From: Eremomyces bilateralis CBS 781.70
Lineage: Eukaryota; Ascomycota; Dothideomycetes; Eremomycetales; Eremomycetaceae
NCBI RefSeq assembly: GCF_010015585.1
Contig: NW_022985086.1
Location: 334,773-398,772 of the forward strand
DNA length: 64,000 nucleotides
Direction: 5' to 3'
Position numbers and translations under genes: made by a program. This document shows, one piece after another, positions 1-64,000 of the stretch (positions are counted from its first letter, which is position 1; every line of letters begins with the position of its first letter). The notes under the pieces were generated by a model. It searched no databases. It was not told where the DNA came from and saw only the letters and a list, made by a program, of their open reading frames with translations.

Positions 1-2
1 TC

Positions 3-251
3 GAGTCGTTGTTTGATCGGGTGTTTACGATTGGTGATCACCCGGCGCACGCGGGTGGGGAACAGGCGGTGGTGGGGGCGGAAAAGGGACGGGCGAGTGG
101 CCTGGGAGGTGGGCAGCAACGCTCAGTGATGGATTCCATGACAGGAATTGTGGTGTTTGGATTACTTGCAGCGGTGTTAGGGTCCGCAGGATGGGTGTGG
201 AGTGTCTTTGGGTCAGGGGCCGGTTCATCTAGCATAGCCGTAGAGCAGTAA
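3..251 (+). CDS. 3' end of an unidentified protein with a C-terminal membrane segment (partial)
   Basis: The frame is open from the left edge to a TAA at 249-251 and has no ATG of its own near the edge, so this is the last exon (or its tail) of a gene starting outside the window. The visible 82 residues have a Gly/Ala-rich linker followed by one hydrophobic stretch (IVVFGLLAAVLGSAGWVW) and a short Ser-rich tail. That is compatible with a C-terminal membrane anchor or a GPI-attachment signal. I do not recognise the family. It converges on the phosphopantothenoylcysteine decarboxylase gene, with only about 60 bases between the two stop codons. Confidence 0.5.
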   Translation, partial: ESLFDRVFTIGDHPAHAGGEQAVVGAEKGRASGLGGGQQRSVMDSMTGIVVFGLLAAVLGSAGWVWSVFGSGAGSSSIAVEQ

Positions 252-312
252 CTTCAATGATATCGCGCAATACGCGCTTCCTCCTCCACGTCATCCATCG
301 CCATGATTCCCC

Positions 313-1131
313 CTATCTATCCAACCCCAACCTCCGCTCCACCTCCCGCACGATCCCCGTCCACTCATACATCGCCCCATTCCCCGTATCCCCACATGAC
401 AGCGTCTTCTCCTGCGGCCGCAACAACTCCACCCATCCCCCCACCTTCACCCCCCACTCCCCCTCCAACACCCCCACCTGCCGCCCCGTAATCGGCTGCT
501 CCCACATCGCCGTATTCATCGCCGGCGCCACCAGTATCAGCTTCTTCCGATACCTCCTGGTCCGCGCCTCCCCAGCTGTCTTCTCCCCCGCGTCCACCTC
601 CACCTCCACCCCCTCCGGCACCGTCACCGTCGGCCCCAGCACCCCCTCCTGCTCCGGCAACAAGTCCACCAACCCTGTCGTATCCCACGCGCGAATCACG
701 CTCGTCAGAAGATTATCCGCCACGCCGTGCACCATCTTCGCCAACGTATTCGCGCTCATCGGCGCCACCACCATAACATGCGCCCATTTCCGCAGCTCGA
801 TATGCAAGATGCTGTTTCCCCGCACCCAGGGGACCGTCCACTCGTCCGCGTCCTGGTAGATGGCATCGACGCGGGGAATAGCGGCGAGGGACTCAAGGGC
901 GGGTTGTTCAGCGGATTGGGACTGGAGGAAGTGGGTGGCGGAGGGGGTGAGGAGGAGGCGGAGGGAGACGGTAGGGTGGGCGGCAAGGGCGGCGGCGATG
1001 AGGGGGAGTTTGATGGTCGCAACAGAGCCGGAGGCAGCGAGGAGGATGTGGTGTTTGTTGTCGGTGGCGTGGGTGGAGGCGAGGAGCGGGAGGCTGGCGA
1101 GGGGGAAGGGGTTGGGGGTTGGTTGGGTCAT
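313..1131 (-). CDS. Phosphopantothenoylcysteine decarboxylase (HFCD flavoprotein; Hal3/Cab3 family)
   Basis: This 272-residue intronless protein should convert 4'-phosphopantothenoylcysteine to 4'-phosphopantetheine, the third step of CoA synthesis, using FMN. Seen in the sequence: the flavin-binding start LLAASGSVATIKLP, the active-site His in LHIELRKWAH, the conserved VAPMSANTLAKM, the substrate-binding Asn in PAMNTAMW, and the catalytic Cys in SCGDTGNGAM. These are the HFCD hallmarks (His, Asn and Cys equivalent to those of plant HAL3), so the protein should be catalytic. A 35-residue insertion between the SANT motif and PAMNT is common in fungal members. It lacks the long acidic N- and C-terminal tails of yeast Hal3/Vhs3, so a role as a PP1 (Ppz1) inhibitor is less likely. 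The ATG at 1131 directly follows a minimal upstream ORF (separate entry). Confidence 0.9.
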   Translation of the reverse strand: MTQPTPNPFPLASLPLLASTHATDNKHHILLAASGSVATIKLPLIAAALAAHPTVSLRLLLTPSATHFLQSQSAEQPALESLAAIPRVDAIYQDADEWTVPWVRGNSILHIELRKWAHVMVVAPMSANTLAKMVHGVADNLLTSVIRAWDTTGLVDLLPEQEGVLGPTVTVPEGVEVEVDAGEKTAGEARTRRYRKKLILVAPAMNTAMWEQPITGRQVGVLEGEWGVKVGGWVELLRPQEKTLSCGDTGNGAMYEWTGIVREVERRLGLDR

Positions 1132-1142
1132 GTTGGTCTCAT
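1128..1142 (-). promoter_or_regulatory. Minimal uORF (MRPT-stop) overlapping the decarboxylase start codon
   Basis: Immediately upstream of the decarboxylase ATG lies ATG AGA CCA ACA TGA. Its stop codon overlaps the main start codon as ATGA. A scanning ribosome would meet this AUG first and stop exactly at the main AUG, a geometry suited to termination-reinitiation or leaky scanning. The positions are seen directly. The regulatory role is inferred and depends on the mRNA starting upstream of 1142. Confidence 0.45.
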
Positions 1143-1887
1143 GTCGAAGGATGGTTCGTTGGGTTTCGAGGTCGTGGAACTCGGAGGATATATGTGGATG
1201 ACGATGGTACTACCAGTTGAATTCCACCTCTCTACCAGGCTCTTGAGGACAATGAAGAGGATCCTAATATTTCACGAAGATTACTTGCCACGAGTTGAAC
1301 ATGTCGTTTTGTGAAATCTCCGAAAGGGCGTGAAGGCATTGATGGGAAGTTGATATAATTACACAGACCGATGGATCTCATTTGGTTGGGTTCCCTTTAT
1401 GGTATGCCGATTTGACCCGCAATATCCCGTCCACCATAGTAGGAGTTATCATCTGCTCGTAAGTATGCGAACAAACGGGCCAGTGTGATTGTCACGATAT
1501 CTGTTTAACATATATTCTGGATGTTTCTGCTGGACTACGCTCTGCGTCTAAGCCACCAATGGAAGACTGGCAGCACCTTGTGGGTTTCAGCTTAACCCGA
1601 ACTAGTTGGGCAGCCTAGCTTCCTCCAGGGGATTCAAACAACCTTTAGGGGTCAATTAGAGCCACCGTATACCCAATATCAAGTCCAAGGTACCTTCTAC
1701 GTCTGCCTTTCTACGATCGTGTTTGGCGAGCGAGATTCTCGACGAAGAATCAGCCAACATGTGCCTCGCTTCTCTCCATTCCACCAAGATATACCCACAA
1801 AGTCAACACTCCCGTCATCGGTGAAATAGGAACTACGTCCCGCAAACCAAGAGTATCTCCTAGCCACGGCCAGGATGGTGATGCTCA
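1143..1887. other. Intergenic stretch without a supported gene
   Basis: This is the promoter side of the decarboxylase and the 3' side of the next minus-strand gene. I see short open frames only, with no codon pattern or family match. Confidence 0.5.
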
Positions 1888-2329
1888 TCATGCCGAACCA
1901 TCCCGCGTCGCATCATCTGCCTTGCGTTTCCGCTTCGTTCCAAAAAGTGGATCATCGATAATCGCCTCCTTCACGGACGGCTTCTCAACTTCTTCAATCT
2001 GTCCATGATTCCTCATGTGGACTTTCCTCCAATTGACCTCCCCGCCGTCCGCTTCGCGCGTCTTGGCGGCGTTCAATTTCGCCGCGCGGATGCTGACGCG
2101 GGCGTAGAAGAATAGCAATCCCGCCATGGTGAAGGCTGCTAATGGAGCGACGATTGTCTGGGAGCTTCGTGTCAGCGGGATGGCTTGGAGGTTGGCGTTC
2201 GGAATTCGCGTTCGGGAAGGGGTGGATTACTCTTGAGTTGAGGGGAAATCCCCTTCGAGATCCTGATACTGGTCGGGAGATCTCGTTGGCCTTGTCAGGG
2301 CTTCGAGGCATGGACAAGCGGCCTCCCAT
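1888..2329 (-). CDS. Small single-pass membrane protein, two exons (unknown family)
   Basis: The exons are 2329-2231 and 2157-1888, separated by a 73-nt GT-AG intron (donor GTAATC, acceptor CAG, phase 0). The protein is 122 residues. An Arg/Ser-rich N-terminus (MGGRLSMPRSPDKANEIS...) is followed by a hydrophobic segment around residues 34-53 (TIVAPLAAFTMAGLLFFYAR), then a charged tail ending in a basic KRKRK patch. Such an architecture (basic leader, one span, soluble tail) fits a small mitochondrial or ER membrane protein, but I do not recognise the family. Splicing joins two reading frames that each make sense, and the membrane span begins exactly at the junction, which supports the model. 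Confidence 0.6.
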
Positions 2330-2645
2330 TTTGTTGTGACTTCTTGTGACGCATACACCGAAGGATTCGCTGTTGAATGGTCTGTTTAGAAGGGTTGGTC
2401 TGGTTACAGATGACAATTGACTTCTAAGACAGCATTTCTTGCGTGTTCTGTGCTGTTACCACATACTTTTGCCACCCGTAATTACAACAGCAATGTAATA
2501 ATACAGGACTCATCTAACCACAGTATTTCGACAACATCATGGACAACAGAGGAGCTGATGCATCATGAATCTGATGGATGATGTCGAGTTTGAAATACGG
2601 GCCGTGCTTGGGAACTGCACGCTGCTGACCAATCAGCAATAGCGC

Positions 2646-4519
<1,874 letters not shown>

Positions 4520-4951
4520 TGGTCTTGGTTCGGCTTGGACTAATAGCGTACAGACCGACCACCAAAACACTTCCCTGTTAGACTGTGACATCCCTATTTG
4601 AAGACATGCTCATAAGGGTGCTGTACGGTGAATTCTCCTGAGTGTCAGGATGACCATTGTCCCATAGAGTTAGATGTTGCCTAGTGACTGGTTTAATTAA
4701 CTGACACTTTCACTTTAACTTTTTATGCACTTTTTGATTCACTTCGCTTTGCGCCGGTTGATAATTTTCACTCCAGCCTTACCACAAGTCCTTCATTCAC
4801 TTTCCCTTCTCCTTTCAGTACCACCATGTCATCGTTCGGTTGAACTCATCGCCTTTTCTATGATATTCCACTAACCTTTACAACTTCAATATCCGAAACC
4901 TCACTATCTTCTATTTCCCCCCCACGGTACAGCGACGTCGAACTCGCAACC

Positions 4952-7900
4952 ATGACTGACCTCGCAATGGACATGCGGAATTCCACAATTCTACCTCCTG
5001 AGACACCGAAGGTGGCTAAAAGGTCCAGAATTCCGGTAGCTTCTTATCAGGAGATGTCTGATTTCGACTCCCCGGGAGCCCGTATGACCCCAAGTGCGAT
5101 TCCCGTCAATCCAACTTCATCAACCCTATCTTCAATCGAACCAGTCTCACCTCTCTCACCTCTCTCATCCCCCATCTCTTCGGCGGATAGCCCTCCCTCT
5201 GAAGATTCATCACTCCACCTTGACTTGGATATCATTGAATGTGCCCTGAGTCCATTTTCTTCAAGCTCTGAAGATTTGACGAGCTCATCTCAAGCGTTAT
5301 TCAAAGAGCTCGGCTCTGAGATTGCAGACATCATGGATCTCTACGGTGGAAAGCGGAAGAAATACGAGTCTGGGGCGACGCTCCGTGCACCTAGCAGCGG
5401 TGTCTCCTCTAGGCGCCAGAGCCAAGCGACAATCACTCAAACCGAAGGACCTCGCGTTGAGAAAGCGAAGCGGCGAAACTCTCTCCCTCCTTCAAAGCAT
5501 TTACCAGAGCCGGGATGGCTGACAAATGAAGGCGATGACAATTATGAGTCTTCTGACTGGGAGACATTGCCAGGTGATGGCGAACCAGCACATCCTTTCA
5601 CTTCGGAGGCTGACAATTTCACTTATGGTGATGATTCTCACTTGTCTGAAACTACGGGCATTCAATGGGAACCCTCCCAGAAACGCAGAAAGCACCACAA
5701 ACGATGCAAGAGCTGTTCCTCAGGATTATCTGAAGGGAGTACTGCCGCAGGCAATGATGTTGGCGAGCAGGACAACATTTCAGCCTCGCCAACAGGTGTC
5801 GACGCCATCCTTGGAAAACCACTCACGTGGACTCAGTTCATGGACCTTCTGAACGAACCAGGGATGGAAGCCGTGAACAACGTATATGGCGTTAATCAGA
5901 GTCTTACAGCGATCCGAGAGTCACTGGAAAAGTTCGATCCAAGCGGACGAAGACTTCTTTCATATCCGGAGTTTGCCTCAATTCTGCGGAGGTCTATTCT
6001 CATTCCCAGTTCCAACCGTGCATCTGCTCCGGTAAATGCACTGCCGACGAGGACGTCAATTCACGATGCTTCTCGAGCGAACCATGCATCACGCTCATCA
6101 AGTGCACCGCAAGCGAGGGTGTCAGATTACGGAGTGACAGCGGTGCAACAAACCCAGAGCTTTGCTGTTGACTCTTTTAGTCAAAGGCAAGGACAAGACA
6201 TTCACACGAACGCACGAAAAGAAGCTCCAGGGGCCCTGTATCTTCCCCCCCTTGATTTCTTGAAACCCGTCAAATACAGTCCTGGAAAAGTCAAAGACCA
6301 TCGAGATTCAGTTGGTGTTGAAACGGTGCCGGCCCCTGACGACCACCAGGATCAAATCAAGCTAAATGGCAAACAGGCTCTGCTCTCTCCACTACTTGCC
6401 GATCAACCTGCAGAGCCTATGTTTGACCGACAGAGCGTTCATGGGCATGATGAACAACTGGAAGATGACTCACATGCAGAACAATCAGTCACGGGACGTG
6501 AATCCTCCCTTCAGACCATCAACGAAGATGAAGACCCATTCAACGACACTCAACAATCCGATATTCTACCACCAATCCCCCCGCGCAATCCCAAACGGCT
6601 GTCTTCATTCCGCAACTTGAGTGGATCTTGTCCTTCCAGTTTTCCTCGTGCGCCTACTCCTGATACGCCTAGCAAAGTACCTCACAATGCCTCCTCTAGA
6701 ACAATCTCAAATGCAGGACCTTCAGCTGGCTGCGGTAAACTAGAGGGCACTGAGAAAAAGCCGACGGGGACCGTGGCGCATCGCTCTGTGCAAAGTCTCC
6801 GGGAAAGGTGGACTCCAAGACGATCTGTATCGGACAGTGTCGTGCCTGTGCGATCGTCTGCGCGATCGTCTGCACCGGTTTCTACTCAGCAGTATCGGCA
6901 GACGAGCTCAACCACTGGAAGTTATATAGCAGGTGTTGCTACAGGGAGCGCCCAAGATGCAGTCACACCAAGAACTTCATCTGCGAATCCCGCGCATAAT
7001 CAGCAAACAATGGGACTTTCTTCCTCTCATGGTCAACCGGGCTCTGGCTACGACCAGCATGGCAACCAACAAACCGTCGCCGCTGAACCCACCGAGGACA
7101 GTGATGACGAACCCCAGACCGCCCCTTCCCCACCGCCCTCGAAATTCACCCCCGTGCAGCTCCCCATCAGTACTAAAGCTAGCCAACTCCTCGTCGGAAA
7201 CTGGTGGGTCCAGCAAGCCCAAGACCGCGTCATGGCGGAGCGCGAGCGCAAGCGGCAAGAAGAACAGGAGGCCAGGCGCGCCGCCAAGCGGGAGTCCATG
7301 CAGCGCCTCACCTCAGCCGTCAAGCGAACCACCCAGGGCGTCAAGCGCCGTCTCTCCTTTGCCAACGGCTTCGGTAGCCCGCGGAACAGCTTGGACACTC
7401 CGCGGAAGAGCGAAGAGTCGACGGATGCATCGCCTAAGCAGCCGGAAGGTGCGACAAGCCCGGTCAACGCGGTGGATGGCTCATACCACCCTCCCCGCCG
7501 CGTTGACGGCCAAGAAAACCTCCGCGAACCAAAGACACAGCCGCAGGGTCCGGCCTCAGCTACCCCGAGCACTCTTCTCTTCGGAAACACAAGCACTGCG
7601 GTCGGTGGAGCCGCTGCAACCTCCCCGCTCCCTTCTAGTCGTATCCCCCGTCCGGCGTTCTACGTCTCGCCACAGTTCGACAGCACCCTGTTCACCAGTC
7701 AACCGCGCAATAGCTTCCGTCGACATATCGGCCCCGAGGCGATGCGGCGGGCGCAGGTGGGGCGCGGAATTGAACACCATGAGAATCTAGCGACGGCGAC
7801 GGCGGTCCCGGCTGAGATGGCAGCGGCCCCAGTGGAGGAGGTACCAGCGCCGGAGCCGCAGCCGGAGAGGGTGTGGCGAGCGTCGCTTGTGGAGAGGGGG

Positions 7901-7999
7901 TGGATGGCAGTTGAGGGAACAATTGTGGATGAGAGGAAGGTGCCAAGGAAGAATGAGGAGAGTGATGATGCGGAGTCGTTTGATGCGAGGCGGCATTGA
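4952..7999 (+). CDS. Large, mostly disordered fungal protein with a degenerate EF-hand-like segment (unknown function)
   Basis: A single 1015-codon exon without recognisable enzyme motifs. The protein is Ser/Pro/Gln-rich and probably disordered, with three islands of order. (1) Around residues 285-345 is a predicted helical domain ending in KFDPSGRRLLSYPEF, which resembles a single EF-hand loop with poor calcium ligands. (2) A proline motif, PPIPPRNPKR near residue 540, could bind SH3 domains. (3) A strongly basic helix around residues 745-810 (GNWWVQQAQDRVMAERERKR onward) contains many Arg/Lys and may bind nucleic acid or membranes. The start is the first ATG after a long pyrimidine-rich leader, in a fair context (aaccATGa). 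The length and uninterrupted frame make it clearly coding. I do not recognise the family, and a cytoskeletal or signalling scaffold is only a guess. Confidence 0.75.
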   Translation: MTDLAMDMRNSTILPPETPKVAKRSRIPVASYQEMSDFDSPGARMTPSAIPVNPTSSTLSSIEPVSPLSPLSSPISSADSPPSEDSSLHLDLDIIECALSPFSSSSEDLTSSSQALFKELGSEIADIMDLYGGKRKKYESGATLRAPSSGVSSRRQSQATITQTEGPRVEKAKRRNSLPPSKHLPEPGWLTNEGDDNYESSDWETLPGDGEPAHPFTSEADNFTYGDDSHLSETTGIQWEPSQKRRKHHKRCKSCSSGLSEGSTAAGNDVGEQDNISASPTGVDAILGKPLTWTQFMDLLNEPGMEAVNNVYGVNQSLTAIRESLEKFDPSGRRLLSYPEFASILRRSILIPSSNRASAPVNALPTRTSIHDASRANHASRSSSAPQARVSDYGVTAVQQTQSFAVDSFSQRQGQDIHTNARKEAPGALYLPPLDFLKPVKYSPGKVKDHRDSVGVETVPAPDDHQDQIKLNGKQALLSPLLADQPAEPMFDRQSVHGHDEQLEDDSHAEQSVTGRESSLQTINEDEDPFNDTQQSDILPPIPPRNPKRLSSFRNLSGSCPSSFPRAPTPDTPSKVPHNASSRTISNAGPSAGCGKLEGTEKKPTGTVAHRSVQSLRERWTPRRSVSDSVVPVRSSARSSAPVSTQQYRQTSSTTGSYIAGVATGSAQDAVTPRTSSANPAHNQQTMGLSSSHGQPGSGYDQHGNQQTVAAEPTEDSDDEPQTAPSPPPSKFTPVQLPISTKASQLLVGNWWVQQAQDRVMAERERKRQEEQEARRAAKRESMQRLTSAVKRTTQGVKRRLSFANGFGSPRNSLDTPRKSEESTDASPKQPEGATSPVNAVDGSYHPPRRVDGQENLREPKTQPQGPASATPSTLLFGNTSTAVGGAAATSPLPSSRIPRPAFYVSPQFDSTLFTSQPRNSFRRHIGPEAMRRAQVGRGIEHHENLATATAVPAEMAAAPVEEVPAPEPQPERVWRASLVERGWMAVEGTIVDERKVPRKNEESDDAESFDARRH

Positions 8000-8322
8000 G
8001 TGGATGTGCCAGAGGTGACATGTCGTTGAAGGGCGTGCTGACGAGGCCGTGGTGATTCAGCAGGACTGGCAATCCGTTTCGTTGTGCGGCATGCGGATAT
8101 TGCCCTCTTTGTTGACTGACTGGCCTTGATGGATTGGTGCTCTACATGTGGCCAGAGGCGGCGGATGCCCAACTCGTATTCCCTTTTCTTCATATTACCC
8201 TTATCTTATTGTCCCCGTCGATTCCCATTTCCCTTTTCATCCGTCACCGTTTCTTCACCCCCCTCTCCTCCCCTACATGTACACTTATCCGCGTTTTCCC
8301 TTGTCAGATCGAACTACAAGAT

Positions 8323-8370
8323 GACCGACTTCTTCAAACAGCTCGCTTCTTTGGTTCACAGCGAAGAGGT
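8323..8370 (+). other. Possible short first exon after a pyrimidine-rich leader
   Basis: An ATG at 8323 begins MTDFFKQLASLVHSEE and runs into a GT (gaggtacat), which could be a splice donor. It follows about 120 bases of CT-rich sequence typical of fungal promoters and leaders. No convincing downstream exon could be joined, so this may be a gene remnant or chance. Confidence 0.2.
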
Positions 8371-8630
8371 ACATATCATCGGATGCTACCTCATAGGCAG
8401 TTATAGTCGGACTTCAGCATATGCTATCAGTCAGCATAGCTTATATGGTATTCTCCATAGCTCTAAAAATACAATAAAAAGATCCCTGAATTCTCAATGA
8501 TCGACGTGATCATGATCTACCAGTGACTTTTGCTATTTTAGCATCATTGGTAACATCGAATCCTTTCCATCCCGATTTCTCATCTCATCGTAGTCCGTCA
8601 TTCATCGTGTATCGTCAACCTACGCATCCA

Positions 8631-9356
8631 TCACCTCCCCACCTCCATTTTACGAATCTCTCCATCCGGGACATACCCATCACATACCGCCTCCAGACTA
8701 TGCACATTCAACTCCTCATACCGCCCCTGCAACTCCCCCCTGCACGTCCCCTCCACCTCCTCCATCACCCTCCCACACCACCTCTCATCCACCCGCACCG
8801 CCGTCGGATTCCCCGGACACTCCACACGATACCTCCATCGCGCCAACCGTCGGTCCGCCTCCTCGCACTCCACCACCATTTCCCACCGCTGCGGCATCAC
8901 AAACACCCTCTCACTCCACAACTCCCCGATAAAAAAACTCGCGTTCGTCGCGATGAACGTCTCGAGGAATAGATCGCTGAGCGCCCAGCGCGCCGCCTTG
9001 GGGTCCATACCGGAGTTGGGCCAGATCTGTGCTTCGGCGTCGAGGTCGCAGCCGACGTGCGGGACAAGGAAGTCAGTGAGCGTGCGGGTGTAGAGGCGGC
9101 TGCCGTCGGGGCGGGAGGTGAGATTCCAGGGTTGTTCGGGCCGCTCGAGGGCGAAGTAGAGGGGGCTGGGGCCGATGTGCATGGTTGAGCGGCCATGCAT
9201 GTCGAGGTGGATGAGGGAGGGGTGGGTAGTGGTGGTGAGGGTGGTGTGGTGGTTGATTTTGGGGGTGGTGGAAGAGTTGGTGGTGGGGGGGCAGGAGCGG
9301 AGGGCGGTGGTGAGGGTGGGGAGGAAGAGGAGGGGGATGGTGAGAATGGACAGCAT
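8631..9356 (-). CDS. Small secreted cysteine-containing protein (unknown family)
   Basis: A 241-residue intronless protein. The N-terminus MLSILTIPLLFLPTLTTALRS is a classical signal peptide with cleavage likely after the ALR/ALRS region. The mature part has seven Cys (in RSCPPT, VGCDLD, VECEEA, VECPG, RWCGRV, GTCRGE, AVCDGY), mostly in the C-terminal half, and three N-glycosylation-like sites (NSS, NLT, NAS). This fits an extracellular or wall-associated protein. There are no catalytic motifs I know. It is convergent with the large disordered protein gene, with about 630 bases between the stops. Confidence 0.65.
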   Translation of the reverse strand: MLSILTIPLLFLPTLTTALRSCPPTTNSSTTPKINHHTTLTTTTHPSLIHLDMHGRSTMHIGPSPLYFALERPEQPWNLTSRPDGSRLYTRTLTDFLVPHVGCDLDAEAQIWPNSGMDPKAARWALSDLFLETFIATNASFFIGELWSERVFVMPQRWEMVVECEEADRRLARWRYRVECPGNPTAVRVDERWCGRVMEEVEGTCRGELQGRYEELNVHSLEAVCDGYVPDGEIRKMEVGR

Positions 9357-9420
9357 TGTGGTGGTGTCTGTCGATGGTGGGCTAGTTAAGAAGTCCTGGA
9401 GGTCTTTGAAGCAGAAATGA

Positions 9421-12400
9421 ATGAGAGGGCCGAGAAAGGAAATCTTTCAGAACTGGATTGTTTTATCGGAACGGGCTTGTTCTATCAAAACTTAGTTGGT
9501 TTATCGCAACTTGCTTGATCGAGTTCTAAGGATGATAGCAACCGCGGCTGATAACTCTGCTTCTCAGGGGAATTTACACTGACAGGTTTTCAGTGTGAAC
9601 GAAACCAGCGATTGGGAGAAGCTGTCAGTTCTTTCTGCGAATAGTAATTGAAAGATTTTGACTTTAAGGTGACTATGATTTGTGACTCAGAAGTTTGAAG
9701 TAATATGGAAATCCAAGTGTGATATATACATTCTGAATGGCATAATCAAACATTCAGTGATGATGACTGGCTTTGTTTGCATTATCATCAATGTGGACAT
9801 GCTGTCGGTGGAGCGGTTTGTGAATTGTCTCATGCTGTTGGTAGCAGAATTCACATTCACCATCATTAAGCCCATTAACATGTTCACGCATATGACGGGA
9901 CAGATGCCAGTCACCTATTTCTAATGGACGTGAGCCCACGATATCTGTGGTGATTTGGTCAGTCAGCCTAGAATCCCGAGTTCAAAGTCAATCTACTCCA
10001 GAAGTTGTTTCTACGCCTAAATATCTGTGTCTCCATCGGACTTTGAAGTGTGCTGCAGCAAGTAATTCCTTCGCGTCCCGGAGTGCAGTGTTAATATCAT
10101 CGAGTCTCGAATTATGGTGGGATATTACTCCTGTGCTCGGAGGCTCCCACGTGTCCTCCACTCTAAGGCAGCAATCGGATTGATATGAGGCACCCATCGT
10201 CGTTTTGGCATGGCTCCCAAAATCGCCTCATCAGCCAATCGCACCTACCGGAGCGATGATTTCAAATCCCCTTCACGATCCACCAGATCCTCACCACGAT
10301 CAGCACCGCATGTACATTCCCCGTCCCCCCTCCTCCGACATCGACATCTCTCACAGTAAATTCAAGGCGCGCTGGTGCGTCCCAACTACCATCAATACCC
10401 GGCTCGCCGACGCGATATCGGCAGCGTCAGCAGAACGGGCTCACGGACGACTGGGGACAGAATCGATGACACACGGAAAACGGGCGGAAATGACCGACTT
10501 TTGGCTGCGTGGAGATGGAGGCCGGAGGATGTAGGGTGGTGGGCTGGGATATCAAGGCGGTATCCTGGGTGCGCCGCTGTCGGGCGAGAGTCGACGTACC
10601 AGTGACCGTCTACCGGGAGTTACCATATTAAACATCCGGGATGGGTGGTGAGGAGTCGCATCCCTCAGCGGCATCGCATCTCCGCTAGATTTGGTCCTGT
10701 CATTCTGTTAGAGCCAGAGAGAGCAGGCAAAAATTTTCCAGTCGAGTCGTCGAGGCTAGAATATTGGGAAGGTGAGGCACCCGTTTCTTCCCGATGAAAA
10801 TGCTGGATGGGATGGAGGCTAGAGAATGAGGATGAGGCTACAGCGGGTAGGTTGATCTTGGAGGATGGGTCCGAGGGACGATGTTACGGGATGGAAATTT
10901 TATTGTTGGATAGTGGGAAGGGTGGGCGGGAGACGAGGAGGGATGAGAAAAAGAGGAGAGGGAGTGGGCGAATTGGAGGGGGGATTATGGCATCCGCTTG
11001 GGATGGGGAGATTGGTGGCCGATGGGATGGACGAAGCCGAACACCACAGCAGCATCACCACATCCAAAATCCAGAGTTACGAACGTCTCTCCCGTCCCAA
11101 GAGTCAGACTTACCCAGGAATATGAAATAATTATCCCCCATCAACGATCAATCCAGTCAATAGCCAACCTCCCATGACCTCACTCCTACTCCCCTCACCC
11201 CCAACCCTCACCCACAGCATTCCCACCACCCACCACTCCACCAGCGCCAGGTAGCGTAGCGCGTACCCACCCAGGCACGCCCCGCCATAGATAAGCCCTC
11301 CCGCCAATCCCACCACTATCAGCGCCTCCTCCATTCCGTGACCCTACACAATTAGTCCGATCGCAAATAGGCGCATCCATCGCCATCCCGCGCACGGGCT
11401 GCATTCCCAATGCGCCGGCGCCGACCACGCGCCCGGGGAGCATGGTTGGCTAGAGGAGGGAGGAGGGATCTGCACCCCCTGGACCCTGGTGTTTCGGTGC
11501 GTATTCGCAGTGCAGAGGCGCGAGATGCGGTAGAGAGGAATAATGCGATGCGATGCGAAGCGCGGTATGGGGGGGGTCGACGGGAGGGTGCAGGATCAGC
11601 AGTGAGAGAGCGCAGGGATGGGGCGGATGGTGCTGGTTGGGGGTGGGTGGTGGGCGAATCAGAGGGGAGGGAATTGGCGAGACACAGCAGATGTTCGGCG
11701 CTAGGTTGCTGGGTTGGTTGGGTTATGTCATGGAGGGAGCTTGATTCCTTGACGGTTGATGTACGAGATGGATTGTTGCAGGTAATGCCGTGGGGTAAGG
11801 TTTTGGGAGTTGGGAGCATATGGAGGCTCTGGGATATATGAGGGAGGGTGAGCGTGAGGAGGAAAGGGGTTGGATGGGTAGTACACGATGATGGGAGAGG
11901 TGATAAATGATCTCATGGAGTGTCTAATTGTAGTACAGAGACCAAGTTCATGGAATAAATCATTTGGTGACATCGCAATGGTTATGATGCTAGTATCATT
12001 CTCACATGTCCGGCTTCACACGAACAAAAAACTTTCCGATGGAGGGGTAATGAGCACAACCACCATTTAGCCTCTTAGAAAGGGTCTAAATCTAGGATGG
12101 CAGTTAGCCTTAACTAGCCAAGTGGTCTGAAATACGATTAACCGGCCACCAGCACAAGCAAGCTTTCCTCGAAAAGGGACCGGAGAGGGTGGGAGAGAGG
12201 ATGTGGCGGATAGACGAGGTCAGAGCAGTGGGAAAAAAACGCCCACCATCAGACCATGACACTAACAGATTTCCCCACCCTCTCTCTCTCTGAGGCTTCT
12301 TTCTGGTTTAAAGAGCCTCGCCCATCTCCGTTCGAGGATATTGATTCTGCTTCTTCTTGCTGCTTGATCTTGCTGCTTGCTCAAAGATACTCCCTACCGC

Positions 12401-13961
12401 CCACGTCCCATCGCACGCATATACGCACGCACCGCCATTCTTGGAACCACCCAGTCTGACTGATTCGACAAGTGGGAGAAGTGAAGATTGACTGCCAATT
12501 GCTTGGAATTCCATTGGGAATTTGCACGCGAACAGGTCATATAGGTGAGATGATTTCTATTACTGTTCTGTTACTTGTCACGCCGAATCCACAGCAGCGA
12601 GAGAGAAAACGGGAGGGAGAGAGTCACCAATGTGCCACCAGAGTTTTGCCAAAGAGCCAGAGAGAGATCGAGAGCCAGAGCCAGAGAGAGCGAGAGATCC
12701 AGCGAGAGGAAGCAGCAGGGAGCATCACCAACCCGCCACCAAAAAAAGATTCCCAAAAGTCCAGCCCACGCCACAACATGTCACAAAAACCAGCATCGTG
12801 CAAAACCCCACATGGGCGACATCTCGCATCTCGCACCGATTGAAACTATGCGAAACCGGCCATTTCCTGCAGCCCTCCGGCCGCCAATGCAGCAGCCGCC
12901 GCAAAACGTCCCATTCCTTGTCCCTCCCACTACGACCCCGCGCTCCACCAGTCTAACCGTCACTAAGCGACGTCGCTGATTCGACGAGACACGGCGCTCT
13001 TATCACCAAGCACCCCGAGCTTCTTAATTTCTGGACGTCGGAGTGCAGTGTGTTTCTCCGGTGTGCTCGAAATTGGGGTGCTTGGGGAGGCGAGGCGGAA
13101 ACGCACTATCGGCTTTTTCGATGCTCTGCTCGGCTTGGAGCTCGATTGGACTGGCTGAGCGGGTTGGTGGTCTGGTATCAATTGGCATGGGAATGCACAC
13201 GAGCTCCCACCGCGACGGTCGGCCATGGTTGAGCGCATATCGGGAGGGTGTGGGTAACAAACCTGGCAATTGGTGAAGAATGGCCTTGAGAATGCGAGAA
13301 ACCGAGCCGCTGCGATCATCATCATCATCGCGATACTGCCATCAGCAATCAAGATTGACATTGCAGCAGTATTGCCATCGCTGGAACGTTTTGTGGAGAT
13401 CAACCGTGCAACCGGTGACTTCATTTCTCTCCCTCTACTCTCGCTGCTGAAACACGGAAGCCGGAATTTCTCTTCTCGGAATTTCTCTCTCTTCTATCCA
13501 TCGTGCTTGTCAACTTGCTTCTTTCTGTCAATCTCTATCTCTCTGCCAACTCCCCTTCACAAGAATCACCGAGTTCTGCAGTAAAGGCATTGGAATTCAT
13601 TGAGATTGTCCTTGAGAGCTGCTTGAGCTTTGTCCCTGCGCTCCGACCTCCTCTCCCGCCTCTTTTTGTGCCCCTCTTCATTCTTACGCCTGCATAAATT
13701 ACTGAGACTATCCTCTCCCACAATTCATCTTTACTGATCCACCATTTCTCCCAATAGATCCACCCGCTCCCTCCTCTCCCCATCCCCAGAGCCACACATC
13801 CACGCTCCCTGGCGCCCGAGTGCGCCAAAGCAGCCCCATTGCCGCCGATTTCCTCCCAATCGCACGGTTCTCCCTCTCGCTCGGTCCTCCCTCGACCGAC
13901 CGAACCCACTTCATCCATCCAAAGCTCTAGATACCTCCTCTCGGCCAACTGCGCCGAAAGC
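9421..13961. other. 4.5-kb gene-poor stretch upstream of glutamate synthase
   Basis: No frame in this stretch shows a recognisable domain or a consistent exon pattern. It contains a GA-rich low-complexity tract at 12596-12725 and a long CT-rich leader at about 13420-13960 that probably belongs to the glutamate synthase mRNA. Short open frames here have skewed compositions (Arg/Gly- or Ser/Pro-rich), as expected for non-coding GC-rich DNA. A non-coding transcript, a promoter with distant elements, or fast-evolving small genes cannot be excluded. Confidence 0.45.
12596..12725. repeat. GA-rich low-complexity tract (GAGA/CAGAGAGC repeats)
   Basis: The tract consists of imperfect runs of agagagc/gagagcgaga and ccagagccagag. 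It is strongly purine-biased on the + strand and lies upstream of the glutamate synthase promoter region. Seen directly; no function is claimed. Confidence 0.6.
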
Positions 13962-16900
13962 ATGGGTCGGGTTTCTTTCGACGTGAATATCAAACAACAC
14001 GAGTACGAAATCGACGATGTGGACGATGGATCGTCACACTCGGTCTTCGAGTATCAGGACACCGCGGAGAATAAGTCCTGGGCCGGCACGCTGCCCTTGA
14101 AGCAGGGGTTGTATGACCCGGAGCTTGAGAAAGATGCCTGTGGTGTTGGTTTTGCTGCGTACGTCTTCCCGATCCCAACCATGCCAAACTGCTGGAGATA
14201 TGTTGCTGATATGCGGATGATAGCCATATAAAGGGTGTGCCCAGCCACAAGATCGTGAGCGATGGTAAGCTCTGGAACTATATAACCTCCGAAACACAGC
14301 TGATGTATTCTCTTCAGCCAAAAATCTTCTATGCAACATGACCCATCGTGGTGCGGTCGGTTCCGATGCCCGCGATGGTGATGGCGCTGGTGTGATGACC
14401 TCCATTCCGCACAAGTTCTTCCAAAAGAACTTCGAGCGGGAGCAGGGGATCAAATTGCCCGCCCTTGGAAAATATGCCGCCGGTAACCTGTTCTTCAAGC
14501 CGGACACCGATATCTTGAAGGACACCATTGCAACGTTCGAGGAGGTCGCGGACTCCCTGCATTTGCGCGTGCTGGGGTGGCGTGAAGTCCCCCGCGACTC
14601 GAGCATTCTTGGGCCTGCGGCGCTCTCTCGTGAGCCCATCATTCTTCAGCCTTTCGTCGTCCAGAAATCCGCGTACGGTGATGGGACAGCGCCGAATGAT
14701 GACTTCGACGAGAAATACGACAACACCTACTTCGAGAAGCAATTGTACATCCTACGGAAGCACGCCACGCACAAGATCGGTCTGCAGAATTGGTTCTACC
14801 TATGCTCCTTGAGCAACCGTAACATCGTCTACAAGGGTCAACTGTCGCCCGTCCAGGTCTACGAATACTATCATGACCTGGTCAACGTCGACTATGAAGG
14901 CCATTTCGCGCTCGTCCACTCCCGTTTCTCAACCAACACTTTCCCCTCCTGGGACCGTGCCCAGCCATTGCGATGGGCCGCTCACAACGGTGAAATCAAC
15001 ACGCTCCGCGGCAACAAGAACTGGATGCGTGCTCGCGAAGGTGTCTTGAAATCCCAATTCTTCGGCGACGACCTGGAACTGCTATACCCGATCATCGAAG
15101 ACGGCGGCTCCGATTCCGCGGCCTTCGACAACGTGCTGGAACTCCTCGTCATAAACGGCGTCCTCTCTCTCCCCGAGGCGGTCATGCTCATGGTCCCCGA
15201 GGCTTGGCAAGGCAACCGCGCCATGGACCCTGCGAAACAGGCCTTCTACGAATGGGCTGGCTGCATGATGGAGCCGTGGGACGGACCCGCGCTGTTCACC
15301 TTCTCGGACGGTCGATACTGCGGCGCAAACCTCGATCGGAACGGCCTGCGTCCGTGCCGATACTACGTGACCGACGACGACCGCATCGTGTGCGCGTCCG
15401 AGGTCGGCGCTATCGCCATTGATCCGGAGCGTGTTATCCAGAAAGGTCGGCTGCAGCCTGGTCGTATGTTGCTTGTTGACACGGTGGCGGGCCGGATTGT
15501 GGACGACACCGAGCTGAAGCAGACGGTCGCAGCACGGCAAGATTTCCGCTCGTGGGTCGAGAAGGAGCTGATTGTCATGCCGAACGTTCACCAGCGGCTG
15601 TCCGAGTCCGACACGGATATCTCCTTCAAGCTCAATGACTATCGGCTGCAGGAAGACCCGATGCTCAAAGCATTCGGATACTCGCTCGAACAGGTCAGCC
15701 TGCTGCTTGGACCGATGGCTGCAGACTCCAAGGAAGCACTCGGATCCATGGGCAACGACGCCCCTCTCGCAATCATCGCATCGCAGCCCCGTATTCTCTA
15801 CGAGTACTTCCGCCAGCTCTTCGCGCAGGTCACCAATCCCCCCATCGACCCCATCCGTGAAGCCGTCGTCATGTCGCTGGAAGCCTACGTCGGACCACAA
15901 GGCAACCTCCTCGAGATGAACCAGAGCCAATGCCACCGGCTGCTCCTCCCCTCGCCAATGCTCTCCATCGACGAGTTCAACGCCCTGACGAACATTACCC
16001 GGCTCTACCCCGCCTGGACCGTCCGCGTCGTGGACATCACGTTCCCGAAATCAGAGGGCGTGCAGGGCTACATGGACGCGCTGGACCGTATCTGCGAGGA
16101 GACGAACGAGGCCGTCGAGGCGAATGATAGCGTTTTGGTGCTATCTGATCGCGCGACGTCGGCGGACCGCGTGCCCGTTTCGTCGCTACTGGCTACGGGT
16201 ATGGTGCATCATCACCTTGTCCGTAACCGATGGCGGTCGAAGATGGCGGTCGTGGTGGAGACGGCGGAGGCGCGTGAGGTGCACCATATGTGCGTTCTCG
16301 TCGGCTACGGCGCTGATGCCATCTGCCCCTACCTCGCCGTGGAGTGTATCCTGAAGATGAGCCGCGAGGGACTGATCCGCAAGAAGCTGGAGCCGAAACA
16401 GCTCATTGACAACTACAAGCATTCGTGCGACGGCGGGATCCTCAAGGTCATGAGCAAAATGGGTATCTCCACCCTGCAGAGCTACAAAGGCGCTCAGATC
16501 TTTGAAGCGCTCGGTATTGACGACTCTGTCGTCGATCGCTGCTTCACGGGAACGGCCACCCGTATCAAGGGCATGACCTTCGAGCTCATCGCTCAGGATG
16601 CTTTCGCCATGCACGAGAAAGGTTTTCCGTCGCGCCCCATCGTCGAGATCCCCGGTCTCGCCGAGACAGGAGAATACCATTGGCGCGACGGCGGCGAAGC
16701 GCACGTCAACGACCCCACCAGCATCGCCAACATCCAAGACGCCGTGCGCAGCAAAAACGACAAGTCCTACGAAGCGTACTCCCGCTCAGAATACGAGCAA
16801 ATCAAAAACTGCACGCTCCGCGGCCTCCTCGATTTCAGTTTCGAGGAGCGCGCCCCCGTCCCCATCGACCAAGTCGAGCCGTGGACCGAAATCGTCCGCC

Positions 16901-19900
16901 GCTTCGTCACCGGCGCCATGTCCTACGGTTCCATCTCCATGGAATCCCACTCGACCCTCGCCGTCGCCATGAACCGCCTAGGCGGCAAGTCGAACACCGG
17001 CGAGGGCGGCGAGGACCCCGAGCGCTCCCAGCGCCTTGAGAATGGCGACACCATGCGCTCCGCTATCAAGCAGATCGCCTCTGGCCGCTTCGGCGTCACG
17101 TCGAACTACCTCGCTGACGCGGACGAGCTGCAGATCAAGATGGCACAGGGCGCGAAGCCGGGCGAGGGCGGAGAGTTGCCGGGCCACAAGGTGTCGGGAC
17201 CGATCGCGAAGACGCGGCATTCGACGCCGGGCGTCGGGTTGATTTCGCCACCGCCGCATCATGATATTTACTCCATTGAGGATCTGAAGCAGTTGATCTA
17301 CGATCTGAAGTGCTCGAATCCGCGGGCGAGAGTCTCGGTGAAGCTAGTCTCTGAGACCGGTGTCGGTATCGTGGCGTCTGGTGTCGCGAAGGCGAAGGCG
17401 GATCATATTTTGATCTCCGGCCATGATGGTGGTACGGGTGCGTCACGGTGGACCGGCATCAAGTATGCGGGTTTGCCGTGGGAGTTGGGTCTTGCTGAGA
17501 CGCATCAAACCTTGGTGCTCAACGACTTGCGAGGACGTGTCATCGTGCAGACGGATGGACAACTCCGAACCGGCCGCGATGTCGCCATTGCATGCTTGTT
17601 GGGTGCCGAGGAGTGGGGATTCGCTACCACCCCGCTCATTGCCATGGGGTGCATCATGATGAGAAAGTGCCACCTGAACACCTGCCCAGTCGGGATCGCG
17701 ACCCAGGACCCTGAACTCCGTAAGAAGTTCACGGGCACCCCCGAGCACGTCATCAACTTCTTCTACTACATCGCCAACGAGCTCCGCGCCATCATGGCCA
17801 AGCTCGGCTTCCGCACCGTCAACGAGATGGTCGGCCGCTCCGAGTGCCTCAAGGTCCGCGAGGACCTGCGCACCGCGAAGACCGCGAACATCGACCTCTC
17901 GCTCATCCTGACCCCCGCGCACACCCTTCGCCCCGGTGTCGCTACCTACAACGTCCGCAAACAGGACCACAAGCTGCACGTCCGTCTGGACAACAAGCTC
18001 ATCGCCGAGTCCGAGCTGGCCATCGAGAAGGGCCTGCCGACCCGCATCGAGTGTGACATCGTGAACACCGATCGCGCGATGGGCGCCACCTTGTCCTACC
18101 ACATCAGCCGCCGCTACGGCGAAGCCGGCCTGCCGCAGGACACCATCCACGCCAACATCCGCGGTTCCGCCGGCCAGTCGTTCGGCGCGTTCCTCGCGCC
18201 CGGCGTGACGCTCGAGCTGGAGGGCGACGCCAACGACTACGTCGGCAAAGGCCTGTCGGGCGGTCGTCTGATCATCTACCCGCCGCGCACCGCCGTGTTC
18301 AAGGCGGAGGAGAACATCCTCATTGGCAACGTGTGCCTGTACGGCGCAACCAGCGGGACCTGTTTCTTCCGCGGTGTTGCCGCCGAGCGGTTCGCGGTCC
18401 GCAATTCGGGTGTGACCGCCGTTGTCGAGGGCGTCGGCGATCATTGCTGCGAGTACATGACCGGTGGCCGCGTCCTGGTCCTCGGGCCCACCGGCCGCAA
18501 TTTCGCGGCGGGCATGTCGGGTGGTATCGCGTATGTCCTGGACATGACGCGCGACTTCGAGAACAAGGTCAATCAGGAGATGGTGGAGCTGTCCGGCGTG
18601 GACGACCCGACCGAGATCGCGTTCCTGCGCGGCTTGATCGAGGATCACCACCACTACACGGGCTCGGAACTCGCGGCGCGCATCCTGCTAGACTTCAGCC
18701 GGGCGCTGCCGCGGTTTGTCAAGGTGCTGCCGACGGATTACAAGCGCGTACTGCTGGAGGAGGCGGCGAAGGCGGAGGAGGCGAAGAAGGTGGCGTATCC
18801 GCTGCCGATCCTGGCAGGGAGTGCGCGCGAGGAGCCGCGCAAGAAGCAGGAGGCGGAGGGGAAGGAGCACAAGACTGAGCTGATGGATATGGAGGACAGC
18901 ATCATGGACAAGAAGACCGAGGAGCGGAAGTCGGCTCTCATTCTGGACAAGACGAAGGGGTTCATGAAGTACAAGCGCCGCGCGGAGAAGTACCGTGACG
19001 CGAAAACCCGGACGAGGGATTGGCGCGAGCTGTCGACGCGGTTGACGGAAGATGAGCTGAAGTTCCAGACAGCGCGCTGCATGGACTGTGGTGTCCCCTT
19101 CTGCCAATCCGACACGGGCTGCCCGATCAGCAACATCATCCCCAAGTGGAACGAGTTGGTCTTCCAGAACCAATGGCAGGACGCTCTCAACCGCCTTCTC
19201 ATGACGAACAACTTCCCGGAGTTCACTGGCCGCGTCTGCCCGGCGCCCTGCGAGGGTGCCTGCGTCCTCGGCATCAACGAGGACCCCGTCGGTATCAAGT
19301 CGATCGAGTGCGCCATCATCGACCGTGGCTTCGAGATGGGCTGGATGGCCCCGAAGCCGCCCAAGGTCCGCTCCGGCAAGACCGTCGCCATCATCGGATC
19401 CGGTCCCGCCGGCTTGGCGACTGCCGATCAACTCAACCGTGCCGGCCACACCGTCACCGTTTACGAGCGTTCTGACCGTGTCGGTGGTCTGCTGATGTAC
19501 GGCATCCCCAACATGAAGCTCGACAAGGGCGTCGTGCAGCGTCGCGTGGACCTTATGGCCGCTGAAGGCGTGAAGTTCGTCACCGGCTGCTCCGTTGGCG
19601 AAGGCGACGTGACACTCGCATCGCTCCGCGCAAGCAACGACGCCGTCGTTCTTGCAACCGGCGCCACTGTCGCGCGTGACTTGCCGATTCCCAACCGCAA
19701 CCTCGAGGGCATCCACTTCGCGATGGAGTTCCTGCACAAGAACACCAAATCGCTGCTTGACTCAAGCCTGGAGGATGGAACATATATCTCTGCGAAGGAC
19801 AAACACGTCGTCGTCATCGGCGGCGGTGACACCGGCAACGACTGCATCGGCACGTCCGTCCGCCACGGCGCGCGGTCCGTCACGAACTTCGAGCTGCTGC

Positions 19901-20551
19901 CGCAGCCGCCTCCAGAGCGGGCGCCTGATAACCCGTGGCCGCAGTGGCCCCGCATCTACCGCATCGACTACGGCCACACGGAGGTCAAGACGCACATGGG
20001 CAAGGACCCGCGCGAGTATTGTGTGATGAGCAAGGAGTTCGTGGACGACGGGAGCGGAAAGGTGAAGGGGATTAACACAATCCGGGTGGAGTGGACGAAG
20101 AGCGCGACGGGCGGATGGGACATGAAGCAGATAGAGGGGAGTGAGCAGTTCTTCCCGGCCGACTTGGTGCTGTTGTCGATGGGCTTCTTGGGTCCGGAAG
20201 ACCGCGTGCTGGGTGGTGAGATCGAGAAGGATGCGAGGAAGAACGTGAAGACGCCGGCGGGTCACTATAACACCAACCTTGCGGGCGTGTTTGCGGCGGG
20301 CGATTGCAGGAGAGGGCAATCGTTGATCGTTTGGTAAGTTGACCTTCCTCATCATCATCGTTCGCCCGGAAACCATATACTGACTCGGTAACAGGGGTAT
20401 CAATGAAGGTCGCATGGCCGCTCGCGACGTCGACTCCTACCTCACTGGCGTCGGCACTCAACTCCCCGTCACCGGCGGCATCGTCAAGCGCGCACCATTC
20501 GAGCTCCTATCCAAAACCGGCGCAGAGGAGCTGATCACCGCGGCCGCATAA
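13962..20551 (+). CDS. gltA: NADH-dependent glutamate synthase (GOGAT), fused large and small subunits
   Basis: The exons are 13962-14158, 14224-14264, 14318-20333 and 20395-20551, giving 2136 residues (usual fungal size). It converts glutamine + 2-oxoglutarate + NADH to two glutamates. Seen in order: a 59-residue propeptide ending before the Ntn nucleophile Cys60 in EKDACGVGF; the glutaminase domain; the FMN synthase domain with SYGSISMESH and GEGGEDPERS; the 3Fe-4S cysteines in CIMMRKCHLNTCPVG; the GltS beta-helix domain (SGGRLIIYPP, GRNFAAGMSGG); a Lys/Glu-rich linker; then the small-subunit part with cluster cysteines (CMDCGVPFCQ, GCPISN) and two dinucleotide folds (IIGSGPAGLA, VIGGGDTGNDC). 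The Cys60 region is restored by splicing two small introns. Together with glutamine synthetase (not in the window) it assimilates ammonium. Confidence 0.97.
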
Positions 20552-22261
20552 ACGCACATAACGTCTTTCATGCCATGATCGAACGAACCCACGACATTTT
20601 TCAACGTTTGAGATGAATTCGCATGCTCATGCCTACGCTTCCCCGCATCTCCTGGCGCTTTTTTCGCGGCGCTTTTCGATTATTTCTCGTGGTGCGCTGC
20701 TCTACTTGATACCCGTTACGATAGATCGGGTTCGCCGTGCGGCTTCTGGGCCGTGTTTGTTTCGCATGAAGTCTACCATCGATGGAGGGAAGATACTGGG
20801 ATGTCTTTGGACATCGGGTGCTGGGCACTGGGATAGACGCGCAGGAGGACAAGTCATGGACTGCGAACGATCCCTGGGATGGGACGAGGCAGGATTGCGC
20901 ATAGATGGCAGTTGATGTTCAAGGGTGGAAAAAATTGATTTATAGCTAAAGCGTTGTTCGTTGCGTACTTGTTTGTTTGCTTGCTCGGGAGGTAGATCTG
21001 ATGTACCTTCTGTATCAATCTCAGTTAAAACATAGCTGCTCGTCCTGCATGTCGTGATCTATGTAACCCATTTCCTGTCGATTCAGGTCTTCAAGGCCAT
21101 TTATCGTTGACAACATTTCCCTACGGCCAAATGCCTGCCTCTAGGAAGTCTTGAATCCACAAGGTATCTAAAACGATCGATCTCGACTGAATTACTCTAA
21201 ACTCATCAAAATTGGTTGGTCAATCCGATGGTTGTGGTCAGCATCAGACTTGCACGTGATTCGGAGACTAATTCCCCTGATTCCTCGGCGAATTTCTATT
21301 TCTCCAACCTCGTCGAACATCTCACCACCAGTCCACCTCATTCTTCGTCCAACGTTCGATTGATGTCCTTACCAAGACCTCCCATCCATGCATTCTCACA
21401 TGGGTAATTTCTGAGTATCTTGCTCATGGCTTAACAATGGCAATTCCGGGTGGCATTACGTAAGGTGCCGCGAACCCTGAGCCTCCACGACAAGCAGGAA
21501 GTTTGGTCTCTTTTCCGATATTCAGTATTGTCAGTCTATCCGTTGTCTCCGGACGCAGTCTAGAACTCAGCTCCATCCTCTAATCCCATGGTTTGGGGAT
21601 TTTTTTCCGTTCGGGCCTGTTCTGTCCGCGAATTCCCCCCTGATATACGTGGCGTGATCGTACGTTGGACAATTCTCACGAGGCGGAGAAAGAAAGTTGT
21701 CGATACTGCCAGGGTTTGTACCTGCAGCTACGTCCATTTCTGGTGTACCATTCATTCTCTATGGTTATGGTTTGCTGGGCGATGCTGCGACTAATCTGCA
21801 AAGGACGTTACAGTCTGCCAGGTATCTAGCATGTCCCCAGGTCTCGAGGATCATGAACTGGGAAAGGTAAAGCATAGAGGAAGTGTACTCACCATCTACG
21901 AAATAGGCTCGGATGCAGCGTAGTGCGCATTATGCTCCCCTCGTATGATTGTTCTTGGGAGTCCGGTGACATGACTTGTCTATAGGGGGATCTCATACTC
22001 GATCACGTTCCATTTCTTCATACAGTTTATGTGTTCTTTACGGCTGCATATATGCCAGTGATATCTCACCACACACCTTCATCCATTATCTATCCGATTA
22101 ACCAGAAGTTCACTCCTCGTCTCAATACCACTACAAACGTCAGCTCACTACACAGCATTATACTCACCTACCCAATTTCAACCATCAGTCTACTCTCTTG
22201 AGTCCAAATCCTAGAACAATTGTTGTCAAGTATATCTGCGCAAGTTGCAGAAAATCGTAAC
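20552..22261. other. Intergenic region between glutamate synthase and PEP synthase
   Basis: No gene supported. The right 200 bases are CA/CT-rich and probably form the promoter and leader of the PEP synthase gene. Confidence 0.5.
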
Positions 22262-24688
22262 ATGGCGAGTACCGGAGATCTCGTTCGCACATTCGAAACG
22301 TTATTGCGAGGCGATGTCGCGATAGTTGGCGGCAAGAACTCCTCTCTCGGGGAGATGATCAGCGCCCTCGCAGCAAAAGGGATCGATGTACCCACTGGCT
22401 TTGCAACGACATCAGCTGCGTACTGGCGCTTTGTCGATGCCAACAATATCCGGCAAAAAATATCCGACCTCATCTCGGAATGGCAATCGGGAAAGAGCCA
22501 GCTTGCGGAAACTGGTCAGGCCATAAGGAAGTTGTTCCTACGTGGTGACTGGCCAGAGGATACGGCAACTGCCATCAAGAATGCCTACTGTCAGCTTTCA
22601 GCCAGTGCTGGAATCGAGAATTTAAGCGTCGCCGTACGTTCCAGCGCAACAGCAGAAGATTTACCCGATGCAAGTTTTGCCGGTCAACAGGAAACATTCT
22701 TAAATATTTCAGGCGAAGCGGCATTGTTGACCGCCTGTCGGCGCTGTTATGCTTCACTGTTCACCGATAGGGCCATCAGCTATCGTCAGAACAAGGGGTT
22801 CGACCATATGATCGTTGCACTTTCGATCGGAGTCCAGAGGATGGTTCGCTCTGATCGGGGAGGTTCCGGGGTAATGTTCTCCATCGACACGGAGAGTGGC
22901 TTCGACAAGGTGGTGCTCATCAACGCAGCCTACGGACTCGGGGAAACGGTCGTGCAAGGCGCGGTCAATCCCGATGAATACCAGATCTACAAGCCACTTC
23001 TTAACGATCTCAAACTGGTTCCAGTCATTGAGAAGAAAAGGGGAGAAAAGCAGATCAAGATGGTATATGGTGGGGAAGATATGCCAACCCGTACTGTGCC
23101 GACCTCGAAAGCAGAGCGAGCCTCGTATGTGCTCAACGATGAAGAGATTCTTCAGCTAGCACGGTGGGCTTGCATCATCGAACAACACTATGGTTGCCCG
23201 ATGGACATGGAATGGGCTAAGGATGGAATCACAGATGAACTATTCATCGTCCAAGCCCGGCCAGAGACTGTCCATTCATGTGGAGATGCAGCTACTTTCA
23301 AAACCTATAACGTCGGCAAGAGAGGCACAATATTGACGAAAGGGCTTTCAGTCGGTGAAGCCGCCGTATCTGGTCGCCTGTGCCTCATTGAAAACGCTCG
23401 AGACATAAGCAAATTTGTCGACGGCTCGATATTGGTGACGGAAACGACTGATCCGGACTGGGTGCCAATCATGAAACGGGCCGCGGCCATTATTACAGAC
23501 CACGGCGGGCGAACTTCACATGCCGCAATTGTCAGTCGAGAACTGGGTGTGCCGGCGGTGGTTGGGACGGGCAATGGTACCTATGTGCTACATTCCGGCG
23601 AGGATGTAACAGTCTCTTGTGCTGAAGGTGACGTCGGCTTCGTTTACGATGGCATCTCGGAAATCAAAACTAAAACCGTGGATCTAACGGGATTGCCTCC
23701 GACTCGGACCCATGTCATGCTCAATCTCGCGAATCCCGCCGCCGCATATCGCTGGTGGAAATTACCCGTCGACGGCATCGGCCTTGCCCGCATGGAATTC
23801 GTGGTCACCAACGCGATCCAAGTGCATCCCATGGCTCTCGTGCATTTCGACCTGTTGAAGGACCAAAGAGCCCGGAAAGCGGTCGAGAAGCTCACCATCG
23901 GCTACGACAACAAGCCTGAATACTTCGTCGACAAGCTATCGCGTGGGTTCGCAGCGCTGTGCGCCGCTGTCTATCCCAAGCCGGCCGTCATCCGTATGAG
24001 CGACTTCAAGACAAACGAATACGCAAACCTCATCGGCGGCGAACAGTTCGAGCCGAAGGAAGAAAACCCAATGCTCGGTTTCCGTGGTGCCTCGAGATAC
24101 TACTCCCCCCGCTATAAGGAAGGTTTCGCCCTTGAATGCCAAGCGATCCGCCGTCTCCGCGACAAGATGGGCTTCACCAACGCCATCGTGATGATCCCCT
24201 TCTGTCGAACGGTCGGTGAAGCGGAGAAGGTGCTGGAAGTGATGGCGGAAAACGGGCTGACTCGGGGAGAGAACGGGTTGAAAGTCTACGTCATGTGCGA
24301 GATCCCCTCCAATGTCATCCTCGCCGACCGCTTCATGGAGAAATTCGACGGGTTCTCCATCGGCTCGAATGACTTGACCCAGCTGACCCTCGGCGTGGAC
24401 CGCGACTCGGGCGAGCTAGCGGATCTATTCGACGAGCAGGACGAGGCCGTCCGGTGGATGATCTCGACGGTGATCGCGCAGACGCGGAAGACGGGGAACA
24501 AAATTGGGCTATGCGGACAGGCGCCGAGCAACCACCCGCAGTTCGCGCGGTTCTTGGTGGAGTGCGGGATTAACTACATCTCGGTCAGCCCAGACAGCTT
24601 CGTCGCTGTCAAACAGCATGTGATCGTTGCCGAATCAAACAAGGCAAGGTTGGGGAGCGACGCATCTGCTACACCGTCGTTTTTATGA
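22262..24688 (+). CDS. ppsA: Phosphoenolpyruvate synthase (pyruvate, water dikinase), bacterial type
   Basis: A single 808-residue exon. The enzyme converts pyruvate + ATP + water to PEP + AMP + phosphate. Seen in order: the ATP-grasp nucleotide domain (VGGKNSSLGEM, VAVRSSATAEDLPDASFAGQ, NAAYGLGETVVQGAVNPDEY, DMEWAKDG, FIVQARPETV); the swivelling phosphohistidine domain with His420 in ITDHGGRTSHAAIVSRELG; and the PEP/pyruvate barrel (GIGLARMEF, CEIPSNVILADRF, FSIGSNDLTQLTLGVDRDS) with the catalytic Cys751 in GLCGQAPSN. All key residues of the family are present and the length matches bacterial PpsA. The ATG at 22262 gives MASTGDLVRT. The absence of introns in 2.4 kb and the bacterial architecture suggest acquisition from bacteria, since fungi normally make PEP with PEP carboxykinase. 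It faces the LDH-like gene tail to tail. Confidence 0.95.
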   Translation: MASTGDLVRTFETLLRGDVAIVGGKNSSLGEMISALAAKGIDVPTGFATTSAAYWRFVDANNIRQKISDLISEWQSGKSQLAETGQAIRKLFLRGDWPEDTATAIKNAYCQLSASAGIENLSVAVRSSATAEDLPDASFAGQQETFLNISGEAALLTACRRCYASLFTDRAISYRQNKGFDHMIVALSIGVQRMVRSDRGGSGVMFSIDTESGFDKVVLINAAYGLGETVVQGAVNPDEYQIYKPLLNDLKLVPVIEKKRGEKQIKMVYGGEDMPTRTVPTSKAERASYVLNDEEILQLARWACIIEQHYGCPMDMEWAKDGITDELFIVQARPETVHSCGDAATFKTYNVGKRGTILTKGLSVGEAAVSGRLCLIENARDISKFVDGSILVTETTDPDWVPIMKRAAAIITDHGGRTSHAAIVSRELGVPAVVGTGNGTYVLHSGEDVTVSCAEGDVGFVYDGISEIKTKTVDLTGLPPTRTHVMLNLANPAAAYRWWKLPVDGIGLARMEFVVTNAIQVHPMALVHFDLLKDQRARKAVEKLTIGYDNKPEYFVDKLSRGFAALCAAVYPKPAVIRMSDFKTNEYANLIGGEQFEPKEENPMLGFRGASRYYSPRYKEGFALECQAIRRLRDKMGFTNAIVMIPFCRTVGEAEKVLEVMAENGLTRGENGLKVYVMCEIPSNVILADRFMEKFDGFSIGSNDLTQLTLGVDRDSGELADLFDEQDEAVRWMISTVIAQTRKTGNKIGLCGQAPSNHPQFARFLVECGINYISVSPDSFVAVKQHVIVAESNKARLGSDASATPSFL

Positions 24689-25281
24689 ATAACTCTGGCT
24701 TAGGGAACCGTGATGACGGGATAGGCGAGCTCTTCGGTTTGCATGGGGTGAGGGTGGAGAAGGGAGCAGTCTCGGTTGATGCGTTATCCATATGTGCGCT
24801 TGTAAGCCTCGAGTTCGGGTTTGGCGCATGGAGGGCAGAATATCATTTACTTTTATCATTGAATGCGAAATATTCTACATTTTCAGCAGTTTTCAACCTC
24901 ATTCCGGGAATAACGCGAATTCGAAAGACTGCCTTCTGTGGTATTACCCCTGAATGCAGTCATCATGCGAAATGGCACGGTCCCTAGCTACAACAACGCC
25001 TGTTTCCTATAGTACGGCTTCTTGAGTCTGTTCCCAATTTATCATTGGCTACCTTAGGACATAGAGCCGTGAGGCCAAAGGGGCACTGACAGCCTTTAAG
25101 TAGCGAGCCACTAAACCAAGCGAGCAAAATGTATCATTCCATCCCCCGGGACTTCCCATCACTGATTAAACGCTTCAATAAGCAAAAGAGTGCCTCTGTT
25201 CACACTGTTACCGATACCCCTGGAGATTTTCTTAAATCACAAGTATTTTACTAGAACCGCTCAAATGTCTGCATTAGCTCC

Positions 25282-26327
25282 TCACAACTCGCCTCTAACC
25301 TGCTCAATCTCGACCTTCAGCGCCTTCGCGGTCTCTTCCAACGTCTTTTTCTCCTCCTCATTCAATTCCACCGGAATCGTCCTAATTGCCCCTTTCCTCC
25401 CCAGCACCACCGGCAAACTCACGCAGCACCCCAGATCCGGCTGAAACGTCGTGAGCGGCCGAACATCTCGTTTGTCGTTCAGTATCGACGAGCAAATACT
25501 CGCCACGATCGCGCCGATGCCGAAGCTGATCGTCCCTTTCGCTTGGATGATCGTCCGGGCGACGTGCTTGCACTGGTCGGCGAGCTCGATGCGGTCGATG
25601 GTGTCAATAGGCAGCGCCTTGTCGATGGGGACGCCGCCAAAGGTCGCGGCGGACCAGGCGATAAATTGAGTTTCGCCTTGCACGCCCAGGACGTAGATGC
25701 CTATTGAATTTGCTTTGGCCTTGAGTACTGTTAGCCGGGATTTAGTGTTGCGATGATAAAAGGTGGTGGACGCACGCCAGCCTTGTCGGCCAACAATCCG
25801 CGCAGTCGGACGGAATCGAGGAAGGTCCCTGATCCTATGACCTGGGACCTTGGGAGTCCTGAGACCCCTAGTGCAATGGTGGTAAGTACGTCGACTGGGT
25901 TCGCTACCACAAGTAGGATCGTGTCATGTCTGAAATGTGGTTTCATCGCATGGATGACGGACTTTAGAGTTGAAATGTTCCTGTACTCGAGTTCAACTGA
26001 AGTATGGCCTAGATACGCATGTTAGCTGTTGTTCTTGGATAGGGAAATGAACTGAACTATCTGTATAGACTTACCTACGTTCTGCTTCGATCCCGCAGTG
26101 ATGATCACGATGTCACACTCTCCAGCCTCGTGATATGTGGCGGATCGTATTCGCGAGCTGCTCTTAGTAGAATACGCAGCATCACTAAGATCATGAGCCT
26201 GGCCATCTCTTCGATCTGTCTTGATATCAACTAGAAGTATCTCGTTCGCAACGGAACCCAAGAGTAGGGCATATGCTGCCGTAGCGCCAACAGTCCCGGC
26301 ACCCACAATTGCAATTCGCGTTATCAT
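25282..26327 (-). CDS. L-lactate dehydrogenase-like protein with altered catalytic residues
   Basis: The exons are 26327-26075, 26008-25776 and 25719-25282, giving 307 residues, near the usual LDH length. Seen: the NAD Rossmann fold IAIVGAGTVGATAAYAL with the NAD-selective Asp in LLVDI, Gln82 of the specificity loop (SKQNVG), the conserved Asn121 in VANPVD, and Asp149/Arg152 in GTFLDSVRLR, matching LDH Asp168 and substrate-binding Arg171. Two positions are wrong for an LDH. The mobile-loop Arg109 (usual GETR) is Ser88 in GHTS. The proton-relay His195 (usual GEHGD) is Gln176 in LGVQGE. The frame is otherwise intact and introns splice cleanly, so it is probably expressed, as a pseudoenzyme, a regulatory protein or an enzyme with a changed reaction. 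The last intron could instead use a nearby acceptor, but only the chosen one keeps the family alignment. Confidence 0.8.
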
Positions 26328-28340
26328 ATTTGTTTTGAAACCGTTTGAACGGAATTATTCCTTTCATATTTCTAGATGATTTCCGAAGACCCCTCTCCTT
26401 TTATCATGTTTGTTGTTCCTAGCCACCGGTGGCATGATTATATTGGTACCGCACGAAAGGCGCCGGCCCGAAGCGGAAGTGTGGAACGCTGGATATCGGA
26501 CGTCCAAACCGATCATACGATCTTAACTTGCATAGACTTTAAAAACCAACGAGGTTATCACCAGACATCTGATGCCTTGCAAAACGATGTGGTAAAGTCA
26601 TTCCCAAGGTCTAGAGTTTAGACCTTTGGGAACGTCCATGTTGGAGAGTTGGGTGGGTCTGTCGAGGTTCGTCGTCATCAGTCATCGCCTTCTAACTTTG
26701 AACCTGCAGTATCCCAAATGCGTCATCACCATTCCGACTGCGTCGGTCAATTTTCAATTCCGGGAATATATATATATCAAGAGATATGAAGCTTTTGCAT
26801 TTGATAAGGCGCTCGAAGACACATGAATGCAGTCCAAGCTACTTAGAGTAGTTGAAGGATAGGATAATTAGCAGAGTCCATGACTCCAGGTGCATTTTCT
26901 AAGCTAGCATGAGTAACAGCTATAGCGATTCCCGTTCATCAAAGCTGATCAAACTTTCTTCGCAGCCATCATCAGAAAAGCCACGCCGAATTCGAGTTAC
27001 GATCCTAAGGTCGTAGCCATTAAATCTGGAATTAGACCGCATACGATTTGCCCCCCTTTCTTGATATATCCTTCAACTACTCCTCCAGACCACGAAACTC
27101 CTCTTCCAGCTCACTAGGGGTAGCACCCCGCACGCAAACGTCGAAGTCGATGAGGGTTGCTTCACCATCGTTTGGGCTTCTCTACGGTAGGCATTGTTGC
27201 ATAATCCGCGATAGAAAGGTGTAGGTGAGGTTGAGTCTTGTTGAATAGGACTCAGCGTGATGAGTAAACGCCCCATCTTGGGGAGTTAGGATAGGCCTTC
27301 ATGCATCAAGGGTTTGTAGGAACTGTCTTGAAGAACGATCTATTGGTCGACTGGACTCTTGGGCTGATGAGCCTGTGGTGATCCTGCAGCTCCCTTGAGT
27401 GCTGGTCATAGATAGGTGAGCAGCATACTCTCAACCTTTAGTATTGGCCAGGTTTTTACTCCAGCATAGATGCTGATGAATGTTCGCACCAACGGAGGTC
27501 TCGCCTGTGAGAACAGAGCTCAGCTACGCTGAGTGTCCCTGCACCCAATGAAATGGAAAGAACAGGCACATCTGCCCCGCTCAAACGAAGTGAACTCAAG
27601 TGAACGAAGTATCTTCTAACAGAGAAGGAAACACTGAAAGAAGATAACGAGGTGAAATCCCAGAGAGGCAATGCTCGGGGGTTGGCACCCCATTCACTTC
27701 GCTCATCCCCCGGCCATCCATAATCATAATAAGGAGGGGAGGGCTTGAGAAAAGAGGCAAGGACGTCGTTAAGGTAATGATACAGGCGGAAAACAACGAC
27801 ATCATCAGAGAGATACTCACATCCATCAAGCTAATGCCTGAGACCGTAGTATTCACTCGTATCTATGCACATTTACATAATAAGGATTATGCTGTGATAT
27901 GCAACAAGGACCAACCAGACGGGGGACAACCGTGGAAACGAACCTGGTGAGCGCGAAAGCATTGCAAATAGACCGTGCGAATGCTGTGTGCAGGAAAGTA
28001 CCTGGGACCAGGATCGTGAGAATGTGATCGTGGAAGAGAATTGTGACGACCACTCTCCCGAGAACCTGCCTCCTGTAGTAAGAACTAGATATCGCCAAAG
28101 ACGATCTAGAATAATATGGATTTCCTTCCTACTGTGGTAAATAAGGAGAAAACAAAAGGAACCATACCATCTGTGTATATATCGTGTTTACAGCCCAGCG
28201 CATAGTTGATGCGCCATGCGGGGGATTGGAATTCTGCCTTGGTGCTGATGATGGGAGGCCATCGCGCACACAGCCTGCTCTTCGTAGAACCAAATCTTTT
28301 CGTATTGTATGTAGCGGTCCCAGTCTTTGTCTTTCCTGAA
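26328..28340. other. 2-kb stretch with no supported gene
   Basis: AT-richer than the flanks, with only short open frames. A short inverted repeat (CTCAG-CTACG-CTGAG) lies at about 27518-27532. No transposase or known coding family was seen. Confidence 0.4.
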
Positions 28341-28344
28341 CATT

Positions 28345-28530
28345 TTACCAAGTAGCGGTCGATGCAGTCGGCTTATGATCTGAGTGTAATTCCTCTCGTT
28401 CTCAAAGGTCGCCAGTCCATGACGGATGAAGAAGTTGAGCATCAAACAGGAGTTTGCGGGGCTTAAACTCTTCATCATCCAAACCCAATGAGGGGGCTTC
28501 AAAGGCACTTCTGGACTCTGGAGGCTTTCA
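28345..28530 (-). pseudogene. Relic of a DUF4743/Nudix gene (C-terminal part)
   Basis: Read on the minus strand, this segment encodes NSCLMLNFFIRHGLATFENE, then ERNYTQIISRLHRPL. It aligns with the C-terminus of the intact Nudix protein at 32533-33582 (AAVMIDFLIRHGFITADKEK, then KDYVEIISRLHRKL). Just upstream, EEFKP, equivalent to GEFKP in the intact gene, lies in a different frame, so a frameshift separates the two pieces. The Nudix box and N-terminal half are not found nearby. This is a decayed paralogue in opposite orientation to the intact copy, about 4 kb away. Confidence 0.65.
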
Positions 28531-28918
28531 ATTTGCATTGTCCTGCTTACATCCTTTCAATTAATTCGCCCGGCATTCGAGCCTGCATACATTATATGTA
28601 TGAGAGCCAGTTACGTGTGTCCATGCACCGCCACTGGAACACAGTGCTACTAGGAGGCTTCAATTGTAACATCCACAGCTCGATGAGATTACATCTGATT
28701 GGACTAACTACCCTATTTAAGTTGCCTTCACTCGGTCAAGAAGCCCTTTGCTTTGTACTTCTTCTACCTTGTTGAGCTCAAAGATGGTTGTGTCAGAGGA
28801 ATTCCATGCGGCTCGTCCTCTACAGACGGATTCCCTCCCAAGACAATATAAGCGGCTTTGGCCCTGTGCTAGCTATCTCTATATGGCATGATAGACACTA
28901 CTCCCCGACTGTGCCGCC

Positions 28919-31406
28919 ATGGCAGATCCATTCTCTCTCGTTGCCAGCCTGATCGCCCTGGGTACAGCGGTTGGGGCCGCCTCAAAAGCTATCCCGAAGG
29001 CCCTCGACTTAAAATAAGCGCCTCGGCGTCTGATTGACATCCAGCATAAGGTCTGTCAATACGGTTTTCACTCCCCTAGACGCAAATTTCGACTCACAAG
29101 CTGCGCAGATTGAGGATCTAAAGGTGGTGTTGCGAACCGTCAAGCGAATTGCCAAGGACGCATCCATAGATGCGGACGACGACGCTATCCTTCGTTTCCA
29201 GCAACTCTTTATCCGAGAAAAAGAAGCTGTTGAAGAGACCAATGACCTCGTCAAACCCAGACTCGTAAAAAACCCAGAAAGTCTTGGGGAAGCCCGGCTC
29301 ACGACAAAAGTTCGGAAGATCAAATTCCTCAGGGAGGAAAAACACTTGGAAGAGCTAAATGCGCGGCTGTCTGATATTATTCAAGGCTTCAGTACCGCCC
29401 TCCAATGTATTACGGCGTAAGATACGGGAAGTTTCATATTACTAGCTGAGCTACACTAACCAGTCGTAGTTTGGAACTGCTGAGCCTGAGAGTTACTCAC
29501 GGAGCTCTTCAGTTCGGCATCACCCAACTGATCGAGTCTGATCGAGTCACTGACCAAGGGGAGAGCTCAAGAGTTCATGAGATCCCCGATACAAGCGACA
29601 CGTTATCTGTTCTTGATGATGAATCCACAGTTGAGAATACCGCTAACGAGACCCTTGCGAGGGTGGAAGTGATGATTACAGAAGAAGAACTACTGAACCT
29701 CTGCAGCTGTTCATGCCATACTTACTACGCGGCTAAAGTGCCGAACTGGCTCGGTGATGCGATCGGAACACTCCTAGTAAGATGGTATCGAAACCCACAA
29801 ACATGCTCGACATGCTCTCGGAAAGACTGCAGTAGGGTCATAAGAGAAAAAATGTTGTGCGTTCAATACTACTTCCCACATTGGATGATACGACGCTTGA
29901 TTGAATTCAAGGCCGCCTGGAATGCAGCTCAACAACTATCCGTCTCTCTCTCAACGACTAGAATGATACCAGAAGGTTCAAGTATCTTTCAGTTCGCTCA
30001 ACACAACAACGTGGATGGTGTTAGGAGGTTATTTATCCAACGGACAGCTTCGCCTTTCGATATCAGTATTAATGGAAGAACGCCGTTACATGTAAGCCAT
30101 TATCTAGTAGCCAGATAAAGCGCCACGATCACGCTAACAGGATTACCTTAGTTTGCAGCAACTGCGGTGAAGGCCGATATGATCAAATTCCTTTTAGATG
30201 CAGGAGGTATACCTGATGCTGAAGATAGCAATCACTTGTACGACTACTCACCCTGTCCACCCAAGTTCATTCTGCTAACACCAAAACAGAACACCCCATG
30301 ATATCATCTGGGAATTATATCTACGAAACCCAAAAGAGCGCGGGTACATCCTCGAAGCTGCAGGCCTGTCGCCTAGTGACACGTCCACTAGCCTCGAAAA
30401 GCAACAGTTTACGGGCGTACATCGCATCGTCCTCGGTTTGCGAGGCCTGGTGGACTTGGATGATTATCTTAAACTCTCAGCTACTGAGATCGACAAGCAA
30501 GACTTGACTGGGAAGACTGCACTTGCCTGGGCTGCTTCACGGAAAGGAGACTCACGTCTAGTACGCATTTTGCTGGATCATAACGCATCGGTACGAATAG
30601 CCGACTATCGATATAAGACGCCGCTACATTACGCTGCAAAGAGCGAGGATCCCAATTCAGTGGCGTTAATCTTAGAGGCCATCAAGCAAATTGAACGAAT
30701 GGTCACAGACCCGAGAGGCCGCGGCATTGAAGCGGGCGACGATAAGAACCGTACACCCCTCAATTATGCAACGCGGATGAATCTCTTGCCTCACACCCAA
30801 CTCCTGATTGACTACGGCGCGGACCTGGAAGCGACGGGATCAAAAACAAAGCGAACAATTCTCCTCAATGCCTTGTACTGGAATAGTCATTTGGTGCTTC
30901 CGGTTCTCTTACAGCACGGGGCGAGAACAGACGTTACCGATGCGGCCGGGGCCACTGTTTTACACCACATCACGCAATTTTGTAGTCTAGAAACAGTACA
31001 AGTTCTAGCGAAGCAGGATCTTGGATACATCAACCGCAACGCTGTCGATTCTACTGGACGTACCGCAGTGGATGTATTCAATTCCGAAGACGTGAGATGC
31101 AGTCCTGACAAAGAAAAAGAAAGGAGTCTTGCGGCAGAGGCTTTTGCTGCTATCTTGGCAAAGGCTAGTCGTCCTCGCAGTGGGACGAGTAGTGATTTTG
31201 GCCTAAAGCTGCAAAACGTCTTTGAAATAAAGGAGATCAACGTTCTCGAGCGTGAAGAAGATTCTGATGATGAGAAAACCTTACATGACGAGAAGGGGGT
31301 GCGGAAAGCCGAGGCCACAGAAGATGGCTGGTTCGATGCAGATGATGACGATGATATCTTCTACGATGCGCTTCAGGAGCTTCCTACAGATCATGTTGTA
31401 ATTTAA
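28919..31406 (+). pseudogene. Ankyrin-repeat protein gene with a disrupted 5' end
   Basis: The ATG at 28919 gives MADPFSLVASLIALGTAVGA, the typical fungal N-terminal helical domain found before NACHT or ankyrin repeats. The frame then hits TAA (29015-29017). The continuation (NTVFTPLDANFDSQAAQIED) lies in the next frame, which itself carries TGA at 29031-29033, so a stop and a frameshift break the start. From 29034 onward, segments 29034-29416, 29470-30091, 30152-30237 and 30290-31406 join through three clean GT-AG introns. The remainder includes ankyrin repeats (TGKTALAWAASRKGDSRLVR, YKTPLHYAAKSEDPNSVALI, NRTPLNYATRMNLLPHTQLL, GATVLHHI) and an acidic tail with a DADDDDDIFYD run. No intron within the first 170 bases repairs the frame while keeping the conserved part. 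It is a recent pseudogene, or a sequence error in two places. Confidence 0.7.
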
Positions 31407-31492
31407 GAGTTGATGTCTCATCCTATGTACATTGCTCATCATGGTGCCCCTTCTGACGAGCAAGCAAGCATGCACTCAGTGTTTATGAAGAC

Positions 31493-31904
31493 ATGGGATC
31501 TAGACGAAGGTCGGCAAAGAATATCTTATCTGCAGATATGCTTCCTTTCATAGCGGGATACCATACGGGACTGGGGTTTCCGGTTATGCTTGCCTGTTCG
31601 CAACATGGTTTGTTGAAATGCGGAACAAAACCGGTCTGGACCTCCTGCATGCGCAGTTGGATCTGTTCATTACCTAGTATATGATGGTGGCCATCCCTAG
31701 AACGGATCGCTGCAGGCTCTGAATTATCTGGAACAGAAACTCCTGATTGGTATTCTACCAGAGGCCTCGGACACTGCTACATACGTGATAGACTACGCCC
31801 AGCTCCTCTCTGTCATTGAGGGAACTGAGACGGCGAAGTACCTGGCGCGAGCGGTTCGATATGCGAATTTTATGACGAGTGGTGCTATAGAGTACCGTGT
31901 CTAA
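31493..31904 (+). pseudogene. Unidentified coding relic
   Basis: An open, protein-like stretch at 31707-31904 encodes LQALNYLEQKLLIGILPEAS, then YVIDYAQLLSVIEGTETAKY and a terminal TSGAIEYRV before a TAA. Upstream, other frames hold WDLDEGRQRISYLQICF and FATWFVEMRNKTGLDLLHAQ, interrupted by stops. The composition is that of a helical soluble protein. I do not recognise the family, and no start codon or splice sites join the pieces. Confidence 0.35.
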
Positions 31905-32532
31905 AACAGTACACAGATAATTATCACCAATATTTCTCGTGACCATCTCACTCTATGCCCCCAACCGTCTCATGGCCTTACAGTTATAAATTATACCGAT
32001 TTTGGTGAAATTTGGAGTGATGCACTCGCTTGTGTAGTACGTTATATACCGTAGGATTTAGGCTTGGCAATTATGACCAAATGTATCAAATTGACCGCCG
32101 TATCCATCCAATCGCTGTAAAATGCACCTCTTATAACTCACAATGGGACCCACTTTTGAGTAAACCTAGTATTGTTACCCGATTGGGGAAATGTGGCAGG
32201 CAGCATTCTGCCTTGCCTAGGTTTGTACATGTAGTCGAACATAGGCTCTTCATGTACCTATACACCAGCCATCAATCATCTAGCCCCCGACTTTGATTCC
32301 TGCCTTTAGAATTATTGTTTTTGCCGCGCCTCTACATATTCCGCGACGACCCGAAAGCTTGTCGGTCACATGTGAGACCTTTTTCCCCTTTCCCACCTGA
32401 AAAAGCTTCATTTCCGACAACTTTCCTAGCCCGTGTCTATTCGATTCGCAACGTGTGGACCGCCCTGGCCAGAATACACCAGTCCTACTCACTCGCTACA
32501 TAAGTTGTTATTAATACCGTGAGACTTTCATT

Positions 32533-33582
32533 ATGATGCGAAGCGATCTGGAAATCGTGAAAGAGTGCGACAAGTACGTGTGACTGGCTTCGGCTCGCTC
32601 TATACCGCATCAACCCTTCTAAGCTGCCATAACTGACATCTCACCGCTCCCTTGCAGCTTCCCCTACTACGAAGTGGGCAGTGCCGATGCTTTTGCCTCA
32701 GCTATAGAGCCGCTGTGGCTGTTCTATCTGCCAGATGATCCGGAGCCACATGGTTTCCTGATTGATTCGGTCGTGAAGCGCATGCCTTGGACAGCCAAAT
32801 TCCGCATCGATCTCTCCCCGCGCAAGGAGGTGCATCTTCTAAAACCGGAAGGCAATGATGACTGGCAAGCTGCCTGCGCCGACGCCATTGATGAGCTGCT
32901 CGATCTCGCGCGCGCAGAGAACGCCTTTCCCCACCTTGGCAAGAAGCGTGATGAGCAGTTCCCCATCATTGGCGCAAATTTTGACATTGGCATTGAGCGC
33001 TCGGCTATGAGTCTTTTTGGCATTGTCGGCCGCGGCGCGCACATGACGGTGTTCACGCGTACGAATGAGGGCATTAAATTTTGGGTCCCGCGCCGCAACG
33101 CAAACAAGTCGACATGGCCCAACATGCTAGACCAAGCCGTTGCAGGTGGCGTGGGGCGCGGCGAGACCCCGTTCGAGTGTATTGTCCGCGAGGCGGACGA
33201 AGAGGCTGCCTTGCCCAATGAGCTGGTGCGGCAAAACATCGTGGCAGCTGGCACGGTGACCTGGTTCAACATCTCTGACGAGAAGGCCGGGGGTGAACTA
33301 GGGCTGATGAACCCCGGCGTGTTGTACGTCTATGACCTCGAGGTTGGCGAGGACATGGTCTTTAAACCGGTCGACAATGACATCCAAAGCTTCCACTTGA
33401 TGAGCGTGGACGAGGTCAGGCATGCCATGGGAAGCGGCGAATTCAAGCCCAGTTGCGCAGCCGTCATGATAGATTTCCTTATAAGACACGGATTCATCAC
33501 TGCTGACAAGGAAAAAGACTATGTTGAGATTATTTCGAGGTTGCATCGCAAGCTTCCCTTCAGGACAAGCCCCGGATACTGA
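32533..33582 (+). CDS. Nudix hydrolase with N-terminal DUF4743 domain (thiamine-pyrophosphokinase-related type)
   Basis: The exons are 32533-32573 and 32658-33582, with an 84-nt intron in phase 2, giving 321 residues. An N-terminal domain of about 125 residues (SAIEPLWLFYLPDDPEPHGF, KRMPWTAKFRIDL, FPIIGANFDIGIERSAMSLFG) precedes the Nudix domain. The Nudix box is complete: GGVGRGETPFECIVREADEEAAL fits G-x5-E-x7-R-E-x2-E-E, here residues about 175-197. This family is annotated as thiamine pyrophosphokinase-related, but members are pyrophosphohydrolases. The yeast relative YJR142W acts on oxidised thiamine diphosphate derivatives, so damage control of thiamine cofactors is a reasonable inference. 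The C-terminal MIDFLIRHGF...EIISRLHRKL motif is also found in the decayed copy at 28345-28530. Confidence 0.88.
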
Positions 33583-35423
33583 ACGGGTAGCACTTGCAGA
33601 CTATCAGTGCTTAATCATTGATACTCATCTTAGTCTCATTGTTCAATCCGGCTACTGTAAGGTGGATATTCGAGAGATAACTGAAAAAAAGGTTGCAAGA
33701 GTATTAGGATACTTGGGAGAGGGTGAAGATATGGTCGGGAAGCAAAGGCATGCCCACCAACTCAAAGAACGCCACAAAAGGAAGAAACTTGCTTATCAAC
33801 GAGAGGGACTTCCTCCCGAAGAAACACCCCACCCCCGTCCCCCCCCGCTCCCGCCATAGAACTGTCAGACTTAGAAAGAAGACTAACCCTGCCCGAACAA
33901 AGATTCCACCTCGGAAAGCGATCGACACGCCACTCCTTCCACCGGGCTCGACTCGGATTCGAGGGGCGTCATCTACACCGCAATCCACTCCGAGCGAGGG
34001 AACCCCCCATCACCATTCCAAGGGACACACCACCTGCCATCGGCGAACGAAGTCATCCAGTCCTGAACGACGTCCAAACGACATCCCGCTTACCACCCGT
34101 CATCGGGTCGGCGTTACGACATCTACTATCGATCTCGTACCCAGGGCTTCTTCCATGCCGCATTCGCCATCGTTCCCGACCTCCACCTCGGACATCACGG
34201 TCACTCCGGATCGTTTAGAAATATCGGGAAGATTCGTATCCACTCCACTCGGAATCCACCACTAACTTCGGTCCAACCTACTGTCCAACCAAGCTGACTA
34301 CCTGCTCTCTTTCTGGGGCCAGATGGCGTTTTTCATGTCGAGAAATGGATCCTATCTCTTAGTGTAAAGTCGCTGAGCGATTGGGTGAACGAATCCAAAC
34401 CAAGGGTCTTGAACGCTTTGGGCACTGCCGTAGGAACCGTGTGCAAGATGAAAGCGGAGCAGCGCAGTTTTGATAACGGGATTAGGGCTAAAAGCAGCGA
34501 GTTTGTTGCATTGGGTCGAAGACATGTTGCCGATGTTCCGGAGCTTCAAATGGGACCGTGGATTCTCGCTCTGCAAATTGAATGGAGGAATCGCTTATTG
34601 AGTCAACATCGCAGAAATTGAAGAGGAGGCGCGGGAAATACAAGACCGCAACGGAAATTGATCGCGCTTGGGTGAGTATTATGGTGTTCGACTTATGACA
34701 GGGCCTAGTACCGTTTTCCCATCATTGCTGAGTGGTTGGTGAGATTCCCCCCCGGCGCTAGCCATATTGGAAATTAAATGCTCAATTTGGTCTATTAGCG
34801 CATGTTTCCACTTCCTTAACTAGTCCTTTTCCCTAAGATAGAACTTCAACGCCCAATTTGTTCTTTCTCTCATAACTATATCTCAGCATAGATGATATTG
34901 CTCCCTTCCAGATTGTCTCTACGCTTCCTATGAAGAAGTATACAATGCTCTCAAGGATAGTCAATACGTCTATCTCCAAGGCCATATTAGTCTATCCTCG
35001 AGCCGCTTCCTGCTTAAACAAGCGGTGCGCCGAGGAGGAACGAGGTATCAACTCGTAGAGATCCATCAGGCTTTGAATGACGTGTACCGCCTTCTGTCCC
35101 TCAATTTTAGCCCCCTCCTTAACCCCAGGGTCAAACGCTTGCTGACGTCCTACGACAGCTACACACCTCTGTTACCGTGCCAATCCCTACGTCTACACCA
35201 GCTACGAATGCTATAACTACTTCCGTACCTATGTTGATCCCTACACCTACTCTTGTAACTTCCCCTACTCCATCTCATTTGTCTCCACCTGTCTCTGTTA
35301 CTGTGTCTATCACTACGGCTCGATCCTTTCCACAGCCTGCCTGGCAACCCCCGTCGTTGGAAGAGTTTTTGCTGACATCGAGCGTCGACGGCTTCAGCCC
35401 ACTCTGCATGCCACTCGAGACCG
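33583..35423. other. 1.8-kb stretch with fragments of protein-like sequence but no supported gene
   Basis: A Pro/Thr/Ser/Arg-rich open frame (33723-34265) and shorter frames at 34385-34621 and 34930-35430 (for example YQLVEIHQALNDVYRLLSLN) occur without good starts, splice signals or known domains. These may be decayed transposon or gene fragments, consistent with the solo LTR that follows. Confidence 0.35.
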
Positions 35424-35553
35424 TGTGACGCGCTAACCACTACGCTAAAAGGACACCAACACGACTAAACCAAAGTCAATGTTGATTGTGGCAATTCAGT
35501 ATATAAAGGTCTTCTGCCCTGGTAGTTCACGAGTGCCGCAGCCAACTCTGACA
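35424..35553. mobile_element. Solo LTR, family B, copy 1 (130 bp, TSD GACCG)
   Basis: The element begins TGTGACGCG and ends CTCTGACA (TG...CA ends). It is flanked by a perfect 5-bp direct repeat, GACCG at 35419-35423 and 35554-35558. It aligns with the copy at 39286-39426, sharing for example cgctaaccact, caattcagtatataa and gtgccgcagccaact. A TATA box (TATATAAA) lies at 35500-35507. No internal retroelement sequence adjoins it, so it is a solo LTR left by recombination. Confidence 0.85.
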
Positions 35554-36057
35554 GACCGAAGTTGATTTCATCGCATTTCGTGATGGGAGATTTTATTATT
35601 GCATGTGGCTGGGGCCAGCTGGGCGCAAATGAGAATTGTGATGCATTCCGTGCGCCCACCATGGATCCAGCTAAGATAGAAATGTGTGAACATGTCGTGA
35701 TCTGGGGGACGATCCTAGAGTAGCAGTAGGTTAATAGACTTGATTTGATGGATGATGCAGTCATGTTACCCTAGAATGGCGCAACAGGGTCAGTAGCAAA
35801 CGTGATTGTCTGGGATCATCAGTCAAGACTGAGCTTATCCATTGCGATATCTGACCCCAGCATCGATAGATAGACAATAAATAGATAATAGCAAAGTTGC
35901 GTGATCTGTAAGCTATATTAGACAATACGCGGGGAGTTTTAAAGAAGTGCCGAATATCCGGAGGGATATATAAAATTAGGACTGAACGACATTCGAAAGA
36001 AAGTAGACTCTTAAATTATACTTTGAACTCATTCAACAAAGGAACACGATAGCAAAT

Positions 36058-37322
36058 ATGGCACCCTCAGTAATTGTGGCACCCGCAGTGACGGAACAGG
36101 ATGTTCCAATCGTTACCAAAGGCAGAGCGCAGCCGTTGGTATCGTCAGGCCTCCTTGATCAATTCGAGCAATTCGATGTAACCCCAGTCATCGGCACGGA
36201 GTTCTCAAGTGCCAAACTGGTCGAGTGGATTAATGCTCCAAATGCAGATGAACTCTTGAAGGAGTTGGCCATCAAAAGAAAGCACCCTATACCAATACAG
36301 GCGTGCTCTAGACTAACGGACTCGCAGTCTCCCAGCGCGGTGTCGTTTTCTTCCGTGCCCAAGACGACCTTACGAACGATATTCAGAAGGCATTGGTTCA
36401 GCGACTCGGCGAACTGACGGGAAAGCCAAAAACTTCGGGCCTACACATTCACCCGATCTTAAACTCTAGCCGGGAGCTTGGAGGATCCGATCCGGAGATC
36501 AGCGCAATCAACTCTGTCCAGCGCAAGAAGCTTTACGGCACCGCTGCAGGTGAAGAACCTACTGCAAAGCCGCAGAGCGCTGCACGGTGGCACTCGGATA
36601 TCGCGTTCGAGCCAGTCCCCGCTGATTATTCCTCACTTCGACTTATTAACCTACCCAGGACAGGAGGAGGTAGGTAGAACCAAGATCATCGCTAGTGGCG
36701 CTAACAGACATTATTAGACACCCTCTGGGCATCCGGATACGAGCTCTACGACCGTATCAGCGAACCATACCAGAAGTTCCTTGAGGGTCTCACGGGAACC
36801 TTCGCTCAGCCGGGATTTAGCGCCACTGCAGCTCGCGGTAACTTCGAGCTCTATGAGAAGCCCCGCGGTGCACCCGAAAACGTTGGTAGCGCGATGAAAG
36901 CAGTGCATCCCGTTGTGAGGACCAACCCTGTGACCGGTTGGAAGAGCCTTTTTCCCGTTGGTGGCCATATCCAGTATATCAATGGCGTAACGGAAGAAGA
37001 GTCCGAGGCTCTCCTGAGCTGGTTCTTAGACTTGGTATACAAGAACCACGACCTGCAGCTCCGCTTCAAATGGAAGAACTCGAACGATATCGGTAAGCAT
37101 CCCTTCGTCCCAGAGGAGTTAAGGCTCAGAGCTGACATATGACTAGCAATCTGGGACAACAGAAGCACCTTTCACAGAGCAACCTACGACCATGACGGTC
37201 AGGGTGAGCGCTTGGGTAACCGAGCGGTAGGATTGGGTGAGCGACCGTACTTTGACCCCAATAGCAAGTCACGCAGGGAAGCTCTGCGCGAGCATGCTCC
37301 TGGTGAGAAGATTGTGGTATGA
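36058..37322 (+). CDS. TauD/TfdA-family alpha-ketoglutarate-dependent sulfonate dioxygenase (first intron has a GA donor)
   Basis: The best model is exons 36058-36277, 36328-36669, 36718-37092 and 37147-37322, giving 370 residues. The protein is an Fe(II)/2-oxoglutarate dioxygenase of the TauD/Jlp1 type, which releases sulfite from taurine or other sulfonates for sulfur nutrition. Seen: the metal-binding HxD in ARWHSDIAFE, the distal His in STFHRATYD, the family blocks SGLHIHPILNS, GGDTLWASGYELYDR, HPVVRTNPVTGWKSLFPVG and NRAVGLGERPYF. Introns 2 and 3 are canonical. Intron 1 (36278-36327) has a good branch site (GACTAAC) and acceptor (CGCAG), but its donor reads GAAAGC where GTAAGC is expected. 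Unspliced, translation ends after 119 residues. The gene is either newly broken at a splice site or uses a rare GA-AG intron. Confidence 0.8.
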
Positions 37323-37650
37323 TTGAGTCCGTGAAAATCTCCGGAGCTCATTCGCGGCTTTACAGTCCGCAGCCACCTATTCATGTTAAACCAATTAGGA
37401 AGCCAAATAGAACTTATGATGAATGAAGTAATAGCTTCTGAACTATGTCCCGTGCGTGATTGAAAAGACTAGAATAGCGACCCTGTGCAGACATTGAGGT
37501 TTGGTGGTTCACGAATGCGGATAGCCCATCGGAGTATTTCAAGGTCCATTAAAGAAAAGTGTGAGGAGCCATTCAAGACGGGTTTTGGCAGGAAAAGAAT
37601 GAGGATAAGAGAGAGAGATTCATACGCCTATCAGGCCTCGAATCAATTGA

Positions 37651-37675
37651 TTGAGTTGAGTTGAGTTGAGTTGAG
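37651..37675. repeat. Microsatellite (TTGAG)5
   Basis: Five perfect tandem copies of ttgag, preceded by a related attga-ttga start and followed by ttact. Confidence 0.9.
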
Positions 37676-38105
37676 TTACTCCATAGTCATATACCTCTAA
37701 AGGCCACAAGGCCTATGAGGAAAACACCCTATAATTGTCGCATTTCGCAGGGGTGATGATTAAACACGTCCACCGCTTAAGCTCAGTTACTGCAGAGTCA
37801 CAACGCAAGTTGGTATTGACGATTTCCATTGTCTCTCCAAAAAGGAGATCTGGCTAGAAAACAGTTGAAGATAACTAAATACATGGGAAAAGACTAAGCA
37901 GTCCGAAATAGGCTTAGCCTAGGGGTAATGGGCAGTGAAAAGAAAGTTAGGGCAGTAGAAACCAACAGGGGCATCTTGGGACAATAATCCTCCGAAAATC
38001 GGGTGGGAATATCTCACCAGCCTTATTTCTATTTACTAGAGGTGTTTTTAAGAGCACCCACCGAGTTTAAATACTTCTAGATTATCCACAACATTTCCCA
38101 AACAT

Positions 38106-38360
38106 TGTTACGGTCCCAGGCCTGTGGCCTGCGACTGATGTATGTGTGGCTGAAGCTAGGTGTGGCGAGAGGATTATCAGGAGGTAGTCATGTGTTGATA
38201 GATGTGTTAACGAAGTATTAGAGGGGAGGTATATGCGAGAGAGATTTGTCTCTTGCACAACAGAGAGAGAGAGAGAGAGAGATTTCCTCTTCTTCCCCTC
38301 TTCTTTAGTTTAGCTTGAATGAAATCAGTATTTGCAGACCTTGCAGACTAAACTATATCA
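38106..38360. mobile_element. Solo LTR, family A, copy 1 (255 bp, TSD AACAT)
   Basis: Begins TGTTACGGTCCCAGGCCTG and ends AACTATATCA. It is flanked by a perfect direct repeat AACAT at 38101-38105 and 38361-38365. It aligns over its whole length with the copy at 40187-40438 (gtcccaggcctgtggcctg, ggattatca, gattt-cttc, tagttta). It includes a (GA)n run at about 38262-38282 absent from the other copy. No internal retroelement coding sequence adjoins it. Confidence 0.85.
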
Positions 38361-39285
38361 AACATCTCTCTTTCTTACCACGTCGGTCACGCTATCAATT
38401 GAAAATTGCAGTATTCTACTCCCAAACCCTCAATCAAAGATAGAGTAAAATCAAATAGATCGTGTACCGTGCCCATACTGACTGAAGTTCGGGCTTTTTT
38501 CAACCCTTTCCCGCATCAACAACATCCACTGTACACGTATCAACCGTTCATCCACCGAACTCTCTACCTCGTCATCAGCGAGTCTCTGCTTGAACATATT
38601 GGGAGCACCAATCCAGACTAACACTTCTCTAGCCAATATGTACTAGTAGGAGATTCGCTACTCTTCCCGTGGCTGCACAGGTCGGGAGGAATTCCGACAG
38701 TGTCAGGAGAGGCAGGGCACCAACGTCCCCTGTCACCTCCTCACTCATATCCAACTTCCCAACTCAACCCACATGTGTCTCACCCACATGGTGAAGCCTG
38801 GGCCTGACTCCATGAAACCTGCTCCATAAACGATGGATTCTCGATACGACCCTACCTACGTGATAGATGGGGGCAGGTGTAGCGGATTGGGTCGGCACAA
38901 CTACTATCCGCAGATCGTATCCGCATAACAACATCCTTAACGGATGATAGATAGAAGAATCAATGATCACTTATACCAAAACATATTCGTGTATGCCGTG
39001 CATAGCCCGTGATTCCATCATAGAGAATGCTCCGCGCATGTAAAGCACCGATTATGTGAGGGTCATCTCAGCAGGAGGAAGGGAACAGTGGATGAACATA
39101 AACGGGAAGAGGAACGGGAACAGGAACGGCATTGCTACAATGAACTCGCACGACATTTGTTTTAATCCCTTTCAAGCTCCTCCTCAAAGGAAAAATTGCT
39201 TGCTTTGAATGTTTCCAGTTTATCACACATAGCGATCGCACAAGTTCATTTCTTTTCTGAATAATTTAGCGTGATAACCAAGGAC

Positions 39286-39426
39286 TGTGGCACGCTAACC
39301 ACTGTCCTATCCATAAAAGGATACCAACATGACTAAACAAAAGTTGGTAGTTATTGATTGTAGCAATTCAGTATATAAGGGTCCTCTGCCTGGGTAGTTC
39401 ACAAGTGCCGCAGCCAACTCATGACA
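39286..39426. mobile_element. Solo LTR, family B, copy 2 (141 bp, TSD AGGAC)
   Basis: Begins TGTGGCACGCTAACC and ends CTCATGACA. It is flanked by a perfect direct repeat AGGAC at 39281-39285 and 39427-39431. The TATA box (TATATAA) is at 39372-39378. It is clearly homologous to copy 1 at 35424, in the same orientation, with one insertion of about 8 bases and scattered substitutions. Confidence 0.85.
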
Positions 39427-40186
39427 AGGACCATCAAATGAGGTGGTCATGGATTACAGGCTAAAGCCCAGAGGCTAGCTATGACTTAACTAAAACCCCC
39501 CTTTTTCCTCCCCTGAGCTTGCTATGTGTAACGGTGATGGATATGCCGATTGCCACAAAGCGACTAAGTAATAATGAAAATTTTGGTTTGAGCAAGTCTT
39601 GCAAACTTAGAGAAGAGAAGGGAAAGTTTAATTTACAAATGTAAGGATAACGTTGGCGTATGGCGTTGTGTAGCCCACTGACATGACTGACCAACATGAT
39701 CAAGTACCTTCGTGAAACACTCCTCTAAATCCCCCATGCCTTCAGGCTCCATATTAGAAAGCCACCCTTGGAGCATCTTCGCATGTTTTCAAGTCGTCTT
39801 CAATTGACATTGTCGCGAACCTCCACGCCCTACCATCCCTAGGATTTTTGCAATAGCAGTACACGCTCTAGTCCCGCCTCCCTCGATGTTTGGTTCAACT
39901 ACGTGGCTTGAACAATTACTATAAATCAAAACGGATCCCCTCATTGGTGGTCATGAGCTTTTCCTATATCAGCCGGCCGCTTGACGGTTATGGTGGAACC
40001 GGCTTGTTTCGCTGCTGCCACCCTTGCATAATATTCATCATTCTTCCGCTTCTGCATGACCTTCACGCTCTTCCGCATAGACTTTGCTGGTCCGTATAAT
40101 TAGATTGCAGCTCTATGTGCCGCACAATAGTTGATCAGGTCGCATATGGGTGCGTTTGGATCGAAGAATGTGTATTTTCCAGGTAC

Positions 40187-40438
40187 TGTTATGGTCCCAG
40201 GCCTGTGGCCTGGACTCTTGAATATGGCTGACGCCACAGGGATGTGGCTAGTGGATGGCATAGAGGATTATCAAGGAGATAGTTATGTGGGAGCTGTGTT
40301 AAGGAGCTGTGTTAGGATAGCAGAGAGAAGAGTTGATATCTCGCGTACAGAGGCGCTGGGAGATTTCTTCCTTCTTTCTCTTCAGTTTAGATTAACGAAA
40401 CTTGGTAATCGCAGATCCTGCGCATCCAGACCGTGTCA
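40187..40438. mobile_element. Solo LTR, family A, copy 2 (252 bp, TSD GGTAC)
   Basis: Begins TGTTATGGTCCCAGGCCTG and ends CAGACCGTGTCA. It is flanked by a perfect direct repeat GGTAC at 40182-40186 and 40439-40443. Same orientation as copy 1, and similar in length and sequence throughout. Confidence 0.87.
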
Positions 40439-40619
40439 GGTACAGCTTTCATACGAGGCAGGGTATCGACAATTTTCTGAGTGAGTCTGAACGTCCACGT
40501 TGCATGCTTGGGCTGCAACGGTAGGAATCGCTCTCCGCTCGTAAAGCAAACGTAGCACACCCATCTTCAAGTAAGGAGATAGAGGTAGCTACCAAACTCC
40601 TCGCAACGTTCACGCACAG

Positions 40620-40960
40620 CCCTGCATAGTCTCTCATAGAGGATATTGCAGGCAATCCATTTGCCAGTTCTGATGCTGAGGATACCGCGAAGTACTTTCC
40701 CTGCATGTCTGGTGATGGCATTGTGTCGAGGGAGGGAGTCAACTACTTCAGTGGCCCGGGTGTTGACCCGTCGAAAGTCCGTTAGAGTGTGCGGGTCAAG
40801 TTCACCGAGAACCTCAGCAAGTCGGTCAGCAGGAAGGACATCAAGAGTGCCGAGATTCGTTGTGAGTGGTGCCTTGAGAACGCGGCTTTTGGGCTGGGAT
40901 AGGACGGCGACATCGGTATGTGATTGGACAGCGTGTAATAGCTGAAACGCATCTCAGAGT
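40620..40960 (+). pseudogene. Unidentified coding relic with in-frame stops
   Basis: One + strand frame reads AEDTAKYFPCMSGDGIVSRE, GVNYFSGPGVDPSKVR-stop, SVRVKFTENLSKSVSRKDIK, SAEIRCEWCLENAAFGLG-stop, DGDI. It is broken by stop codons but otherwise protein-like. I do not recognise the source. It lies just after a solo LTR, in the relic-rich region. Confidence 0.35.
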
Positions 40961-41472
40961 GGGTCTAGTCATCTTGACTATACTGTAAGGTGTTCTGTAA
41001 GATGTTGGAAGGGGGTTCATGGTGTTGTAGGGCTAGTCAGCCCTAAGAGATGACATTGGAGCCATTGAAGAAGTGCGAATGAAGAGTGGTTGTGTTTTGA
41101 TATCGAGGTTGATGTAGCGAGGTGATGTATATAATAACATCCACGCGCGAGAGTGGACAAAACAAGCGAGAGATCACATGCATTATCAATTGGATGCAAT
41201 TAGATATAGTAGTGTGTTAAAAGAGATATAATCCACAAGGACTCACATGCTCATATGAAAGGCAAAGCAAAGTGGAAATGCTCAAACCTAGGCGCCCTTG
41301 ACCTTTTAAACCCGTTGACATGCCCAGTGTTGATACAGACCCGTACACAAACGTCCCGTCCATCTTGTGCCCAAGCGGTTTTTTCCAGACCACCTGTAGA
41401 GTCATCTCCTGTAGCATCATCTTCTTCCCCAAGCAATCATGCATACCCAACCACAAACTGCCGAAAGCCACA

Positions 41473-43864
41473 CTAATCCGTGATGCGCCAGGATTGGAAC
41501 CACTTCAGATGCTTCCACTGCGCACTATCTCCCTCCATCCCAAAGCAAATCGCCCTAAACAGATAGAACAACCCGACCACCGCGACGTACAGTGGGAAAT
41601 ACACCACCCACTGCCACTTGGCCAGCCGCCACGTCGCCCAATCGACGCAGAACCCGGCGGTAAGGATCGCAAACCAGAGCGCGGGGTAGTAGTGATGGAC
41701 GTAGGTGACGCGGCCCATGATCATGAAGGGGAGGTAGTGGAGGAACCAGCCGATGACCGGGTAGAGGCCGGCGTAGTGGATGTGGTCCATTTCGCGCTGG
41801 GAGAGCTCTTTGTAGCCGCGCTGCCAGCGGATGACGTACCAAGCGACGAGGAGGCCGAAGATGCCGAGACTAGCAGTGCTGCCCCAGTAGACGAGCGGGT
41901 TGCCGAGGAGGAAGTATTTGACGACTAGGAACAGGATTAGAGGAGCGAAAAAGAAAAGAATGAAGGGAGGGGCTTACTATGACTATCCCAACCACACATC
42001 CGGAGACCAACTCCGAGGATCGGCCATTTCCAGAACATTGACGCAAGATCATCTTGCTTGTCTGGATCGGGGACCAGCGCGTTGTTCGACGTCATCATCG
42101 CCACGTTCAAATGGACAAAGTCGCGGAAGAACGGAGACTTATATGACCCCGGATCGCCCGCCGGCAACCTCTCGTTGACGTGCGACTCAATATTCCAGTG
42201 CGTGAACACATCTCGGGGCTTATTCTCCTTCACACAGGTAGTTTCGATTTGCTTGAAACCCCACTGCGGCAGGTTGACATTGCCTGCGCGGAGATAGCAG
42301 CCCAGGTCGACATGCTTCAGACGGAACGCGGTGGTGAGCGTCCGGATCTTGGTGTAGTCCCTCGACGACGCATCATCGACGACTTCGATTTTCCAGTGAT
42401 CCTTGGTGTCACCGATAGTGGTGTTGCCGTAGCACGAGACTTCCCAATCGGCCTTCGTAACGGGCGCAGCAACGGTATGCGAGTGCAGGTTACGGCCTGT
42501 CTGCGCGTGGATCAGGCGGATGATGTCGTTGTTGCCGATGAACTTGATCTCGGCTTCCTGGTCGTATTCGGGTTCGTGGCGGTTGGGGTAGAAGAACCAG
42601 TCATTGTTGGCGTCCTTGTGGTGGTAGCAGGTGACCTGCTGCTGGGAAGAGCCCTCAGGATAAGTCTGGACATGAGAATGGAGGAGACCACCACCGTAGC
42701 CCATATTCTTGAGCGTGGCGCGAGAACCGATGGCGACTTCGAGCGGGCTATCTTTTCCGACTTCGGTGCCCCGGAGGTTGGCTTGGAAGAGGGAGCTCAT
42801 TTGAGCATCGCCCGGCCCGCTGTTCTCAAGGACGAGGAAGTGGATGTAAAAGGAGAACATGTAGACCATCGTGGGGATGAGGATCAGGCCGAAAACCCGG
42901 AACCCAAGATGCGCCGCGAACTCGACTTTGGGCATCTTGGTATCCCCGAACTTGTTCCATAGGTCCTCGATGGTATATAGGCCAACCAACGCGGTGCAGA
43001 AAAACCCAACCCATTTCACACTGCAGACACAGCCGATCGACACGCCGGTCAGCATCAACCACAGGCCCCACTCCGGGCTGAACGGGTCACGCCGATATTG
43101 ATGGAACTTCGCCCAGCACAGGACCGTCGTGAACGTGAAGAACAGCAGCATCGAGTCCAGTAAGATAAACCTGCTGATCGTCGTGTACGAGTTCTCACAT
43201 AGAACTGCCAGCGTGACGAGCCAGACGGTTGCGCGTCGGAAGTTCAGCGCCTTGGCAGTGTAATAGGCGAGAGGAACGCAGAGGGCTCCGAACGTGGCGT
43301 TGAAGAGTCGCATGAACGTGTAGTTGACTTCTTCGGGGTACGTCTCGCCGGATTTGAATTCGAAGGAACCGTTGTAGCCGGCCATGTAGCCAGAGAGACC
43401 AACAAGCATCTTGCCAAGCGGGGGATGTACGTCGAAGTAGAATTCGCGTTTGAGGTAATGTGAGCCGAACTTCCCGAAACTAGAAGGAGAGCCATATCGT
43501 CAGTCTCATTGTTATATAGAATTGATATCCGGGGACAACGTACTGTGCCTCGTCCCACGTCACGATGGGTGAAAGACCAATCTTCCACATCCGCGTAAAG
43601 AACGCAAAACCGGTGAATATCAGCGGAGCAATCAGGAACTCCCACTCATCGAGGAACCGTAGGATGCTAAAGCCCTGTGTAATTCCATTAGCGTCCGCGA
43701 TCTCATATCTCCAGATGGTGCCATACCTGCTGTTTCGATTTCTCCTCCTCCTTACGGTCTACCACCGCGGTGGCATGCTGTGACGCACCTCCCACCTGTC
43801 GTCTCCGCAACTCATTATCTGCGCCAGCCGCGCCGCTCGTGTAAGCTTGCGAGCTCGACGCCAT
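41473..43864 (-). CDS. pmt2: Dolichyl-phosphate-mannose protein O-mannosyltransferase, Pmt2 type
   Basis: The exons are 43864-43727, 43674-43544, 43479-41978 and 41924-41473, giving 740 residues. It is an integral ER membrane enzyme that transfers mannose from Dol-P-Man to Ser/Thr of secretory proteins. Seen: a short cytosolic N-terminus (MASSSQAYTSG...), the catalytic loop-1 DE motif TWDEAHFGKFGSHYLKREF followed by DVHPPLGKM, multiple membrane spans, a lumenal MIR domain (residues about 330-530, with LLHSHVQTYPEGSSQQQVTC, IRLIHAQTGRNLHSH, FRLKHVDLGCYL), and a C-terminal membrane bundle ending WFQSWRITD. The HFLVLENSGPGDAQMSSLFQ segment matches Pmt2 better than Pmt1 or Pmt4. All three introns (52, 64 and 53 nt) are GT-AG, and each restores a conserved motif. 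It probably works as a heterodimer with a Pmt1-type partner elsewhere. Confidence 0.93.
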
Positions 43865-44691
43865 CGTCGAAGGGCGAACTTGAAAGTCTGCCGGGATGAT
43901 CTAAGAAAATCGGATTGAAGGAAGAAGTCGAAGCCCGGTTGCTGCTCAACGCAGCATGGGGAAAGAGAAGGGGAGAATAGATGAATTAGAGAGCGTGACG
44001 AAGGAAATCGAAAAGGTGAAGGTCGAATAGAAGGAAGAAGGGTCCGAACCTCGAAGTAATGACCCCTTGGATGCTGGTACAACGGTACAGGAGAAGGCTA
44101 GGGAACCGAAGCTGATGCCGTACTGCTGAAATTTGTTACGGGGGTTTGGTTTCCAGTGAGCTGACGGCAATATTGGTGTTACAAATGTGTTGCAATGGGC
44201 TTAGTGTGTAACGTTTCAACAGGTCAGAGCGTATGGAAGCAAACACCTCTATTAGACGGTGTCAGCAATACGAGCCGCTAATCCAATTTTAGAATTGCTG
44301 GAAGAAGCCAAAGTGTCTTCTTGATGTCGTGATATTACCGTAATCAAAGCGGTCCAGCAGAGTGTTATTCTTAAGCAACGATGATTTAAATTCCATCAAC
44401 CAGGTATGATAAATATAATTGCCAGATCTATTCGTCCCTACTGTGAAGGAATGTATTAGTAGATCTACGCTGGGTACAGACTTCCCAACCCCCGAAGCGT
44501 ACTATATACAAGACAAGAACCACGATCAGATCCACTTCCTAAGTTCGTCTATGAAATCCACTCTAAATATCGAGCCTATGCGCTCACGCAGCTCTACAAA
44601 TCCAAAATCATAAAAGGTGAGCCACCGTAGGGCTATTTAACAAGAAATATTGCATCAAGATAATGTCTCAAACAGCCTTCCTTTTCCTCCT
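43865..44691. other. Promoter side of the mannosyltransferase gene; no gene seen
   Basis: It contains the leader of the minus-strand mannosyltransferase (CT-rich on that strand) and AT-rich spacer. No supported coding sequence. Confidence 0.5.
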
Positions 44692-47395
44692 CTAATCTCT
44701 ACTCCCGCCTCCCCCTCCGCCATCCTCCTCATCGCCATCATCCTGCTTCACCTTACTGTACTTCCCACTCCCTGAATCCCCCTCCCCACTCCCCTTCGCC
44801 CTCTTCACAATGCTACTAATCCAGCCTCCCACCCCCTCCTGCTCCACGCTGCCCGCCTGCGGCTTCCCCCGGCCGCCCTCAACGTCCACCGGCGGATCGA
44901 TGTTCAGCCCGGGGATCGCGTTGTCGGCGGAGAAAGCCGCGGGGCCGCGGCGCAGGTCGATGCTCGGCACGGGCGAGCGGTTGCCGGAGAAGAGGGATTC
45001 GGCTTCGGCGATGGTTTCGGGGGTCGGCATGACGGAGGTGGCGTCGCCAAAGAGGACGTTCATGTCCTCGAGGCGGATGTTGGCGGTTTCGGGGTAGATG
45101 AACCAGACTGAGATAGATGTTAGCCACACTAGTACTCTCAAAGGCGGCCCGAAAATCGACGGAGCGAGGGAAGACTTACCAATGACGAAACTGAGAGCGC
45201 AGAAAAATGCATGCACAAGATAAAGCCGCCACTGGATCAGCTCCTGCAATACCGGCGTCATCATGCCCACCAACCAATTGAACGCCCAATTTGTTGCCGT
45301 GCTCAGACTCGCGCCCTTGGCTCGGATGCTGAGCGGCAGGATCTCCGGGGGGTACAACCACGGGATCGGGCCCCAGGACGCGCCGAACGCGGCGTTATAG
45401 ATCATGACGAAGACGACGACCAGACTGGCCGTGTTATCGATGTCGATGAAGATGAAGTAAGAGACCGCGGAGAGCGAGAGCATCATCGCGACGGCGCCGG
45501 TGAGGAGAATGGGTCGTCGTCCGTACTTGTCGACGATGTACCATGGAGGGATTGTGGAGAGGAGGTATGTTATGCCGTTGATACCGGTCATGAGAATCGC
45601 ATCACGGCCCTGCCAGCCGGCCTGCTCGAAGACGAGAGGGGCGTAGTAGGAAATGACGTTGATGCCGTTCAGTTGGGCGAGGGCTTGTGCGGACATGGCG
45701 ATGAACACGCGCTTGTAGTACCGCTTGAACATGTCACCGTAGGAGCGCTCGCCTTCCTGGCGCTCCATGAGAACGTTCATCTTGATTTCACGGTAGTTTT
45801 CGCGGGCTTTCGGGTTGTGGATGTCACCCTTGCCGTAGAGGTTGGCGATGACGACAATGCCTTCTTCGTCATGGTCGTTGTCGAGAAGCCAGCTAGAGTG
45901 GGTTGTTAGTGGCAAGAGTTAAAGGAAGCAAACATACGGTAGCAAGGACTATGCCAGAAAGGAACAAAGGAGCTACTCACCGAGGCGACTCGAGAATTAG
46001 AAAACTCCCCAACCCAAGCAACGTGCCCAGGAAGACCTGCATGAACAACGGTATCCGCCATGACAAATCGCTATGAATGAAGCTGCAAAAGTAATCCACC
46101 CAGACACTTGCACAATACCCCGTGATGTTCCCGGTGAACTCGATGCACGCCAGCTTCCCTCGATTATGCGGCGGCGAGATCTCGGATTGGTAGATGGGAA
46201 CGATGGTGCTCAGCATGCCGACGCCGAACCCGGCAAGGATCCGGCCGACCATCATCATCGGCATGCCGTTGGCGAACGCCTGGAGTGCGCCGCCAACCAC
46301 GAAGACGATGGAGCCGTAGAGGATGGTTTTTCGGCGGCCGATGATGTCGCCGACACGGCCGACCATGAGAGAGGAGATGAAGGCGCCAACTTCAAGGATG
46401 GCGACCATGGTGCCGATTTCGGCTCGCGAGGGTTGGTTGAAGTAGTCTTTGAAATATCCGCCGCTGCATAACGGTCAGTATAGCATAAATGAAAGGGGGG
46501 TGGAAGACAATCATACGTGATAATGCCCGACATAACGCCCTGATCATATCCGAATAAAAACACACCCAATGATACAAAGACGCTCGTAAAATAACTGCAA
46601 TTGGCATAGCCGTCAGCATCTCTTCATTCCCAAACCCATCCTAGGTGTGTTGTCAATCAATCCTTACATCAACTTCTTCCCATGCAGCCCATGGAGCCTC
46701 GACGGCCCATCTCTCGGCGACATGATGGCAGCGAGCAACCGCTCTCCCCGGGAGATCTTCCTCGGCGGCGGGCTTGGGATCGGGATATCCTCCTTCCTAA
46801 CGACTCCACGACGGCCTCGTCCGCTCTGTTTCTCGTCCTTTTCGTTGTCCAGGTACCGCACGCGCTTGTGAGCCTTCCCTCGGGACTTTCCGCTCGACGG
46901 ATCGAGTTCGTCCAGCTGGTGTGCAAGGCGGACGGTCAGCGGGTCTTCTTCGGCGGCGAGCTGGTCGACGAGGTCGCCGGTGTCGCTCCAGAAAGAGAAG
47001 TCGGAGCCGGAGAAGGAGTCGCAGCTGGGAGGGGATTGGTATTCGTTCGCGGGGGATGGATCGTAGGTGCTATTATGAGGATGACGGTCCGCCTTCTCGT
47101 TCGAACGGTCGATCAATGTAGTGTGGGAGTAAGATAGCGGATCGTGTTCGTTGTCATCGGATTCAAGAAACGGATCCTCGTCGTCGTCCGGGTCGTACGC
47201 GTGACGTCGGGGGGGATGACCGTTACTACTGCCCGGAGCGGCGGACGATAGTGTGTGGAGGGGAATGTTGGCGGGCCTCCTCGACGATGGGGTGGAAGTG
47301 GGAGGAATATTGTCGCCGGGTGGGCTGATATTGAGCCAGCCCTGCTCCCCAAGAAGGTTATAAAGTAGCCGTGGCAGATGATGGGAACCCTTGGG
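44692..47395 (-). CDS. MFS sugar transporter with a long N-terminal extension (5' end unresolved)
   Basis: The exons are ?-46668, 46594-46517, 46463-45981, 45892-45180 and 45107-44692. A sugar porter of 12 spans: LGVFLFGYDQGVMSG (span 1), GRVGDIIGRRKTIL (loop 2-3), LESPRW after span 6 (restored by splicing), QALAQLNGINVISYYAP (span 7), DKYGRRPIL (loop 8-9) and WFIYPETANIRLEDM after span 12. It also has a long acidic/Ser/Gly cytosolic tail. The first in-frame ATG (46723) gives 581 residues. However, the frame stays open upstream for 224 more codons to 47395, with protein-like sequence (GSHHLPRLLYNLLGEQGWLN, DPDDDEDPFLESDD, DLVDQLAAEEDP) and no ATG. A short upstream exon carrying the start is likely, but I could not place it. 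The substrate is probably a hexose or polyol at the plasma membrane. Confidence 0.82.
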
Positions 47396-47549
47396 TTAGA
47401 AGGAGGCCTGAAATGGCGACGGTACGAAGTTGGGGATTAGTGTGCACGAGAGCTGGACAGCGGTAGGGGCTGATGGAGTAGTCCCATGGAAGGGATCGGG
47501 TTTGGTGTCCTGTGACGCTCTCTGGTGCCGATAGTGGATAACTAACCAA

Positions 47550-48309
47550 CCCGATTCAGAACAGTGTGCAGTCTTGCCGACTTTAAATCAAGAGACTGCC
47601 AATAAGACAGGATGAAGAAGATGATGCAAGCTGTTTGGCTGTGCCAGATGATCGGACAAGTTAACAAGGCGCAAGGTTGTCGTTGGTTTCCTGGTGACGT
47701 TCAGGGTTCAAGCCACCACCGGAAATAACTGCAAGTACCGGAGCCTCGTGGTGATTTATATCGATGTCAGGTGCTTCAATGGTTTGAAACAAATAAAAGG
47801 ATACAGAGATTAGAGCCTAAGTAGATTTGGGAAATAGTAAATGCGAAAGGACCCGTATATCTGCCCTTTCCTGCAATGTCGGATTGCACGAATTGGTTTC
47901 TCCCCTTTGTCCCCCAGCCTGCCGGGTATCAGTAGTCAATCAGAGGGCCCAGTCTTTTCCCGCCGATCACCTCCGCTCACTTTCCGTATCGGAATCAGAA
48001 CTTTTGATCGCTGTCATGGGGTTACGGTCCTCAGTCCTGTCTCGCAAAGAAAATCGCCATGTTGTTATGTAAGTTGTGTTATAGAGTGTACTATCCAGCA
48101 CGCAGGTGGACTACCTGTGGATGCCCGGTGGTAGACACAGTACACGTACCCCGGTTTGTCAAAGTCGAAACACAATCAAGTCCACAGAAGAGCCGCATGT
48201 TTGATGATAGATCTGTGTCGATTGAATATCCTCCGAGAACTGCCTTGAAGAACATAATGCGAGCCCCTTTACCCTGTGAACGCCACGCCGTCCATCAAGC
48301 CCTAACGCT
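47550..48309. other. Intergenic stretch, no supported gene
   Basis: This is the presumed promoter of the transporter and the 3' flank of the HET gene. Short open frames only. Confidence 0.45.
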
Positions 48310-50486
48310 TCAAATAATCCGTATCGTGTACTCATTAGATCCATCGAAATCTTCGTGGTATCGCTCATCAAATGCCGTGTCAGGTGCGAATGCGGCCTCA
48401 ACGGTAGTCCGATAAAAGAAAAACACACCAATTTTCTTGTAGGTCCCCTTCATAGATTTTTCGGGGGCGAGGACCAGCCCTTCAAACGTCGAAGATCCTT
48501 CTATTTCACTAGGATAATATATAACAGGCATGAAGAAGACCTCTTCCGCGTGCCAGATGTTGGGAATGCAAGGATTCACTAGTATATCAAGCGGAGGTGC
48601 ATCCGGATGAGGTCCGCCGCGTTGCCGGAGTCTCAGAGGAGCCGGCCCAGAATCCGGACTTGAGGAACGCTCTTCGTTCTCCAGCGAAAAGCACTTGTTG
48701 TCGAGATCACCCTTTGGAACTGATGCGAGGCGCACCTGTCTAAGGAGCCCACGAATCCGAAGATGACCTCCTTTCAGCTGGCCAGTCAAATCCTGAGAGA
48801 CGGGCACCGTGATGACATCTAGTATCCGGGATATGGCACTCCAAGTCCCGTATCGCCGTCGAAGAAAGTAGATTCTTCCATCCACGGAAGCCCAGGACCA
48901 GGTAGGAGCTCGATAAGTTGATGACGGCTCCCCATCGTCATGGATGTACCAAAGAAGTTCGCAATGCAGATCCCTTCTCCACATTCCGGCAAGGTATTCG
49001 TCTTTAAGTCGAGGGACAAAGGACTTTGCAAGCCCGGAAAGCGCAGGAAACTTGTCAGTTGAATAAGTTAGGCTAGCATTACTGTACATTTCAACAATTC
49101 GGCACCATGCATCGTAGAAATGTTCCTGGGGCACAGACAATAGGTTAGAAGACATGGCGTAGAATGATGGATACTGAAAATGTACTTACAGTCGGAATGG
49201 TAAATGATAAGTCTAATAATGAAGCATATACTGGGTTCATAGCACCAGATGGCCATTGCGAGTCCATGACTGTATCAGGGCACGACTTTGGAAAAAGCTC
49301 TGATGATAGCTTTGAGCGACACTCCCAGTACATTTGCCTTCTAGCAAAGTGAAGAATTCGTGGAGCCTGGCCAATACTAAGCTAGCTGTAGCGTGGTCTT
49401 CATAGGCAGCTTACCATAATCTGTTCCTGATAGACCCAGGCACGTTGGTGTAAAGGTGCTTGAAGAACATCAGTGCCGTATTCTTCCAGTATTATCATGG
49501 CTCGCTTGGGAGGTATAGGTCCGACAGAAACCCGCGCGAAGTCTGCCTCCGGAGGCTGGATGTCTCTGATATCACTGGAGAGGAGGAGGCCTTCTTTCCC
49601 ATCTGAAAACCCAGAAGCGGCTAGGTTGCAGACACCGTTTCCGTAGACTAGATGCATAGTAAGGCTCTCTTTGAGCCAGTCCAACGAGCCTGGCTCCTGC
49701 TGGATAATACAGAGGGAATCAATCCAGAGGTACTTATAGCCTAGACCAACCGTAATGCGCATGGCGTCGGCAAAAATCGGCGACAGGGAGGCAATCGGAA
49801 TTGATTGAACCATTTGGTCATGATTGTCTCTGGTTAACACAAAGAACGGCGTCTTCCCCCAGCAATGACTTAGGGTAAGGTAATGTGTCTCAGAATTCAG
49901 ATCGGAACCATAGCAAAGTCGAGCGGCAAATATAGAGCCGCTTTTTCTGACTTCTACTAGGCGCGTCGGCAGCCAGTGATCTGGTACTCTCGAACAGGCC
50001 TTATGCTCGCTGAGACAGCACGAAAGCCACTGTCTAGCCTGGTCCAAGGTACGCGGCCTACTAGTGCTCGTTGGGAGATCGAAGGTTGCCATGTCCTTCT
50101 TAACACCTTGTGGAGTGTAAGTCTTACTCGAGAGAAATGGGTGTTATCTTACTTTGGCTTGGTAGAGCACGGAACGGCAGGGTCTTCATCCACCTTTTCG
50201 ACTGATAAACATAAAACGCGACGTAAATCTGCCCAGGAGTTTTGTCCAGATTTGCAATGTAGCATTGGGTGTTGAATGAGCATTGCGCCTCAGAATCCTT
50301 CTTCATGTAGCACAAGGCTTCCATTAGACGAAGACAGATATAACATTTCTCATTCGCCGAAGCCTCGAGGCTAGATATGTCCACATGATGGTCGAAGAAC
50401 GGAAGCACCTTGTTCGGCTTGACATAATCCTCCTTGAAAAGAGACCTGCAAATCCAGCAAAGATAGGATGTGCTGTTCTGGTTCAT
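48310..50486 (-). CDS. Heterokaryon-incompatibility (HET) domain protein
   Basis: The exons are 50486-50153, 50106-49415, 49366-49190 and 49125-48310 (introns 46, 48 and 64 nt), giving 672 residues. An N-terminal zone with Cys pairs (YLCWICRSLF, EKCYICLRLM) precedes the HET domain. That domain shows the three classic blocks: LTLSHCWGKTPFFVL, FADAMRITVGLGYKYLWIDSLCIIQ (here split by position, residues about 215-240) and QAPLHQRAWVYQEQ. The C-terminal part carries RAPTWSWASVDG, common in HET proteins. Such proteins act in non-self recognition and can trigger cell death when allelic partners fuse. Most paralogues in a genome have no assigned partner, and none is evident here. The start is the ATG at 50486 (MNQNSTSYLCW). 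All junctions keep the frame. Confidence 0.85.
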
Positions 50487-51442
50487 CACAATGGTTCTTG
50501 ACTGGCGAATCTGAAAACCTAAGCTCTTCCATGGAGGATGCTCACAGCATCAAGGTGGAAGAGTTCATGACAACTCCGAGACCAGGACTCGAGGGCGCTT
50601 ATGAGGTGCGGCCTCTGATGCGGCCTCTGATGCGGCCTCGGATACGACCTCTGTTGCGACCTCTGCTGCATCCAGCAGCGTATGCGGAGGCGCCATCCTT
50701 GATTTCTACTGCCCAAGTCAGGTCCAGGTAGCCAAGCGCTTAGTGAATCAGGATCCTAACCATAAATGATACAATACCTATTGCTCAGCCACTGAGCCAC
50801 TGTGACGGATCTGGTGCAGTGGCACCGTACATTGCTGGTGGATATTGACATTGACAGGTCAAATCACTGGTGTAACCGTTTAGCAGTGTACCATACGGGG
50901 ATTGCCAGAGGTGAAGAGTACTAATATACGGTCCTGGTATGTACCTGAACAGCTAGTACAGATATGAATGACTTTGTACTATTCTGCACAGGGAGTACGG
51001 ACCGACACCCGACTATCCTCAACTGGACGCAGCATCCCAGAGTGTTGCATGTGTATTAACAACCGATGGAACTCGGAGGGCGGAGATATCCCAAAACTTG
51101 GCACATTATATGCATGACTAAGCGTTATTTAATTGATATTGGGCGTTAACGGGAGTTACTCCAATCAGAGCCTCCGAACAACTCAAACATGCAACTAGCC
51201 ACCACTCCATGCCATTCATCTGTCATTCAGTCTCGTCCTGTCATCAATGGACAATTGGTCGTGAGACGACACAGCCCACCATCCTCCGCAGTGCAGGCAA
51301 CAGAATGAGTGTCCTCCAGTTCATCGAACAGTGATTTTCATAATTTATTTTTAGCAGTCCAATTGCTAACACTCAATACCTCACAAAGGACTGTTTCCGA
51401 CAGTTAACCTCAACCAGTGCCCTCCCGCTCACTCCCACCACC
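50487..51442. other. Intergenic region with a short tandem repeat and a tRNA-like A-box fragment
   Basis: At about 50609-50668 the + strand has imperfect 12-base repeats (tgcggcctctga, then tacgacctctgt, tgcgacctctgc). On the minus strand at about 50765-50812 the sequence GTGGCTCAGTGGCTGAGC resembles a pol III A box. The expected B box is degenerate, so this is at most a decayed tRNA-derived element. Confidence 0.3.
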
Positions 51443-52911
51443 ATGTCGCAACAAGGAAACCAATCTGACGCAGGACCGGACGACCCTAGGGTCCCAACCG
51501 ACTTGCCACCCGGCTGGGTCGCGCAATTTGAACCTACGTACGCCAATTGCCCCTCCGTAACTCAAGAGTGTTTAAGTTATCTGGCCTTCATTCCTGGCCA
51601 TAACTGACTCCAAATACCTCCACAGCAAACGAGAATACTACTACGTCCAAATAAGCACTAGAGCGTCAACTTGGGAGCATCCGGGACATTCGAATTCACA
51701 ATCAAGTACCCCCGCACAATCTACAGATCCATATCCGCAACCGCAAGAAGGCATGTCGGCGAATCCAGGCAGTGAAGGGGGTGGAACCCGTGGAGCAGGT
51801 GACGATCATGGTCAAGATCGCGGACTCGGCGTAAGTTATCCAACATTCCGTATCTGCCTAAAAAGCTGGGAAACTGACCGCTGTCTCTCCACCGCAGGGT
51901 ATGGCAGCCAACATGCTCCTAGGCGGCAACAAGCACGGAAATAGTGGCCATGGATCTTCTCCACTGGGTAATATTGCTGGTTCCCTCCTTGGCAGTGGCT
52001 CCCATGGGAATTCACACGGCGGCGGCTCTCACGGATCAGGTCACGGCGGTAGCGGTGGTCTAGTCGGAAACCTCGCCGGCTCGCTCCTCGGTGGAGGAAA
52101 GCAGTCACATGGCCAGCAAAGCGGTCAGGGCCAGCACGGCTCTTCGGGTCACAGCTCAAGTGGAGGGATCGGTGGTCTTGTCGGCGGTCTGTTAGGTGGC
52201 CATGGGAACAAACAACATGGCCAGCAGAACTACGGGTATTCCAACGCCGGAAGCGGGTCGAACTACAGCGGAACAGCGCCACCTGCGCAATACAACCCTA
52301 CCGGACCGGGCGCTTCAGGCAGCGGCTACGGCGGATCCAATCAGCACGGACAAGGTGGACAACACAGCGGACAGCATGGCGGACAGCATGGTGGCTATGG
52401 CCAGCAACAGCATTACGGTGCGCAGTCTAGCGGCCCAGGAGGCCCAGGAGGCTATTCACCTGCGCCGGCGCAGGCATACGGCGGAGCGTCCCAACACGAC
52501 CAGTATTCTGGACATCAGCAGCATGGTCAGGGAGCTCAGGGAGGTCAGGGAGGTCAGTACGGCGCTCCCCCAGGCCAATACGGAGGCCCACCTCCCGGGC
52601 AACACAACCAAAGTTACGGTGGAGCTCCGCAGCATCATGATCAGCATGGACACGGTGGACAATATGATGCTCCGTCTCAAGGAGGGCAGTACGGCGGCCC
52701 TGCGCCAGGCGGTCAGTATGGAGCTCCTCAAGGCGGTCAATACGGTGCTCCTCAAGGCGGTCAGTACGGTGCTCCACCTCACGGAGGCCAACACGGAGGT
52801 CAACACGGTGGCCCGCCACAAGGGCAATACGGAGGGCCTCCACAAGGCGGCCAGTACGGAGGGCCACCCCAGGGCGGACAGTACGGTGGACACCCCCCAC
52901 CGCAGTGGTAA
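51443..52911 (+). CDS. WW-domain protein with a long Gly/Gln/His/Tyr-rich low-complexity tail
   Basis: The exons are 51443-51537, 51626-51830 and 51898-52911, giving 437 residues. An N-terminal WW domain is assembled by splicing exons 1 and 2: LPPGWVAQFEPT joins KREYYYVQISTRASTWEHPG, with both signature Trp and the aromatic YYY. The rest is low complexity: first Gly/Ser/His-rich with hydrophobic repeats (GNIAGSLLGSG, GNLAGSLLGGG, GGLVGGLLGGHG), then many copies of a GGQYGAPPQ/GGPPQGGQYG type. WW domains bind Pro-rich ligands and may recognise the protein's own tail. The tail resembles sequences that phase-separate or coat surfaces. A role in membrane-associated or stress assemblies is a guess; no catalytic motif is present. 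Confidence 0.85.
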
Positions 52912-53205
52912 TGAGTTGCAAGTTCGATTACGCAGCCACGGATGCACAATGTCGGGTTGATACGCTCATATGCTGCTTTGAGAATGAGCCGAGCGAGCGC
53001 ATAGAAATCGAGTGATATGATGGGTACTGTAGCGGATATCGATGCATACATGAGAGGGATATTGCTTTATGAGGAATGATGTCTCTTTTCCGCTTATGTG
53101 AAGGCCGCCAGGGCGACCTATTCTCTAACCTATTTTTTAACCTGTTACATACTTCCTAGCCCTAGAGACGCCTGTGCAAGTGCAATTGCAAAATCGTACT
53201 CATTG

Positions 53206-54025
53206 CTACCTGCTGATGATCGTCCACCAATTGTCTTTCTCATAACCACTCTCCAGTACCTTCCCGCCTGCTTCGACGGCTTCCTCTTCCAACTCGCCTT
53301 TCCTGTAGAGATGATAGTACCGATTAAACGTCTTCTCCGTCTCCTTTTCTCCCACATCCGCCTCGCCACTCCCTCTTCCCTGATCGCGACTCCGATCCTT
53401 CCGCTTCCTCGTAACCCATGGCACCATTACATCCTGCTCATCCCCCTCCCCCCACCCCCTCCGACTACTCTCCTGCTCCAATGCCCACACCACAACCAAC
53501 CCCCTCCCTCCCTCCCGCAAACAACTTAACACACTCTCAATCGCCGCAACTCTCCTCTCCCTCGTCGAAAAATGATGCACCACCGCCACCGAGATCGCGA
53601 AATCGAACCGGCCGTCGGTATACGGTAGGCGCAGTCCGTCGGCGACGGAGACTTCCTGACGCGGGTAGTTCGACGCGGCGATGGCAGCGAGGTTGGCGGA
53701 GCGGTCGGAGGCGAGGATGAAGAGGGAGGGGTTGGAGGAGAGGTATTTTCCGTTGCCGCAGCCGACGTCGAGGCCGATGGAGCCGGGGGGGAGTGAGAGG
53801 AGGAAGGAGTGGGGGGTGGGCCAGGGCTGGGAGGGGTTAGTGGCTGTTTTGGAATTTTTATACTTAATAGAAAGATGATGGGAGGGTTTTGGGAAGGAAA
53901 AAACCGCGTGATAGTGCCGGAATACTCACTTTATATCTGGTTGATGAGAAGTGCTCGGCTATCTGTTCGTAGACATCATGGACATGCTCTTGCTCGTACG
54001 ACTCGTCATTTTCACCCCCAGGCAT
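53206..54025 (-). CDS. trm9: tRNA (uridine-34) carboxymethyl methyltransferase, Trm9 type
   Basis: The exons are 54025-53930 and 53826-53206 (intron 103 nt, phase 0), giving 238 residues. It methylates the wobble-uridine carboxymethyl group (mcm5U/mcm5s2U), normally with Trm112 as partner, in the cytosol. Seen: the family N-terminus EQEHVHDVYEQIAEHFSSTR, SAM motif I IGLDVGCGNGKYL, the acidic SAM contact ILASDRSA, VADGLRLPY, DFAISVAVVHHFSTRERR, and the C-terminal YHLYRKGELEEEA...NWWTI that closes Trm9/ALKBH8 proteins. The start ATG at 54025 gives MPGGENDESYEQEH, in good agreement with the family. Confidence 0.92.
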
Positions 54026-54719
54026 ATCTCTTTATCTCGATGTGCTGAATTATATTTTGAAGCTGGGCAATAATGGATTGGTTCTGTTCAAAAGTGAGAT
54101 CAACAGTGCAGCTGTTCAGGGTTTGGCCACAACGGTACAAGTGTTGGACGTCATGACAAGAAAAATTATATATTAAGCATCGGAGTTACGTCGTGCCACT
54201 GGGTGTAAATTTCAGGTTATTAGAAGGCTTCAATTTCATGGCGTGAAGGTTAGATATAATTTTATATCGCATCAAACCTGAAAAGTTACCATAATATCAA
54301 AGTGCTGATATCAAGGGAACGACCGCACAGCCACAGCCAAACTACTACGTAAACATCATGAGATGACATTGGAAATTCAATAACCCTTTGGCTTTATCTC
54401 CGTAACCAAGCTTAATCCCTTCCTCAACCCATTTAGCCGTACCAACTCAACCCTCGGAAGGACTACCGGCATCATTCAGAGGTCTTGATCACCATGCAAC
54501 GGCTTGGATAGTGTCGAATTAGGAGTTGTAAGCATTCCTCGACATTAAAATGCGCTTCTAAAATGGAGACTTAGGCTTAGGGGCGGGGGGAATATAATAT
54601 ATGATATCTACGGCATCCAGTCCACATCTGTAACTGGCCAATATCCGTAAACAATAAACATCGCAGTTGATGACTCTTTCAAGGTTCCATAGTCTACCGA
54701 CCAATGGCGCGATATCAAC
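54026..54719. other. Intergenic stretch, AT-rich, no gene seen
   Basis: It lies between the Trm9-type gene promoter and the VTC gene 3' end. No supported features. Confidence 0.5.
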
Positions 54720-57232
54720 TCAGAGTTCCTGGTTGAGCAGGCTAGAGTGTTGAAGGATGGGTTGAAGGAGAAGGGTCGAATTGTTCTGATCAGGATTGTT
54801 GTTGTCGGCCAAGTTCCGGTACTAGAAAACGAAATGATCAGCGTCAACATCCTCAATTCCTTCAAAGGGCAGCTCACCTTGAGTCCGAAATTCAACAACA
54901 GCGCCGCCGCCAACCCAAAACAAACCACCATCGGCCCCCAAACCACATCCAAATCCTTCCCGCTCCGGTTATATATTAAGAGGCTTCGGTACTGATACAC
55001 CGCCCATCCCCACACCCCCGCAAACACCGCAAGCAGCGTATATACGATCGCCAACGCCCTCGCAACCGTGTTGCTCTCTCCCGCCGCATTATACAACCCC
55101 AGCGACAAACTCGCCAGCAACACCGACACGTTCTGCCACTTAATAAACGTCCGCTGATTCGCGAGCCACACCTTCGCCTCCACCTGCACCGGCCCCTTGT
55201 CCTTCAACCACACCTCCGGCTGGCTGACGCCCGGGGGTAGTCGAGGCTGCTTTTCCCGCCGCCGCTGCCACCGCGCGTATTTGCTGGTCGAGAAGGACGG
55301 CACGAGGAAGTGCATGAATCGCCTGCCGTGGCCGTCGCCCGGTGCGCGGTCTTCGTCGTCGGAGTCGGCTTCGTCGATGGTGAAGGCGCGGTCGGGCCCG
55401 GCGTTCTCGGCGGCGGCGGCACGGGTCATTTGCGCGAGGCTGGTGTGGGATATGGCGGAGGAACTGGGGTGGACTTTGGTGGGGGTGGATTTCGGGATGG
55501 AGCTGGCGGGGGAGATGGTTCCGGGTTGGAAGGCGGAGGGGGACCGGCCGGGACCGAAGAGGCTGCCAATGGCGTGCTCGTTCTCGGCTTCGCGTTGGCG
55601 GCGTTTCAGGGCTTCGTGGAAGGCTTCCTGTGGGTCGCGGCGGATGTCGGTTTCGAGGGCGCTGAGCCAGAAGGGGAAGGTGTTGACATAGTCTTCAAAG
55701 AGGAGGGCGACGCCGTGGACGAATTTGGAGAAGCGGGGCGCGGATGTGACAAGATGGGAGTCCATGAGGTCGTTGAGCCATTCGTATTTTTGGCCGCCTT
55801 TGATCTTGATTTCGAGGACGGCGAAGGGGAAGCGGTCGATCTCGCCTTTTCGGATTTGGGAGAAGGGGTATTCCATTTGATTGGCATCGATGTCGCCTCG
55901 ATGCCAGTCGCTGGGGTCGCGACAGGGCCGGTCATGGTCGATGGCGTCTTCGCGGATGAACGAGAGGTCGGTGTCGAGCGAGATGCGAATGCGGTGGTCG
56001 CCGGGGACCTCATATGCAGTACGGCTGTAGTTCGCGCGCAATACTGGTTGAAGGCTCTGTTCTTTGATGAACGACTGGATTTCTTCCACTGAGTGCTCCA
56101 ACTGAGTAACCTGCTCCGAGTCGTCCCCAACCCTTTGTTTCAACCTGTCAATGGATTTCTCCATGTGATACTCCCCTGAGATGAACGGTTGAACGTATTT
56201 CTCTTTGATGCGGAACCTTGTCTCCTCGCTGGTGTTGTTGTCTCGCATAATCTTCTTTTCCACGAATATATCGGGCTTATCCGCAAGATGTCCGTACCAC
56301 CGCAGGCGGAGTGATGCTGGTCCATTCTCTTGGCTGATTTTTGACGAGTATAGCGAAAACTTGGGGTTATCAAAGTAGACGGAGGTGAGTGTTGGGTCAT
56401 TTTTGGCCCCATCGGCGACTTTGGACGTCTGGGGATTGTAGATGAGGACTGGAAGACGCCGGAGGATGATCGTCTTAACTTCGAGGAGGTTGTCTGGGTG
56501 GACCCAAACTGCGATTGTTAGCCGAAGGACAGGACCTGCTATTAGAAAATACTTACATTTGTAGGACTGTGAGCTTTGCCCACCAACCTGCTCATCGGCG
56601 GATTGAACGCCTCCGGCCGCTTTCCCCTCCAGGCTCTCGCGAATGAACGAGTACAGGACCGACAAGTGATACAGCAGAGAAGAGTAGTCTTCTGTATAGA
56701 ATGGAAGCGCAGAGAGCCGGACCTGTAAAAGGGGGCGGACGCGGTAGGATTGGCCTCTCTTCCGGTCATGTTTCTTCACGGCCTTCAAAAAGCCAGTATA
56801 GTTGATACGGGCATACTTCTCCAGCTCGCTGAGTTCGTTCGTGATTGAGTCTAACTCCTTCAAGACGTCTTCCAAGATATCCTTCCGCTCCTCTTCCGGT
56901 ACCTTTCCTTTGTCCTCCCTGCCGGGTTCCGCGTGATGCTCTCCTTTCGAAACCCACCCTAGTGGGTAGAGGCGCTCTTCGCATTTGGCGGACCGGTCCT
57001 TGAGATTTTGAGAGATCTCAGTTGAGAAAGTATTGACCTTCTCAAGTTGGACATTCACCAGCTCTTCAACGAAGTCTTCCTCATCTTGATCTGTCCACTT
57101 GCCGTCGTCCTCATTGTCCGAGCCGACGTCGGATCCGGGCTCTTTCAGCAGCTTCTTGAGCTTGTCGTAATCGATGTATTTGTCCTCCCATGGTTTATAG
57201 GTTTGGCTTCGAAGCTGACGACCGAACCTCAT
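54720..57232 (-). CDS. Vacuolar transporter chaperone subunit, Vtc2/Vtc3 type (SPX-TTM-VTC1 domains)
   Basis: The exons are 57232-56557, 56508-54878 and 54821-54720 (introns 48 and 56 nt), giving 802 residues. The 48-nt intron is a multiple of three without a stop, so an unspliced form would stay in frame. Seen: an N-terminal SPX domain (MRFGRQLRSQTYKPWEDKYI, then YTGFLKAVKKHDRKRG with the inositol-pyrophosphate-binding Lys/Tyr cluster), a tunnel/TTM domain (WVHPDNLLEVK, SLRLRWYGHLADKPDIFVEK, VPGDHRIRISLDTDLSFIRE, FPFAVLEIKIKG), a Ser-rich linker, and a C-terminal three-span VTC1-like domain (VEAKVWLANQRTF). DKPDIFVEKK and SHLV...FPFWLSALETDIRRDPQEAF match Vtc2/3 rather than the polymerase subunit Vtc4. 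It should be an accessory/regulatory subunit of vacuolar polyphosphate synthesis. Confidence 0.9.
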
Positions 57233-57830
57233 CGTTGGCGATATTGGTGGCGGTCTTGGTATCAAAGCACGGTGTGGCAATTGAGAGAGATATGGATTAT
57301 GGATTCATGTTGAGACAAAAGAAGCTCGCGCATGCAGTCGCCGGGGGGTGTTACTGTGGGGGCTCCAATGAAGTCATGATACACGCCACGTGATGACCCC
57401 TGGTGGGATCTTAACGTGGCAGGCGTGGTCCCGAATCGAATCCATCTTTTTTCCCAGGTCGATCTCTATAATGGAGCACGCATTAAACCAAGCATCATGT
57501 ATCTGAAGCCAACAGGTGGCTAAGAGGTGAATTCGATCGCGATTCCGGATATCTGTCGTCCATTTACCCTCTCCGAACCTCGCACAGCTGTATAGTATAG
57601 ATGGCGATGCGTTGCCATAACCTTTTCCTACCATTTCACGCTAACTTTATTTATATGATTCTCTCGAGTCAAGCTATGTTCGTTCAGCGACATGCCCATC
57701 AGTCGATCAATTTAAAGTCTAGTGTCCCTGTCGTTTCTCGTATCGCCCATGCAAAGCCATCAGCCAAGTCAACTTCTCCTCATACCCCCTCCCGCAACCC
57801 GAAATAGGGTTGTCCTCAGTGCAGTGATAA

Positions 57831-58756
57831 ATGTTCCAAACCAGAGATACCAGAAAACTTACAAACAGCCCGAAAAATGACCAAATCGTTATGGAAACTA
57901 CCGCAGTAACGCCCAAACCAAAACCCGCAACCCTAGCAAGAGTCAAAGCCTGGATACATCGAAGAACACCAGGTAACCAGAAGTCACAAACCGCTGGTCT
58001 GACTACAGCTCCGAATAGCACGGCGCTTCAGGATCCAGCAGCGGCGGTTAAAAATAATGTGGCGATCGTATCGGCTGCCTTATGAGCAGCAGAAGTTACG
58101 CCTGGGCTCACTCGAAATGGTAGGTGTGTTGAGCTTCATATTCGTCACGAAAGTTAAGCCAACGACTAATGCCAACTTGAAGATACCCCCAAGCCAATCT
58201 CAGTAATGCCCGGAGAGCCGGTAAAGGTGACGCAGACCTCGACAAAAGAGCCATCCTACTCTATACCCAAACACATCGAATCATGGGGCTTCTGAAGTGG
58301 ATGTGCGAAGGGGTCCGACTTTTCAGCCATCAACCGCAGGGGACAGCGCAGCGGTGCATGTAAAGATGACCACGGCAGAGGCCCCCCTTCCGTCTCGAAA
58401 GATTCTCGCATCGGGTGCCAAAATGGGACATCCGCAGCACGTACGACTGACATATCCACGCCGAGCTGGGAGTGTCGAACATGCGCGACGACAAAGTCAT
58501 TTTGCGCAGTTACTCGCGGCCTGATGTCTGCTTAGACTGCTATACTAGGACTGAATATCGTAGCGATGGACACGCTTCGTCGAGTAATACATCATCGTAC
58601 AATGTTCGCTCGGCGTATTTCCCAAGCTCAGGGTCACCATCAGGAGGGGTATCTGGTTCAGAGACTTCGAATGGTAATGGAGTGTTAAGCAGCGTCAAAA
58701 CGTGTCCGCGATGTCTTGGAACCATGTACCACGACTTATTGAACGAACATTGCTGA
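57831..58756 (+). CDS. Possible small gene ending in a Cys-pair (zinc-ribbon-like) protein
   Basis: The best-supported part is 58481-58756, from an ATG to TGA, 91 residues. Two CxxC pairs (VCLDCYTRTEY and TCPRCLGTMYHD) are separated by a Ser/Gly-rich spacer and followed by LNEHC, suggesting a zinc-binding fold. Upstream, 57890-58085 on the same strand encodes METTAVTPKPKPATLARVKA, then WIHRRTPGNQK. It could be an earlier exon, but the junctions are not clear. The complementary strand also has an open frame with hydrophobic spans (57719-58021) but no ATG. I do not recognise the family. Confidence 0.3.
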
Positions 58757-58966
58757 TGCAACTCGCCTTCGGAACGGGACGAGCTGCCTGGGAATACTAA
58801 GATGATCTATGACGGTTGGTGACAGGCGACTTGAGCGGATGATAGACAGTCCTTACTATATTCGGTCTAGCGAAACAGTTCTCATGAGTATAGAGGAGCC
58901 ACAGCGACAACATCGAACGAAATGGTATTAGCATTTTCAGGACATGACTACACTTAGATCTCCCGC

Positions 58967-60720
58967 TCACTTGTACAGGTGATAATCATGCGACTTACTG
59001 CCACACTTCTTGTCCGCATACCTCCTCCTCGCCGTCTGCAGGTCAAAGTTCCTCTTGAGCAGCTGCTTGTTCCAACGCTTCGCCAACCGCGCCGCCGGCG
59101 CCCCCCTGCGCGCGACCGTGGTAGTATTAAGGTTCAACCCCTCAAAGCTTATACTATACGTTCCGACCGCGGCAGCGATGCCCTTGGTGTTGACCTCGAA
59201 CGCGTCCAGGGCAAGGTTGGTCACGTTGTCACCCGCCTGGTGGTAATTGACGTCATATGGCACGCCGGCCTCGCCGCCGAACTGGGCAGCTTCCTCCTCC
59301 GTCTTGATGCCCTCTGCGCCGGTGAAGGTGCCTCCGCTGGCGATGCCGACGTCGAGGAACGGGCCATAGTCGGATCGGCCATCAAATTCGGTGGCGGTGA
59401 AGTTCAGGCCCTTCTTGGTGTAAAAGTCCTCGAAGAAATGCTCGAGCTCCGCGGACCCAGGCGGGCCGGTGAGGTTGAAGGTCGATCCGTCGCCGTCGTA
59501 GATGGCGTAGTAGTAGTTCGGGCTGGCAATCATGTCGAAGTTGAGGTACGCCTTGATCTTGGCCGCCTCGGGTTCGGACAACGTCGCAACGTAGTAGGTG
59601 CTGCCGAGCAGGCCTTCTTCTTCACCGGACCACCAGCCGAAGCGAACTGCATTCTTAGTCTTGAAGCGAGCAAGGTCTTTTGCGACTTCGAGGAGGCCGC
59701 AGATGCCGGAGCCGTCGTCGTTGATGCCGGGACCCTCAGCAACCGAATCGCTATGAGCTCCGACTGCAAGGATGTTGTCCTGGTCACCACCCTTTGTTGT
59801 GGCAAGGACGTTATTACTTAATACGTGTCAGTGGAACCGATCGCGTTTTCGACTAGGGCTCGCTTACGTGAATGTTTCCTTGATGACACTGTAGGTGGAG
59901 AGCTCCCCAATAACTTCCGCGCCACCTTGGATCTTCGCAATGACAGCAGCGCCGGCTTCCTGGGACAGGCCAACGGTCGGAACGTATGGTCTATCAGGAC
60001 TAGGAACCCCCAGAGTTCCATTCAAATCCCCAGGGACATTGTTATAAATAACGGCCCCCACAGCGCCCGCGAGACCAGCGCTCACACTCTTCGCACCAAA
60101 CTCGCATTCACCACGAGAGATGAGAGCGATTTTCCCCGAGAGCTCGGCGGGGTAATCAGACTATTTTCGTTAGAGTTCCACGGCATAAACAGATCCTGTG
60201 CTCGTGCAGGAAATGACCTACCGCTTCGCAGCCAAGGTTGTCCACAATCACGAGCGGCGAAGTAGCATTGCCTGATGGTGAGTAAGAGAAGATAGAGGTA
60301 CTCTGTTTCTCTCCATCAAGGGTGAAGTTTGCGTCACCCGACTCTTGGATCAACGCTGACCAAGGCTGCAGTGTCACGTTGTAGTAGTTGAGCTTGCTCA
60401 ATTCCTTGTACAGGAAGTCAACGGTATCGTTATGGCCTTTCGAGCCAGCCAGTCGATTCCTCCCCTCCGTGGCGTACGCAAAGTCTTCGAGAGTCTGCGC
60501 GCAGTCAAGCAGGCTCTTCTCTTTCACGAGGTGCTGAAGTCCTTTCTGCTCAAATTGTTAAAAGGCTATGCCAATACTTGAGGAAGTTCATTCTCGAACA
60601 TACCGATGAGGCCCACGGTTTCTTCCAGAACTCGGCGTGAACATCAGCGCCTTCATTATCCACATCCTGTGCAAATGTAGCCGTCGCCGCGAGGGCGAGA
60701 ATACCCAATTGACGAAACAT
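58967..60720 (-). CDS. Secreted or vacuolar M28 aminopeptidase with PA domain (aminopeptidase Y / Lap2 type)
   Basis: The exons are 60720-60604, 60545-60222, 60160-59868 and 59816-58967 (introns 58, 61 and 51 nt), giving 527 residues. The signal peptide is MFRQLGILALAATATFA. A PA domain (ALISRGECEFGAKSVSAGLA, AVIYNNVPGDLNG) lies at about residues 150-250. The M28A di-zinc site is complete: His in VGAHSDSV, Asp in GPGINDDGSG, Glu-Glu in SGEEEGLLGS, Asp in YLNFDMIAS and His in NYHQAGDN. It removes N-terminal residues from peptides. Many N-glycosylation sites and the basic C-terminus fit a secreted or vacuolar enzyme, as in Aspergillus Lap2 and yeast Ape3. A GT-AG model without gaps joins all conserved blocks. 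Confidence 0.93.
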
Positions 60721-63515
60721 GTTGAATTGCAGTACGATATCGTTTGCTCTGGCGGCTCTCAATTGATACGATCGATGATAGAGAGTCAACGAAGCGCTGA
60801 TACAGGCAGATCAGCACGCAATGGTGCGCAATGGCAGCTCTTTATAGTTGCGGACAGCTCGAGCGTGGACCATCTTTGTCGGCTAATTATCATGGCAGGG
60901 TGATGATCGAGGACTAGGCAAGCATCGCAGTGAGATGCAGTTGAGCTCACGACGATCATTTCTCAAACCGCAGAACCATGGACGAACGGCCGCCTCCGAA
61001 CTGACCGTTTGTCGGGGGATACTGCTGGACTTGGCTCACAGGGCCGACATTACTCGCGCCCCACGTCCATTAGGAACAATGATACCCAAGACGACATGGC
61101 ATCTAATAATTTCTGCAAGGAAGCTGAATAAAATCGGCATGTCTGCCAAGAAATGTTAATCAAACTTTGGGGAAGGTAGGGAAATGAAGATACTCGCGAC
61201 TAGGTGCGGCCCGCGAATCTGGGAAACAAAAGGAAGGTTTAGGGATCATCCTATAATACCACCACATAGCCAAGGGCCCAGCCAAGCAAACCGTTTATGG
61301 CGCGAAACCTGAACATCGGTAGAGAAGCTGTAGTGGATATTGACCAGACCATGACTGCGGGGGTCGGCTTATCGTTGAACAGGGCTGTAAATTCGCCGAT
61401 TAGATACCTTCCTTATCGAAACAAGTCGAGGTGCGTCCGTTCAATTTCGATGGTGATGATGTGACTGGGACCTGGAATCAAGTACTCCGTCCCTATCACT
61501 TTCAAATTAGAGGGCTCTACAAGGAGCCATAAACTTGGTTGTCATGTGAAGAAGGTTCCGATGGAATCACACATATCGATCCTAGCCCGGTCCACCATGT
61601 ATCCAAAACGATATAAGATCGCGCCTAGAAATCAACCTCTGCTTGCGCTCCGGCGAATTCGATATATTGTGTATTGTGTAAACATTTGTGTTGGTGCAAC
61701 GAAGTCGCGCAGAATGCTAGTTTCGTCGCCAGCTCGCCTGTTGTCGATGGTGAGTTTTATGCCCCTGGCATCGTGCACTGCGGATCTGCGCCTAATAGAG
61801 AAGGTGACCCTCAGCGTGCGCCACAGCCTTGCAAGGCCAGCCCTTGAGTGACGGGCTTGAGATATGCCGCCAAGGTGAGTTGACAGATGATAGGAGAATC
61901 GTGATAAAATGCGTGATCACTTTGTCGCACGCATTTAGGATATGCTGATGCACAAACCGGGGGTTCAGAGGTAGGGATTGACTCTGCACACAATCAGGGG
62001 TGATGTGTATTGCCTCTCTGTGACTTGCCAGAATGGGCGCAATCCACTGTTCCGGCGGTTCCAGGCTCAACTTCGATTAAGTAGGACAAGGGGGATGGAG
62101 ATGGGGGATGGAGATGAGCACTGGGCACGCCACATGCCTGTCTGGCATACCCCAAAGCTTCTTATGGGGCTAGATAAAGCTTGCACTGGTGTATATGACC
62201 AAGAAGATCATGATTGGATTCAAAATTTCAAAGTTTCAAGGCCAACTCAATGTGACTGGTGCACAGGACATCTGGGCTATATAATTCAGGGAGCTGGAGG
62301 TATGCACCTGCTTCTGAGTTTGTCGCCAATGTAGATGGCGTCATCTCGAACAGATATCATTACTGGCATGTTGCGACTTGCTCTATCCAGGTCGGACAAC
62401 TGGGGTATCTTCACCGTGGCCTGGGAATAAGTAGGAGGAAATCGCTCAGGATAATCCATACACGATAGTCTCGATCAGGCGGAAAGGTTTGCTGATTCAG
62501 CTATGTGGTAAAAGGTCTAGAGCTGAGAAATGGGGGACATAGTAGGAGCAGCACACACAAATTAGTTCGCAAATGGATAAAAACGCTGCCATAGGAAGCA
62601 GAAACGAGTACAAGCAGGTAAATATACGTGGACACTGTACATCATCTCCAATTGACAAGTATCCATAGACACCTATTGGGATAATATTGCCATTATGGAT
62701 TAAATATTTATTGAAGAGTTCAGATAAGTTCGTTGCAGACGAGACGTACAGCATGAAGTTGATGCTGAATTGCTGATTGAGGCCGGCACGTGACAATATC
62801 AGGAGCTTCCCTCATCACGTGCGGGTGAAGCTCATTTCACACCCCGCTGTGCTCCATTCACACCCGCCACCCCGCTCCATTCACACCCTACCTGGTCACA
62901 TGACATACCAATCCCTTCGAATCTCTGACGCAGATTGGGATGGTCAAGTATATGATGCTTTATACGAGTCAAGCCGACCATTCTGCGTTCAAACTCTGTA
63001 ATTCAATGTATCTAACCTTACAGAGGATCACGGATGATCAAAAATGCTAACTTAGGTCCTCGTTTCACTCAAAAGAAGCTGGCGTAAGGCCGCTGATGCG
63101 CTCTTGGATGAGATCGCTGAACGACGTCTCCCCTGGTCGATAGTTCGCAAGTAACCTTCGTGCTTCTTCCGTAATTTCCTGCCCGTTCATCTGCAGCGGA
63201 GGGGCTGGCTAGGGCTGTGCTCCTCCGACCGATCTTTGGTGTTGTAATGGTGTTGCACGTACCTGTTCGAAGGCAGACGGGAGTCGACGCGAAGAAGGGT
63301 CGTTTGGCCGGTCTCTTAGTCTAGGAGGAAGTCGTGCCATAGCTGGATCGCGTACTGTCGCGAAGGATCCGGGTAGTGGGAGTGTAGGTAACTTGTAAAA
63401 CCAATAGGAGTCGATCATAGGAAGCTGGATTTGCGTATTTTGTGATAGACAACGTCGAATAGTTATGGAAGCAAGGAAGTCCAAGAGAAGTCTGATGTAT
63501 GTGTGTGCGTGGAGA
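60721..63515. other. 2.8-kb stretch with no supported gene
   Basis: Promoter side of the aminopeptidase, then AT-richer spacer. At about 62831-62890 a short imperfect direct repeat (ctccattcacaccc) occurs twice, with a third partial copy (catttcacacccc). Short open frames show no known domain. The stretch may include the non-coding end of the adjacent transposase element. Confidence 0.4.
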
Positions 63516-64000
63516 CTAGTTCGAGTAATCTCCTGAGCGCTCTTCATCTCTTTGTTGACGCTCTTCATTTCTCTGTTGACGCTCTTCATTTCTCTGTTGA
63601 CGCTCTTCATTTCTCTGTCGCCGCTCTTCATCTCTCCGTCGACGTTCTTCAAGCCTGATTCGAATGATACTTCGATACATCTTCTTAAGCGCTTGCGGAG
63701 AAACATGTTGGATCACTTCCGGAGAGAAAACGGCGCGATACTTCGGATTGACACGGATTGCAGAGTCCTCCATTGCGACAGTAGCCTCATGGTTTGTACG
63801 ACGGATTGAATGCGTTAATTGATCGATGGTATTCATTATATCGCCTCGTCGAAGCGTGATCCGTCGCTTAATAGTTGCATGAGAACTCTCGGCCCTCGAT
63901 GTCGTACGATGCCCAAAGTTGCGATGCAGGTTTGTCCATGCAGCAGACCAGAGGTGTCGCGTATCGTAATGTTCGTGCCGGAAGTATTCGATGATATCTG
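63516..64000 (-). mobile_element. Mutator-like (MULE) transposase, C-terminal part, cut by the window edge
   Basis: The frame is open from the right edge to a stop at 63516-63518. The edge-proximal part (EYFRHEHYDTRHLWSAAWTN, then NLHRNFGHRTTSRAESSHAT and IKRRITLRRGDI) matches the C-terminal end of the MULE transposase catalytic region. That region has a conserved W-T-x-x-H-x-x-F-G-x-x-T-T-S-R-A-E-x-x-H block containing a catalytic acidic residue. After it comes a helical region and a Glu/Arg/Gln coiled-coil encoded by 21-bp tandem repeats. Its terminal inverted repeats were not identified. The element lies to the right of the aminopeptidase gene and continues outside the window, so activity cannot be judged. 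Confidence 0.7.
63538..63651. repeat. 21-bp tandem repeat (about five units) inside the transposase frame
   Basis: The unit cgctcttcatttctctgttga recurs with few changes. On the minus strand each unit encodes seven residues (RNEERQQ type), so length changes keep the frame. Seen directly. Confidence 0.9.

Follow-up and report, generated by a model that had tools for sequence, protein, structure and literature searches.

In descriptions of the lactate dehydrogenase (LDH)/malate dehydrogenase (MDH) superfamily, His195 and Arg109 figure among the conserved catalytic residues, and the locus analysed here raises the question of what function a member may have that is intact and evolves normally but possesses neither of the two. 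Such a protein would be either a pseudoenzyme, in which a well-studied metabolic fold serves a binding or regulatory role, or an oxidoreductase that relies on another proton route. The gene concerned lies in a 64,000-nt stretch of DNA (hereafter the window) from contig 20 of a genome of 26.6 Mb in 62 contigs, which we read as fungal from its gene content and its intron-bearing genes. Searches of one open-access literature library returned no description of such a fungal LDH variant.

Gene structure and active-site residues of the LDH-like protein

The LDH-like gene occupies positions 26327-25282 on the minus strand and consists of three exons that run from start codon to stop codon in a stop-free frame of 307 residues. 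Exon 1 (26075..26327) carries the start codon, the NAD-binding GAGTVG motif, Asp34, and Gln82 (the counterpart of Gln102 in LDH), and extends up to the mobile loop. After intron 1 (26009..26074; 66 nt, gtaagt...ctag), exon 2 (25776..26008) encodes the mobile loop GHTS with Ser88 (the Arg109 site), followed by Asn121 (Asn140), Asp149 (Asp168), and Arg152 (Arg171). Exon 3 (25282..25719), which is separated from exon 2 by intron 2 (25720..25775; 56 nt, gtgcgt...caag), encodes the catalytic domain, including Val175-Gln176-Gly-Glu178 at the Glu194-His195-Gly-Asp197 site, Arg217 at the Tyr237 site, and Ile226 at the Thr246 site, as well as the stop codon. All of these features are on the minus strand, and both introns have GT..AG ends with CTAAC, presumably the branch-site consensus, close to the 3′ end. 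Along the same gene (25282-26327, minus strand), third-position GC content rises from 0.45 in exon 1 to 0.56 in exon 2 and 0.75 in exon 3, a gradient that may stem from gene conversion or from differing exon histories.

The encoded protein scores above the curated cut-offs of both Ldh domains in Pfam (PF00056, Ldh_1_N, 106.9 bits against a cut-off of 27; PF02866, Ldh_1_C, 79.4 bits against 22.6), which places it within the LDH/MDH superfamily fold. Its score against the L-LDH equivalog model TIGR01771 is 260.1 bits, under the cut-off of 303.55, of which a paralog on contig 22 (C22; described below) also falls just short at 302.9 bits. Among the best 60 of 130 matches in a PDB sequence search, the top relatives are named L-lactate dehydrogenase, with 2zqy in the lead (E 5e-53).

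Active-site positions were assigned by aligning the LDH-like protein with the C22 paralog and with 58 LDH/MDH-family rows from prokaryotes, of which 57 are bacterial and 1 is archaeal by record title and sampled group. These rows are the best-scoring matches of sampled genomes, including 30 loci taken from longer match lists, and the sample is therefore tilted to ordinary LDHs, such that a low-scoring protein without His195 could be missed. LDH numbering follows alignment to the residues named in PMC9486893 and PMC4109310, from which the labels Glu194, Asp197, and Tyr237 were counted. In the excerpt of PMC9486893, the reactive residue is His195, which Asp168 polarises; the transition state is stabilised by Arg109, the substrate is bound through Arg171, pyruvate is recognised through Gln102, and all LDHs share Thr246. 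The excerpt of PMC4109310 names Arg109, Asp168, Arg171, and His195 as catalytic residues that are conserved even in the loop-altered clade of hydroxyisocaproate dehydrogenase-like proteins (HicDHs).

The first-pass annotation had placed Gln176 (LGVQGE) at the proton-relay His and Ser88 (GHTS) at the mobile-loop Arg, with the NAD site, Asn121, Asp149, and Arg152 kept, and the alignment bears out each of these assignments. The two columns hold His and Arg, respectively, in 58/58 prokaryotic rows and in the paralog, that is, in every relative aligned, none of which is an orthologue. Further changes, absent from the first-pass annotation, came to light at four sites, namely Val for Glu194 (Glu in 55/58 rows), Arg for Tyr237 (Tyr in 48/58), Ile226 for Thr246 (Thr in 55/58 and Ala in 3/58), and, as a milder change, Glu for Asp197 (Asp in 52/58 and Glu in 5/58). 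The protein retains the Gln102, Asn140, Asp168, and Arg171 sites. With regard to the superfamily catalytic set, it has Asp168 and Arg171 but Ser in place of Arg109 and Gln in place of His195; with regard to canonical L-LDH, it has the specificity residue Gln102 but not Thr246.

Two additional positions were considered. According to the excerpt of PMC9486893, position 199 is invariably Asp or Glu in LDHs, and the LDH-like protein has Gln180 there; Gln also occurs in the C22 paralog and in 9/58 prokaryotic rows, and site 199 therefore does not single out the LDH-like protein. Asp68, described in the same excerpt as contributing to a salt bridge with Arg171 (PMC9486893), is present in both the LDH-like protein and the paralog, and the column is His in 46/58 rows.

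Family members, origin and pattern of divergence

Across the genome, matches to the Ldh Pfam domains fall in four genes: the LDH-like gene, the LDH gene on C22, and one gene each on C11 and C13. We read the latter two, whose exons contain the motifs GMTRD and GGHSG, as malate dehydrogenases. The C22 paralog (L003, 368345-369356) has exons at 369356-368871, 368823-368767, and 368719-368345 and encodes 305 residues; with its motifs NDTR and GEHGDSQ it carries both Arg109 and His195 and looks like a canonical LDH. It shares 45.7% identity with the LDH-like protein across 302 residues, and the two genes are sisters in both trees, with a FastTree support of 0.997 and an IQ-TREE UFBoot value of 100. 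They also share an intron position, as intron 2 of the LDH-like gene and intron 1 of the paralog interrupt the same codon boundary, past coding base 486 in each. An identity of the LDH-like protein as MDH or HicDH was considered as well and rejected on the basis of Gln102, the absent loop insertion, and the tree position.

Bacterial relatives are more distant. In 199 genomes of a single bacterial phylum, the closest full-length match has 39% identity (one 48-residue piece reaches 40%), and plasmid matches do not exceed 36.3% among the matches listed (20 of 89 records). Given the lack of a full-length bacterial relative above 39%, the sister paralog, and the shared intron, the LDH-like gene most likely arose by duplication in the fungal lineage and not by transfer from bacteria; on these grounds and on the low identity of the plasmid matches, a joint transfer with the adjacent ppsA-like gene (see below) was rejected. 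Wider scans were also carried out, of which those with a single protein depend on six exact eight-residue patterns and are insensitive. In viral contigs, the six patterns of the LDH-like protein gave 31 pattern matches and a two-sequence alignment gave 184, none of them a relative in either case, and in a genome-contig collection the six-pattern scan found 8 relatives, whose titles all denote prokaryotes.

The two sister genes have diverged to a similar extent from their common node, with branches of 0.66 (LDH-like) and 0.62 (paralog) substitutions per site in FastTree and of 0.73 and 0.62 in IQ-TREE, and relative-rate tests against 6 outgroups gave no significant result (all chi-squares <3.84, the largest being 3.06). 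Retention of consensus residues was then compared in conservation classes defined on 51 LDH rows. The LDH-like protein and the paralog keep 28 and 35, respectively, of the 36 sites conserved to at least 95%, 29 each of the 57 sites at 80-95%, 21 and 22 of 64 at 60-80%, 21 and 23 of 70 at 40-60%, and 19 and 11 of 74 below 40%, so that the LDH-like protein falls behind only in the most conserved class. At 56 sites conserved to at least 90% in the 51 LDH rows, 10 departures are found in the LDH-like protein alone, 2 in the paralog alone, and 3 in both, and the contrast of 10 with 2 is statistically modest (binomial p 0.039). Six of the ten unique departures (88, 175, 176, 178, 217, and 226) are in or beside the active site by a list drawn up post hoc, in which residues 175, 178, and 217 are taken by us, from LDH structure, to lie in or next to it. 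When these six sites are excluded, the LDH-like protein keeps 43 of 50 conserved residues and the paralog 45 of 50.

Near-equal branches together with similar retention elsewhere indicate that the losses concentrate in the active site. These patterns suggest that the fold has been maintained and that it is specifically the catalytic centre that was abandoned or remodelled. The first-pass annotation had argued against random decay from the intact reading frame, and this argument is supported by the frame itself, by the near-equal branch lengths, and by the fact that conserved residues away from the active site are retained as usual.

Functional interpretation and genomic neighbourhood

The explanation that we favour, at a probability of about one half, is that the LDH-like protein is a neofunctionalised, catalytically compromised LDH duplicate and serves as an NAD/2-oxoacid-binding pseudoenzyme. 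According to this explanation, the gene is a fungal duplicate of a canonical NAD-dependent L-lactate dehydrogenase. It still encodes the fold and the NAD motif, along with Arg171 (for the substrate carboxylate), Asn140, Asp168, and Gln102, but three residues are gone, namely the proton donor (His195 to Gln), the mobile-loop Arg that acts on the transition state (Arg109 to Ser), and Thr246. Since the acid-base residue at 195 and the loop Arg are absent, pyruvate/lactate interconversion is predicted to be severely impaired, and on the established mechanism the ordinary hydride and proton transfer would no longer proceed at a useful rate. It stays plausible that the protein binds NAD(H) and a small 2-oxo acid, given its NAD motif, Arg171, Asn140, and Gln102, and the retained residues point to a present role that may consist in binding NAD(H) together with a small 2-oxo or 2-hydroxy acid. 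The protein might act as a sensor, a regulatory partner, or a subunit of a hetero-oligomer with the canonical paralog or with a pyruvate-handling enzyme.

The principal alternative, to which we assign a real though minority chance, holds that the LDH-like protein is still an NAD-dependent oxidoreductase, which would act on another 2-hydroxy/2-oxo acid or have its acid-base chemistry arranged differently, for instance with a water relay via Asp168 or with Arg217 in place of the lost loop Arg. Position 237 lies near the mobile loop in LDH structures, and the Arg gained there could be compensatory. The retention of Asp168, Arg171, Asn140, and Gln102 suits an altered enzyme as well as it suits a binding protein and in this respect counts against the latter, and the changes at 107, 109, 194, 195, 237, and 246 resemble a coherent remodelling of the pocket rather than a single lesion. 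On the other hand, His195 is present in all 58 prokaryotic rows of an alignment tilted to ordinary LDHs, and the excerpt of PMC4109310 reports that even the HicDH clade, divergent as it is, conserves both His195 and Arg109.

It is also conceivable, but in our view unlikely, that the LDH-like gene is a decaying duplicate, a pseudogene in the making whose frame is open by chance. The loss of active-site residues would fit such a course, as would a dN/dS near 1: the NG86 method gives a dN of 0.54 to the C22 paralog and no valid dS, and because dS to this only fungal relative is saturated, the pairwise dN/dS is unusable. Neutral simulations that start from the paralog sequence and introduce point mutations only leave 2031 of 20000 runs stop-free at 15% amino-acid change, and this tenth of open runs likewise counts against the pseudoenzyme reading; the number drops to 265 of 20000 at 27% and 58 of 20000 at 35%. 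Decay is further opposed by the lack of any stop or frameshift, by a branch length close to that of the paralog, and by a retention that follows conservation class as it does in the paralog, with the losses clustered in the active site.

The convergent neighbour of the LDH-like gene is a bacterial-type phosphoenolpyruvate (PEP) synthase gene (ppsA-like; 22220..24688, plus strand), a single open frame of 822 codons whose stop codon is 593 bases from that of the LDH-like gene. Its listed TTG start is mechanical, and the in-frame ATG at codon 15 is the likelier start. The product scores 1086 bits against TIGR01418 (cut-off 739.75), the single match in the whole genome, and is 70% identical to a Rhizobium ppsA in a search of plasmid records; this identity and the uninterrupted frame suggest that the gene was probably transferred from bacteria. 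According to the excerpt of a review (PMC8100219), most annotations of a PEP synthase in eukaryotes concern leotiomyceta fungi and are not backed by functional evidence. A link of the LDH-like gene to pyruvate metabolism through this adjoining, sole PEP synthase is possible, although suggestive only. Elsewhere in the window, a lone inverted fragment (28353-28460, minus strand) resembles 36 residues near the C-terminus of a gene at 32674-33582 (plus strand; 50% identity, E 4e-9), which we take to be of the Nudix type; the fragment, some 4 kb from that gene, may be what is left of a duplicate.

The adjacency allows for a further reading, which we consider as improbable as decay, namely that the LDH-like protein is a weak but ordinary LDH that supplies pyruvate to the PEP synthase in a gluconeogenic route from lactate through pyruvate to PEP. 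The convergent position of the genome's sole PEP synthase, the LDH fold, and Gln102 are consistent with it, but His195, Arg109, and Thr246 are gone, a canonical-looking LDH is already encoded on C22, the L-LDH equivalog score is under the cut-off (narrowly so for the paralog as well), and gene adjacency in a single genome is weak evidence.

A more specific idea concerns the control of the PEP synthase, which in Escherichia coli is exerted by the regulator PDRP (PpsR), as stated in the excerpt of PMC8100219. A search for PpsR (PF03618) gave no match in this genome, and the same search was positive in only 3 of 14 control genomes, in 6 of which the PEP synthase model scored over its cut-off; a PEP synthase without PpsR is therefore not unusual. 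We hold it to be a long shot that an LDH-fold protein, conserved in fungi with an acquired bacterial PEP synthase, would have traded dehydrogenase chemistry for NADH/pyruvate sensing and would control or partner the PEP synthase as a stand-in for PpsR. Least credible of all is an artefact of sequencing or of a wrong gene model: a single base change suffices for His to Gln, but several separate active-site positions are altered (88, 175, 176, 217, and 226), and since exon 2 encodes GHTSVELEYRN, apart from the initial base of the Gly codon, and LGVQGE is encoded inside exon 3, both key motifs are independent of splice choice.

Comparison with known systems

The closest known system is canonical L-LDH, as represented by the C22 paralog, TIGR01771, and the PDB entries 2zqy, 1llc, and 1a5z. 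The LDH-like protein shares with it the fold, the length, the NAD motif, Gln102, Asn140, Asp168, and Arg171, and differs from it in having Ser at 109, Gln at 195, Ile at 246, Val at 194, Glu at 197, and Arg at 237. As the canonical-looking sister gene resides in the same genome, the two proteins are directly comparable.

The HicDH clade belongs to the same LDH/MDH superfamily, and the stretch GETQFIAW is common to the LDH-like protein and the loci L008-L010, which are presumably HicDH-like; the stretch itself served as one of six patterns in the search, and its sharing with these loci thus partly reflects how they were found. In HicDHs, as described in the excerpt of PMC4109310, the loop carries an insertion between positions 102 and 109, residue 102 is neither Gln nor Arg, and Arg109 and His195 are kept. 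In contrast, the LDH-like protein has Gln102, contains no loop insertion, and has lost Arg109 and His195, which sets it apart from that clade. A third point of reference is UEVLD, an LDH-fold protein with a perhaps non-metabolic role. This human protein consists of a UEV domain fused to an LDH/MDH-like domain, according to the excerpt of PMC12513931. Unlike UEVLD, the LDH-like protein carries no UEV domain and opens directly with the Rossmann domain, and the likeness between the two is one of fold.
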